Source: Methylophilus sp. | GTDB taxonomy: Bacteria; Pseudomonadota; Gammaproteobacteria; Burkholderiales; Methylophilaceae | NCBI RefSeq assembly: GCF_008015755.1 | Contig: NZ_SSGF01000014.1 | Coordinates: 1 to 49,070, forward strand | Direction of reading: 5' to 3' | DNA length: 49,070 nt | Shown: positions 1 through 49,070 of the stretch, in pieces | Layout of the letters: the number at the start of each line of letters is the position of its first letter | Numbering within the stretch: the first letter of the stretch is position 1 | Made by a program: the position numbers and the translations under genes | Notes under the pieces: model-generated | The model's input: the letters and a program-made list of their open reading frames with translations, nothing else | Told to the model about the DNA's origin: nothing | The model's database searches: none

Positions 1-100
1 CGCCAAGGCGTTGAGCAACATCCGCGACATCATGACCGCGTTCTGTGATTTGCTTTACAGCTTCGAACTTAAACTCGTCCGTGTATCTGATACCCTTCAT
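1..100 (-). CDS. IS3-family transposase OrfA, N-terminal fragment (cut by window edge)
   Basis: Reading the minus strand from the ATG at 98-100 gives an uninterrupted 33-residue start, beginning MKGIRYTDEFKFEAVKQ and ending in VADVAQRLG. This is the N-terminal helix-turn-helix start typical of OrfA of IS3-family elements (COG2963). In such elements OrfA binds the inverted repeats and is joined to OrfB, the DDE integrase, by -1 frameshifting. The rest of the gene lies beyond the left edge, so completeness and activity cannot be judged. No clear Shine-Dalgarno sequence is seen upstream. The family assignment rests on the N-terminal motif only and is fairly secure. Confidence 0.75.
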   Translation of the reverse strand, partial: MKGIRYTDEFKFEAVKQITERGHDVADVAQRLG

Positions 101-127
101 GTAACTTACTCCGTTCTGTTTTAGACA
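1..127. mobile_element. End of an IS3-family insertion sequence
   Basis: The element's transposase start (minus strand, 100) is followed by about 27 bases ending in GACA at 124-127. Read outward-in on the minus strand this terminus begins TGTCTAAAACAG, which has the TG...CA end expected of IS3-family elements. The boundary at about 127/128 is inferred from that terminus and from the PEP-CTERM reading frame that appears directly beyond it. The target duplication cannot be checked because the other end is outside the window. Confidence 0.6.
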
Positions 128-555
128 TTATGATTTGTCTAGCAGAGCGGGTGAAGTCCAATGCTGCATTTTATGCTTCTGGCTATTTTGGTGGGTTCGG
201 AGGGCAAACGGATTACTCTCAACTGACCATTAAATTCTTGGATGCCACTTCATCTGAGATTTCATCTGTCACTTTTGGATCAACAACGCCTGGAGAGCGG
301 GGAGGGGCGACTGGACTTCTATTCAAAGAAATTTCAGGGTTGACGCCAGTGGGTACAACTCAGATCGGCTTTTTACTTCAAATGCAGCGCGAGCAAGGTT
401 CTGCAAATGATGGCTATGCAGATAATTTGTTCTTCTCGGTCAATCCTGTACCTGAGGCTAATACGTATTCGATGCTTTTAGCAGGGTTAGGTTTGCTGGG
501 AGTGATCGCCAGACGTAAGCAACAGCATGTGAATAACAGGATGGTTCGCCCTTAA
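128..555 (+). pseudogene. PEP-CTERM protein gene, 5' end removed by IS insertion
   Basis: The open frame ends in a textbook PEP-CTERM sorting tail: VPEANTYSMLLAG, then a hydrophobic segment and IARRKQQ. Such proteins are exported and processed by the exosortase/PEP-CTERM system, often in exopolysaccharide-producing Gram-negatives. The part that remains (about 140 residues) has no signal peptide, and the frame runs straight into the IS3 terminus at 127. The ATG at 130 has no ribosome-binding site and codes for non-signal sequence. I therefore read this as the 3' portion of a longer gene disrupted by the element. The body (residues about 10-100) is Gly/Ser/Thr rich and beta-like, with no family I can name. 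A strong terminator follows at 604-638. Confidence 0.7.
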
Positions 556-603
556 ATTGCAGTACTCGTCTCCGATTCTCTGAGTATTTCAGTTTAAAAC
601 ATC

Positions 604-638
604 AAAGACGGCTCGCAGAAATGTGAGCCGTCTTTTCT
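604..638 (+). terminator. Rho-independent terminator
   Basis: An 11-bp perfect stem pairs 604-614 (AAAGACGGCTC) with 625-635 (GAGCCGTCTTT) around a 10-base loop and runs into a short T tract. It closes the PEP-CTERM remnant. The A-rich opposite flank could let it act on the minus strand too. Confidence 0.85.
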
Positions 639-850
639 CAATACTGAACATAGCTGCAGATTTCAGTTTTTTAGCCTGTCGTGAATGTGGCGATTTTCAG
701 GTTAGCTATGCTCGAACCGTTCCCGAAAGTTACCCAATCGCAACGCTCAAACCTGCTCATAGTTTTACATCTTGAGCCGTAGGCAGGCAATTGAGGGTTG
801 GTTGATCGGCAGCCCAGCGAGATTGTTGGCCGCAGGGCGATATGAGGTTT

Positions 851-1657
851 TTAGCGCCTATCTTTCGCCCGGCGATTTCTGACCAATGGCCAGATTTCGT
901 TGGGAACAACTGGCAGGGATTCGAAACCGGGGCGGGCAAATAGATAGCCTTGGAACAAGGTCACGCCTTCATCGATTAAAGTGAGGCATTCTTCTTTGGT
1001 TTCTATGCCCTCTGCAATGACTTTGATGCCGAGTTCTTTGCAAATTGCAATAATGCCAAAAACCAGTGCGCGTCTCACGTTGTCGTTGTTGATGTTACGG
1101 GTTAACGACATATCCAGTTTGATGATGTCTGGTTGCCAGTCGGCTAATAAATTCAGGCCTGCATAACCGGCGCCAAAGTCGTCAATGGCGGTGGTGAAGC
1201 GGTGTTTTTTATATTCAATAAAAATACTTTTTAAATGGTCGTTGTCTAGGACTTTTTCGCCTTCGGTGACTTCAAACATGATGCGGTCTGTGGGGAAGTC
1301 CATTTCGGCCGCGGCTTCGAGAGTGGCGCGTATGCATGTTTCTGGTTTGTAGACGGCGTTTGGCAGAAAGTTAATGCTCAGCATGCCTTGCAGGCCTAAG
1401 CGCTTAGCCAGGTCGATGGCTTTGACACGAATAGCTTGGTCGAAGCGATAGCGGTTACTGTCATTGAGTTGTGACAGGACAGAAGCGGCGCCTTCGTTGT
1501 TGATGCCTCTGACCAGGGCCTCATATCCAAAAATGCTTTGGTTGGAAATATCCACAATCGGCTGAAAAGCCATGGTGAAGTCGATCCCAAGTTTGGTTTT
1601 ATCGCGGCACTCTTTGCAACCAATCGGTGAAAAATTTGCAACTTCTATCATTCGCAT
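851..1657 (-). CDS. EAL-domain c-di-GMP phosphodiesterase (stand-alone)
   Basis: A 268-residue protein that is almost entirely an EAL domain, predicted to hydrolyse c-di-GMP to pGpG in the cytoplasm. Key residues are present: E46 of the EAL signature, N96, the ExTE pair E129/E132, D159-D160 of DDFG, K180, E216/E219 of AEGIET, and Q236. It should therefore be catalytically competent. A short N-terminal extension carries a C14-x-x-C17 pair before the FQPIVD strand. That pair could bind metal or sense thiol redox, but this is inference. There is no membrane segment and no GGDEF partner. The start at 1657 has GGAG 3 bases upstream; a second ATG six bases further in is a possible alternative. It is monocistronic. 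Confidence 0.9.
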   Translation of the reverse strand: MRMIEVANFSPIGCKECRDKTKLGIDFTMAFQPIVDISNQSIFGYEALVRGINNEGAASVLSQLNDSNRYRFDQAIRVKAIDLAKRLGLQGMLSINFLPNAVYKPETCIRATLEAAAEMDFPTDRIMFEVTEGEKVLDNDHLKSIFIEYKKHRFTTAIDDFGAGYAGLNLLADWQPDIIKLDMSLTRNINNDNVRRALVFGIIAICKELGIKVIAEGIETKEECLTLIDEGVTLFQGYLFARPGFESLPVVPNEIWPLVRNRRAKDRR

Positions 1658-1920
1658 CTACTCCGCACATCAGTGGTTAAGCGGTCTCTATTGACTAGAC
1701 TGCTCAATTTAAACCCGCTTAAAAAAATTATAAAAGAAGTATACGCAATAGATAAATTGCCGACAATGTTTCATGGGCTCAGAGCGGCTGTTAACTGTTG
1801 GATGCTTGGGAGTGTCACTTTTTGTGGCTGATGTTCTAAACTGCCATTGATGAAACTTTCTAGCCAAAGATCGTCAAAGAGATTGGTTTGTGATTGATTG
1901 TCTTATTGGAGTAGCGCGTG

Positions 1921-2322
1921 ATGAGAAAACTGGCGGGTGTAGTTTTGGCGATGATGGTGACTTATGCTTGCTTAGCAGAGGACAATCCTCTCAGTGTGCA
2001 TGTGTTAAACACGAGCACCGGCTTGCCGTCTGCGGATGTGGCGGTTACGCTGGACCAGAAAGTGGATGGGCAGTGGCGACCGCTGGCACATGCCGCCACT
2101 GATGCGCATGGCCGGGTGCAGGCGTTATACCCCGCGCAGCAACCCATGCAAAGCGGGGTGTATCGCGTGACGTTTAATACCGGGGAATGGTTTAAACAAC
2201 GAGGCGAGCAGACGTTTTTTCCTGAGGCGTCTGTGGTGTTTCAAGTCGATGGCACCGTGCCGCACTATCATATCCCGCTGTTAATCAGTCCTTACGGTTA
2301 TGCCACCTACCGCGGTAATTAA
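1921..2322 (+). CDS. Secreted 5-hydroxyisourate hydrolase-like (transthyretin-like) protein
   Basis: A 133-residue protein with an N-terminal signal peptide (cleavage likely after ACLA) followed by a transthyretin-like fold. Family hallmarks are visible: LSVHVLNTSTGLP near the start of the mature part, an Arg in TDAHGRV, and the C-terminal HYHIPLLISPYGYATYRGN. HIU hydrolases open 5-hydroxyisourate in the uric acid to allantoin pathway. Periplasmic versions exist in other Gram-negatives. The usual C-terminal tetrapeptide YRGS is YRGN here, so the last residue, which contributes to the active site, is changed. No other purine-degradation gene is nearby, so the physiological role is uncertain. 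The ATG at 1921 was preferred over the adjacent GTG at 1918 because GGAG lies 9 bases upstream. Confidence 0.8.
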   Translation: MRKLAGVVLAMMVTYACLAEDNPLSVHVLNTSTGLPSADVAVTLDQKVDGQWRPLAHAATDAHGRVQALYPAQQPMQSGVYRVTFNTGEWFKQRGEQTFFPEASVVFQVDGTVPHYHIPLLISPYGYATYRGN

Positions 2323-2333
2323 GGCTGCGCGTC

Positions 2334-3011
2334 TTAGGCAAACATGGTATTGACGGCGATGATGATCGCCGCGGTGATGGATGTCAGAAAGACGATGGCA
2401 CCGATTGTTTTTTTGCGGTTTAGCTCTGTCCACAGCAAGATGCCGGTGAGCGAGAGCAGTATCATGCTGCCACCGATACTGTCTGCCAGTAGCACCCAGC
2501 CGATGCCTGCGCCGTTGGCTCGGTGAAAGTTATCAATCGTCCCAACCCAGGTTTCGTCAGTGCGTTTGATGCTCACCATATTTGAGCCCACCCAGTAGTC
2601 AGCAATCACTTTGTACTGCGGGGCCACAAAGCGAATATCCCAATGTTCTGGCTGGCTCACATCCAGGCCATGCCAGGAGACGATCTCCGCTTTTTCTGTT
2701 TTGATGCGTGCGTCTCTGTCCATAGTCAGTGTTTCACGTAACCAGGCGCTCATCGCTGCGGGATGCTGCTTGGCGATGGCCGGCACCGGCAATCTGATTT
2801 CCTGCGTGGCGGGTTTAGCCAGCTCAATCTTCAGTACGCTTCTATGGTTGTGAATAATGCCGGTGACCCCAAATAGCAACCCAAGCACCGCCCCCCACAG
2901 ACCAATCCAGCCATGAATATCTCTGAGCAGTTTTAGAAAAGCACTACGCCGTGATCTTTGATTAGATTTTGCTGGAAGCGCTTTTGCCTGGTGGGTGATC
3001 GTCGAAGTCAT
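2334..3011 (-). CDS. PepSY-associated transmembrane protein
   Basis: A 225-residue inner-membrane protein. The first membrane helix (LHGWIGLWGAVLGLLFGVTG-type segment, including the typical R-D-I-H-G-W motif) is followed by a periplasmic PepSY-like region of about 110 residues. Two C-terminal helices follow (VLLADSIGGSMILLSLTGIL and a final hydrophobic stretch). This is the architecture of PepSY_TM-like proteins, often found beside TonB-dependent siderophore receptors and proposed to act in iron release or reduction at the inner membrane. It is divergent from the receptor at 3243, with a Fur box between them, which fits co-regulation by iron. An in-frame TTG at 3093-3095 would add 28 residues, but they look non-coding. 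Neither start has a convincing ribosome-binding site. Confidence 0.75.
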   Translation of the reverse strand: MTSTITHQAKALPAKSNQRSRRSAFLKLLRDIHGWIGLWGAVLGLLFGVTGIIHNHRSVLKIELAKPATQEIRLPVPAIAKQHPAAMSAWLRETLTMDRDARIKTEKAEIVSWHGLDVSQPEHWDIRFVAPQYKVIADYWVGSNMVSIKRTDETWVGTIDNFHRANGAGIGWVLLADSIGGSMILLSLTGILLWTELNRKKTIGAIVFLTSITAAIIIAVNTMFA

Positions 3012-3203
3012 GCGGATATAGGGATCGCTAAAAATGAGTTGAGGGGGCTGTATTCGGCGCTGTGTTGCCAAGCGCTGAAAGTGCGTGGGGATCAATACGC
3101 TTAAACGTCGGCAAAGGCCAACCGCATAGTCGACCTTTACCTAAAATTATACGTGGCCAGCGCGATGCAGGCCATCCTTGCACGCCACAATGTTACAATG
3201 CAT

Positions 3204-3222
3204 GTTAATGAGAATCGTTAAC
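3204..3222 (+). promoter_or_regulatory. Fur box
   Basis: The 19-mer GTTAATGAGAATCGTTAAC matches the classic Fur consensus GATAATGATAATCATTATC at 15 of 19 positions and is itself a near palindrome (GTTAA...TTAAC). It lies 20 bases upstream of the TonB receptor ATG. It is well placed to repress the receptor in iron-replete cells and possibly the divergent PepSY gene. Confidence 0.8.
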
Positions 3223-3242
3223 ATTATCATAAAGGTTTATAA

Positions 3243-5366
3243 ATGAAAATTCAATCCGCTTGTCTGGCGGTGATGCTGTCTTGCCCCTGCCTGGATGCCG
3301 TTGCGCAAGCACTTGATCAACAAACAGATACCCTGCCTGAAGTGGCCGTTCGTGCCCAGAAAGCCAAGGAATCCGCCACTGGGCCTATCCATAAATACAA
3401 AGCCTCGCAGGCACGCACAGCGACAAAATCAGACACAGCCATCAATGAAACGGCGCAATCTATTTCAGTGGTGACTAGCGAGCAAATACGCGACCAAAGC
3501 GTTCAAACCCTGGCCGATACGCTGAAGTTTGTGGCTGGCGTGGATGCTGGGCAACGTGGTCGGCGCGGTCTGGATGATTTTTCTATCCGCGGATTTGTAC
3601 AAAGCGATTATGTATTGCGCGACGGCATGAGACTGTTTTACGACACGGCCTGGGTACAGGCTGAGCCCTTTGGCTTTGAGCGGGTGGAGGTGATGAAGGG
3701 GCCGGCTTCGGTGTTGTATGGTCAAACGGGTCCTGGCGGCTTTGTGAATGTGGTGAGTAAGCGGCCAACCGATCAACCCTTAGCCGCCATTGGGCTGACG
3801 TTAGGCAGTTATGACCAGCAGCAATGGACCGCTGATTTTTCTGATGCCTTGGATCAGGATGGCGCGCTGCGTTATCGCTTGGTGGCTTTAACGTCCGAAA
3901 GTAATGATCAGGTCGATTTTGTCGACCGTAGCCGCAGTTATATTGCGCCATCACTGACCTGGGATATCAGTGATCGCACGAGTATAACGTTGCTCACGAG
4001 CTATCAAAAAAGTCGCTATGTGCCCGTGCGGGGGTTGCCAGCAGAAGGGACGATTCTGTCGAACCCGAATGGCAAACTCCCGCTCAGTCGCTTTGTCGGT
4101 GTGCCTGGCCTCGATCAATACGACACTGAGATTTCATTGTTTGGATATGAGTTCTCTCATATGTTCAATGACACGTTGACCTTCAGGCAACATGTCAGAT
4201 ACAACACTTTTAATGTGGATGGTGCGTTTACTGATACAACCAACGGACTCACTGCCAATAAACGCAACTATCAGCGTCGTGTGAACGTACGCAACTTATC
4301 TGCGCAGATGTGGACGGTGGATAACCAGTTGGCGGCACATTTCAACACATTGGGATTGAAACATGATTTGTTAGTGGGGGCGGACATGCTGCATTACAAC
4401 ATGGATAGAACCTTTAGCAATCGCAGTGTGACGGCGCTTAACCTGTATCAGCCAAACTATGATGCCGCAGTGGTTGGTGCACCAGTCGTCGTGCCAGGCA
4501 GTACCGGCAGTGACATGGCCACACAGTCGGGCTTATACCTTCAAGACCTGATCAAATTTGGTGATGGATGGCATCTGCAACTTGGCGCCCGCCACGACGA
4601 GACGGATTTAGTGCAAACCCGCATCAATAATACTCTAACCAAATCTGACCCTTCCAAAACGACCGGTAAAGCAGGGCTGCTGTATGCGTTTGAAAATGGG
4701 TGGTCACCTTATATCAGTGTCAGTGAGTCATTTTTGCCCTTAACCGGGAATACGGCAGAGGGGACCCCATTTAAACCGGAAACCGGTGAGCAACATGAGG
4801 CTGGGATTAAATATGAATCCCCGGATCACCGATTTGGTAGCACGCTCGCGGTGTATGACTTAAAGCGGCAAAATGTCACCACCACTGATCCTAACAACAC
4901 GAGTTTTAGTATACAAACTGGTGAACAGCGTCATAAAGGGATTGAGTTTGAAACCACGGGTCAATTAACGGATCGATTGAATGTGATTGCGACTTACTCA
5001 TACATAGACGCAGAAATCACCAAAAGCACCACCAACACCTTGGGCAAACGGCCCATTTTAGTGGCCAAAAATATGGCCAATGTCTGGTTACGATATGATT
5101 TAACCGGCTGGGTACAAGGTCTAGGGATTGGCGCAGGGGCCAGATATATTGGAGACCAGGCCGGGGATGCTCAAAACTCTTTCGAGGTGCCGTCTTATAC
5201 TTTGTTTGATGCGGCCATTTATTACAATACTGCGGCCTGGCGATTTGCACTGAATGCCAGAAACCTTGCCAACAAACAGTATATGGCCGGGTGTGCCAGC
5301 ATTAATCAATGTTACCCCGGGGACCCGCGCACGGTGATGCTTACAGCGCATTACGCTTTTAAATAG
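3243..5366 (+). CDS. TonB-dependent siderophore receptor (FhuE/FpvA type)
   Basis: A 707-residue outer-membrane receptor. An N-terminal signal peptide (to about residue 22) is followed by a TonB-box-like stretch (TLPEVAVRA). The plug domain runs from about 60 to 180: INETAQSISVVTSEQIRDQ, then the motifs SIRGF, RVEVMKGPASVLYGQ and GPGGFVNVVSKRP. A 22-strand barrel extends to the C-terminus, with late motifs ETGEQHEAGIKYE and a terminal LTAHYAFK. These plug motifs are diagnostic of the TonB-siderophor subfamily taking up ferric hydroxamate or similar ferri-siderophores. The exact ligand cannot be told. The Fur box at 3204 indicates iron repression. The ribosome-binding site AAGG lies about 8 bases before the ATG. 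A bidirectional terminator closes the gene. Confidence 0.92.
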   Translation: MKIQSACLAVMLSCPCLDAVAQALDQQTDTLPEVAVRAQKAKESATGPIHKYKASQARTATKSDTAINETAQSISVVTSEQIRDQSVQTLADTLKFVAGVDAGQRGRRGLDDFSIRGFVQSDYVLRDGMRLFYDTAWVQAEPFGFERVEVMKGPASVLYGQTGPGGFVNVVSKRPTDQPLAAIGLTLGSYDQQQWTADFSDALDQDGALRYRLVALTSESNDQVDFVDRSRSYIAPSLTWDISDRTSITLLTSYQKSRYVPVRGLPAEGTILSNPNGKLPLSRFVGVPGLDQYDTEISLFGYEFSHMFNDTLTFRQHVRYNTFNVDGAFTDTTNGLTANKRNYQRRVNVRNLSAQMWTVDNQLAAHFNTLGLKHDLLVGADMLHYNMDRTFSNRSVTALNLYQPNYDAAVVGAPVVVPGSTGSDMATQSGLYLQDLIKFGDGWHLQLGARHDETDLVQTRINNTLTKSDPSKTTGKAGLLYAFENGWSPYISVSESFLPLTGNTAEGTPFKPETGEQHEAGIKYESPDHRFGSTLAVYDLKRQNVTTTDPNNTSFSIQTGEQRHKGIEFETTGQLTDRLNVIATYSYIDAEITKSTTNTLGKRPILVAKNMANVWLRYDLTGWVQGLGIGAGARYIGDQAGDAQNSFEVPSYTLFDAAIYYNTAAWRFALNARNLANKQYMAGCASINQCYPGDPRTVMLTAHYAFK

Positions 5367-5386
5367 TCTTTAGGTGCGGATGGATG

Positions 5387-5420
5387 AAAAAGCCCAAGGG
5401 TCATGCCTTGGGCTTTTTTG
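5387..5420. terminator. Bidirectional Rho-independent terminator
   Basis: A 13-bp stem pairs 5387-5399 (AAAAAGCCCAAGG) with 5406-5418 (CCTTGGGCTTTTT), with A and T tracts on both sides. It sits between the convergent TonB receptor and HxlR genes and should serve both. Confidence 0.9.
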
Positions 5421-5439
5421 GTTTGTGGCGCAATCCAGA

Positions 5440-5877
5440 TTATTTAAAAACGATTTTACGTACATTGGGGTGCTGCTGTGCTGTATTTTGGACTTGATCA
5501 TAAGCCGATTGCGCAGCCAGTACTTCTTCAATATGTTTCTCTGACCACACTCGAATGGCAGCCAAAGGCGCCACCAGGGTGGCGCCGAGTGGCGTGATAC
5601 TGTATTCCACTCTCGGCGGGACGGAAGCGTAAACCGTGCGTTGTATTAAACCATCCCGCTCCAGGCTGCGCAGCGTTTGCGTCAGCATTTTTTGAGAGAT
5701 GCCGCCTGTTTCTCGTTGCAAGGTGCTAAATCGCTTGGTCTCCTGCTCCAGCAATCCCAACAGTAATACCGTCCATTTATCCGCAATTTTATTCAACATC
5801 AGGCGCGTTGGACATTGCGCGTGATAGGCGTTCCAGCTATTGGAAATATTCAGTACATTTTCTGCTTGATCACTCAT
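5440..5877 (-). CDS. HxlR-family winged-helix transcriptional regulator
   Basis: A 145-residue protein with the HxlR signature: CPTRLMLNKIADKWTVLLL near the N-terminus (single Cys at the conserved place), FSTLQRETGGISQKMLTQTLRSLERDGL in the recognition helix region, and VEYSITPLG in the wing. HxlR proteins are dimeric repressors or activators that often sense electrophiles or redox changes through the N-terminal Cys. The gene is divergent from the secreted SnoaL-like gene at 5991. A perfect 13-bp palindrome in the shared intergenic region is the likely operator. The protein probably controls that gene and itself. Confidence 0.9.
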   Translation of the reverse strand: MSDQAENVLNISNSWNAYHAQCPTRLMLNKIADKWTVLLLGLLEQETKRFSTLQRETGGISQKMLTQTLRSLERDGLIQRTVYASVPPRVEYSITPLGATLVAPLAAIRVWSEKHIEEVLAAQSAYDQVQNTAQQHPNVRKIVFK

Positions 5878-5909
5878 GATGCCCTTTTTGGTTACTTTTA
5901 GGTGCCTAC

Positions 5910-5922
5910 TTACTAATAGTAA
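5910..5922. promoter_or_regulatory. Probable HxlR operator (palindrome)
   Basis: TTACTAATAGTAA is a perfect inverted repeat about a single central A. It lies in the 113-bp gap between the divergent hxlR-like and SnoaL-like genes. Binding by the adjacent HxlR protein is inferred from position and symmetry. Confidence 0.55.
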
Positions 5923-5990
5923 CTAATGGGAATAATATCCGCAACTCCATGATGGATTTCGTTTGAAAGAACGCATTTAAAGGAGTGTTT

Positions 5991-6476
5991 ATGAAGCTAT
6001 TAAAAATGATGCCAAGTGCATTTATTGTTTACTTATTGTTTATTGATGGAGTGTCCGCGATGGCCCAAGATATATCACAACAGAACAAACAGTTATTGGC
6101 AGACTTTGCCAATCAGGTCTTTGTGCAAAAAGACCTTACCCATTTGCAACAGTATTTACATGACGACTATATCCAGCACAATCCAATCGTGCCACAGGGA
6201 TTGTCAGGTTTTAAGCAGTTTTTTGCAGACTGGTTCAAAGCCGTACCGGACTGGCAATATCGGCTGGAGAAAATCGTCGCTGAAGGCGACACGGTATGGG
6301 CCTATGGCGTGTATTCGGGTACGCAGCAGGGTGCGTGGTTAGGTATCCCAGCGACGGGCAAGCATTACAGCATTTATGCGGTGGATATTTTTCGTATTGA
6401 AAACGGTAAATTGGCCGAACACTGGGACGTGATAGACACTTATGGTTTATTCAAACAGTTAGGCGTGATTGAGTAG
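5991..6476 (+). CDS. Secreted SnoaL-like / NTF2-fold protein
   Basis: A 161-residue protein with an N-terminal hydrophobic signal (ending near SAMA) and a SnoaL-like polyketide-cyclase fold. Typical segments are YIQHNPIVPQGLSGFKQFF, AEGDTVWAYGVYSGTQQG, and the C-terminal DIFRIENGKLAEHWDVID, which is highly characteristic of the family. Such proteins are small alpha+beta-barrel enzymes or binding proteins; the substrate is unknown. The start at 5991 is fixed by AAAGGAG at 5979-5985; the in-frame GTG at 5985 overlaps that ribosome-binding site and is unlikely. It is divergent from the HxlR regulator, which probably controls it, and is followed by a strong terminator. Confidence 0.85.
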   Translation: MKLLKMMPSAFIVYLLFIDGVSAMAQDISQQNKQLLADFANQVFVQKDLTHLQQYLHDDYIQHNPIVPQGLSGFKQFFADWFKAVPDWQYRLEKIVAEGDTVWAYGVYSGTQQGAWLGIPATGKHYSIYAVDIFRIENGKLAEHWDVIDTYGLFKQLGVIE

Positions 6477-6514
6477 TGCGCTGGCTTGGCGGACAACACG
6501 CCCGGCATTAATCG

Positions 6515-6549
6515 CAAGACGCAAGGCGAACCCCTTGCGTCTTGTTTGT
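6515..6549. terminator. Rho-independent terminator
   Basis: A 12-bp perfect stem pairs 6515-6526 (CAAGACGCAAGG) with 6533-6544 (CCTTGCGTCTTG), followed by a T-rich stretch. It lies between the convergent SnoaL-like and MFS genes. Confidence 0.85.
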
Positions 6550-6589
6550 GTTTATCAATAAGTATGATCACGTTGCTGATTGAACGCGC

Positions 6590-7864
6590 TTAAAGCCTTG
6601 TTGAGCCATGGGAAGTTGCATGCGCGTTAACCTCGCCAGAGAGCGCTTTTGTTTCAGGCATCGCTATCCATAGCAAAGCAAATGCAAGTGCTGCAATGGC
6701 TGCCAGTGTCAGAAAGGCGGCATTGTAACCAGACGTTTGCAAAACGAGACCCGCTAACGCAGGGCTGAGCGCAGCTCCCAATCCAAAGATCGTCGAGATC
6801 ACGCCAAGGCTAACGTTGAATCTGCCTGTGCCTTGTGTAAGGTCTTTGACAATGATGGGAAACAGCGCCCCCAAAATGCCTGCCCCCACGCCATCAAGCA
6901 ATTGAACACTGACTAACCAATACGCATTGTCAGAGCATATGTATAAGACACCCCGTAGCGGCAGAATGAGAAAACCAGCCAGCAAGAGCGGTTTACGACC
7001 CCATTTGTCGGCGCGATATCCCACTAACATCGCCATGGGGACCATGACAAGTTGGGCAGCTACAATGCAGGCAGATGTTAAGGGCGTTGCCAGTTGCAAG
7101 TTAAGCTGAGCCAGCTTTTGGCTCACCAGCGGCAACATGGCGGCATTGGCCAGATGAAATAATGCACAACAGATGGCAAAAATGAACAGCGATTTGTTGG
7201 TAAGCAATACTTTTATTCCAGACGGATGCTCTGCACTCGAGAGGCTGCTAACGTCCGCCCCTCTCGCCAAGTTGTGATCAATGGCGGTCGCCGAAATCAC
7301 ACTGACAGAAATCACACTGCCAATTGCCATGGCGCCCATTAAATAAAACACGGCAACTGGACCACACAAATAAGCCAATATCCCGGCCACAAGCGCCGCC
7401 ACTGCATTGCCCGCATGATTAAAGGTTTCATTGCGACCGGTTCTTTGTGCGAATGCTTTGGGGCCTGTGATGCCTAGCGTGATTGCCGCAATGGCGGGTG
7501 CAAATACGGCGGCAGAGAGTGCACTGATTGTTTGAGTGAGCGCCACCCAGCTGAATGAATGAACGAATGGCAACATGAGGCAGCCAGAGGTGACTAATAT
7601 AGCGGCGATCGCAACCACGGCGCGTTTGTGATGCGTGTTATCTATCAGCGCGCCCGCCGGGAGTTGTGTGACGAGTGCCGTGACGCTGGCAAGCGACATC
7701 ACCAAACCAATGCTGGCAGGGTCCCAATGATGCACAGCCAGTAAATAGATTGCAAGATAGGGGCCTAAACCATCGCGTACATCCGCAAGAAAGAAGTTGA
7801 GCGCGTCTAAAGCGCGTGTATTGTGACGGCTTGTTGTGGGAGTATTCACGCTTGAGCTCTGCAA
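6590..7864 (-). CDS. Major facilitator superfamily transporter
   Basis: A protein of about 424 residues with twelve predicted membrane helices and an MFS signature-like loop between helices 2 and 3 (GALIDNTHHKRAVV). A second related loop follows helix 8 (GYRADKWGRKPLLL). The N-terminus (LNFFLADVRDGLGPYLAIYLL) resembles MFS carriers of the drug-efflux or unknown-substrate type in Proteobacteria. The substrate is not predictable. The start is uncertain: the frame opens with TTG at 7862-7864 and a GTG lies 15 bases inside, and neither has a strong ribosome-binding site. It stands alone on the minus strand and converges with the SnoaL-like gene. Confidence 0.85.
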   Translation of the reverse strand: MQSSSVNTPTTSRHNTRALDALNFFLADVRDGLGPYLAIYLLAVHHWDPASIGLVMSLASVTALVTQLPAGALIDNTHHKRAVVAIAAILVTSGCLMLPFVHSFSWVALTQTISALSAAVFAPAIAAITLGITGPKAFAQRTGRNETFNHAGNAVAALVAGILAYLCGPVAVFYLMGAMAIGSVISVSVISATAIDHNLARGADVSSLSSAEHPSGIKVLLTNKSLFIFAICCALFHLANAAMLPLVSQKLAQLNLQLATPLTSACIVAAQLVMVPMAMLVGYRADKWGRKPLLLAGFLILPLRGVLYICSDNAYWLVSVQLLDGVGAGILGALFPIIVKDLTQGTGRFNVSLGVISTIFGLGAALSPALAGLVLQTSGYNAAFLTLAAIAALAFALLWIAMPETKALSGEVNAHATSHGSTRL

Positions 7865-8023
7865 GAGGTGTATTTGTCTTTATTTAAGTAAATACAATAT
7901 CAGGGCATCTATCTTGACGATAGTTTTATTTACAGATCCCTTTTAATGAAGCGCTTATGATTGTGGGTACTCTGCCTTGTGCGTTATTGGCACGTCTGTT
8001 GATCGTATGGTGCGGCGTCAGAC

Positions 8024-8746
8024 TTAGTAGCGGGTGGTGAGTGCAGTCCACCATTCAGGCGTGATATCTAACAATCTGTTTTCGATGGATTTATCAGTGC
8101 CGGTCAGCATGAACGTGCCTAGCACCAATAGCAGCACCCCCAGTACTTTTTTGCCCCACTGACCAGTGGTCATCAATTTGCCACGGGTGCGGTTGAGGGT
8201 GCTGCGCGAGGTGTATCCTAATAATACCAACGGTATGCCTGCGCCCAAGCCGAACAGCAACATGCTCAGGGCTACTTGGGCAAAGTGTCCACCTTGACTG
8301 GCCAAGGCGAGGGTTGCCCCCATCACCGGGCCGATGCAAGGCGTCCACACTAATCCTAACAGCAATCCCAAACTAAATTGACCGGCCAGACTTTGGCCTG
8401 ATATCCGCTCAAGTAGCCTATTGCCCCATTGGCTCAGGCCGCCCAAGCCACTGCTAAAACGGGCTTGCAGGCCGCCAGATAACAACAAGACCCCAAACAC
8501 GATCATCACCAGTGCTCCGGTCCAGCGGAAGGTTTCCTGACTGAACCCCAGACTACTGCCTACGCTCGCAAGCAGAATGCCGATCAGCGTGAATGCGCTG
8601 GTGAGTCCAGCGGCAATTAGCCAAGGGCCTGCTCGATGGGTGCTCAGAGACCCACCGACGATGATGGGAATCAGTGGTAGCACACAGGGTGAGAGTGTGG
8701 ACAGCATGCCAGCCAGGAGGCTGAGTAATAAGTGAGAGGTATGCAT
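8024..8746 (-). CDS. CcdA/DsbD-type transmembrane thiol-reductant carrier
   Basis: A 240-residue polytopic protein with six predicted helices. Conserved Cys residues sit in LSPCVLPLIP (C21, helix 1) and VWTPCIGPVMG (helix 4). This is the hallmark of the CcdA/DsbD-beta family (PF02683), which moves reducing equivalents from cytoplasmic thioredoxin to periplasmic thiol proteins. The ATG at 8746 lies 7 bases after the stop of the thioredoxin gene, so the two are translationally coupled; a longer frame start inside the thioredoxin gene was rejected. The neighbour at 8754 is its obvious partner. The role could be cytochrome c maturation, metal-centre assembly or general periplasmic reduction. Confidence 0.88.
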   Translation of the reverse strand: MHTSHLLLSLLAGMLSTLSPCVLPLIPIIVGGSLSTHRAGPWLIAAGLTSAFTLIGILLASVGSSLGFSQETFRWTGALVMIVFGVLLLSGGLQARFSSGLGGLSQWGNRLLERISGQSLAGQFSLGLLLGLVWTPCIGPVMGATLALASQGGHFAQVALSMLLFGLGAGIPLVLLGYTSRSTLNRTRGKLMTTGQWGKKVLGVLLLVLGTFMLTGTDKSIENRLLDITPEWWTALTTRY

Positions 8747-8753
8747 GTCAGGC

Positions 8754-9125
8754 TTATTCTGTTGCTTTGAGCACAGACGCAATCGCACTGGTACTGGTGG
8801 CACCGATGCTGCGTGAGACTTCTTTACCATGTTTAAAGGCCACAATCGTACTTTGACGATTGATTTTTAGGCCAGCTAATACTGTTTTTTGGCTATCGAA
8901 GTCTATTTCGTAAATGGTGAGTGCCTGGTACTCGGGTTGCAGGCTCAATGCTTTGAGCAGGGGTTTTTGCGCGCGACAGGTGGGGCACCACGGCGCATGC
9001 GCCGCAACAACCATGGCTTCACCGGCTTTCATTTTCTGGTCAAACTCGGCAGCATTAAAGGGGGTTACTTCAGCCTGAGCCAAGCTAGAAAATAGTAGCA
9101 GCGCGCTCAATAAAAAAGGTTTCAT
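8754..9125 (-). CDS. Periplasmic thioredoxin-like protein (WCPTC)
   Basis: A 123-residue protein with a clean Sec signal peptide (cleavage after AQA, residue 18) and a thioredoxin fold. The redox motif is W46-C47-P48-T49-C50 and the later cis-Pro-like region reads RQSTIVAF. The ATG at 9125 was chosen because GAGGAG lies immediately upstream and the signal peptide begins there; the longer frame to 9197 has neither. It is followed within 7 bases by a CcdA-like carrier, which probably keeps it reduced. The upstream small YHS-like gene is probably in the same operon. In the usual cis-Pro position (TP) this protein appears to have an S-T pair; this might tune substrate choice. Confidence 0.87.
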   Translation of the reverse strand: MKPFLLSALLLFSSLAQAEVTPFNAAEFDQKMKAGEAMVVAAHAPWCPTCRAQKPLLKALSLQPEYQALTIYEIDFDSQKTVLAGLKINRQSTIVAFKHGKEVSRSIGATSTSAIASVLKATE

Positions 9126-9218
9126 ATGATTCTCCTCTGGGTGTATGTGAGTATTGGTCGCTTCAATCAGAGCATCCTTACAAAAAAAGCGTCTCATTTT
9201 GAGACGCTTTTGCCGAAT

Positions 9219-9491
9219 TTATTTGACACTGCCGTTGAGCACCTTGGGATAAAAAGCCGCTGCCTTGTCTACAAATTTTTGTTTGTCTTTGCTGTCTAGA
9301 AAAACCTGTTTTGCTTCTGCATTGCCAAAACAGAGCGTGTTGCCCTTAAACGTTTCATTGATGGTGCAATCAGCGTTGACGATCACACCTTTGGTGAGTC
9401 CGGTCGTACAACGGTTTCCAAATTCGCCTGCGTTGACCGAGAGGCTTAAGCCCATGAAGGCGAGGAAGGTGAGAGGGGATAGTTTATGCAT
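9219..9491 (-). CDS. Small secreted YHS-like Cys-containing protein
   Basis: A 90-residue protein with a Sec signal peptide (cleavage after VNA, about residue 21). The mature part has three Cys in a pattern CTTGLTKG-x(5)-DC-x(10)-LCFGNAEAKQVFL, ending in a helix with FVDKAAAFY. The CFGNAEAKQVFL segment resembles YHS-type domains, whose Cys residues can bind copper or other metals. The assignment is by motif resemblance only. It precedes the thioredoxin and CcdA-like genes on the same strand with 93 bases between, suggesting a thiol or metal handling operon. AGGAG is correctly spaced before the ATG. CRP/FNR-like palindromes lie about 140-160 bp upstream. Confidence 0.65.
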   Translation of the reverse strand: MHKLSPLTFLAFMGLSLSVNAGEFGNRCTTGLTKGVIVNADCTINETFKGNTLCFGNAEAKQVFLDSKDKQKFVDKAAAFYPKVLNGSVK

Positions 9492-9627
9492 GATTTTCTC
9501 CTGAGTGTCATTGAGTGGGGTATGTGATGGTCAATGGCACGGCAGGTTGCAATGATGGCTGACTTCACACACAGGTCCAGCATACGGGGGAGATGAACAG
9601 GGGCTTGGTAACATCCGTCACCAAGTA

Positions 9628-9650
9628 TTGATCTACGTGATCAATATCAC
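9628..9650. promoter_or_regulatory. Overlapping CRP/FNR-like palindromes
   Basis: Two overlapping inverted repeats are seen: TTGATC-N5-GATCAA at 9628-9644 and GTGAT-N4-ATCAC at 9637-9650. The second has the exact 14-bp geometry of FNR/CRP-family sites (xxGAT-N4-ATCxx). They lie between the thiol gene set (start 9491) and the end of the DUF389 gene, so they would act on the thiol genes. The regulator's identity is inference. Confidence 0.4.
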
Positions 9651-9719
9651 ACAGACAGTACAAATGATTTTGCTGTTTTAGCGCGCAATGCCGCTAGACA
9701 CTGCACGTCTTTTTTAAAA

Positions 9720-11090
9720 TCAATGATGCATTTCGACCACCAACTTGATGGCATTGATTTTCATGCGCGCTAGAATCCACGCTTTGATCCTGGCTTGGTC
9801 CCGCTTTGTAAGCGCTTTTGATGTACTGATATTGAGTACCATCACCACATCATCGCTCACGCCATCTTTCTCGCTCCAGTGTGTGGCTTGTGAAAACCAT
9901 ATCTCAACAATTTGAGGGTAGAGGGTACGCAACTCATGCGGCACCTGCTGCATCTGAGCCTGCAGTCCTTGTTGATGCGCCAGTGCTGCCGATAGCTTTT
10001 GAATGGTCTTGTCCTTTTGCTCAAGCGATTGCTGGCTGGCAAGGTAGAGATCATTGAGCACGCCAGTCTTCAAGGTCGTGACATCAATGTGTTGCTGGTT
10101 TGCCTGCTGATGTACGATCAACTTGGCCTGCGCTAAACCAGCCTCCGCTAACTGTGCAGAAATGGCCGCCAGTTTGGGTTTACTCAGATATTCCCCAATC
10201 ACGGTGATCTCAATCGTTTTGGTTTTAGGCTCAATCTCAGACTGAGTGACATAAGTTTGCTCGCTGGCAATTTTTTGCTGCACAAAAGTCGCTGCCTGGG
10301 TTTTGAATACCTCATTTTGCACCAGTACATAAGCTAAATAAATGCTGGGAACCAGAGTGAGCAGTGCGACAGCAAACACATAGCGTTTGACGTGCGTGGT
10401 GGTTTTTTCATCCACAAACCGCTTTTTCTGCACATGAACCGCCCGAATGACCACCGCGGATGACAATGCAATGAACACACAGTTAATGGTAAATAGATAG
10501 AAAGCACCGCCAAAATAAGCCCAATTGCCATTGGCAATTCCGTATCCGGCTGTGCACAAGGGAGGCATCAGCGCTGTGGCGATGGCGACGCCGGGAATCA
10601 CATTGGTTTTCTGTTTGCGCGTTGCGCCAACCATGCCGGCCAGCCCGCCGAACAATGCGATGAGTACATCCCATATCGTCGGCGTCGTTCTCGCCAGCAG
10701 TTCCGATTGCGCTTGCGTGAGCGGGCTGATCGCAAAGTAAAGCGTGGAGGTTAGCAGGCTGGCGACTGCAGCAATCGCCAGATGTTTGAGCGAGGCTCTG
10801 ATTAAGTCAAAGTCATAAATGCCAACGCCATAGCCGACGCCCATAATAGGCCCCATTAATGGTGAGATCAGCATTGCACCAATGACAACAGCGGTTGAGT
10901 TGACATTGAGCCCTATCGCTGCAATGAAAATGGCGAACATCAGCACCCAAAGATTGCTGCCCCGCATACTGATCCCATTGCGCAAGCCTTGATCAATCTC
11001 TGCGTCTTCGGCTTTGTCTTCTCTCAAGCTCAACAGGGTTGAAAAATATTCACGCAGGCCGAAAGAGTTGAGTTGTTTAATATGCATCAT
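9720..11090 (-). CDS. DUF389 membrane protein
   Basis: A 456-residue protein. The N-terminal half carries several membrane helices with the DUF389 (TIGR00341) core: LRNGISMRGSNLWVLMFAIF, GLNVNSTAVVIGAMLISPLMGPIMG and GVAIATALMPPLCTAGYG. The C-terminal half (from about residue 235) is largely soluble, with two ferredoxin-like or mechanosensitive-type segments (TIEITVIGEYLSKPKLAA). The function of the family is unknown; an ion-transport role is often assumed. It lies downstream of a ClC channel and a putative Na+/H+ antiporter on the same strand, which supports such a role. The ATG at 11090 was chosen; an in-frame GTG at 11171 would sit 19 bases after the ClC stop but adds an atypical N-terminus. 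Confidence 0.85.
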   Translation of the reverse strand: MMHIKQLNSFGLREYFSTLLSLREDKAEDAEIDQGLRNGISMRGSNLWVLMFAIFIAAIGLNVNSTAVVIGAMLISPLMGPIMGVGYGVGIYDFDLIRASLKHLAIAAVASLLTSTLYFAISPLTQAQSELLARTTPTIWDVLIALFGGLAGMVGATRKQKTNVIPGVAIATALMPPLCTAGYGIANGNWAYFGGAFYLFTINCVFIALSSAVVIRAVHVQKKRFVDEKTTTHVKRYVFAVALLTLVPSIYLAYVLVQNEVFKTQAATFVQQKIASEQTYVTQSEIEPKTKTIEITVIGEYLSKPKLAAISAQLAEAGLAQAKLIVHQQANQQHIDVTTLKTGVLNDLYLASQQSLEQKDKTIQKLSAALAHQQGLQAQMQQVPHELRTLYPQIVEIWFSQATHWSEKDGVSDDVVMVLNISTSKALTKRDQARIKAWILARMKINAIKLVVEMHH

Positions 11091-11190
11091 CGTTGACTTC
11101 AAAAATATTGATAGGAGGCCCTGGCGGTTGATACTAGGCTGATAAAGTATAGCCTGTTTAAAATGGTTCACTCACGTAGTGCACTCAGGG

Positions 11191-12489
11191 CTATTTTTTG
11201 ACAAGTTGAATCGCTAGGATTGAGTAGAGGGGACGGCTGAATATTCTTGAAGTCACGGTGGCCATGAGCGAAACGGCCATTAAACTAATCACCATTTCGT
11301 GTCCGTCTATCATCTCCATCACGATGATAAAAGAGGTAATAGGCGCTTGCGTGACGCCCGCCAGAAAGCCTGCCATACACAAAGCACTGAAAGCAATTGC
11401 GATGTCGTGGTATTGCAGCACTGAAGATAAGTCATAGCCGATGCCTGCACCAATTGAAAGTGCCGGGGCAAATATGCCGCCAAGGATACCACTGAGGTAG
11501 GTGAACATCGTGGATAGATATTTAACCAGCGGGTAATACCAGGTTTCATTAATCGAGCCATTGAGCATGGCTTTGGTGAGTAAATAGCCTGAGCCATTAG
11601 CAGCGCCGTGACTGACAATCCCCAAACTCGCAACTATCAGTGCGCAGACGCCTGTCCAGTAGAGTGGATGGCGGGTTCTGAATGTAGTGATTCTGCCTGG
11701 TAATTGTTCTGTGAACGCTATGATTGTTCGGCTAAACATCCCCCCGGACACCCCACAGACCAGCCCGCAAATCAAGACGGGCAGCATGATCTCAGTATGA
11801 ATAGCCCCGACATTTAAACTGCCAAAATAGGTGTAATTGCCCTGCAATGACATGGAGACCAACCCCGACAATACAATCGCGGTAATCATCACACCGTTGG
11901 TTTTTTGTTCAAATTTGCGGCTGAGTTCTTCAATGGCAAACACAATGCCTGCCAGGGGCGTGTTAAATGCCGCTGAGATTCCGGCAGCCCCGCCAGCCAG
12001 AATCAGATGTTTAGGATCTACATAAAAATGGGCCGGGAAGTATTTTCGAAACGCATGCATGATGCTGGCGCCGACCTGCACCGAAGGGCCCTCTCTCCCT
12101 GCCGAGAAACCTGCGGCCAGCCCCATGGAGACAAACAGCATTTTTGTGAGCGCAATTTTGATTGACACCAAATGACTGATGGATTGGTGTTCTTCATATT
12201 GCAAGGCAGCGATCGTTTGCGGGATGCCGCTGCCTGCCGCGCCGGATACCCATGTGCGGGTGAACCAGACGATCAATATGCCGACTGCGGGCATGATACA
12301 CAGCGGGAGCCACCAGAGGGCTAATTGTGTGTCATAAAAAAATGCAGTCGCACGCTCGGTGGCCCGGGCAAACAATACGATGACTAACCCTGTGACTGCC
12401 GCCGCCGACCAGACAATCATCCTGCCTATCCAGACGTGGAAGTTCACCAGCGGCATTGATGAAAAGAGATCCTTGAATGCTTTGAGCAT
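11191..12489 (-). CDS. ClC-family chloride channel/antiporter
   Basis: A 432-residue protein with the ClC selectivity motifs: GSGIPQ near residue 88, GREGPSVQVGA with the gating glutamate near 125, and GIFAPALSIGAGIGYD near 330. ClC proteins conduct Cl- or exchange Cl-/H+ in the inner membrane and help in acid and osmotic response. There is no CBS domain, so it is of the short prokaryotic type. It is 71 bases downstream of the putative antiporter and precedes DUF389, suggesting one operon for ion and pH homeostasis. The ATG is at 12489. Confidence 0.92.
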   Translation of the reverse strand: MLKAFKDLFSSMPLVNFHVWIGRMIVWSAAAVTGLVIVLFARATERATAFFYDTQLALWWLPLCIMPAVGILIVWFTRTWVSGAAGSGIPQTIAALQYEEHQSISHLVSIKIALTKMLFVSMGLAAGFSAGREGPSVQVGASIMHAFRKYFPAHFYVDPKHLILAGGAAGISAAFNTPLAGIVFAIEELSRKFEQKTNGVMITAIVLSGLVSMSLQGNYTYFGSLNVGAIHTEIMLPVLICGLVCGVSGGMFSRTIIAFTEQLPGRITTFRTRHPLYWTGVCALIVASLGIVSHGAANGSGYLLTKAMLNGSINETWYYPLVKYLSTMFTYLSGILGGIFAPALSIGAGIGYDLSSVLQYHDIAIAFSALCMAGFLAGVTQAPITSFIIVMEMIDGHEMVISLMAVSLMATVTSRIFSRPLYSILAIQLVKK

Positions 12490-12560
12490 ACTGGGCTTGA
12501 GGCTTCAACATGCGCTGATAACAATCAGCGCAAGGTTAGGGTGGTTTGCACGCATGTTGC

Positions 12561-13823
12561 TTAAAAGAAAAAGAACAAGCTCATGGCAATCAGTGTCGGT
12601 GGCAGTGCGCCCAACAGCAAACCGATTGCGCCAATCGATTCCTCAGAGAATCCGCTCTTTAACAAGGCAGCGCCTGCTGGGTTGGGGGCATTCGCAATCA
12701 CTGTTAAGCCACCGCCTGAGACCGCACCGGCAACCAGCATATATTTGGCTTCATCAGAGATAGGCGTAATCAGGGATCCCAGATAAGTCAATGCTGCGTT
12801 GTCCGTGATCGCGGTCAATGCGGTGGTGCCTAAAAACAAGGCCACAGGTTGCAGGCGGGAAACGATGGGCTGTAGCCACCAGTCCTGCAAGCCGCCCAAC
12901 ACCACCAGGCCTGCCAGGAAAAATCCAACCAGCAGACCTTCTTTAAGAATCAAGGGGGTTTGGTAGCGTTCGTAGGCCTGGGTGAATCCCAGAAACAGCA
13001 TGAATAGCCCAATAAAAATCACTGGATGATGGGCAAATACCACTACGCCAAACAAAAATAACAGGTGGATGATGCTGATGGCCAGCGGCACATCGGGCTG
13101 GCGGGCAACCTCTTTGGCAGACAGATGCTTGAGGTGTTTGTGCAATAGCAGCACAATGATCGTCGCATTGATAAACACGGCGATGGTCGCTTTCCAGCCG
13201 AAATTTACCGCCATAAACAACGTATCCCATTGCCAGGTCGTCGCGACCATTAACACCGGCGGCGCGGCATAAGAGGTCAGCGTGCCGCCAATCGACACAT
13301 TGACAAACAACCCGCCGAGCGCCAGATATTTCAGCCATTCTGGCAAGGCTTGCTTAAACACCAACGGCGCCAGCAACAGCGCCGCCAACGTCATGGCAGC
13401 AGGTTCTGTAATCAATGAGCCTAGCAAGGGGATCAACGCCAGGCCCAGCCATGTCTGGCCGATTATTGACTGAATAGGCAGTATGCGCGAGACCGATAAC
13501 ACAGTTTGACGGATCACTGATAACACGGGATTGGACGCCGCCACCACCATCACTACAAAGACAAATAATGGCTCGGTGTAATGTCTGGATTCTATGTAGT
13601 GTATGGCTTCTTCACTGCCATAAAAACTGGCCATGACCGCGACCAATATAAATGCCCAGAAACCGAACACGACCTCGACTTCGCCGAGCAAATGAAATAC
13701 CCCGCTGTGCTTAGGAAACCGGTGCCCTAAATGCTCAATCGATTTGGCGCTGAAGGTATGTATCAATGCCAATGCGAAAATAATCGCGGCGCAGACATTG
13801 AGTGAAATGAAGTTGGTCGGCAT
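12561..13823 (-). CDS. Putative Na+/H+ antiporter (Na_H_antiport_2 / YhfA-like)
   Basis: A 420-residue polytopic protein. Conserved stretches include GLFVNVSIGGTLTSYAAPPVLMVA, GSLITEPAAMTLAALLLAP and TDNAALTYLGS, then AGAVSGGGLTVIANAPNPAGAALL. These resemble the PF07399 family of putative Na+/H+ antiporters in the ion-transporter superfamily with NhaD/ArsB-like repeats. The paired TEPAAMT and TDNAALT motifs in the two halves are typical of this inverted-repeat fold. Transport specificity is inferred. It is the first gene of a probable three-gene minus-strand operon with ClC and DUF389. Confidence 0.82.
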   Translation of the reverse strand: MPTNFISLNVCAAIIFALALIHTFSAKSIEHLGHRFPKHSGVFHLLGEVEVVFGFWAFILVAVMASFYGSEEAIHYIESRHYTEPLFVFVVMVVAASNPVLSVIRQTVLSVSRILPIQSIIGQTWLGLALIPLLGSLITEPAAMTLAALLLAPLVFKQALPEWLKYLALGGLFVNVSIGGTLTSYAAPPVLMVATTWQWDTLFMAVNFGWKATIAVFINATIIVLLLHKHLKHLSAKEVARQPDVPLAISIIHLLFLFGVVVFAHHPVIFIGLFMLFLGFTQAYERYQTPLILKEGLLVGFFLAGLVVLGGLQDWWLQPIVSRLQPVALFLGTTALTAITDNAALTYLGSLITPISDEAKYMLVAGAVSGGGLTVIANAPNPAGAALLKSGFSEESIGAIGLLLGALPPTLIAMSLFFFF

Positions 13824-13969
13824 GAATAATGTTTTCTTGAACGTGAATCAATATTTTTAGTGTACACGGTCTCAAAAGAAGGCCGTAAAAATCTTTAGCA
13901 CCATGCTTGTGGGCTTGAATGCTCAGTCCTAAGAATGACCGACTAGCCTTGGTGTGGCGACGCGTGCAC

Positions 13970-14185
13970 TTAATGTGGCATGGCCTGGGCCGCGTGATCA
14001 TCTGCCTGATCAAGGGAATGGGCCTCTAAAGAAACAGCAGCATGCTCCATTCGCGCTGGCTGGGGCATATCTGCGCTTCTGGGCAGTGCTTGATTCTCTT
14101 CAATGGCATAAGCACACATTAATACGCCGCCTAAAATAAAGCTGAGTATGGTGAAGAACAGCACATTCTCATTCAAAAACCGCAT
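13970..14185 (-). CDS. Small single-span membrane protein of unknown function
   Basis: A 71-residue protein not recognised as a family. One membrane helix (about residues 8-28, VLFFTILSFILGGVLMCAYA) is followed by an acidic and His-containing tail with four Met-Pro/Met-Glu/His motifs (SADMPQPARMEH, DDHAAQAMPH). The Met/His-rich tail could bind metal, which is speculative. The start at 14185 is preferred because GGAG lies 8 bases upstream; an ATG at 14200 is possible. It lies alone between the antiporter and SulP genes, and low-level annotation confidence applies to whether it is translated. Confidence 0.5.
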   Translation of the reverse strand: MRFLNENVLFFTILSFILGGVLMCAYAIEENQALPRSADMPQPARMEHAAVSLEAHSLDQADDHAAQAMPH

Positions 14186-14591
14186 TTTTTCGATCTCCAT
14201 GCCATCCCTTTTGGGGGCTTTATCCATGCAACTGCAGAAGTCTCGCGTGGTTGTCATAGAGTCATTACACGCTTGATTGACTAACTTATTTATATAAATA
14301 TATCAAATAATGCTGCAGACATACAAACAATTCAAAGGCGATGCGTTTGACGGCACATGTGGCTCGTCTGGATGAAGCAGACGCATGGTTGGCGCTTAGA
14401 ATTGATTTTGTCACGGACATGCGTCACGTTTATAATCTGCTAAACAATCAAGCGCGATACCCATGTAAATTGCTTATCCCTCTGCTTTAGGCCCGATTTT
14501 CCAGGCTGCGCAATCACCGCTATTTTCTGTTTTTCACATGACATGATGCCATGCGCGTACGCTTGGGATTAAAGATTGATTGGAGTTTCGC
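14186..14591. other. Intergenic region upstream of the SulP gene
   Basis: About 400 bases between the divergent small membrane protein and the SulP gene. The left third is AT rich (TTTATATAAATATATC near 14288-14303) and could hold promoters. A small hairpin GTCTG-N7-CAGAC lies near 14370-14386. Nothing else recognisable is seen. Confidence 0.5.
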
Positions 14592-16127
14592 ATGTTGTCG
14601 ATACAACCTTCACCCACTCGATTTGATGAGATTAAGGTGAACCTTTTAAGTGGTTTAACCGTGGCGTTGGCCATGGTGCCAGAGGCGATTGCCTTTGCCT
14701 TGATTGCCCATGTTTCACCGTTAACCGGCCTGTATGCGGCCGTGTTAGTGTCGTTTATTACCGCGGCATTTGGCGGGCGGCCTGGCATGATTTCGGGCGC
14801 GGCAGGCGCTTTGGCCGTGGTGATGGTGGCATTGGTGGTGCAGCATGGCGTGCAATACCTGTTTGCTACCATCGTTTTGATGGGGCTGTTGCAAATCTTG
14901 TTTGCGGTGGCCAAACTCGGCAAGTTTATCCGCATGGTGCCGCATCCGGTGATGCTTGGCTTTGTGAATGGATTGGCGATTGTGATTTTTCTTGCACAGT
15001 TTGGTCACTTTAAAACGACGAACGCCGACGGTGGGGTCGTCTGGATCACCGGCAGTGCCTTATATGTCATGATCGGCTTAATTGCCGCCACCATGGCGAT
15101 TATTTACGTATTGCCAAGGTTCACTAAAGCCGTTCCCTCAACCCTGGTGGCGATTATCGCGGTGACGCTGAGCGTGATTTACTTTGGATTGGACACGAAA
15201 ACGGTCGGCGACTTGGGTTCGATTGCAGGCGGCTTGCCAAGCTTTCACCTCCCGCAAGTGCCTTGGACTTTGGAAACCTTATATATCATCTTTCCTTATG
15301 CCTTGATCCTGGCCGCAGTGGGCTTGATTGAAACACTACTCACCCTCAATCTGATTGATGAAATGACAGACACGCGTGGTCGCCCGAACAAAGAGGCACT
15401 CGCGCAGGGGGCGGCTAATATCATCACCGCATTATTTGGCGGTATGGGGGGCTGTGCCATGATTGGCCAGAGCATGATTAATATCGGTAATGGCGCCTTG
15501 CAGCGGCTATCAGGCATTGCCACCTCCCTCTTTCTGCTTTCATTCATCCTTTTTGCCTCCAGATGGATTGAAATGATTCCATTAGCTGCCTTGATAGGTG
15601 TGATGTTTGTGGTGGCTGAAAAAACGTTTGAGTGGGGCACCTTGCAACTGTTTGGCAAAGTGCCCAAACAAGATATTTTTGTCGGCTTGCTGGTAGGCGC
15701 GGTGACAATTGTGGCTGACCTGGCAATCGCCGTGATTGCTGGCGTGATTGTTTCTGCGCTGGTGTTTGCTTGGGAACATGCAAAGAAAATAGCCGTGCAC
15801 AGCGAAGTAAATGACGCCGGGGCTAAAGTCTACGCGCTGCATGGCAGCTTGTTTTTTGCTTCTGTGGCCAACTTTCAGGCGTTGTTCGAGATTGCTGACG
15901 ATCCGGAACAGGTGATTATTGATTTTAAACAAGCGCGTATTGTCGATCATTCTGCGATCGTGGCGATTGACCACCTGGCCTCTAAATATAAAGCAGCAGG
16001 AAAAACATTGCATTTGAAACACCTGAGTGCCGATTGTCAGGAGTTGCTGGAAAATGCGAAGGCTGTGATCGAAGTCAACTTGCTTGAAGACCCAAAATAC
16101 AGAATCTCAGACGATAAACTTGGCTAA
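14592..16127 (+). CDS. SulP-family anion transporter with STAS domain
   Basis: A 511-residue transporter with the SulP core: LLSGLTVALAMVPEAIAFA near residue 20, GLYAAVLVSFITAAFGGRPGMISGAAGA, and a second half with DEMTDTRGRPNKEALAQGAANI and FGGMGGCAMIGQSMIN. A short C-terminal STAS domain starts near residue 410 (VYALHGSLFFASVANF, with VDHSAIVAIDHLA). SulP proteins carry sulfate, bicarbonate or other anions, often with Na+. The short form with compact STAS resembles the bicarbonate (BicA-like) type, but the substrate cannot be fixed from sequence alone. The start is set by GGAG 6 bases before the ATG. The DUF2127 gene follows. Confidence 0.9.
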   Translation: MLSIQPSPTRFDEIKVNLLSGLTVALAMVPEAIAFALIAHVSPLTGLYAAVLVSFITAAFGGRPGMISGAAGALAVVMVALVVQHGVQYLFATIVLMGLLQILFAVAKLGKFIRMVPHPVMLGFVNGLAIVIFLAQFGHFKTTNADGGVVWITGSALYVMIGLIAATMAIIYVLPRFTKAVPSTLVAIIAVTLSVIYFGLDTKTVGDLGSIAGGLPSFHLPQVPWTLETLYIIFPYALILAAVGLIETLLTLNLIDEMTDTRGRPNKEALAQGAANIITALFGGMGGCAMIGQSMINIGNGALQRLSGIATSLFLLSFILFASRWIEMIPLAALIGVMFVVAEKTFEWGTLQLFGKVPKQDIFVGLLVGAVTIVADLAIAVIAGVIVSALVFAWEHAKKIAVHSEVNDAGAKVYALHGSLFFASVANFQALFEIADDPEQVIIDFKQARIVDHSAIVAIDHLASKYKAAGKTLHLKHLSADCQELLENAKAVIEVNLLEDPKYRISDDKLG

Positions 16128-16197
16128 AAATGGATTGCCGTGTTTCTATGAGAGATCAACAGTCATTCAACAACGCATTGGGCACAGGAGCATAGGA

Positions 16198-16656
16198 TTG
16201 AAACTTCAAAATAGCTTAGGTCTTAGAGTCATCGCATTGTTTGAAGGTGCTAAGGCCTTGCTGATGTTGATGACCTTACTCGTTTTTATTTTTGTTTTTC
16301 ATCTCAATGCTGGTGCATTGGCAGAAGCGCTTGTCGGTGAGCTGCATATCAATCCTCAAAATCATTACGTCAGTATGCTGCTCATGCTGGCGGCCCACTT
16401 TAGCCAAGGCGAGCTGATCGCTGCCTGCGTTTGTGCTTTTTTGTATGTGATTATCAAACTGTCTGAGTCTATTGGTCTATGGCACCAGCGCCCATGGGGA
16501 AGAACATTGGGTATCGCCAGTATTGGCGTGCTGATTCCATACGAGGTGTATGCGCTGCTCAATCACTATACGCATTTCAAACTGATCGTGTTGCTCATCA
16601 ATACAGGGATTGTTGTGTATTTATTGATGTTTTTTAATCGACGCGCCGTTCATTAA
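16198..16656 (+). CDS. DUF2127 membrane protein
   Basis: A 152-residue protein with four predicted membrane helices. It starts KLQNSLGLRVIALFEGAKAL and contains LSESIGLWHQRPWGRTLGIAS and IPYEVYALLNH, segments typical of DUF2127 (PF09900). The function is unknown. The TTG at 16198 is preferred because AGGAG lies about 8 bases upstream and the family pattern begins there; the open frame reaches back to an ATG at 16084 inside the SulP gene, but that extension looks non-coding. It is probably co-transcribed with the SulP gene. Confidence 0.7.
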   Translation: MKLQNSLGLRVIALFEGAKALLMLMTLLVFIFVFHLNAGALAEALVGELHINPQNHYVSMLLMLAAHFSQGELIAACVCAFLYVIIKLSESIGLWHQRPWGRTLGIASIGVLIPYEVYALLNHYTHFKLIVLLINTGIVVYLLMFFNRRAVH

Positions 16657-16701
16657 GATCAGCAGCTGTGCAATCTGCATGCCTTGGGGGCTGACTTCCT
16701 C

Positions 16702-17031
16702 TCAGGTGGTCAGGTCACTCGCTGGCGGCGCGTCAGCCAAGCAGGCGGCACCAATCACCATGGCCAGCAGATGGTACAAGTAAGGCACCAAGCCAATCGC
16801 TGCCAATGCGGGCATCAAATCGAACACAAAGGCGACGGAGGGGATGGCGACCAGCCAGTATTTGCCGATGATGTGGCCTCTGATCAGACAGATGGCCCAG
16901 ATCCCCACCATGGACAACCCATACAGTATGGCGTTGTGTGCGATGATGCCAGCGTCCGCTAAACCCGTCGGCAACACCAGCACGAGATAGCTCAGGAGGA
17001 ACAATTTAGTCTTTAACAATGCGTGATACAT
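16702..17031 (-). CDS. Small polytopic membrane protein, unrecognised
   Basis: A 109-residue protein with about four hydrophobic helices (KLFLLSYLVLVLPTG, AILYGLSMVGIWAICLI, YWLVAIPSVAFVFDLMPAL, YLYHLLAMVIGAACL). No family is recognised. It is divergent from the LysR regulator at 17157, the arrangement in which LysR proteins commonly control their neighbour. GAGG lies about 10 bases before the ATG. Confidence 0.65.
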   Translation of the reverse strand: MYHALLKTKLFLLSYLVLVLPTGLADAGIIAHNAILYGLSMVGIWAICLIRGHIIGKYWLVAIPSVAFVFDLMPALAAIGLVPYLYHLLAMVIGAACLADAPPASDLTT

Positions 17032-17078
17032 GGCTCAACATCCTCAGTATGGATTTCACGTTACACATGATTCTTATC

Positions 17079-17089
17079 CTATGGTATAG
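17079..17089. promoter_or_regulatory. Possible LysR operator
   Basis: CTATGGTATAG is an inverted repeat (CTAT-N3-ATAG) in the 125-bp gap between the divergent small membrane protein and the LysR gene. The spacing roughly fits a T-N11/12-A LysR box. Weak evidence. Confidence 0.3.
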
Positions 17090-17156
17090 ATTTCTGGGCA
17101 TAAAATTAGCCATCTAAAGCGCATTTAACTGTTTCTTTTTGGGATACAATCAAGGC

Positions 17157-18062
17157 ATGTATGATTTAAATCAGATGATCATTTTTGCCCATGTGGTGAA
17201 TGAACAAAGCTTTTCGGCCGCCTCCAGAAAGCTGGGCATGACCAAGTCATCCGTGAGTAAAGCGGTGGCCAAGCTGGAGCATGCCTTGGGCGCCAGCCTA
17301 TTGAATCGGAGCACCCGCCATTTAAGCCTCACCGAAATTGGCGCCAGCTTTTACGACTATTGCACCCGCATCCGCGAGGAGGCAGAGGAAGCGCAGCAAA
17401 TGATAGAAAGCCTGAATGCGCAGCCCAGAGGCGTGCTGAAAGTGGCGGCTTCGGTGGCCTTTGGCACCTTGCATATTGCGCCTGCGATTGCTGCGTTTAT
17501 GGATCGCCATCCACAATTGGAAATCGACATGACGATTACCGACCGCCAGGTGGATGTGACTGAAGAAGGCTACGACGTGGTGATTGCGATCACGAAAGAC
17601 CTGCCGCAAAGTTTAGTTGCCAGAAAGCTGGCGCCGATTCGGCGCAATCTGTGCGCCACGCCAAAATACTTTGAGCAGCATGGCATCCCGGTGATGCCGC
17701 AAGACCTGGTCAACCATAATTGCCTAGATTATATTCACTCGGGCGATAAAGGCCAGTGGCGCTTCAACGGGCCTGCGGGTGAGGTCACGGTGAATGTCGC
17801 GGGCAGGTTACGGATTAATGATGATGAAGCCCTCTCTCAAGTGGTGTTGGGTGGCTTTGGGTTGGCGCTGTTGCCGACATTTATCATCGGCAAAGACCTG
17901 CAGTCCAAGCGGCTGAAATCGGTGTTGTCTGAATATATCCCGGTAGAGCAACACGTCTATGCGCTGTATTTGCCTAAACGTAACTTACCTTTAAAAACCC
18001 GGCTATTTATCGATTATCTGTCTGAGCGTTTTGGGGCTGAGCCTTACTGGGACCAAGACTAG
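17157..18062 (+). CDS. LysR-family transcriptional regulator
   Basis: A 301-residue protein. The N-terminal winged helix (residues 1-60) reads FAHVVNEQSFSAASRKLGMT with LLNRSTRHLSLTEIG, which is classic LysR. The effector domain (about 90-290) contains LEIDMTITDRQVDV and a late GGFGLALLPTFI segment, resembling the CrgA/DhcR-like subgroup. The effector is unknown. The ATG at 17157 is used; a TTG 18 bases upstream is open but unlikely. A small hairpin without a T tract follows the gene at 18074-18090. Confidence 0.9.
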   Translation: MYDLNQMIIFAHVVNEQSFSAASRKLGMTKSSVSKAVAKLEHALGASLLNRSTRHLSLTEIGASFYDYCTRIREEAEEAQQMIESLNAQPRGVLKVAASVAFGTLHIAPAIAAFMDRHPQLEIDMTITDRQVDVTEEGYDVVIAITKDLPQSLVARKLAPIRRNLCATPKYFEQHGIPVMPQDLVNHNCLDYIHSGDKGQWRFNGPAGEVTVNVAGRLRINDDEALSQVVLGGFGLALLPTFIIGKDLQSKRLKSVLSEYIPVEQHVYALYLPKRNLPLKTRLFIDYLSERFGAEPYWDQD

Positions 18063-18073
18063 TACCGCGCTTA

Positions 18074-18090
18074 GACCATTGCAAATGGTC
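18074..18090. repeat. Short hairpin after the LysR gene
   Basis: GACCATT at 18074-18080 pairs with AATGGTC at 18084-18090 around GCA. No T tract follows, so it may be an RNA 3'-end structure or an operator for the rnk-like gene downstream. Confidence 0.35.
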
Positions 18091-18212
18091 ATATGATTGT
18101 AGCCATATAAGAAACAGTCATATTCTCTTTGACAGGCTTATTTTTCCTCGCTGTCCCGATTATTCTGTCCGCTTGCCCCAAGGGTTAATAAGCATTGAGA
18201 TGGTTGAGGAAT

Positions 18213-18572
18213 ATGGACGTTGAACACTTAATATTGTCGGATCAGGACTATGCACGCTTATCCGTGCTTGCCAATGATGCTTTGTTGCGCGATGAGCTGG
18301 GACGTGCCGTGGTCGTGGCTGCCGAGCAAGTGCCAGCGGATGTCGTTAAAATGCATTCGCGCGTGGTTTACCTGGATAAAAGCAACGATTTAACACGCGA
18401 GGTGCAACTGTGTTTTCCGGAAGAAGCCGATTTAAAACTGGGTAAGATTTCTGTCTGTTCGCCGGTTGGCTCTGCCTTGCTAGGGTTAAAGGTCGGGCAC
18501 GAAATTGATTGGCCATTTCCTAATGGCGAATCGCGGCGGCTACAGGTGGTGCGGGTGATTCACCCGACTTGA
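18213..18572 (+). CDS. rnk: Rnk-like regulator of nucleoside diphosphate kinase (GreA/GreB-like C-terminus)
   Basis: A 119-residue protein with a short N-terminal coiled coil and a GreA/GreB-type C-terminal FKBP-like domain: MHSRVVYLDKSNDLTREVQL, VCSPVGSALLGLKVGHEIDWPFPNGE. This is the Rnk pattern; Rnk binds RNA polymerase near the secondary channel and was named for effects on nucleoside diphosphate kinase. Length is close to the family's usual size. The start at 18213 follows GAGGA; an in-frame TTG at 18195 would add six residues. The gene symbol is by family. Confidence 0.8.
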   Translation: MDVEHLILSDQDYARLSVLANDALLRDELGRAVVVAAEQVPADVVKMHSRVVYLDKSNDLTREVQLCFPEEADLKLGKISVCSPVGSALLGLKVGHEIDWPFPNGESRRLQVVRVIHPT

Positions 18573-18684
18573 GCGTGTACATGCGGATATTTCATGCGTT
18601 CCCGGCAGATAAGGGAAAATCTCCCATAGGAAAAATGGGCACTTGGCGGCATGATGTTGCTCAGGGCGTGCTTTGCCACTAGGA

Positions 18685-18729
18685 CCGTTTAAACTGATGC
18701 GTGAAATTTGCGCTAATTATTTTAAACGG
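18685..18729. repeat. Spaced inverted repeat CCGTTTAAA / TTTAAACGG
   Basis: A 9-bp perfect inverted repeat at 18685-18693 and 18721-18729, with 27 bases between. It lies in the gap between the rnk-like gene and the terminator at 18780. It may be an operator, a long hairpin, or part of an untranslated RNA. Nothing coding is seen in 18573-18779. Confidence 0.4.
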
Positions 18730-18779
18730 GGTAAAACATTCCCTACCCGCATTCGATTAACGCATATTGATCTCAATGC

Positions 18780-18808
18780 AAAAGGCATCTCCTCCGAGGT
18801 GCCTTTTT
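18780..18808. terminator. Rho-independent terminator
   Basis: A 12-bp stem with one G-U pair joins 18780-18791 (AAAAGGCATCTC) and 18796-18807 (GAGGTGCCTTTT), followed by T on the plus strand. It separates the plus-strand region from the convergent coiled-coil gene, whose stop codon overlaps it. Confidence 0.8.
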
Positions 18809-19514
18809 ACTTTTCTAGCTTGTGCTCGCCTGTGCACTTGTCTTTGTAAGCCGCCAGCGTATTATTAAAATTCTTTTTTCGTTCGTTAAATTCACTGGTG
18901 CTGCTGTTGACTTGATCCAGCTGGCTTTTTAAGCTTGGCAGGCTGTCATTAAATTGCTGTTGTTTGGCTTTTAATTGCTGCGCTTTTTCGCTGAGCGCCG
19001 ATGAGTCGGCATTAAATTGCAGCGTGTCTTGATTAAACTGATCAACCTGTTGATTGATTTTTTTGGCGGTCGCCGCATCGACTCTCTGCCGGGTTTGCGC
19101 AGCGAGCGCCTGTTTCCTTTGAGCAAGCGCGTCATTGCGTGCGTTCATGGCCACAATGTCTGCCTGCAGGCCGCTACCCTCTTTTTCTAGCGCCTGCCGT
19201 GCATACTGATTGGCCTGAACGAGGTTTTCGGCGTTGAGTACCTCATCATTCATCTTCTTGGTTTCAAGCTGAAAACGGTCGAATTGCTGCCTGATGGTGG
19301 CGTCAGCACTCATGCATTGCTCTAACGCATCGAATGTGATGGCGGGCATGTCTGCGGTGTCTTTGCCCCATACGTGATAAATGCCCGGCAGCCGGATCGT
19401 TGATGGTTGAGGTGTATCATCGGCGGCCAAACTGGTGTTTGCCAAGGCAGCCAGTATAGCCACGGTGAGTGCTGCCAGAGGGATAGGTAAAAATGGAGTC
19501 AGCGTGCGATGCAT
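18807..19514 (-). CDS. Secreted coiled-coil protein, unrecognised
   Basis: A 235-residue protein with a Sec signal peptide (cleavage near SLAA, residue 31), then a short segment LPGIYHVWGKDTADMPAITFDALEQC. Nearly continuous heptad-rich coiled coil runs from about 75 to 220 (Gln, Lys, Asp, Ala rich, with QQFNDSLPSLKSQLDQVNSS). Two Cys residues bracket the helix: C67 and one near the end (KDKCTGE), so a disulfide could tie the ends together. No family is recognised. It is likely periplasmic. A rod-like role (chaperone, envelope spacer) is only a guess. Confidence 0.7.
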   Translation of the reverse strand: MHRTLTPFLPIPLAALTVAILAALANTSLAADDTPQPSTIRLPGIYHVWGKDTADMPAITFDALEQCMSADATIRQQFDRFQLETKKMNDEVLNAENLVQANQYARQALEKEGSGLQADIVAMNARNDALAQRKQALAAQTRQRVDAATAKKINQQVDQFNQDTLQFNADSSALSEKAQQLKAKQQQFNDSLPSLKSQLDQVNSSTSEFNERKKNFNNTLAAYKDKCTGEHKLEK

Positions 19515-19698
19515 GTTTCTTTTCTATAGAGTCAGGGATTGCAGCGAAAGACAAACAATCGATAGTTTAATGCATTGTTTATGAATGTGTGATGACCAGA
19601 TAGCATGCGTAAAGTTGATTTACCTAAGCAGAAAATACAGTCTTTTTAACTGAGGCCTATCATATAATGCAGAGCAATTCAGTCAGCAGTAGTTCCCC

Positions 19699-20040
19699 AT
19701 GTCTTCCAGTCGTTGGCACAATCCCTCAATAGACAACAATCGTCGCTCGTGGCACAAAAAATCGCAGTTAGTCGATAGTATGGGCGCTCAGTATCAGGGA
19801 TTCACCCACGACATTTCACATAGCGGCATGAGCCTTTTTGTCGATAAGCAATATCAGCCAGGGCAGGTATGTAAAGTGAATGTGCCGGTATTTGCAGGGG
19901 CAACACTAAGACATTACCAGTTTCATTGTCGGGTGATTTTGTCATCTCTGTGCGGCTTGCAGGGCTTTAGAACAAACCTGGAATTTCTGGAGGTTTCTAC
20001 AGAAAACAGAGCATTGATTCAGTCGGTGATGGCAAGCTAG
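19699..20040 (+). CDS. PilZ-domain protein with degenerate RxxxR
   Basis: A 113-residue single-domain protein. The DxSxxG motif of c-di-GMP-binding PilZ proteins is present as DISHSG near residues 38-43. The other half of the motif, RxxxR, is degenerate: R15-R16-S-W-H19-K20, so the second Arg is replaced by Lys or His. It may still bind c-di-GMP weakly or act through protein contacts. It fits with the six c-di-GMP enzymes in this window as a possible effector. The start codon has no strong ribosome-binding site. Confidence 0.78.
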   Translation: MSSSRWHNPSIDNNRRSWHKKSQLVDSMGAQYQGFTHDISHSGMSLFVDKQYQPGQVCKVNVPVFAGATLRHYQFHCRVILSSLCGLQGFRTNLEFLEVSTENRALIQSVMAS

Positions 20041-20071
20041 TGGTCACTCACACTCGGCTTGTTGCCAGCCA

Positions 20072-20407
20072 CTAGTGGACCACTGTTTTTGAAAACACAT
20101 TCATGACGATAACGCCTGCCAGGATCAGTGCAATGCCGATCATCGCCGGGGTATCCAGCGCCTGACCAAACACAATCCAACCTACCAGCGCCAGCAGCAC
20201 AATCCCCAGCCCCGCCCACACTGCATAGGCAATGCCGATGGGAATCGCTTTTAATACCAGCGATAAAAAGTAAAACGACAAGGCATAGCCAACCACAACC
20301 ACCACCGAAGGCAAGAGTTTGCTGAACCCAGCGCTTGCTTTGAGTGACGAGGTCGCCGTCACCTCACTCACAATGGCCGCGAACAGAAATAACCAATATT
20401 TAAGCAT
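20072..20407 (-). CDS. Small multidrug resistance (SMR) efflux protein
   Basis: A 111-residue protein with four helices. The essential glutamate E15 is in helix 1 (AAIVSEVTATSSLKAS), with the typical AYAVWAGLGIVLLALVGW in helix 3 and GQALDTPAMIGIALILAGV in helix 4. This is the EmrE/QacE pattern: a proton-coupled dimer exporting lipophilic cations or guanidinium-like compounds. The substrate is not predictable. AAGGA lies before the ATG. Confidence 0.9.
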   Translation of the reverse strand: MLKYWLFLFAAIVSEVTATSSLKASAGFSKLLPSVVVVVGYALSFYFLSLVLKAIPIGIAYAVWAGLGIVLLALVGWIVFGQALDTPAMIGIALILAGVIVMNVFSKTVVH

Positions 20408-20489
20408 CTATATTTTCCTTGATGGTGCTTTGAGAGAGCCAACGTTTGCCATGGCCTCTTTCTTCAGACGCTGATTGTTTCAATAGCAC

Positions 20490-20738
20490 TTAATTTTTCG
20501 GTGGTGACCCGCTTTTCCACGCACATCTTTTCCATGTAAAGGTGCCGCAAGTAATCAGGTACAAAATGGCCGAGAAGATATTGAGCACCGGCACCAGGCT
20601 TCTGAAACTGAGGAAAAAAGCTTTGCTCAAAGCGTGCCTGGGGGTTTCAAAGCTGCAATTTCTAAATTCAATCAAGCCGCCGATGGCGGAAATGAACAGC
20701 GGGACGAGATAGAAAGCGGAGAGTACGTTGAAGTCCAT
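20490..20738 (-). CDS. Small membrane protein, unrecognised
   Basis: An 82-residue protein with two hydrophobic segments (VLSAFYLVPLFISAIGGLIEF and VPVLNIFSAILYLITCG) and a basic C-terminal tail with a CxxK pattern. No family is recognised. The ATG at 20738 is preferred; the frame can be extended to 20771 from a non-ATG codon. It lies downstream of nothing obvious and upstream of the SMR gene on the same strand, with 82 bases between. Confidence 0.45.
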   Translation of the reverse strand: MDFNVLSAFYLVPLFISAIGGLIEFRNCSFETPRHALSKAFFLSFRSLVPVLNIFSAILYLITCGTFTWKRCAWKSGSPPKN

Positions 20739-20907
20739 ATAGGCGCCTGGCAAGTATTTAATTGCGACCAATCAATTATAAAGACATTCTGCTTTGTCCG
20801 ATAATTCCTACACTAAATTCAGCGCTAGTGACATAGAGAAACCAGTCTGAATACCGCATGATGGCACCTGTCTAAATGTGAACACAAGTTTAAACGGGGA
20901 GGCTTCC

Positions 20908-21315
20908 ATGAAAACACCGCATTCACCTGATGGTGCGACGACGGCGATGTCATTGATTGCAATTACCGCTGGCGCTGCCTCAGCGGCATTGCTGCTGATG
21001 TTTGTTGGACTGTTTTTGACCGCAATTTCGATTGGTACGACGACACCCATGGATGTGCAGGCCGATGCGCGTGGTGCAGCCAAGGGTGTGGCGGCGATCG
21101 TCGTGGCCAGTCCTGACGGGTTCACTGATCGCAAGCATCTTCAGACGGCTGAACGCGCGCATGTCATGGATGCATTGTTGCGCGAAGCGCGTCGCAGCCA
21201 GACAGCGACCCCTGCTGAGAGTGGCACATGGCTGACAGGGCAGAGGATGCGTAAGGTTGACATGGTCACCCCCGCATCAGTCTGGCCACAACAGGCGCAT
21301 GGCCTGTATATTTGA
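20908..21315 (+). CDS. Membrane-anchored protein, unrecognised
   Basis: A 135-residue protein with one N-terminal membrane helix (about 15-45, MSLIAITAGAASAALLLMFVGLFL). A soluble region without recognised domains follows. The start at 20908 is set by GGGGAGG just upstream. The frame ends at 21315 without a clear terminator; the 106-base gap to the next gene shows nothing. Function unknown. Confidence 0.55.
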   Translation: MKTPHSPDGATTAMSLIAITAGAASAALLLMFVGLFLTAISIGTTTPMDVQADARGAAKGVAAIVVASPDGFTDRKHLQTAERAHVMDALLREARRSQTATPAESGTWLTGQRMRKVDMVTPASVWPQQAHGLYI

Positions 21316-21421
21316 CGACTTGCAGCGCAGGCCGGCTTGTCCGGCTTGAATCTTGTGCATTTTTAGGGCATTGTTCAACATTGAATGATCTATTGGCATC
21401 AACACACAATCGACTGAATTT

Positions 21422-22216
21422 ATGAGGCATCTGTTTCCTGCTAAAAATATCCATGCCAGCCACGATGTAATGTGCTTGCATGAAGACGCGCAGTACGCTG
21501 CGACGTCGCAGAAATCCGAGCGCGGGGCAACGGATATTGGCAAGGTCAATCTGATCTTGATTGGCTTGCTGGTGGTGATTTTGTTGGGTTTGCTTTCTAA
21601 AGAAGAGAGCAACAGCAGTTTCTCCCATCAAACGGTGCGCGCCCAAACTCAGGTTGACGTCCAAACCGCGCCAATGCCACCGGTGGCATTGGCCGCGACT
21701 GTGGTTGATCACGATGAGATTAAGCAAGAGACGACAGAGGCAAGCATGCCTGAAGCAGTCACCCCAGCGGTCACTGCCACTGAAGCAAAGCCTGCACGCA
21801 AAAAAGCAAAAGCAAAAGTGACAGCAGAGCAAGTTCTAGAGGGGCGTTCGCCTGTCGTCGAGCATTCAACCAGTCCGGTACAGCCGGCGGTTGAAGAGCT
21901 TGCCCCCAAAAATCCGCCCACCAAAATCATTGTGTTTAATATCTGGAGTGTGTCCGAATTGCGGTTGAGAAGTGCTTACGCAAGTTTCATGAACGATAGC
22001 GATGTGCCCGCGCCGCAGTTAGAAAGCAGAAAAAAAGACTATCTGAATTTTGTCAGCAGACGTTCACGTAAATGTGGCGAGTTGGACAACAAATTTGCCA
22101 GCAATATTAACTCGGTAGAAAAGCTGAATTTTGGCAAAGGCGATGTGGAGATTCTGGAATGTCATGCGGCAGAAAATAATGTGGAGCTGGATAAACTGAG
22201 CGCGCACGGTGTATAA
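21422..22216 (+). CDS. Single-span protein with Lys/Ala-rich linker, unrecognised
   Basis: A 264-residue protein. A cytoplasmic N-terminus (1-40) precedes one membrane helix (about 42-58, VNLILIGLLVVILLGLL). A long, low-complexity Pro/Ala/Glu/Thr region follows, with a basic patch AKPARKKAKAKVTAEQ near 127-140. A small C-terminal domain (about 170-264) contains NIWSVSELRLRSAYASF and two Cys (RKCGEL, ILECHA). The layout resembles TonB-like or envelope-anchored linkers, but no motif confirms it. A strong terminator follows at 22276. Confidence 0.6.
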   Translation: MRHLFPAKNIHASHDVMCLHEDAQYAATSQKSERGATDIGKVNLILIGLLVVILLGLLSKEESNSSFSHQTVRAQTQVDVQTAPMPPVALAATVVDHDEIKQETTEASMPEAVTPAVTATEAKPARKKAKAKVTAEQVLEGRSPVVEHSTSPVQPAVEELAPKNPPTKIIVFNIWSVSELRLRSAYASFMNDSDVPAPQLESRKKDYLNFVSRRSRKCGELDNKFASNINSVEKLNFGKGDVEILECHAAENNVELDKLSAHGV

Positions 22217-22275
22217 CGTTTAGGCAAGCGCAGTGCTCACCGATTGAGACGATTCACTTCGCGCACTCACAGATC

Positions 22276-22302
22276 AGCCCAGGGAATCCCCTGGGCTTTT
22301 TT
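22276..22302 (+). terminator. Rho-independent terminator
   Basis: AGCCCAGG at 22276-22283 pairs with CCTGGGCT at 22290-22297 around a short loop and is followed by a run of T. It closes the gene ending at 22216 and isolates the chemoreceptor gene. Confidence 0.88.
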
Positions 22303-22415
22303 AATGCTTAAATTACTGGCAAAAAGGCGATGTGATCGGCACATGCTGAAGACAAAAAACAGCGTAGATTGAACGCTTGCGAAAGCGACATTTTTGCTGA
22401 AAAGGCGCCGATATT

Positions 22416-25064
22416 ATGAAGATTAATTTGCCCGTGACACAACAAGAGATTGTCCTGAAACAAGGCGTTTCCATTGTTTCCAAAACCGATTTAAAAGGGG
22501 CAATTACCTATATTAATCGCGACTTTATTGAAATCAGTGGTTTTTCTGAGCTGGAACTGATTGGCAAGAACCACAATATTATCCGCCACCCGGATATGCC
22601 CGCTGCGGCGTTTGAAGACTTGTGGCGGAGTGTCAAGGCGGGTAAGCCGTGGAACGGCATCGTCAAAAACCGCTGTAAAAATGGCGACCATTATTGGGTA
22701 GAGGCCAATGTCGCACCGATTCGTGAAGGCAGCACGGTCATTGGCTATATGTCTGTGCGCTCGCTGGCCAGTCGTGCACAAATTGAACATGCGGAAAAGC
22801 TGTATGCGTTCATGCGCGAGGGTAAGTTGCCCAAGCCCGGTTGGCGAGCACAATGGGCGGCACGCATACATGATCTGCCGATGCTGTATAAGCTGGCGAC
22901 GGCTGTATTGACGCCAGTGGCGGCCATGACGGCTTATGCGGTCTCCGCCGGTCATGCCGGTGCCTGGCTGGGCGCAGGGGTAGGCCTGGGCACAGCGACG
23001 GTGGCAGTTGCCCTGTGCGCATTTAAGATAAAAAATGCCTTGCAGGTGATGCAAGATGCCGTGAATGGTCTGGCGGGTGGCAATCTGGAGGTGCGTATCG
23101 ATACGCGTGGCGACGATGAGTTTGGCGCCATCATGAAAATGCTTAAATGCATGCAAATCAAAATCGGCTTTGATGTTAACGATGCGAAAAAGATGGCCGA
23201 ACAGACGCGCCGTTTGCAGTCTGCGCTAGACCAGAGTGCTGTGGCGCTGACGTTTGGCGACAGCATGCACAATCTGGAATACATGAACGATGCTGCCAGA
23301 AAGGTGTGGGCGGAAATGGCCCCAGAGATTGCCGCTAAATTTCCAGATTATGCCGTGGACAATATGATAGGCAGCAGCATCGGCAAGTATCTCGAATACT
23401 CTGATCAACCCGAATTGTTCAAAACCACATTCACGCAGCCTGAGTTTGCGGAAGTGAATATGTATGGCAAGAAAATACAGGTGCTGATCGTTCCGGTATT
23501 TAGTGCCAAAGGCGACTATCTGGGTCGGATGACGCAGTGGACAGACCGCACGGCTGAGGCGATCGGTGAGCAGGAGGTGTTCCGCCTGGTGCAAGAAGCC
23601 GCCCAAGGCAACCTGGCGCAGCGCGTCAATATCGAGCAGTTGCCCGCTGGCTTTGTGAAGCAGATTGGCGAGGGCATTAACCAGATTCTGGATGCCTTGA
23701 TTACGCCGTTGAATGTGGCGGCGAAATATGTGGAGCAGATTGCGCAAGGTCAGATTCCGGCCAAAATCACGGACGAATATCATGGTGATTTCAATACCAT
23801 TAAAAACAACCTGAATCAGTGTATCGGCGCCGTGAATACGCTGATCACGGATGTGAACCTGCTCTCGCACGCCGCGATAGAGGGCCGCTTGTCGACACGT
23901 GCCGATGTGACGCGGCATCAGGGCGACTTCAGAAAAATTGTCATGGGCGTCAATGCCACACTGGACTCGGTGATTGGCCCGCTCAATGTCGCCGCGCAAT
24001 GCGTCGCCGATATTTCTAATGGCCAGATTCCGGCCAAAATCACCACGCCTTATCAGGGCGATTTTAACGAGATCAAAAACAACCTGAATACATGTATTGA
24101 TGCTGTGAATGATCTGGTGGCCGACGTCAACCTGCTGGCCGATGCGGCGCGTGAAGGACGTATTACCGTGCGTGCCGATGCGACCAAGCATGCTGGTGAT
24201 TTCCGTGAGATTGTGGAGGGCGTCAATAATACGCTGGACCTGATTGTGGCACCGATTGTCGCCGTGACGCAGGCGATTGAAACAATCACAACGGCCGCCA
24301 ATGAAATCTCCAGTGGAAACGTAGACCTGTCATCGCGCACAGAGAGTCAGGCCTCCAGCCTGGAGCAAACCGCTGCCAGCATGGAAGAGTTGGCCTCGAT
24401 TGTGAAACAGAATGCGGAAAATGCCGGTCAGGCCAATCATCTGGCGCTAGAGGCCTCAGACATTGCGATCAAAGGTGGCAAAGTGGTGAACGAGGTCGTT
24501 TCAACCATGGGTGCGATTAACGAAAGTGCGAAAAAAATCGAGGATATTATCTCGGTGATTGATGGCATTGCTTTCCAAACCAATATTCTGGCCTTGAATG
24601 CGGCGGTCGAAGCAGCACGTGCGGGTGAGCAAGGGCGCGGCTTTGCCGTGGTCGCAGGCGAGGTGCGTAACCTGGCACAACGCTCTGCCAGTGCGGCCAA
24701 AGAAATTAAAGTACTGATTACTGACTCTGTGACCAAGACCTCAGAGGGCACCCGATTGGTTGAAAATGCAGGCATCACCATGGATGAAGTGGTCAGCGCT
24801 GTGCAGCGTGTCGCGCACATTATCAATGAAATTTCAGCCGCGTCTACCGAGCAAACCGCAGGCATTGATCAGGTGAATCAAGCGGTCACCAGCATGGACG
24901 ACAGCACGCAGCAAAATGCAGCCCTGGTTGAGCAGGCCGCAGCAGCGGCAGAGTCTCTGGTCGATCAGGCGAATCAACTGGCGGAAGTGATCAGTCAGTT
25001 CAAGCTGGAGCCAACAACACGTGGCACGCAAGCGGGACGATTGCTGCAACGCACAGGCACCTGA
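22416..25064 (+). CDS. Aer-like methyl-accepting chemotaxis protein with duplicated linker module
   Basis: An 882-residue chemoreceptor. An N-terminal Aer-type PAS domain (about 18-120) has [37 protein letters not shown] and [14 protein letters not shown]; this subtype often binds FAD and senses redox. Two hydrophobic segments (about 155-205) anchor it without a periplasmic domain, then HAMP (about 205-258) and a second PAS-like region (about 265-385). Two tandem 91-residue modules follow at 421-511 and 512-602, each ending in GDFRxIVxGVN. The signalling domain (about 615-870) has the conserved hairpin tip [30 protein letters not shown] precedes the ATG. The duplicated modules lengthen the stalk and are unusual. 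Confidence 0.9.
23676..24221 (+). repeat. Tandem duplication inside the chemoreceptor gene
   Basis: Two units of 273 bases (23676-23948 and 23949-24221) encode 91-residue modules with the shared elements GQIPAKIT, GDFNxIKNNLN and DVNLL, then GDFR-x-IV-x-GVN. They are diverged at DNA level, so the duplication is old. A third unit starts and stops after about 12 residues. Confidence 0.8.
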
Positions 25065-25155
25065 TCAAGCGGGCAGACTTCACCCTCACGCCAAGTATCC
25101 ACCAAGTCCAGTCAATGTTGGGCTTGGCGGCTATCGGGCCTCTAATGACGGCTAG

Positions 25156-27381
25156 CTAGGCGCTGAGGTCTACCGGGCGCGCTCTGTAGTAGCCCTGAGA
25201 GTATTGGCAACCCATTTCCTTGAGCAAGACTTCTTGTGCCAGGGTTTCCACGCCCTCGGCAATCAGTTTGATATTGAGTTGCTTACCCATGAATATGATG
25301 GTTTTGCACAAGGCCTGGTCATTCTGATTGTCAGTAATGTGTCTGATAAAAGACTGATCAATTTTGACGTAATCAATGTTGAATTTATTCAGATAAGCCA
25401 GTGATGAGTAGCCAGTGCCGAAATCATCAATCGCCAGTTTGATGCCCTGCGCCTGCAGGCTGTTCAACGTCTCAATAACGTTACCAGACGCCTCCAATAG
25501 CAGGCCTTCGGTGATTTCAAAACAAAACTGTGCGCCGGCTATCCCGTTCGAAGCCAGGGTCGAGATAAATTGCTGAATGGGCGCGGGCTGTGAAAATTGC
25601 AGGGGTGAGATATTGATGCAAATTTCGACTTGACCAAATTGGCGGTTGATCTTGGTGAAATCACGCATGATTTGCTGGAAAACCCACTCTCCAAGCTCAA
25701 TAATATAGCCATACTCTTCGGCAATGCTGATAAAGACGGCGGGTGAAATGCTGCCGAATTCGGGGTGTTGCCAGCGTAATAGCGCTTCTACTTTTTCGCA
25801 TTGCAAGTCGGTGAGGTTGAAAATGGGCTGATATTGCAGATGCAGCTGGTTTCTTTGCACGGCATACCTTAACGCATTGCTGAGTTGGGCTCTCCTGGTA
25901 AACACATCATGCATGCCTTCATTAAACAGGATGAACTTGTTTTTGCCTGTACGCTTGGCCTGATAGAGCGCTTGGTCGGCAAACATAATCAATTCATCCG
26001 CCTGTTGGCTATGATCCGGAAACTGCGCCACACCAATGCTGATTGACACCGTAAATGATTTTTGTTGCAGCTTAAGCGGGCTCGCCATGGTGGTAATCAA
26101 CCGCGTGCACAGGGTGCGCAGTTTTTCCTCACTGGCATCTTCTTGTACCACGATTAAAAACTCATCACCACCGAATCTGGCGGTGATGTTCGGCGGCATG
26201 ATGACAGACTGTATACGCTCAGCCACCGCGATCAACACCTCGTCACCCACCGCATGACCGGCGGTATCATTAATCTCCTTGAAGTTATCCAGGTCCATAA
26301 TCATGACGGCAATGCGCGTGCCGCGTTGCGCCGCGATTTGCAAAGCCTGATGCAGCTCATTTTTGAGTTGAAACCGGTTAGGCAGCTTGGTTAAAAAATC
26401 ATGGTTGGCCTGAAACCAGATCTGATGCTGAGCCGCCACCGCCTGTTTTTTATTGGTCTTGTATTGTTTGAGTAACTGGATTAGCAGTAACACCGCAAAA
26501 AATGCCAGCGCTGCGAGCTGGTACTTCATCAAAGGATGATCCGGACTTCTCTGCCAGGTTTCCATCAGCTCTGGCGGATTGGTGCCGATGTGCAACGTGG
26601 CTTTGTTTAAAATACCCTCCAACGCAGGGTCGTTCTGGCTGACAGCCATATACACTGGACTGGTGATCGGCGTCATGCCGACTTTTCTTACAGAGTTGAT
26701 TTTATGAAAATCCAGATGGTAATCCAGCACCAGTTCATTACCCACGTAAGCATCTGCAAGGCCCGCATCCAGATACTCAAAAGCTTCATCCGCAACATCT
26801 ACCAGTTTGATTTTGATGCCGGGCACGCTGGCTTTCAGTCTTTGGGCGAGTGGGCCACCTCTGAACACCGCCACGGTTTGATGGGCAAGATCGTTCAGGG
26901 TCAGCGCTCTTTGGTAAAGACCATGATGGGCCGCGACATAAATCGCATTAGGCGTGTCCAGGTAAGGCGTGGACAGCCGCTTGAATCCTGTTGCTGTGAG
27001 CTGGTTTCCGCGTATGCCAGTCATCACTGACGCCTCTGCGTTTGTGATGTCATCGTGATAATCAATAATCGTAAATTTTAAACCGGTCAGCTGGCTAATT
27101 TTTTGCAGATATTGAATCGACACGCCTTTGTGTCGCTGGTTTTCCAGTTGAAACTCCACTGGCATCCAGCCGTTTCTGACAGCGACACCTACTGTGGGAT
27201 GCTGTTTTATCCAGAGACGCTCTTGAGTTGTCAATGATAATGGATGCAGCGGTTCTGCGGCTTGCGCGCCGTCGGGTAATATCTCCTGTGCCGATAGCTG
27301 CCAGGTAAGACACATGCCGATGACCCAGATGAAAGACTTGAACATCCTGATATGGCCCATGATTGAACGCTGCAACGACAT
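25156..27381 (-). CDS. SBP_bac_3-GGDEF-EAL membrane signalling protein
   Basis: A 741-residue protein. A signal/anchor (1-31) precedes a periplasmic solute-binding domain of the amino-acid type (about 45-275; VGVAVRNGWMPVEF at the start). One membrane helix (about 288-306) leads to GGDEF (about 325-490) and EAL (about 505-740). The GGDEF motif is intact (RFGGDEF), but the four residues at the I-site position read MPPN, not RxxD, so product inhibition is unlikely. EAL residues are complete: EALLRW, INIS, FEITEG, IDDFGTGYSS, VKID, AEGVET, QGYY. It could make or degrade c-di-GMP in response to a small ligand. The start at 27381 has GGGAG upstream. Confidence 0.9.
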   Translation of the reverse strand: MSLQRSIMGHIRMFKSFIWVIGMCLTWQLSAQEILPDGAQAAEPLHPLSLTTQERLWIKQHPTVGVAVRNGWMPVEFQLENQRHKGVSIQYLQKISQLTGLKFTIIDYHDDITNAEASVMTGIRGNQLTATGFKRLSTPYLDTPNAIYVAAHHGLYQRALTLNDLAHQTVAVFRGGPLAQRLKASVPGIKIKLVDVADEAFEYLDAGLADAYVGNELVLDYHLDFHKINSVRKVGMTPITSPVYMAVSQNDPALEGILNKATLHIGTNPPELMETWQRSPDHPLMKYQLAALAFFAVLLLIQLLKQYKTNKKQAVAAQHQIWFQANHDFLTKLPNRFQLKNELHQALQIAAQRGTRIAVMIMDLDNFKEINDTAGHAVGDEVLIAVAERIQSVIMPPNITARFGGDEFLIVVQEDASEEKLRTLCTRLITTMASPLKLQQKSFTVSISIGVAQFPDHSQQADELIMFADQALYQAKRTGKNKFILFNEGMHDVFTRRAQLSNALRYAVQRNQLHLQYQPIFNLTDLQCEKVEALLRWQHPEFGSISPAVFISIAEEYGYIIELGEWVFQQIMRDFTKINRQFGQVEICINISPLQFSQPAPIQQFISTLASNGIAGAQFCFEITEGLLLEASGNVIETLNSLQAQGIKLAIDDFGTGYSSLAYLNKFNIDYVKIDQSFIRHITDNQNDQALCKTIIFMGKQLNIKLIAEGVETLAQEVLLKEMGCQYSQGYYRARPVDLSA

Positions 27382-27945
27382 TCACCTATCTCCCAGCATT
27401 CTATCTATTTTATGTAAATTAAATTGTATTTGATAACAAGAGGATTGCTATCAAGGGTTAACGGTTATTTTGCAGCGGTATTCATTATTTCTGATGAGGC
27501 GCAATCCAAGCGCGGCTTGATCGATGGACAATCAGACTTGCTAAACACACATCGCTGACCGAGAGGTGTCTTGATCGCAGACAACAAACAAGCTATCAGC
27601 GCAGATTAACATTTTCATAAATTAATTTTGTGGGCAATATTAATTAGAGTTGCAATCTCACTCAAAAAGTGTGATAAATGGTCTTAATCAAGCCGCATTC
27701 ACAGCTTTTAAGACCGTCTCCGCGCGTTTCAGTTGCGTTCTCTGTTTTAAAACCCCGCTTCGTTGATTGGCCTACGCTTGGGCAAGGCGACTGGGAGAGT
27801 GAGGGAAGGAAGGTTGTTTGGCGCAGACGATGCAGTAGCCGCGCGCTGACTAGCTGTGGTGGCGATATAAGAAAAGGGTCGGCTGTCACGAGGGGATGAT
27901 ATGTTGACGGTAGTCTATCAGTATTTGAAATCATGTGAGGCAGGG
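27382..27945. other. Long intergenic region before the lipoprotein gene
   Basis: About 560 bases, AT rich on the left. A possible sigma-70-like promoter is TTGCAA at 27650-27655, 17 bases, GATAAA at 27673-27678. That would give a leader of about 260 bases before the lipoprotein gene. Short open frames here lack ribosome-binding sites and recognisable sequence. No RNA family is recognised. Confidence 0.4.
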
Positions 27946-28416
27946 ATGAGAGTTCAGGGAATGAAGTGTTTTGGCGTATTGATGGCGGTGTTATGCATGC
28001 TGCCAGCTTGCTCGGTCAATATGGTGAAGTTGGGTGTGTATCAGAATAAGGCGCAATTGATTGGTTTGGATGGCACCGTCTATGCGGGCACTATCTTGAT
28101 CAATGATATTAGTAATGATGGCGATATCGCTTTTGAAGAGTCGCCTTATGGTAAGTTGAGCGGCAAATGGACGGCGACCAGTACGGTGACCACCGTTGCT
28201 CAGTCGCGGCCTTCTGATGCGCCATCTGAAGCGGTGAGCCGCCGCGCTTATGCCGGCAAGAGTTTTTTACTCGCCAATCAAAAAGCGGTGCTGAATTGCG
28301 ACTTTAAAGTCAATATTGAAGGCGATGGTTTGCTTGGTAGTGTATTTGTGATTGGCGATGGTTTGTGCGTGGATGACCAGAAACGCAGCATTCCCATTCA
28401 GTTTTTCAAGTCATAA
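27946..28416 (+). CDS. Putative lipoprotein, unrecognised
   Basis: A 156-residue protein with a lipoprotein signal: a basic N-terminus, VLMAVLCML, and lipobox LPAC with the Cys at about residue 22. The mature part (SVNMVKLGVYQNKAQLIGLDGTV...) looks beta rich, with a C-terminal CDFKVNIEGDGLLGSVFV. No family is recognised. Start choice: ATG at 27946 with GAGG 6 bases upstream; ATG at 27961 is also possible and still includes the signal. Likely outer-membrane or inner-membrane lipoprotein, orientation unknown. Confidence 0.65.
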   Translation: MRVQGMKCFGVLMAVLCMLPACSVNMVKLGVYQNKAQLIGLDGTVYAGTILINDISNDGDIAFEESPYGKLSGKWTATSTVTTVAQSRPSDAPSEAVSRRAYAGKSFLLANQKAVLNCDFKVNIEGDGLLGSVFVIGDGLCVDDQKRSIPIQFFKS

Positions 28417-28449
28417 CCGTCGCGTCTTTATCCTAAGAGAATTGAGCCG

Positions 28450-28470
28450 CCGCCTGCATCAGGCAGGCGG
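28450..28470. terminator. Hairpin between convergent genes
   Basis: CCGCCTGC at 28450-28457 pairs with GCAGGCGG at 28463-28470. It overlaps the stop codon of the minus-strand EAL gene and has no T tract, so termination is uncertain. Confidence 0.35.
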
Positions 28471-30087
28471 TGCTGGATCTTCGCCAGTGGCTGAAAGCGA
28501 TGCATGGTTTTCCAGGTAGCGATAAAACGCTTTTGGCTTGAGCGATTTTGAGAATAACCAGCCTTGCACATAGTGGACGCCGCGTGCTTGCAAAATGTCG
28601 GCCTGATGGGTGGTTTCTACCCCTTCGGCAACCATATTCAGCGACAGTGTTTTTGCCATCTCAATGATGTGGAACGCAACATGGCTGGTGACAGCGTCGG
28701 TGCCGACGGAGTCGACAAACGTTTTGTCAATTTTGAGGTAATCCAGTTGAAATTTGGTCAGGTAGGCCAGGCTGGAATAGCCCGTGCCAAAATCATCAAT
28801 CGCGACGCGGACGCCATAATCACGGATTTGTTTGATGGTGGACAGCGCGTCATCATCATCCAGAAAGCCGCGCTCGGTGACTTCGATCAGAATTTGCTGG
28901 CCTTGGGCGCCGGTGCTGGTGATGAGCCGTTGAATCAGCGTTAATAGCGCGCCTGAGCGAATGTCATGTGAAGAAATATTGATGCCGACATAAAAGCTTG
29001 GATGTGTATTGAATGCCTGCTGCATGTCTCTGCTTACCAGCTCAAACACCCGTTGCGTAATCTGGCAGATCACGCCTGCTACTTCTGCGGCAGGAATAAA
29101 TATGTCTGGACTGATGAAGGTGTTATCGGCAGTTTTCCAGCGAATCAGGGCTTCAGCACCGATACAGGTACGGCTCTGCAGATGCATGATCGGTTGGTAT
29201 TCCAGGTAAAACTCGTGCTTTGCCAGCCCGCGTAAAATGGCTGATTTTGTCGAGTAGCGGGTACGCTGCATGTACACAACCACGCCCCCCAGTAACAAGC
29301 CAACAATCAGCGACAGTGGTATCAGGATTTGAATAAAGGCCACCATATCGTCGTTGATGTCTTTGAGTGGTATTGCGGCGACCACCGCGCTCAGGTGCAG
29401 CGCATTCGGCGCAATGTACACCAGCATATGACGTGTTTTGTCTATAAAAGTGAGTGCTTGCTCTCCGTTGTACCTTTTTATCCAAAGTGGATTGATATCA
29501 CCCCTGGCGGTGTATAGCTGGTGAGATTGTATGCCAAATACGCCAACCGAAATCTCGGCGCTTCCCAATGCCTGTAATGCATGGCTGGGAATGAAAATGG
29601 CCGCCCAGCCTGCCCGTTCAAGCATCACTAGACGTTGATTTGGCCAGTCAGCGATTTGAATATTGGCCCACACCCGTGTGCCATCCGCTTCTGTTCGCAA
29701 CGGTTCGCCCAGCGCCATGCCATCGAACACCTCTGAGATAGAAGAGCATGCGATACGGTTGCCCCGAATATGGGCGACACCCTGCAAAAACAAGCCATTG
29801 ATGCTGAACGTCTGCATGCGCTTGATGTGTGGTGGCAGGCAGGCGTCTTTTTCAGCCACGGCTGAAAATACCTGCACAATCTCGGTGAACTGCGCGCGCG
29901 TGCTATTCATACGCATCAACACGTCTTGGGTCATGTCACGCAAGTGTTTGGTCTCTTTGACGATGGCCTGGTTGTGGGCGATCATGACCGATAAAAAAAT
30001 CGAAATGCAGGCGGTTGCAATCATCAGCAGGGTCATCGTGCCCGTCACTACATTTTTGTTCCACCCCTTTTTGAGTGCGTCATCCAT
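28459..30087 (-). CDS. CSS-motif EAL phosphodiesterase
   Basis: A 542-residue protein. One N-terminal helix (about 15-37) is followed by a periplasmic CSS domain (about 45-245) with the two Cys in KDACLPP and RIACSSIS. A second helix (about 255-277) leads to a cytoplasmic EAL domain (about 290-525). In known CSS-EAL enzymes the periplasmic disulfide formed by DsbA keeps the enzyme inactive and its reduction activates c-di-GMP hydrolysis. Catalytic residues are all present (EALIRW, INIS, IEVTERG, IDDFGTGYSS, LKID, AEGVET, QGW). No GGDEF domain. ATG at 30087 chosen over 30183 because the extra 32 residues look non-coding. Confidence 0.88.
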   Translation of the reverse strand: MDDALKKGWNKNVVTGTMTLLMIATACISIFLSVMIAHNQAIVKETKHLRDMTQDVLMRMNSTRAQFTEIVQVFSAVAEKDACLPPHIKRMQTFSINGLFLQGVAHIRGNRIACSSISEVFDGMALGEPLRTEADGTRVWANIQIADWPNQRLVMLERAGWAAIFIPSHALQALGSAEISVGVFGIQSHQLYTARGDINPLWIKRYNGEQALTFIDKTRHMLVYIAPNALHLSAVVAAIPLKDINDDMVAFIQILIPLSLIVGLLLGGVVVYMQRTRYSTKSAILRGLAKHEFYLEYQPIMHLQSRTCIGAEALIRWKTADNTFISPDIFIPAAEVAGVICQITQRVFELVSRDMQQAFNTHPSFYVGINISSHDIRSGALLTLIQRLITSTGAQGQQILIEVTERGFLDDDDALSTIKQIRDYGVRVAIDDFGTGYSSLAYLTKFQLDYLKIDKTFVDSVGTDAVTSHVAFHIIEMAKTLSLNMVAEGVETTHQADILQARGVHYVQGWLFSKSLKPKAFYRYLENHASLSATGEDPAPPA

Positions 30088-30485
30088 GCATGCTTCTTTC
30101 TTATCATCATTGTCATCGCGATCTGCAACCGCGCGAAGAGTGTGCTGCATCACTGGTCGATGCATCTCTCGTTGCACGCGCATGTCATCGGCAGCACATT
30201 CCTGATGACTGGCCGTGGCATGTCAGTGTTGTATTTTTAACGTGAGAATAGCAGCTAGTTTGATTTAATTCATTGTTGCTTATCGTGATGAATAATGCCG
30301 GGCAGACAGCTATCGCGCATCGCTTGGCTGACGCCGAGGAGTCTAGCGTAATTGTCTGATGATTCCTACGGCAGATTCAGCCTGCACCGCCTCGCAAGAT
30401 TAGAGGCTTAGGTGCATGATTGATTGGTGGCTGATAGATCGACGAGTTGATTGCCCCGGATGGATGATTGCTGGAGGAGAATGAC
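30088..30485. other. Intergenic region between the EAL gene and the small membrane gene
   Basis: About 400 bases between divergent genes. It contains the alternative upstream start region of the EAL gene (30088-30183). No hairpin, repeat or RNA family is recognised. Confidence 0.4.
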
Positions 30486-30653
30486 ATGCTTGGTACATTG
30501 CTGATTGTGTTGGTTGTGCTGGCTTTCATACACGTTTTGCGCACAGGCTTGTCGCCAGTCAACGGCAGTATTGATCCGTGCCGGGCTTTGAGTGTGCTGG
30601 TGGCTGTGCTGCTTATTCTGGCGTTTGCTATCGGCTTTGTGGAATGGGACTGA
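30486..30653 (+). CDS. Small two-helix membrane protein (DUF3309/lmo0937-like)
   Basis: A 55-residue protein with two hydrophobic segments (MLGTLLIVLVVLAFIHVL and LSVLVAVLLILAFAIGFVEW). The N-terminus MLGTLLIVL is typical of very small stress-linked membrane proteins such as DUF3309. The ribosome-binding site GGAGGAGA is strong, so translation from 30486 is likely. Function unknown. Confidence 0.6.
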   Translation: MLGTLLIVLVVLAFIHVLRTGLSPVNGSIDPCRALSVLVAVLLILAFAIGFVEWD

Positions 30654-30799
30654 CGACGACTCTTTGAGCATGTAACAACGCAATTGAGTATCGCGTGAAT
30701 TATTTGGATAAATAGCCTATAAATCTACTGTTTTTTGGGTGAAAGAAAACCAGCTGCCTGCCTTAAGATGCCTCGTAGACCTTACTATGAGCTGAGCAT

Positions 30800-32143
30800 G
30801 TGCCTCGAAAATTAAGTCAAACCATTAAAAGTCAGTTGATTGCTGCGGTGGTCACCCTGTTGGCTTTTATCTTCTGTCAGTTCTTGCTTGATTACCAGCG
30901 TGAAAGAAGTGAAAGTGAAGCTTATATCGAGTCTGCCTCTTATGGCAGCTTGTTGCGCGCTGAGTTGGACCGCGAGCTAAACTCTCTGCTGTTTATTTCT
31001 AACGGCTTTTCAAGCTTTATCAAGGTTTATCGCAACGAACTCAAGCAAGAGAAGATGCAGGCGATCTTGGCCGATCTCTGGGCCAATGCTCATCATGTCC
31101 GAAACCTGGCCGTGGCCGTCAATTACAAGCTCGCTTATATTTACCCTGAGCAGGGCAATGAGCAGATGATTGGTGTCGATTATCGTGAAGTCCCCTCGCA
31201 ATGGCCCAAGGTGAAATTGGCGATTGATTCTGGTCAAGGCGTGCTGGATGGGCCTTTGAATTTAATACAGGGCGGTAATGGCATGATTTATCGCTTTCCA
31301 ATTTTTGTTGATCACCATTACTGGGGCATGATGTCGACGGTGATTGATACCAATAGCTTTTTGCAAGCGGCGTTTAAAGATGCCAGCAATCCTCACTTCG
31401 CGTTTGCCATCCGAACGGCAGATCAGAAACAGGTGTTTTTTGGTGATCCAACATTGTTTGCTCAGAAAAACATCTTTATTCAGCAGAGCGAAGTACCTAA
31501 CGGGGTGTGGGAATGGGCCATCGACAATCAGTTGCGTCATGACTTGCCTGGTCGCGGCCTTGGCGTGGTGTTGAGTGTGATGATCAGCCTGCTGGTTGGC
31601 AGCATTGCTTACTTTTTTGCCCAGGAGCGCTATTATTTGTCGGCGGGCGCGCTGATGGACAGCCTGACCGGTTTGCCCAATCGTCGGTTGCTCGACAGTC
31701 GGCTAAGTTATATTCACGCTGAAGCCAAGCGTGATCACAAAAGATTCGGCATCATGGTGCTGGATGTGGATCATTTCAAAGACATTAACGACCAGTATGG
31801 CCATGATGTCGGTGATGAAGTGATTAAAGCCGTCGCCGCCAGATTGAAGTCGAATATCCGCGAGATGGATACGGTCAGCCGCCTGGGTGGCGATGAGTTT
31901 GTCATTGTGCTTAAAGATCAGTTGTCTGAGCAGGGGCTGGTGATAGTCGCGACCAAATTATTGGATGTTTTCAAAGTGCCCATGCTCATTAATGATCGCG
32001 AAATCGCCGTGCGTCTGAGCATCGGCCTCACTTTGTATGAGCCTGCATCAGAAGTCACGCTGAAACAACTGCTCAAGCAAGCAGATATGGCGCTTTACAA
32101 AGCCAAGCAAAGCGGCAGGAGTACTTACAGCGTCTGGAGGTAA
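30800..32143 (+). CDS. CHASE-domain diguanylate cyclase
   Basis: A 447-residue protein. A membrane helix (about 10-30), then a periplasmic CHASE domain (about 45-225: VRNLAVAVNYKLAYIYPEQGN, GPLNLIQGGNGMIYRFPIF), a second helix (about 257-275) and a C-terminal GGDEF domain (about 285-447). The active site RLGGDEFVIV is intact and the I-site R-E-M-D lies five residues upstream, the only canonical I-site among the four GGDEF domains here. It should synthesise c-di-GMP with product feedback. The start is a GTG; an overlapping ATG two bases upstream is out of frame. CHASE ligands are usually small molecules. Confidence 0.9.
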   Translation: MPRKLSQTIKSQLIAAVVTLLAFIFCQFLLDYQRERSESEAYIESASYGSLLRAELDRELNSLLFISNGFSSFIKVYRNELKQEKMQAILADLWANAHHVRNLAVAVNYKLAYIYPEQGNEQMIGVDYREVPSQWPKVKLAIDSGQGVLDGPLNLIQGGNGMIYRFPIFVDHHYWGMMSTVIDTNSFLQAAFKDASNPHFAFAIRTADQKQVFFGDPTLFAQKNIFIQQSEVPNGVWEWAIDNQLRHDLPGRGLGVVLSVMISLLVGSIAYFFAQERYYLSAGALMDSLTGLPNRRLLDSRLSYIHAEAKRDHKRFGIMVLDVDHFKDINDQYGHDVGDEVIKAVAARLKSNIREMDTVSRLGGDEFVIVLKDQLSEQGLVIVATKLLDVFKVPMLINDREIAVRLSIGLTLYEPASEVTLKQLLKQADMALYKAKQSGRSTYSVWR

Positions 32144-32235
32144 GCAGCTTTTCTATTAGGCGTCTATGTTTTCTAACACGCATCTAGGTTTCTCATTCGC
32201 GCCTTAGTTTCTAACAGGCACCTGGCGTGTTAGTA
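32144..32235. repeat. Degenerate tandem repeat, about 19-20 bp unit
   Basis: Units GCGTCTATGTTTTCTAACAC (32160-32179), GCATCTAGGTTTCTCATTC (32180-32198) and GCGCCTTAGTTTCTAACAG (32199-32217) follow one another. Partial units lie on both flanks. It fills the gap between the CHASE-GGDEF gene and the outer-membrane protein gene. Not CRISPR: no spacers. Confidence 0.55.
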
Positions 32236-32262
32236 TGGAATTTTATTGATGTAAATGTATTA

Positions 32263-33027
32263 ATGACATACGCACATGCGGTGCTTGGCTCATCACTGCT
32301 TCTCGCCACCATCCCACTCACGCATGCGACAGAAATTAGCACTGCATCTGCCTTTGTTGAGCCTGATGCTGCCCAAAGTAGTCGCCTATTAAACATCCCA
32401 GAACCGATGGTGTATGACCTGGTGCGTCCTTTGGGCGTCAGGCAGGGGGAAATGGAGATCAATGCCCTGGGAGACTATAACCCTTATAACGGCGATCTGA
32501 GCTGGGCGCCGGAGTTAGAGTATGGCTTGGCCGATGATTGGGCGATTGAGGTGGAACTGCCCTTTGAGAATGCCAGCCATGAGCGCTATAAGTTAGCGAT
32601 TCAGCACACACTGGGCATCGACGATGCCCAAGGCGCTGCCTATGGTTGGCAAGCGTTTGTAGATGTGAATAAGCATACCAGGGCCGTGTCTGCTGACGCG
32701 ACGGCTATCCATGCGCAGCAATGGGCAGACCAGTGGTCGTCATTGAGTATGCTGGGGGTGCGTGTACATAATATGAATCGCAGCGCACAAGTCGATTATT
32801 TGCTCAACAATACGGTTTTTTATGATGTCTCGTCACGGTTGACGCTGGGGCTGGAATTGAATCAGGAAATCAGCCGCGGTGGCACCTGGCGTTATCGGCT
32901 GACGCCACAGCTACATTATGATGCCAGCCAATATTACACCGTGCAGATTGGCACCGCCTGGTCGACGCTGGATCACCCGGAAAAAACGCAGCGGCTATGG
33001 AGTATTCGCCTGATCAAGGTGTTTTAA
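32263..33027 (+). CDS. Putative outer-membrane beta-barrel protein
   Basis: A 254-residue protein with a Sec signal peptide (MTYAHAVLGSSLLLATIPLTHA) and alternating amphipathic strands to the end, finishing in SIRLIKVF with a terminal Phe as in outer-membrane barrels. Segments such as ELEYGLADDWAIEVELPFE resemble transporter-like or MetA-pathway outer-membrane proteins, but no specific family is certain. The ATG at 32263 is preferred because the signal peptide starts there; the frame extends to a GTG at 32227. Confidence 0.6.
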   Translation: MTYAHAVLGSSLLLATIPLTHATEISTASAFVEPDAAQSSRLLNIPEPMVYDLVRPLGVRQGEMEINALGDYNPYNGDLSWAPELEYGLADDWAIEVELPFENASHERYKLAIQHTLGIDDAQGAAYGWQAFVDVNKHTRAVSADATAIHAQQWADQWSSLSMLGVRVHNMNRSAQVDYLLNNTVFYDVSSRLTLGLELNQEISRGGTWRYRLTPQLHYDASQYYTVQIGTAWSTLDHPEKTQRLWSIRLIKVF

Positions 33028-33175
33028 TGACAGCGGTGTATGAACGACCTACAATACACCCACTTGGATAGCGTGTTGACTCGCATGGCACAGACGCTGC
33101 CCACGCGGGCATCGTTTTAAGGCGCGGTTAAGCGCAGGACAGCAACAACCACTGAATCACACCTGAGGGGGAAAC

Positions 33176-33835
33176 ATGAGTCGTTTGTTTGGAGAAACAC
33201 ACCGCAAAGTACAGGACCAGCAAGGCACTCGCAAGCTGGCAGATCGTATTGAAGAGATCGCTTGCAAGACCGAGATAGATGAAGATGCCAAAGGCTTTAT
33301 TGAGTCGCTGGATATGTTCTTTTTGTCTACGGTCGATCATCAAGGCCGCCCAACGGTTTCTTATAAAGGTGGCTTTCCTGGCTTTGTGCGTGTCATCGAC
33401 GACAAAACGCTGATTTTCCCGATTTATGATGGCAATGGCATGCAGCTTTCAGTGGGTAATATGATCGAAAATACGGATATTGGGATGCTGTTTATTTCAT
33501 TTGAGCGGCCACACCGTATTCGCTTGCAAGGGGTGAGCAGTGTCTCTAATGAGCCCGCTTTGCTCGCCATGTATCAAGAGGCCGAGTTTGTCGTCAAAGT
33601 GACGTTATCTGAGCTGTGGCAAAATTGTCCGCGCTACATTCACCGCTATACGCGTGACAGCAGCTCGCGTTATGTGCCGGTGGCAGAATGCCAGACGCCG
33701 CTGGCAGAGTGGAAACGTCTGGAGTTTGTACAAGATGTGATCTCTGACGCAGATGCCCAGAAAGCGCGCGAAGCCGGGTTTATTCAAGTCGAAGACTGGG
33801 TGGCCAAAATCAAGGCGGGCGCGCCGGATGTTTAG
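33176..33835 (+). CDS. Pyridoxamine 5'-phosphate oxidase-family FMN-binding protein
   Basis: A 219-residue protein with the split-barrel flavin fold: FFLSTVDHQGRPTVSYKGGFPGFVRVIDDKTLIFP, then MLFISFERPHRIRLQGVSSV. This matches the PPOX class putative flavin-nucleotide binding group rather than true PdxH. The C-terminal half (WQNCPRYIHRY) is the conserved extension of that group. Reaction unknown; F420- or FMN-dependent reductions are known in relatives. GGGGG-AAAC precedes the ATG. A clear terminator follows at 33854. Confidence 0.85.
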   Translation: MSRLFGETHRKVQDQQGTRKLADRIEEIACKTEIDEDAKGFIESLDMFFLSTVDHQGRPTVSYKGGFPGFVRVIDDKTLIFPIYDGNGMQLSVGNMIENTDIGMLFISFERPHRIRLQGVSSVSNEPALLAMYQEAEFVVKVTLSELWQNCPRYIHRYTRDSSSRYVPVAECQTPLAEWKRLEFVQDVISDADAQKAREAGFIQVEDWVAKIKAGAPDV

Positions 33836-33853
33836 CACTTAAACACAACACAC

Positions 33854-33883
33854 AAGCGCATGGGTCTCCCAGGCGCTTTTTTT
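33854..33883 (+). terminator. Rho-independent terminator
   Basis: AAGCGC at 33854-33859 pairs with GCGCTT at 33873-33878, with an inner TGGG/CCCA stem, followed by seven T. Confidence 0.88.
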
Positions 33884-34022
33884 ATGGCCAGTATGTTTTT
33901 ATGCTCAATGGGCAATGGCTGACCATTGATCAAAAGACAATTGCCATAAATGTTTGTATGATTCTGTCGATAACAACAAAGAGCATCTTTTGATCAATTG
34001 CGGCGTTTACATTTGACTACCC

Positions 34023-36659
34023 ATGAATAACTTTGCAGCCATGTTTGCAAGACGCTCGTTGCGTCTCATCATGACCTCGCTTGGTCGGTTGGTTTCCGCT
34101 TTGCTGCTATGCGCTAGCCTGCCGCTGAGTTCAGCGTCGGCAGAGACGATCACGGTGATTAGCGACGATAACTATCCCCCCTATTTGTTTAAAGACGCCA
34201 ACGGCAATACGGTAGGCATTGTGGCGGATTTCTGGAAATTGTGGGAGCAAAAGACTGGTGTCAAGGTGACCTTGGTGTCAACGGCATGGGAGCAAGCGCA
34301 GCAGCAACTGCTGAGCGGCCATGCTGACGTCATCGAGATGATATTTAAAGATGCGGAGCGCGAGCAGAAGTACGATTTTTCGGCCAGTTATGCTTCGCTG
34401 CCGGTGGGTATTTATGCGCATGAAAGTATCAGCGGCCTGGCGGCGCCTGCTGCGCTGAGCGGATTTACGGTGGGTGTACAAAAGGGCGATGGGTGCATCT
34501 TTAAATTAAAAGAAGCAGGGGTGAAATCGTTTCGCCTCTACAACAATTACGAAGAAATTATTCAGGCCACCTTAAACGGTCAAGTCAAAATCGTCTGCAT
34601 GGACGATTACCCGGCGCATTATTACTTATATCGTTTAAATGCAGATAGCCAGATTTTGCGCGCGTTTACCTTGTATCAAGGGCAGTTTCACCGTGCCGTC
34701 AAAAAAGGCAATGGGCGCATGTTAACCCTGGTAGAGCAAGGCGCCGCGGCCATTAGTCCCGCAGAATTAACTGCGCTAGAATCCAAATGGAAAGGCAGCT
34801 CCTTACAACGTAATGAGTACTCCAAGCAGGTGATGCTGACGCTGGCATTATTGCTGGTGGTTGGCTTAACCTTGCTGTTGCTGATTTTTATGCTGCGGGT
34901 AGCGGTGAAGAGAAAAACGGCCGAAATACAAAGCAAGCGCGCAGAGTTAGAGCTTGAGCGTCTGCGCCTCACAGACATTATTGATGCAACCCGTGCCGGC
35001 ACCTGGGAGTGGGATGTGCAAACAGGCCTCTGCCAATTTAACCAGCGTTGGGCAGAGATCTTGGGCTATACGCTTGATGAACTGGTGCCGCACAATGTAG
35101 AGACTGCAAAACGATTGACACACCCGGATGACTGGCACAGCTCGATGACGCTGGTGTCCCGTCATTTAACGGGGGAAATTGCATTTTATGAGTGTGATAT
35201 CCGCATGCGGCACAAAGCAGGGCATTGGGTGTGGATTGCAGATCGCGGCCGCTTGATTTCACGCACCGACGCTGGTGAGCCGGCGATGATGCGCGGCACA
35301 CATATTGATATTACAGATAAAAAACAGGCCGATGCCGCGATCTGGCGACAGGCCAATTATGACAGCCTGACGCAACTGCCTAATCGACATTACTTTAATC
35401 ATCAATTAAAAGAGGCGATCACCGCCGCCGCGACCACACAGCAGCACTTAACTCTGCTGTTGCTGGACCTGGATCGATTTAAAGAGGTGAATGACAGCCT
35501 GGGCCATCGACATGGCGATGAGTTGTTAATTGAGGTTGGTCGGCGCATTCTGAAGGTTCTCTCTGCTGCGGCGACCGTTGCCCGGTTAGGCGGTGATGAG
35601 TTCGCCATCATTTTGCCAGCAGGTTTGCATGCCGATCTTCAAGGGTTATGCCATCAGTTGATGCAGGAGATTTCTAAAGCGTATATTCTTGGCGGCGAGC
35701 GTGTATTCGTCACGGTGAGCATTGGTATCAGCCAGTATCCTGAAGACGCATTACATGCCGAAGAAATGACTCAGCATGCCGATCTTGCCATGTATGAAGC
35801 CAAGAGTCGCGGACGTAACAGTGCGCGTTTCTTTTCGCTTGCCATCAGGGACGCGCTGTCGCAAAGGCTCAATCTGGCACGTGATTTACGCGTGGCGCTT
35901 GAGAATAGCGAACTGCGTGTTTATTACCAGCCTATCGTCAGCTTGGCGAATGGCAAGATTATCAAGGCAGAAGCCCTGATGCGCTGGCAACATCCTGAGC
36001 GCGGCTTGATTAGCCCCGCTTTGTTTATTCCGGTGGCGGAAGAAACTGGGGATATCATCGCCATGGGCGACTGGATTTTTCTTCAGGCCGCGCAACATGC
36101 CATGCAGTGGCAGACCCTGATGGGCGACGACTTTGCGATCAGCGTCAATAAGTCTCCGGTACAATTTGTCGAGCAGCTCAGTGCCAATAGTGATTGGGTC
36201 AATGCCCTACACAAGATGGGGCTTGAGGGGAAACGCATTGTGGTCGAAATTACCGAAGGCCTGTTGCTTAACCCAGACCCAGTGGTTGAACAGCGCTTGA
36301 TGCAATTGAAGGACATGGGCATTCAGGTGGCTATTGATGACTTTGGCACCGGATATTCTTCGCTTTCCTATCTCAGCAAATTTGACATTGACTACCTCAA
36401 AATTGACCAGTCATTCACGCGTCACCTCAATGTGGGTAATGAGAGTTATGTACTCTGCGAAGCCATTATTGTCATGGCGCACAAACTCGGCTTAAAAGTG
36501 ATTGCCGAGGGCGTAGAGACAGCGCTGCAACGCGACTTACTGATAGACATTCATTGCGATTATGCACAAGGCTTTTTCTACTCGCCGCCGGTGCCTGCTG
36601 AGGCGTTTGAGCAAATGCTGATACAACAATCGCGCGAGGCCGCTGCCACTACCCGCTGA
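34023..36659 (+). CDS. SBP_bac_3-PAS-GGDEF-EAL signalling protein
   Basis: An 878-residue protein. A signal peptide (to about residue 40) precedes a periplasmic amino-acid-type binding domain (about 42-260; ITVISDDNYPPYLFKDANG). One helix (about 270-292), a PAS/PAC domain (about 310-430; WEWDVQTGLCQFNQRW, HIDITDKKQ), GGDEF (about 435-600) and EAL (about 610-865) follow. The GGDEF motif is intact (RLGGDEF), but the I-site position reads SAAA. EAL residues are complete (EALMRW, VNKS, VEITEG, IDDFGTGYSS, LKID, AEGVET, QGFF). It shares architecture with the protein at 25156 plus a PAS domain. Start uncertain: MTSLG (34071) would also give a signal peptide. Confidence 0.9.
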   Translation: MNNFAAMFARRSLRLIMTSLGRLVSALLLCASLPLSSASAETITVISDDNYPPYLFKDANGNTVGIVADFWKLWEQKTGVKVTLVSTAWEQAQQQLLSGHADVIEMIFKDAEREQKYDFSASYASLPVGIYAHESISGLAAPAALSGFTVGVQKGDGCIFKLKEAGVKSFRLYNNYEEIIQATLNGQVKIVCMDDYPAHYYLYRLNADSQILRAFTLYQGQFHRAVKKGNGRMLTLVEQGAAAISPAELTALESKWKGSSLQRNEYSKQVMLTLALLLVVGLTLLLLIFMLRVAVKRKTAEIQSKRAELELERLRLTDIIDATRAGTWEWDVQTGLCQFNQRWAEILGYTLDELVPHNVETAKRLTHPDDWHSSMTLVSRHLTGEIAFYECDIRMRHKAGHWVWIADRGRLISRTDAGEPAMMRGTHIDITDKKQADAAIWRQANYDSLTQLPNRHYFNHQLKEAITAAATTQQHLTLLLLDLDRFKEVNDSLGHRHGDELLIEVGRRILKVLSAAATVARLGGDEFAIILPAGLHADLQGLCHQLMQEISKAYILGGERVFVTVSIGISQYPEDALHAEEMTQHADLAMYEAKSRGRNSARFFSLAIRDALSQRLNLARDLRVALENSELRVYYQPIVSLANGKIIKAEALMRWQHPERGLISPALFIPVAEETGDIIAMGDWIFLQAAQHAMQWQTLMGDDFAISVNKSPVQFVEQLSANSDWVNALHKMGLEGKRIVVEITEGLLLNPDPVVEQRLMQLKDMGIQVAIDDFGTGYSSLSYLSKFDIDYLKIDQSFTRHLNVGNESYVLCEAIIVMAHKLGLKVIAEGVETALQRDLLIDIHCDYAQGFFYSPPVPAEAFEQMLIQQSREAAATTR

Positions 36660-36749
36660 TTCTCCCCGTCGATGCGCCCAAGCGGGCCATCCACTGCCAG
36701 AGGTAAAACTGTTATAAATCAGTTATATCATTATTGAATATTATTTATG

Positions 36750-36774
36750 ATGATAAGTATTTGTCTATGATAAG
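36750..36774 (+). repeat. Direct repeat ATGATAAG upstream of PEP-CTERM gene
   Basis: ATGATAAG occurs at 36750-36757 and 36767-36774, 17 bases apart, just before the start of the choice-of-anchor-A gene. It may be a regulator site. Weak evidence. Confidence 0.3.
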
Positions 36775-36782
36775 GGTGCGCT

Positions 36783-37709
36783 ATGAATTGGATGTGCAAA
36801 AGTACAATCGTCGCAATACTGACGATGCAAAGCATGACGGCCTCAGCCGATGTGCTAGATTTCGGTGTGGCCGGTCAGTTTAATGTGTTTGTATTTAACA
36901 ACTTTACCAGCAGCAATTCTGATGTTGAGGGTGCCGTGGCCGTTGGTGGCAGCTTTAATGCGAGCAGCTACTCTGTCAATGAGCTCAATAAAGCCGTTGC
37001 TGGCAATGCGCTGGTGGTAGCAAACAACCTGAACTTCAACAATGGTAGCGTGAAGAATGGGAATATTGATGTGGGTGGTAGCCGCACGACTTCAAACTTT
37101 GGCTTTACCGGCACTTATACAGATACCGACCCAATCAATTTCGCCAATGAGCGCACCTATCTGCAAAACCTGTCTACCAGCCTCAACGCCCTGGCGAATA
37201 CCGGCACAGCGACTTATAACTATAGCGGCTTGCAATTGACTGCGAGCAACAATAGCAGCGCGCAGATTTTTGATATTGATGGCAGTTTGTTTAACTCTAG
37301 AAATAACACCACATTCAGTGGCTTTTCAAACGGCCAGACCATTATTCTGAATATTTCTGGCAATGGCCTGACTTTTAATGGCGGCACTGGCACTAACTTT
37401 AGTCAGTATGGTTTCAATGTGGTGTATAACTTTTACGAAGCCACCGCCTTGACGACCGGCTCTGGTGCGACGGGTACAATTCTGGCACCGTTGGCAGATA
37501 TTACCGGTGGTTATGCAGCCATTAACGGTAACGTGATTGCGAATAGCTGGAACACCAATACCCAGGTCAATGTGACTGGCATGTTTAAGCCAACAGACAT
37601 TACTGGCTTGGTGGTTACCCCAGTGCCAGAGCCAGAAACCTATGGCATGTTGCTGGCTGGTTTGGCGTTTGTGGGTGTGTTGGCGCGCAGACGCAAATTT
37701 CTCGCTTAA
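36783..37709 (+). CDS. Choice-of-anchor-A PEP-CTERM protein
   Basis: A 308-residue secreted protein. A signal peptide (to about residue 22) is followed by the choice-of-anchor A domain (TIGR04215-like: FNVFVFNNFTSSNSDVEGAVAVGGSFN, then GTILAPLADITG and NGNVIANSW). The C-terminus is a PEP-CTERM tail: VPEPETYGMLLAGLAFVG, then LARRRKFLA. Related domains occur in adhesin-like surface proteins. The tail means it should be a substrate of an exosortase, though none lies in this window. It is the second PEP-CTERM protein here, the first being the IS-truncated gene at 128. A bidirectional terminator follows. Confidence 0.9.
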   Translation: MNWMCKSTIVAILTMQSMTASADVLDFGVAGQFNVFVFNNFTSSNSDVEGAVAVGGSFNASSYSVNELNKAVAGNALVVANNLNFNNGSVKNGNIDVGGSRTTSNFGFTGTYTDTDPINFANERTYLQNLSTSLNALANTGTATYNYSGLQLTASNNSSAQIFDIDGSLFNSRNNTTFSGFSNGQTIILNISGNGLTFNGGTGTNFSQYGFNVVYNFYEATALTTGSGATGTILAPLADITGGYAAINGNVIANSWNTNTQVNVTGMFKPTDITGLVVTPVPEPETYGMLLAGLAFVGVLARRRKFLA

Positions 37710-37727
37710 TCTCTGCGCCCGCCATAA

Positions 37728-37759
37728 AAAAAGACTCAAGCATATGCTTGAGTCTTTTT
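37728..37759. terminator. Bidirectional Rho-independent terminator
   Basis: A continuous palindrome of AAAAAGACTCAAGCA and TATGCTTGAGTCTTTTT gives a stem of about 15 bp with A and T tracts at both ends. It serves the convergent PEP-CTERM and porin genes. Confidence 0.9.
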
Positions 37760-37774
37760 GTTTTAACGCCTGCT

Positions 37775-39238
37775 TTAGAACTTCATACGTAAACCGGCGC
37801 CATAGCTGGTCACGTTAGTATAGTTTGAAGCGCTTGGGTATTTGTCACCTGAAAAATGGTTGGTGGTATAAGCCAGGTAAGTATCAAAGCGCTTGTTCAG
37901 CTTATAGTCCACCATCGCCGTCCAGGTATCAATCTTGCCCTGTGAGTTGGTTGAAACGGTTGGGCCGTCAATGGCATCTGCCTTGGTCAGGTAGTAACCG
38001 ATAGAGGTGGTCAGGCCAGCCAGAGCTGGCACACGCTGCGCAAAGTCAAAGTTGGCACCCAGGTAATACACATAGTTATCCTGTTTGAAGCCTGGTTTTA
38101 AAGCCGAGGTTGCCACGCCGCCAAACACGGTTTGATCGTAGATCGAGTGGTAATCAATCGAACGTGAGGAGGAAGGTTGTAACTGGTACCACTCCATGCC
38201 GCCGATGATTTTCAGGTCTTTGGTCGGCATCCATCTACCGGTGAGCAAGACCGCTTGCGTGTTATACAGAGAGACCGCAATGGTGTCATTGGCCAAAGGA
38301 TTACCCGGCGCCGCCGTGCCTGACTTCACTGAGTCAAAAAATCTGTCATAAGCCAATTGCACGCCGAATGAACTGCTTTCGTAGCCCAATTGCGTGGTGT
38401 AGCCATTGCCGTGCGAAGTCCCCGCAGAGTTACCAAACTGGTTGATCACGGCATAGTTGATTTTGTCGTGGCTCTCTAACTCGTAAGTATTCCCGTACTT
38501 AAGTGAGTTTTTCATGCGTGAGTTTTCAGACACGCCACCACCACCGCCTACGGTGCCGCTTTCACCCAAGGGTGAAAAGCTGTCTGCCTTGCCGTTAGGG
38601 TCATAAGTGACGGTGATTTCAAAGAACGGGTTGTATTGCGTACCGTAGGTCAACTTACCCCATGAGCCACCATCAATCCCTGCCCAGGCCTAGCGGGTAA
38701 ACAATTCACCGTTCATGGACGAGTTGGCGCTGACGCTGGAGTTAGCATTGGTGCCGGAGTTATCCGCCAGCGTTTGTGCCGCATCATGCAAGCGCATGTC
38801 CAGCGTATTAAAGCCCGCTTCAAATTGGTAGATAAATTTAAAGTCATGATCCCACGCTTGCAGCTTGGCCACTTCGCCTTTGAAGCCCAGACGTGAACCT
38901 TGCCAGCCGCCATTGACCCAGTTGGTTCTAGAGGTGGTTCTGGCTGTTTTTTTGGCGCCAGAGTAAGGATAAAAGTTATTCGCTAACTCATAGTTCTCTG
39001 GCAAAGAGTGGTTGATATGCGTCAGGCCAATATCCACCAAACCATACACCTGGAAGTAAGAAGGATGATCACCCAGGTCAAAATTGATACGAAAAGGGTT
39101 GTCGTCATTCATAAAACGCGACACCAAAGAAGGAGATTCTTGTGAACTCGTGGTGGTGGATTGGTCAGCCTGGGCGGCGAATGCCTGGCTAATCGCCAGT
39201 GGTAATAATGCCAGTTTGAAAAAGTGCGCTATGTTCAT
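37775..39238 (-). pseudogene. Porin gene with in-frame amber codon
   Basis: One continuous reading frame of 488 codons reads as a Gram-negative porin. It has a signal peptide (MNIAHFFKLALLPLAISQAFAA), FQVYGLVDIGLTHI, RLGFKGEV, and, at the end, YGAGLRMKF with terminal Phe. It is broken by a single TAG at 38690-38692. The context is GELFTR-stop-AWAGIDGGSWGKLTYG; in related porins this site is usually Gln (RQAYVGL), so CAG to TAG is the simplest history. The frame is otherwise intact, with no frameshift. Without suppression the first 182 residues would be made and degraded. Read-through cannot be excluded. AGGA precedes the ATG. It could instead be a sequencing error. Confidence 0.8.
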
Positions 39239-39373
39239 CTTCTATCCTAAAAAGCGGTGTGTCGGTGTGTTTCAAGACAGGCATTTTCAAGGCGTTAGAT
39301 GAAGATTAAATGACAAGCGGCTTACACGAAACTTACACGCTGAAATATGTGCCGATAGCAGTTCAGGTAAATC

Positions 39374-39401
39374 AGCCGTGATGCAATAAGCTATCACGGC
39401 T
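39374..39401. terminator. Hairpin downstream of the FadL gene
   Basis: AGCCGTGAT at 39374-39382 pairs with ATCACGGCT at 39393-39401, 9 bp perfect, 10-base loop. It follows the FadL-type gene on the minus strand but lacks a T tract. Confidence 0.5.
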
Positions 39402-39430
39402 GGCGCCTGCTTTTTTAAGCCTGGCGCGGC

Positions 39431-40702
39431 TTAGAACTGGTGTGTGAATTGCATGCTGAGGATATCGGCACTACCATCATATTTGCCATCAACGAGCCCT
39501 CTACTTGGCACCAGTGCGGTTTGATCATCATGAATTCTGGCATCTTTGATAAAAAGATGCGCATAGCCGACATCGAAGGTAGTCTGCGGACTATATTGCC
39601 AGCTGGCGCCAAATGATAGCCAGATGCGGTCATTGCCAGGGATACGCGGGGTTCTATGATTGTTATCGATGGCTTCTTCATCGTAGGCGACGCCTGTACG
39701 CAATTTGAGGCGGTCTGTGTAACGATAGTTAGCACCGATTGAATAGCGTAAGGTGTTGTTCCAGTGTTCTTGTGTGGTGCCGATGATGGAGTTGGTGCCA
39801 TTGTCGCGCACAATGCTGAGCGACTTAAACTGGCTCCAGCGCGTCCAGGTCACGTCGGCCAGTAAGTCCCAGCGATCATCTAAACGACTAAAGCTACTGA
39901 AGGATAGTGTTTCTGGCAGCGTCAGGTCCGCGGTGATGTCGGTGTTCAATGTCCTGCCTGGAATACCGTTTAAGCCAGTAAAGGGTGAGCGCGCATCGCC
40001 TTTTAAATGCTGTTCCACTTTTGAGCGAAATGCCAGGCCTAGCCTGGTGTCTGGCGTGACTTGATAAATGGCGCCTAAGTTGTAACCAAAGCCCCAGTCT
40101 TTGCCTTTATTGTTGATTGAGGATTCAGCCGCGCCTAGATTAACTGCGCTGGTGAGTTCGGCCTGTGCCCACATGGCCGAGACACCAAAGCCAAGCGACC
40201 ATTGATCATTGAGTTTCCAGGCCAGGGATGGGTTGATATTGACGGTTTTGAGTTCTGATTTGATCGCCTGAAAACGGCCTGACCAGTTCTTATCATATTC
40301 CGTTTTCAGACCGAAAGGGGTGCCTATGCCAAGCCCCACTTTGAGCTGGTCGCTGATATCTTGTTTGTAGTAAAAATTAGGGATGGCCGCCAGGCTGCCA
40401 ATCTCCCCGCCTTCATTACCAAAGGGGCGAGACCCCGCAGGCTGACTGTTTCTGTTATCAAAGTCACCATTGGTTTTAATCAAATGCAACGCGCCAACGA
40501 TTTGGCGGCCTTCAAGATAAGTCATCCCAGCCGGGTTAAAAAAGATGGTGCTGGCGTCTTCTGCCACAGCAGAGGCCCCGGCATACGCGTTGCCCAGGCC
40601 GCTGGCACCTTGCTCAAACAACGCGAAGCCTGCAGCATGGCTTTGTAACTGGTAGCTAGAAAATAACAGGCTGATCAAAAGCCGTGTTGATGAATAACGC
40701 AT
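39431..40702 (-). CDS. OmpP1/FadL/TodX-family outer-membrane channel
   Basis: A 423-residue protein with a signal peptide (cleavage near HAA) and the FadL N-terminus: GFALFEQGASGLGNAYAG, then AEDASTIFFNPAGMTYL, the hatch-like segment of this family. The barrel ends in SMQFTHQF with terminal Phe. FadL homologues take up long-chain fatty acids or hydrophobic and aromatic compounds across the outer membrane; the ligand is not predictable in a methylotroph. It is separated from the porin gene by 190 bases and a hairpin, so it has its own transcript. Confidence 0.9.
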   Translation of the reverse strand: MRYSSTRLLISLLFSSYQLQSHAAGFALFEQGASGLGNAYAGASAVAEDASTIFFNPAGMTYLEGRQIVGALHLIKTNGDFDNRNSQPAGSRPFGNEGGEIGSLAAIPNFYYKQDISDQLKVGLGIGTPFGLKTEYDKNWSGRFQAIKSELKTVNINPSLAWKLNDQWSLGFGVSAMWAQAELTSAVNLGAAESSINNKGKDWGFGYNLGAIYQVTPDTRLGLAFRSKVEQHLKGDARSPFTGLNGIPGRTLNTDITADLTLPETLSFSSFSRLDDRWDLLADVTWTRWSQFKSLSIVRDNGTNSIIGTTQEHWNNTLRYSIGANYRYTDRLKLRTGVAYDEEAIDNNHRTPRIPGNDRIWLSFGASWQYSPQTTFDVGYAHLFIKDARIHDDQTALVPSRGLVDGKYDGSADILSMQFTHQF

Positions 40703-40783
40703 GTGACGCCCCCTGGCTGAAATATGATGATTTGTAATTGTTGTTTGTGAGCTATTGTAAATATATTTTAACGTAAGTAGCCT

Positions 40784-42862
40784 TTATCCTGCATCAAGAT
40801 TAGCAATTTTGCGGAAATTAGCCGGAATGCTTTCTGGAAACTCGGCCATAAATGCGGTTGTCTGGCTGGCAGACAAGGCGGCACTGAATAAATAACCTTG
40901 TACATGGTGGCAGAGCTTATATTGCAGATATTCAAACTGAATGGCACTTTCTACGCCCTCTGCAACCACTTTCAAATTGAGGCTGACGGCCAATGCCACC
41001 AGAGCATCGACAATGGCAATATCGACCTTGTCTTGCGGGATGCCTGCGGTAAACTGCTTGTCAATTTTGAGGATATCGACCGGCAATTGCTTGAGGTAAT
41101 TCATCGACGAATGACCAATGCCAAAATCGTCGATGGCAATGCCTATGCCCAATTGTTTGAGTGAATACAGAATTTGTTTGGCCGCCTCGATGTTGCGCAT
41201 GACCATGGATTCTGTGATTTCCAGATTGAGCGTCCGTGGCGACACGCGGTAGAAGTCGAGTGCGTGACGGATGGTATCTGACAAACTGTCATCATCGAGT
41301 TGGCGTGATGAAATATTGACGTTCATGAACAGGTCGCGGTCGAACATTTCCTGCCACATTGCCAATTGTTTGAGCGATTGGTGAATCACCCAGGCGCCAA
41401 TGCTGATGATGAGTCCGGAGCCTTCGGCCAGGTGGATAAACTGGTCCGGTGTCAGCAAGCCTTTGGTCGGATGACGCCATCTGAGCAGGGCTTCAAAACC
41501 GATGGTTTTCAACAGCTGGGTATGGATGATCGGCTGGTAATAGAGCTCCAGCTCCTGGTTTTGTTGGGCAAAATGCAGCTCTTCACGTAGGTTGCGTAGC
41601 TCCGAGGTGGTGGCTTCATCATATTCACTATAAAACCTGAAGGTATTGCGCCCGGCATCTTTGGCTTGATACAGCGCCACATCTGCGTTTTTCATCACCT
41701 CGGTTTTGGAGTCAAAGCCTGGCCGCAATAGCGCAATACCAATGCTGACGCCAATATGAATCTCATGATCATCGACGATAAACTGCGCAGAAATGGTTTG
41801 GATAATCCGTTTACAGACCTGCTCAATCAGCGCACGGCCAGGTGCATCTAGCAAAATCGCAAACTCATCGCCGCCAAGGCGGAAAATCGCATCTTCTTGC
41901 GACATATTGCCGCGCAGCCTGTGCGCGACTTGCAGCAGCAATTTGTCGCCGGTGTTATGGCCAAAGGCGTCGTTCACGATTTTAAAACGATCCAGGTCGA
42001 GTAACAGCAAGTAAATATGTTTGCGGTCATCGGGCGCAGCGGTGATTTTGCGCGTGATTGCTTCCTCGAAGGCGTGGCGATTGAGTAACTGGGTATTTTT
42101 ATCGTAGTGCGCTAAAAACTGCAGTTTTTCTTCAATCACTTTGCGATGCTCAAGCTCTGCTTGCAACTGCGCATCCCGCTGGCGAATACTTTCCAGCATG
42201 TTGTTAATATCATGGCTCAACAGGCCGATTTCATCGGCGCTGGTGACATTGATACGCTGGTCGTAATGATGATTACGTGTGATTTTGCTCACAAAACTGT
42301 GCAGCGCGTGGATAGGGTCCACAATATTGCGGTTCAGGCGCCACATGATGAGGCAGCCAACCAGGGCTGCGGCTAGCACCGCAATGGCATTCGACCAGGC
42401 AAAGCCGATTAACACATCAACGATCTGATCTTGCTTGATGGTAGCGTGCAAGCTGCCGACTGTTTTTTCATTGACCACAATCGGCGTGGTGACTTCCATG
42501 TCGCTAAAGTAAGGATATAGCCACTGCCAGGCCGCCGGGTTTTTGGGGTGTTGCGGATGCAGGCTTTGCAGTGGGTGCTGTTGCGGGTTAAGAATCACCA
42601 CGCTGCGGATATTCTGGTTGTCGGTGAGTGGCTCCAGGGTCTTGGCGGCAGAACTGACCTCGCCAAACATCACGGCAGGGCCAACAGAATTAGCCACCAC
42701 GTTCATTTGTACCAGGATGTCGCGAACGAGATGGGAGCGCAGGCTGTGGTAGTGGCTACCGAAGGCAAACACAATAAAGACCAGCAACATACTCAAGGTC
42801 ATCACCAGTTCGGTGAGCAGCAGTTTGTGTGCAATTTTGAGGTGAGGTAGCAGTCTTAACAT
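40784..42862 (-). CDS. YfiN-like CHASE8-HAMP-GGDEF-EAL protein
   Basis: A 692-residue protein. Helix 1 (about 14-34), a periplasmic CHASE8-like domain (about 38-150; VANSVGPAVMFGEVSSAAKTL), helix 2 (about 155-175), HAMP (about 175-230), GGDEF (about 255-415) and EAL (about 425-680). GGDEF is intact (RLGGDEF) but the I-site position reads SQED. EAL residues are complete (EALLRW, VNIS, LEITES, IDDFGIGHSS, LKID, AEGVES, QGYLFSA). It is preceded, 6 bases apart, by a YfiR-family gene. In the known YfiBNR system YfiR holds the cyclase YfiN off; here the YfiN-like partner carries an EAL domain as well. No YfiB is present in the window. Confidence 0.88.
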   Translation of the reverse strand: MLRLLPHLKIAHKLLLTELVMTLSMLLVFIVFAFGSHYHSLRSHLVRDILVQMNVVANSVGPAVMFGEVSSAAKTLEPLTDNQNIRSVVILNPQQHPLQSLHPQHPKNPAAWQWLYPYFSDMEVTTPIVVNEKTVGSLHATIKQDQIVDVLIGFAWSNAIAVLAAALVGCLIMWRLNRNIVDPIHALHSFVSKITRNHHYDQRINVTSADEIGLLSHDINNMLESIRQRDAQLQAELEHRKVIEEKLQFLAHYDKNTQLLNRHAFEEAITRKITAAPDDRKHIYLLLLDLDRFKIVNDAFGHNTGDKLLLQVAHRLRGNMSQEDAIFRLGGDEFAILLDAPGRALIEQVCKRIIQTISAQFIVDDHEIHIGVSIGIALLRPGFDSKTEVMKNADVALYQAKDAGRNTFRFYSEYDEATTSELRNLREELHFAQQNQELELYYQPIIHTQLLKTIGFEALLRWRHPTKGLLTPDQFIHLAEGSGLIISIGAWVIHQSLKQLAMWQEMFDRDLFMNVNISSRQLDDDSLSDTIRHALDFYRVSPRTLNLEITESMVMRNIEAAKQILYSLKQLGIGIAIDDFGIGHSSMNYLKQLPVDILKIDKQFTAGIPQDKVDIAIVDALVALAVSLNLKVVAEGVESAIQFEYLQYKLCHHVQGYLFSAALSASQTTAFMAEFPESIPANFRKIANLDAG

Positions 42863-42868
42863 ACAGGA

Positions 42869-43396
42869 TTAATTAATGATATTGGTTGCCAGTTTTATCA
42901 GCCGGGTGTCAAACACAATGCCAGCTTGTTTCGCCGAGCTCAGGTTTAAGGCAAACTGATAGTGTTTGTCTTGTTCACTGATTTCTACATGACCGTATTC
43001 AGAAAATTTATTACCGTTGTATACAACGGTCAAGACAGACTCTTTCTGAATGATTTGTTGTAATTCTAGCGGCTTTTGCGTGCTGTAGTCTTGAATATAT
43101 AACAGATTGCAGCGCTTGACGTCAGCTGGGGCTTTAACTGTGACTAAAAAGATCTGCAAGTTTTGTAGTTTTTGCGATTCTAGCGCGGTCGCCTTTAAGT
43201 GGCCGATATCTTCTTCAAAGGCACAAATTGCATAGGTGTCTTGTGTCTGGCGGTTGGGCATCTGGCTGAGCAGGGCCAGGTTAAACAGCAGCTCACTTTT
43301 GGTTTCGCGCGTTTGCTCGGGGCCGGCCTGGCAGAGCCCGGTGATGCTGAGGCCAAGCAGGGGCAGTATTAAACATGTCCGGCGCACTGCAGTCAT
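42869..43396 (-). CDS. yfiR: YfiR-family (DUF4154) periplasmic regulator
   Basis: A 175-residue protein with a signal peptide (cleavage near CQA) and the DUF4154 pattern: ELLFNLALLSQMPNRQ-type start, CAFEEDIGHLKA, and CNLLYIQDYSTQKPLELQQI, ending with QFALNLSSAKQAGIVFDTRLIKLA. The conserved pairs of Cys that stabilise YfiR are partly visible (CAFEED, RCNLLY). In Pseudomonas YfiR binds the periplasmic part of YfiN and represses it until reduced or released by YfiB. The stop lies 6 bases before the YfiN-like ATG, so the two are coupled. The gene symbol is by family. Confidence 0.85.
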   Translation of the reverse strand: MTAVRRTCLILPLLGLSITGLCQAGPEQTRETKSELLFNLALLSQMPNRQTQDTYAICAFEEDIGHLKATALESQKLQNLQIFLVTVKAPADVKRCNLLYIQDYSTQKPLELQQIIQKESVLTVVYNGNKFSEYGHVEISEQDKHYQFALNLSSAKQAGIVFDTRLIKLATNIIN

Positions 43397-43411
43397 ATGA
43401 GTCCGACTCCG

Positions 43412-43543
43412 TCAGGGTTGGTTGGGGTGACGCAATATGAGGCAAGCTGCAATGTGATGGGCCTGGATGGTGACTGCACGGATAGCTTGTCTAGGCCGTC
43501 GCAAAAAGCGCCATTCCTCATCAGTCATCATACCTTGCGCCAT
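43412..43543 (-). pseudogene. IS5-like transposase remnant
   Basis: A 43-codon frame starts MAQGMMTDEEWRFL, which matches the usual N-terminus of IS5/IS4-type transposases (MTDEEW...). The homology stops after 14 residues and the rest (RRPRQAIRAV...) is unlike a transposase. No inverted repeats were recognised. Best read as the leftover of an insertion in the 243-base gap between the YfiR and TPR genes. Confidence 0.35.
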
Positions 43544-43640
43544 GCAATCTAGAATCAGCAATTTTGATAAATTCTGTATCAGTTTGATAAGCCCATGATG
43601 CTGTTTGGAGGCGGCTTAAATGGCAGCCGCTTGTCTAGGC

Positions 43641-45146
43641 TTAATATTGGCTGCGTGCGACTGGCAGGGAGGCGGCCGGTTTTAAATCAAAGGCGACGCA
43701 AATGCGCTCTGCCTCGGCATGAAAAGGAATGGTGCGGTGAAACAACGATGACGGAAACAATACAATATCGCCGATGGCGGGTTTGATAAAACGGGTCGGG
43801 AAGTTTTGATGCAATTGCGGGTATTGGTCACCATGGGTGCCATATTCAAAAGCCCCTTCTTGCGGGTCTGCGGTTTCGGGCATGGCGAGGTAAACCGCCC
43901 CACTAAGCCAGCCAATTTCGTGAATGTGCGCATCCAGATGGCCACCTTTTTGCATTTTTACATACCAGGAGCTGGTAAATTCCAGTGACTCCGGAAAATG
44001 CGTGATCAAGGCGCAATCGGCCTGGCTAAATCGCGCCTGATACTGGCGAAGCTCACGTTTAACCACTTCGCCTAGCGTTCTGAATGCCGCTTCCGGACGT
44101 TTAAACAAATTGCCGGCAGACTGTTTGCCATTGGTCAGCCGTGCCTGTTTGCGTTCGGCAATATCTGCTTGTGCAATATGCGTGAGTAACTCTGCCAGTA
44201 AGGGGCTGCCAGGCGCCAGTTCTGGCAAGCTGCGGTGATACACAAATGACAGACCATCAGGACAAAACTGATAGGGGTCTGCCTCTCCATGGTTGAGGCT
44301 GTAATGGGTAGACAAGGTGGCAATAAACGGCGCGGTATGCGGCCCCTGGTGGATGATGCGATCTCTGAGCTGTTTAAAGGCGGCAAATTTTTCTGCGCGG
44401 TATAGGCAGTACAGCACCCTCGACTGCCAATCGTCTAATTGCGAGGCCTCGAAGTGAGGAATCGCTTCCTCAAAGCGTTTGGCCAGATATAAAAACTCGC
44501 CCATATTGTAATTGGCGCCCGCATGTTGCGGATTGCGTTGTAATGCCTGCTGATAATACTGCACTGCTTTGGTCATGTCGCCCTGGTCGCGCCAGGTTTC
44601 GCCCAGATTGTTATAAGCGTCGGTGTAGTTAGGAAACAGCGCAATGGCACGCTCATAGCTTTGCACGGCGGCCTGTAATTGCCCTTTGTCGCGCAGGACC
44701 GTGCCCAGGTTGAAATGGCCACGCGCATCTTGTGGCTGGATGCGCAATCCCTGCTGGTAACTGGCCATAGCTTCGTCCAGTTTGCCTTGTTTTTGCAGTA
44801 CCGTGCCCAGATTGCCATGTGCCTCAAAAAATTGCGGATTCAGTGCGATGGCTTTGCGATAAGCCTGTTCGGCGCTAGTGAGTGCATCAAGTTGTGTTTG
44901 TACAATGGCATAGTTAAACCACAGTTCTGCGGCCTGCGGGTTGAGTTGCAGCGCTGTTTCATAGGCCTTGGCGGCTTCAGCATATTGCTGCGTTTGATCT
45001 AGTGACAGCGCTAACAAATGGTGCAATACAAACTCTCGCGGATGTTGTGCCGCCAATGGGCGAGCGCGTTCAATCACAGCCACAAATTGTCCGTGATTTA
45101 ACTGTTGTATCAGGGTGTTGATCTCTTGCGAAAGTGAGCGTGCCAT
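43641..45146 (-). CDS. TPR protein with C-terminal 2OG-Fe(II) oxygenase domain
   Basis: A 501-residue protein. Residues about 30-260 are tandem TPR repeats (AYETALQLNPQAAELWFNYA, AHGNLGTVLQKQGKLDEAM, GHFNLGTVLRDKGQ and others), about six to seven repeats. The C-terminal part (about 395-500) is a putative 2OG-Fe(II) oxygenase domain of the PF13759 type: HLDAHIHEIGWLSGAVYLAMP, GDIVLFPSSLFHRTIPF, RICVAFDLKP. It would hydroxylate a protein or small molecule using 2-oxoglutarate; the TPRs may bind the target. ATG at 45146 was chosen over a TTG at 45161. Small hairpin (43611-43630) after the stop. Confidence 0.85.
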   Translation of the reverse strand: MARSLSQEINTLIQQLNHGQFVAVIERARPLAAQHPREFVLHHLLALSLDQTQQYAEAAKAYETALQLNPQAAELWFNYAIVQTQLDALTSAEQAYRKAIALNPQFFEAHGNLGTVLQKQGKLDEAMASYQQGLRIQPQDARGHFNLGTVLRDKGQLQAAVQSYERAIALFPNYTDAYNNLGETWRDQGDMTKAVQYYQQALQRNPQHAGANYNMGEFLYLAKRFEEAIPHFEASQLDDWQSRVLYCLYRAEKFAAFKQLRDRIIHQGPHTAPFIATLSTHYSLNHGEADPYQFCPDGLSFVYHRSLPELAPGSPLLAELLTHIAQADIAERKQARLTNGKQSAGNLFKRPEAAFRTLGEVVKRELRQYQARFSQADCALITHFPESLEFTSSWYVKMQKGGHLDAHIHEIGWLSGAVYLAMPETADPQEGAFEYGTHGDQYPQLHQNFPTRFIKPAIGDIVLFPSSLFHRTIPFHAEAERICVAFDLKPAASLPVARSQY

Positions 45147-45255
45147 CGTGCAAAATTCCAAAGATAGTTACAATTTTGTAACACATCTTACAATTCTGCA
45201 ATGACTGTGTGCGTTGATTTAGCGCAAATGTTGGTAATCGCGGCTTGTTGATGCC

Positions 45256-46548
45256 TTATTCGGCGGGCATAAACACATTTTTCACTTGCGCATGATGCGA
45301 GAGTTGCTTGAGCAATCGCACAGCAATATAAGGGTCTTCTTGCAACAAGTTCTCCATGCACTCGGCATAAATCTCAATCACGGATGCCTCTTTTGAGACA
45401 ACGACTGCGCTGGCGGTGACGGGTTGCGCCGAAAACAGCGCAATGTCGCCAAAGAAATCGCCGTATTGCAAAATGCGTAAGGTGTGTTCGCTACCATCAG
45501 CCTGCTGTTGCGTCAAATGCAGGGTGCCATTAACCACCATATAATAGTGCTGGCTGGTCTCTCCCTGTTTCAACACATAGTTGCCTTGCACATAAGTTTT
45601 GCCGTATTTGCGCAGCAATGCCTGTAGATAGTGTTGCTGATTCGGAATGTCTTCAAACAGGCCTTTTAGCAGCAGCACGTCTTTTTGCCTCAGCGTGACC
45701 ATTAGTTCTATGCCGAGCAAAAATACCGCAAAATTCAGGTAGAGCCAGCTAATGGACACAAACATGGCTTTCATACTGCCAAACACGGCGCCAAAATGTT
45801 TGTTCACGCTCAAAAACAGGCCGAAGGCCGGGCGCATCAACATCCACACACTTGCGGTGAGCAGTGCGGATAACAACAGGTGGCGCCAATCCACATTGAG
45901 CGGACAAAACGTGTGATAGAAGCTCGCAATCAGTAACGTGGTTAAGATGAGTGACAACAAGATTCCAACCACATTGATCAAGGCTGATGGCATGTGGTTG
46001 GCCAGGAACACAATAATCGACTCCAGCAGGAATCCTGCGGCTGTAAACAGAAAAAACACCAGCAACACGCCCAGCACAGCCAACACATCACGTAATTTTT
46101 TATGCCAGAAAGAGGGCACGTCATTGCGACTGGCAATCAGGTGAAAGCTGGCGCGCATGTGTGTAGCCAGTGGCGTGATGGTCCACAGCAGCACAAAAAA
46201 ACCGACGGCCCCCCAGGCGGCCTTGGTGCGCGTGTTGTCGTAGACCTCGATCATGATGCGCTGGCTAAATTCAGGCAGCAGGTTGCTGGTGAGAATCGCC
46301 AGCTTCACAATGGCGTAGTCTGATGAGTAGACCAAATGACTGATTAAAAAGAAAATCAGCACAATCAGTGGGATCAGCGCGAACAAGGCGTAAAAAGACA
46401 GCGCGGCAGACAGCCCCATCAGCCGGTGCCTGGCCACACCTTGCCAGGTCGTTTTGAGGACGAACAGCGGCGTGCAGTAGCTATAGGCTGAGAACTGTTG
46501 CTTCAGGGCTTGCCACTGTGTTTGTACTGTCGCCCATAATGCTGACAT
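45256..46548 (-). CDS. YihY-type membrane protein fused to a cyclic-nucleotide-binding-like domain
   Basis: A 430-residue protein. Residues about 30-300 form the YihY/UPF0761 (virulence factor BrkB-like) unit with six helices: GLSAALSFYALFALIPLIVLI, RTKAAWGAVGFFVLLWTITPL and FGSMKAMFVSISWLYLNFAVFLLGIEL. Residues about 320-430 are a CNB/CRP-like domain (GNYVLKQGETSQHYYMVVNGTL, ILQYGDFFGDIALFS). In the phosphate-binding cassette the expected P-R-x-A-T reads PVTAS, so the Arg that holds the cyclic phosphate is missing and nucleotide binding is doubtful. Start at 46548 has GGAG 4 bases upstream. It is 24 bases downstream of the prolyl iminopeptidase gene. Confidence 0.87.
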   Translation of the reverse strand: MSALWATVQTQWQALKQQFSAYSYCTPLFVLKTTWQGVARHRLMGLSAALSFYALFALIPLIVLIFFLISHLVYSSDYAIVKLAILTSNLLPEFSQRIMIEVYDNTRTKAAWGAVGFFVLLWTITPLATHMRASFHLIASRNDVPSFWHKKLRDVLAVLGVLLVFFLFTAAGFLLESIIVFLANHMPSALINVVGILLSLILTTLLIASFYHTFCPLNVDWRHLLLSALLTASVWMLMRPAFGLFLSVNKHFGAVFGSMKAMFVSISWLYLNFAVFLLGIELMVTLRQKDVLLLKGLFEDIPNQQHYLQALLRKYGKTYVQGNYVLKQGETSQHYYMVVNGTLHLTQQQADGSEHTLRILQYGDFFGDIALFSAQPVTASAVVVSKEASVIEIYAECMENLLQEDPYIAVRLLKQLSHHAQVKNVFMPAE

Positions 46549-46572
46549 ACACTCCGCTTTCATTGGGGGTCG

Positions 46573-47526
46573 TTATTGGGGACTGAGTTGCTTGTATTGT
46601 TCCGTTGCATGCAATAACGCCTGGCACGTGCCAGGTTCCATCGCCGAGTGGCCGGCATCAGGCACCATGATCAAGTTTGCCTGTGGCAATGCCTGGCTCA
46701 ACTCCCACGCCGTTTGGGGCGGGCAGACCATGTCATAACGTCCTTGCACAATGGTGGTCGGAATCGAATGCAACTGCTGCGCGGCTGCTTGTAACATTTG
46801 CGCGCCATCGACAAAGCATAAATGCTGAATATAGTGAATCTGTACGCGCGCACGCGCTAACTCGACGTTGCCATTGATTTCGGCGCTGTCTGCTTTGGGG
46901 ACCAGGCTCATGATGCTGGATTCAAACGCGTTCCAGCGAATGGCAGCCGGAATACTGACGGCGGTATCTTCATCAAACACCTGCGTGGCGTAGTAACCCA
47001 GGACATTCTCCCGGTGGTTGGTCGGCACCGGTGCCAGTAAGGTCTGCCAAGCTTCTGGGAAAAATAATGACACTTGGCCCAAAAACCAGTCAATTTCATG
47101 CTGCCTGCTCAAAAAGATGCCGCGCAACGTCAGGCTGAGCACGTGTTCGTTGTGGCTGTTGGCATAAGCTAATGCCAATGTGCTGCCCCATGAGCCGCCA
47201 AAGACATGCCAGCGCTGAATATTCAGGTGCTGGCGTATGGTCTCTATATCGGCGACCAGGTCTGCGGTCGTATTGTTAGTGGTTTCACCTGGTGGCTGGC
47301 TACGGCCGCAACCGCGTTGGTCAAACAGGATAATGTGATAGTGCTTGGGGTCAAAAAAACGCCGTTGGCCAGGATTGCAGCCGCTGCCAGGGCCACCATG
47401 CAAAAAAATAACAGGCACGCCATCCGGGTTGCCACACTGTTCTACATAAATAGAATGTAACGAACTGACAGCAATATGTGTATTTGTAAACGGCTGGCAT
47501 TCAGCATAAAGACAGAGTGTGCTCAT
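46573..47526 (-). CDS. pip: Prolyl iminopeptidase
   Basis: A 317-residue alpha/beta hydrolase. The oxyanion motif HGGPGSG (43-49), DQRGCGRS (69-76) and nucleophile G-G-S112-W-G-S are diagnostic of prolyl iminopeptidase (S33 family). The catalytic His lies in DAGHSAMEPG near the end and the Asp in the preceding GRYDMVCPP. It removes N-terminal proline from peptides in the cytoplasm. It is divergent from xoxF and probably the first gene of an operon with the YihY-CNB gene. Confidence 0.92.
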   Translation of the reverse strand: MSTLCLYAECQPFTNTHIAVSSLHSIYVEQCGNPDGVPVIFLHGGPGSGCNPGQRRFFDPKHYHIILFDQRGCGRSQPPGETTNNTTADLVADIETIRQHLNIQRWHVFGGSWGSTLALAYANSHNEHVLSLTLRGIFLSRQHEIDWFLGQVSLFFPEAWQTLLAPVPTNHRENVLGYYATQVFDEDTAVSIPAAIRWNAFESSIMSLVPKADSAEINGNVELARARVQIHYIQHLCFVDGAQMLQAAAQQLHSIPTTIVQGRYDMVCPPQTAWELSQALPQANLIMVPDAGHSAMEPGTCQALLHATEQYKQLSPQ

Positions 47527-47563
47527 GAAATGTTTTCTTAACTATATGATTTTTAATGATAAT

Positions 47564-47593
47564 TTATTTTATCGTAAGCTCGCGATAAAATAA
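47564..47593. repeat. AT-rich inverted repeat in the pip-xoxF gap
   Basis: TTATTTTATCG at 47564-47574 pairs perfectly with CGATAAAATAA at 47583-47593, 8-base loop. It lies close to the pip start, so it may be an operator or the 5' hairpin of the pip transcript. Confidence 0.55.
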
Positions 47594-47611
47594 CCAAAAA
47601 TATTTAGAACT

Positions 47612-47631
47612 ATTTGTAACCAATTTGTAAC
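47612..47631 (+). promoter_or_regulatory. Direct repeat ATTTGTAAC, activator-like site
   Basis: ATTTGTAAC at 47612-47620 and 47623-47631, 11 bp apart (one helical turn), just upstream of the predicted xoxF -35 box. This is where an activator would bind. Which regulator is unknown. Confidence 0.45.
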
Positions 47632-47638
47632 TAAACTG

Positions 47639-47667
47639 TTGCAATTGAAAACAAATTGTTCTATATT
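47639..47667 (+). promoter_or_regulatory. Predicted sigma-70 promoter of xoxF
   Basis: TTGCAA at 47639-47644, a 17-base spacer, and TATATT at 47662-47667. Start of transcription would be near 47674, giving a leader of about 159 bases before the xoxF ATG. Confidence 0.5.
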
Positions 47668-47673
47668 GCAATC

Positions 47674-47832
47674 CTCACATGCGGCAAGTGATAAATTCTA
47701 AAGTGTTTCAGGAGTTTTTCCCTTGTCTCTGGAGTGAAAAGTATGCGGGAAATTTGGTTTGCCAATCCTAGTGGTGGCAGAATTTAACGTGTACTTAATA
47801 TTAAACCCTTAGTACTAACTTTGGAGATCAAT
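47674..47832 (+). promoter_or_regulatory. Long, potentially structured xoxF leader
   Basis: Three hairpins can form: TTTCCC (47717-47722) with GGGAAA (47747-47752); TTTGCCA (47758-47764) with TGGCAGA (47775-47781, one G-U); GTACT (47791-47795) with AGTAC (47811-47815). The ribosome-binding site GGAG (47823-47826) follows. No known riboswitch class is recognised. Confidence 0.4.
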
Positions 47833-49070
47833 ATGCAAGTTAACAAAATCAAACTGGCCTTGGGTCTGGTAGCAGCATTGCCATTGGTTGCTTTCGCAGC
47901 AGCTGACCAAGAAGCCGCGTTGAAAGATGCCAACAACTGGGCACATCCACGTGGTCAACACAATAACAACGGTTACAGCGCCTTGGCACAAATCAACAAG
48001 GGCAACGTTAAAAACCTGAAAGCAGCTTGGACATTCGCAACCGGTGTAAACCGTGGTCACGAAGGTTCACCAGTTGTTGTTGGCAACATGATGTACGTTC
48101 ACACAGCTTTCCCAAACAACGTATACGCTTTGGATCTGAACGACAATCAAAAAATCGTTTGGTCTTATTTCCCAAAACAAGACCCAAGCGTTCAAGCAGT
48201 TCTGTGCTGTGACAACGTTTCTCGTGGTCTGGGCTACGGCGACGGTAAAATCTATCTGCAACAAAACGACGGTATGTTGGTTGCTTTAGATGCAAAAACC
48301 GGTGCTAAAGTATGGGATGTTAAAAACACCGATCCAAAAGTTGGTGCAACTAACACTAACGCGCCACACGTAATCAAAGACAAAGTATTGACCGGTTGCT
48401 CAGGTGCTGAGTTCGGCGTACGTTGCTTTATCGCTGCATACAACCTGAAAGACGGCTCTCTGGCATGGAAAGCTTTCTCTACAGGTCCAGACAGTGAAGT
48501 GATGATCGGTGCTGACTTCAACAAAGAAAACCCATCCTACAGCGCTCTGTCAGTTTACGAAGATGTAAACGGCGGTAACAAACAAGGTGGTTCTTTCAAA
48601 AAAGCAGCTAACGACAGCCTGAAAATTGGTGAAAAAGAACTGGGTACACGTACTTGGTTGAAACCACAAGCTGTTAAAGATGGCTGGCAACATGGTGGCG
48701 GTTCCGTATGGGGCTGGTGGCCATATGATGCACGTACAAACCTGGTTTACTACGGTACTGGTAACCCATCCGTATGGAACCCAGATGTACGTCCAGGCGA
48801 CAACAAATGGTCTATGACAATTTTTGCTCGTGATTTGGACACTGGCGTGGCTAAATGGGGCATGCAAATGACTCCACACGATGAGTGGGACTACGATGGT
48901 ATTAACGAAGTAATCCTGTTCGACAAAGGTGGCAAAACTTACGCATGGCACCATGACCGTAACGGTTTCATCTACACATGGAACGCACACAACGGTTCTT
49001 TAGTTGCTGCTGAAAAAGTACACCCATTCGTTAACTGGGCAACTGATGTTGACCTGAAAACAGGTGTGCC
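47833..49070 (+). CDS. xoxF: Lanthanide-dependent methanol dehydrogenase XoxF, N-terminal part (cut by window edge)
   Basis: The first 412 codons of a PQQ methanol dehydrogenase large subunit that oxidises methanol to formaldehyde (or further) in the periplasm, passing electrons to a cytochrome c. A signal peptide ends near AFAA (residue 22-23). The vicinal pair C125-C126 lies in VLCCDN; metal ligands E193 (GAEFGVRC) and N311 (GTGNP) and the catalytic D353 follow. D355, two residues after D353 (HDEWDYDG), is the extra Asp that marks the lanthanide-dependent XoxF class; MxaF has Ala there. The E193-N311 distance is 118 residues versus 84 in described enzymes, so about 34 residues are inserted. 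The clade might be XoxF4. GGAG precedes the ATG by 6 bases. Codon use looks like that of a highly expressed gene. Confidence 0.93.
   Translation, partial: MQVNKIKLALGLVAALPLVAFAAADQEAALKDANNWAHPRGQHNNNGYSALAQINKGNVKNLKAAWTFATGVNRGHEGSPVVVGNMMYVHTAFPNNVYALDLNDNQKIVWSYFPKQDPSVQAVLCCDNVSRGLGYGDGKIYLQQNDGMLVALDAKTGAKVWDVKNTDPKVGATNTNAPHVIKDKVLTGCSGAEFGVRCFIAAYNLKDGSLAWKAFSTGPDSEVMIGADFNKENPSYSALSVYEDVNGGNKQGGSFKKAANDSLKIGEKELGTRTWLKPQAVKDGWQHGGGSVWGWWPYDARTNLVYYGTGNPSVWNPDVRPGDNKWSMTIFARDLDTGVAKWGMQMTPHDEWDYDGINEVILFDKGGKTYAWHHDRNGFIYTWNAHNGSLVAAEKVHPFVNWATDVDLKTGV

Follow-up and report, generated by a model that had tools for sequence, protein, structure and literature searches.

A conserved two-part insertion between metal ligands in the XoxF4 methanol dehydrogenases of Methylophilaceae

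XoxF4 is the lanthanide methanol dehydrogenase of the Methylophilaceae, to which it is reported to be confined, and the closest described systems are XoxF4-1 and XoxF4-2 of Methylotenera mobilis (Huang 2018, PMC6028718). XoxF4-1 is approximately 70% identical to other XoxF4 proteins and approximately 50% identical to MxaF (PMC6028718). The protein analyzed here resembles these enzymes in its identity levels, in its restriction to Methylophilaceae and in its D-x-D motif, and it has its fold, four metal ligands and PQQ site in common with XoxF5 (6OC5/6OC6, 6DAM). It differs from XoxF5 in the distance between the Glu and Asn ligands, which is 84-88 residues in XoxF5, and phmmer matches between the two break at an insertion located between these ligands. 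With MxaF (Methylophilus W3A1, 1G72/4AAH) it shares the motifs that flank the insertion, DFNxxNPxY on the N-terminal side and LGTKTW on the C-terminal side, and MxaF groups with XoxF4 against XoxF5 in one of our trees (78 rows, see below); however, MxaF lacks the insertion and, being of the Ca type, has Ala in place of Asp355. MxaF also has an MxaI subunit. The insertion is genuine and runs through a whole clade of a known enzyme family. It appears not to have been described in the open-access literature that was searched, and in PMC6028718 the sole "insertion" mentioned concerns Ca2+. The conserved insert probably lies at the cofactor face of the enzyme.

The window, i.e. the whole stretch of 49,070 nucleotides analyzed here, is an entire contig (C40), from a genome of 2.75 Mb, and ends within the xoxF4 gene, in which we recognize the following features:

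47833..49068, + strand: xoxF4, 412 codons from the start (about two thirds of the gene); the open reading frame is cut by the end of contig and window
48397..48426, + strand: Cys189 and Cys198, bracketing Glu193; each present in 107 of 107 XoxF4 proteins
48409..48411, + strand: metal ligand Glu193, aligned with solved enzymes, the ligands of which are given in Table 1 of PMC11845868
48544..48630, + strand: first part of the insert, residues 238-266 (about 29; edges +/- a few residues), with the core ALSVYxDVNGGNKxGGSF and a variable linker; from alignments
48658..48672, + strand: insert part 2, LKPQA (276-280), directly before the predicted PQQ-floor Trp285; from alignments
48685..48687, + strand: Trp285, predicted PQQ-floor Trp; W in 106 of 107 XoxF4 proteins
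48763..48765, + strand: metal ligand Asn311; from alignment
48889..48897, + strand: catalytic Asp353 and lanthanide-specific Asp355 (D-Y-D); from alignment

Trp285 is presumably the PQQ-floor Trp, a role that we take over from solved methanol dehydrogenases. In a profile search the window protein matches PQQ methanol/ethanol dehydrogenases; its best PDB match is 6DAM, and it is 99% identical to the protein of Methylophilus sp. 42 (locus L039). On TIGR03075 it scores 406.8 bits against a curated cut-off of 480.05, the protein being truncated by the contig end, and two other XoxF4 copies of the same genome, both with the insertion, score above the cut-off with 624.9 bits (contig C36, locus L002) and 600.2 bits (C27, L003). 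The genome also contains one MxaF, which is without the insertion (C23, L001). The window protein has the D-x-D lanthanide motif together with the Glu and Asn ligands, as in XoxF4; Asp355 occupies the position at which MxaF has Ala; and its spacing is 118 rather than the 83-88 of XoxF5, from which both trees place the window protein or its XoxF4 relatives apart. The product is thus almost certainly of the XoxF4 type of Methylophilaceae, and is predicted from its sequence to be a PQQ- and lanthanide-dependent periplasmic methanol dehydrogenase with lanthanide-dependent methanol oxidation as its activity. The gene itself is an ordinary member of XoxF4 and no trait marks out this copy.

The initial annotation had placed Glu193 and Asn311 118 residues apart and Asn311 and Asp353 42 residues apart; the open reading frame and the alignment confirm both distances and add Asp355, and by alignment to solved enzymes the choice of Glu193 as ligand is correct. 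The value of 84 that it gave for described methanol dehydrogenases holds for MxaF 1H4I, XoxF2 4MAE and XoxF 6OC6, but not for XoxF5 6DAM (88) and XoxF1 7O6Z (86) (PMC11845868, Table 1). Similarly, the Asn-Asp distance of 42 that it called normal is found in the window protein but is not universal, being 43 in 4MAE and 55 in 7O6Z (PMC11845868), and the latter value implies a different insertion in XoxF1. The approximately 34 extra residues are real, but instead of one stretch covering about residues 225-275 the alignments resolve two inserts (238-266 and 276-280), so that, relative to MxaF, about 29 residues are added between NPxY and LGxxTW and 5 between LGxxTW and KDGW. The excess is 34 residues over relatives and 30 over some XoxF5, given that the XoxF5-like enzymes we fetched have spacings of either 83-84 or 88. 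The motif DFNKENPxY immediately ahead of the insertion is also present in MxaF, and the phmmer alignments to PDB sequences break at the insertion too.

Our alignment set comprised 164 distinct open reading frames of at least 500 residues from fetched loci, which are best matches rather than a random sample and include no XoxF1-3 of other phyla. Among these, 107 proteins with the ligands ENDD have a spacing of 116-118 (102 at 118, four at 117 and one at 116); the other spacings are 88 (20 proteins), 84 (21) and 83 (two), while 13 MxaF-like proteins (ENDA), all with Ala at the second Asp position, have 84 (12) or 85 (one), and one divergent protein without the ligands (L005) has 87. The labels XoxF4 and XoxF5 of the fetched sequences were assigned here from identity, motif and PMC6028718. 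All 107 XoxF4-like sequences carry the insertion, as does the window copy, and, with a spacing of 116-118 in 107 distinct sequences, it is neither a chance feature nor an assembly error. The first sorting used the spacing as the XoxF4 label; a second one, independent of the spacing, left out residues 226-290 and sorted the proteins by how identical their remainder is to the window protein; it yielded 107 proteins with at least 70.6% identity, all with spacings of 116-118, and 57 with at most 64.9%, all with 83-88. As identity outside the region gives the same 107 and 57 proteins, the split between XoxF4 and the remainder does not depend on the spacing. A spacing of the 118 type, which might have turned out to be common to most XoxF proteins, is absent from the non-XoxF4 enzymes examined (83-88).

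With the whole protein as query, matches were found in 185 of 187 Methylophilaceae genomes, and with the insertion peptide in 156 (108 of the 119 good ones). In the order sample the insertion peptide matched 13 of 399 genomes, all Methylophilaceae, and among the 33 non-family genomes with a whole-protein match, the best one per genome ended at residue 224-228. In the phylum sample (E limit 1e-60) the matches listed for the 35 non-family genomes end by residue 239. A match was obtained in 158 plasmid records (E <= 1e-60), in each case below 60% identity. The insertion peptide had no match in 31 of the 187 Methylophilaceae genomes; 13 of these were inspected, and nine contain XoxF4-like end fragments only and four (G183, G010, G090 and G091) none. 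Four of the fragments start at contig base 1-3, and for the others the short open frame suggests that they are cut; an intact XoxF4 without the insertion was not seen in these 13 genomes. A XoxF4 contig labelled as a Rhodoferax MAG (L088) is probably a misbinned Methylophilaceae contig.

In a tree of 61 rows from which the insertion columns had been removed (the window protein, 25 XoxF4, 22 XoxF5-like, i.e. every second of 43, and 13 MxaF), the window protein and the 25 XoxF4 rows form one side of a branch with support of 100/100, and the MxaF and the XoxF5-like rows each do likewise. A second tree of 78 rows with one distant outgroup row, from which the window protein, L039, L043 and L053 were left out, separates XoxF4 plus MxaF from XoxF5 (99/99); because of the very long branch of this outgroup, the root, and hence the position of MxaF as sister of XoxF4, is unsure. 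Within these trees, neither of which holds XoxF1-3 of other phyla, a single gain on the XoxF4 branch appears sufficient to explain the insertion. In total, alignment, tree and genome distribution back the early suggestion that the insertion marks a clade, XoxF4, and is common to Methylophilaceae.

The core of the insertion is nearly invariant. L239, S240, Y242, D244, G247-N249, G252, G253 and F255 are invariant in the 107 XoxF4 proteins, as are L270, G271, T274, W275 and L276-Q279, and A280 is found in 104. At 15 of the 18 positions of the core (238-255) conservation reaches at least 104 of 107; the linker (256-269) is variable. Mean conservation in an alignment of 51 sequences (51 of 80 loci, the remainder being near-copies or without a clear full-length frame) was 0.91 for residues 234-256, 0.70 for 257-268 and 0.99 for LKPQAV, the value across the mature protein being 0.93. 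By the signature GGNKxGG...LGxxTWLKPQ, XoxF4 can be told apart from the XoxF5-like and MxaF proteins examined, also where a gene is incomplete. Outside the insertion region 14 residues are XoxF4-specific, of which N73, L124 and N128 flank the GHEG and CC motifs. Cys189 and Cys198, which occur in 0% and 19% of the 43 XoxF5-like proteins and in 31% and 0% of the 13 MxaF proteins, could possibly form a XoxF4-only disulfide.

Two AlphaFold2 models, one built from 51 sequences (mean pLDDT 68.5, pTM 0.79) and one from 46 (75.0 and 0.83), both have a helix turn followed by two strands, i.e. a small hairpin, in the core of the insertion (234-237, 242-244 and 255-257 in the first model; 236-239, 244-247 and 256-259 in the second, numbering +2), with a pLDDT of 64-90 for this block. 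In both, LKPQA is mostly located within segments of pLDDT < 50. With moderate to low confidence, we suggest that the insertion may fold as a short helix turn and beta hairpin, continued by a variable linker and by an LKPQA step into the PQQ-floor Trp. In the first model Glu193 is located between the adjacent strands 184-190 and 199-204, and the insertion follows the next strand (210-215), before the next blade. In beta propellers, connections of these two kinds, within a blade as for Glu193 and from blade to blade, lie on one face. From the strand order and this general topology we infer that the insertion would belong to the connection leading from a blade's outer strand to the following blade, on the PQQ/metal face of the enzyme. 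A position between two propeller blades would fit an insertion in a conserved surface loop, which the initial annotation had named as support for its claim; the core is near-invariant and the linker varies. By sequence, no PDB structure with the insertion was found, the 65-residue insertion peptide alone giving no PDB match at E <= 10, and the best 15 rows of a Foldseek search with the first model are all chains of XoxF or MxaF with no more than 52% identity, without a XoxF4. Table 1 of PMC11845868 has no PDB entry for XoxF4, whereas PMC11996626 says in passing, citing its Table S1, that for XoxF4 and other types the coordination of lanthanides is confirmed by crystal structures. The conserved insert is a warning against models of XoxF4 that are based on XoxF5.

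In L039, xoxF4 is followed by genes for a family-3 solute-binding protein (xoxJ-like), two cytochromes c (Pfam) and a Pyr_redox_2 protein; the xox gene names in the neighbourhood were assigned in this analysis. In the genome of the window the cytochrome genes are located on contig C31, 1349 bases past the stop of a partial xoxF4, and because this distance matches the 1351 bases in L039, C31 probably continues C40. Positions 48682-49070 of the window overlap the start of C31 (L004) over 389 bases with 16 mismatches, 11 of them within 24 bases; as the overlap differs at 16 positions, a collapsed or mixed repeat is likely at the contig break.

The published kinetics cover two XoxF4 enzymes and one XoxF5: with methanol, Vmax is 0.65 +/- 0.56 U/mg for XoxF4-1, the error of which nearly equals its value, 0.78 +/- 0.30 U/mg for XoxF4-2 and 5.97 +/- 0.94 U/mg for XoxF5, and Km is similar, at 0.055, 0.042 and 0.039 mM, respectively (Huang 2018, PMC6028718). 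In the dye assay Vmax of the XoxF4 enzymes is about 8-9-fold below that of XoxF5 and, with large errors, similar across substrates, that of XoxF5 being uniform too, and all three enzymes lose approximately 50% of their activity in 24 h (PMC6028718). Since the Vmax of XoxF4 is similar across substrates, a limit after substrate oxidation would fit. The initial annotation had suggested that the insertion could change the partner cytochrome or metal access; the kinetics would be consistent with an influence on electron acceptors, but poor PQQ/lanthanide loading, instability or other XoxF4-specific residues are equally plausible causes of the low Vmax. Tentatively, we suggest that the insertion may cap PQQ and tune acceptor access: the hairpin would sit as a fixed lid or rim above the PQQ pocket and restrict the electron acceptors that reach PQQ, PQQ re-oxidation would be slow with small dyes while the dedicated cytochrome would still work, and the metal and catalytic residues would be unchanged. 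To a purely structural role we give an equal, likewise limited, probability: the hairpin would pack on the propeller or the dimer interface, stabilize the fold and replace contacts lost via small deletions, leaving partners unaffected. Compatible with this role, XoxF4 lacks 4 + 2 residues present in both XoxF5-like and MxaF proteins and a further 5 + 3 present in XoxF5-like ones (nine XoxF4, 17 XoxF5-like and three MxaF rows), the Gly-rich invariant core suits a tightly packed hairpin, and XoxF4 copies without adjacent partner genes retain the insertion; however, XoxF5, without the insertion, is also reported as a homodimer (PMC6028718, Table 3), and three XoxF4-specific residues adjoin PQQ-pocket motifs. 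A broader form of the acceptor-side reading, which we consider rather doubtful, is that the insertion, possibly with the Cys189-Cys198 pair and the altered residues beside the vicinal disulfide, would constitute an acceptor gate over PQQ in a clade-wide rebuild of the redox side. If an acceptor gate exists, dye assays would underestimate one of the principal oxidizers of methanol in aquatic habitats; the low dye-assay efficiency of XoxF4 has been considered hard to reconcile with the success of Methylophilaceae in methanol competition (PMC6028718).

A location on the PQQ face, as topology suggests, would also suit a docking surface through which the hairpin contacts a XoxF4 partner, either a XoxG-type cytochrome or XoxJ. 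In 45 of the 55 loci longer than 11 kb, a xoxJ-like gene and then a cytochrome gene lie downstream of xoxF4 on the same strand, but in nine neither gene is adjacent (one has the cytochrome only), and because these nine carry the insertion there is no tight genetic link between insertion and partner genes; moreover, Gly and uncharged residues make up most of the invariant part, and we consider such a dock unlikely. PMC6028718 reports a wider lanthanide range for XoxF4-1 (La-Gd) than for XoxF5 (La-Nd); that this is due to a change of the metal site by the insertion, which sits between two ligands in sequence, is still less probable. All four ligands are unchanged, XoxF4-2 has a range of La-Sm (PMC6028718) even though the presumed XoxF4-2 copies L003 and L118, assigned as such here, have the insertion, and the range of XoxF4-1 is called similar to that of XoxF2 (PMC6028718), the spacing of which is 84 (PMC11845868). 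With regard to its origin, the insertion resembles GatB (amidotransferase subunit B) over approximately 38 residues, and capture from gatB was considered: in a class search the insertion peptide matched 28 of 369 genomes (E <= 1e-3), among them that of the window, and of seven other loci fetched from this search six encode GatB (NCBIfam) and L179 gave no such protein. A GatB model was scored on 84 distinct insertion peptides, excluding the divergent copies L192-L201; its six sequences were picked for likeness, which inflates the top scores, and only the fall across copies was used. The score falls from 24.7 bits for the window to approximately 2-6 bits for L002 (a divergent XoxF4), the Methylobacillus copies L104 and L114 and several marine copies, L086 and L116 among them, and Pfam gave no GatB family for the insertion peptide at E <= 10, in a search in which HMMER filters drop most weak matches. 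The likeness, strongest in the window's own group and near nil in divergent copies, is recent and probably due to chance, and on the fall in score towards divergent XoxF4 and the Pfam result we reject an origin from gatB as scarcely credible.

XoxF genes are also present in IMG/VR records. Five of six such loci encode XoxF4 with a spacing of 118 (L226, L227 / L232, L228, L230 and L231), and a search of the GenBank phage collection found no XoxF4. The 17.7 kb contig of L227 / L232 has matches to tail-spike, virion structural, ribonucleotide reductase and exonuclease proteins as well as a PAAR gene, and given these phage-type matches on the same contig the XoxF4 of L232 is probably carried by a phage. 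A terminase (PF03237) was not found in three of these IMG/VR records, and for L226 and L228 a host origin is possible. In L228 (2980-7771), a phage or host contig, xoxF4 is followed by a gene for a 946-residue protein that matches the PHROG DmsA and looks like a formate dehydrogenase. The putatively viral L229 (2938-5304) has a XoxF5-like gene with a spacing of 88, followed by a 108-residue CxxCH gene that is cytochrome-like by eye and gave no PHROG match. Methanol dehydrogenase in phages of Methylophilaceae has been reported from Lake Baikal (PMC7678222).
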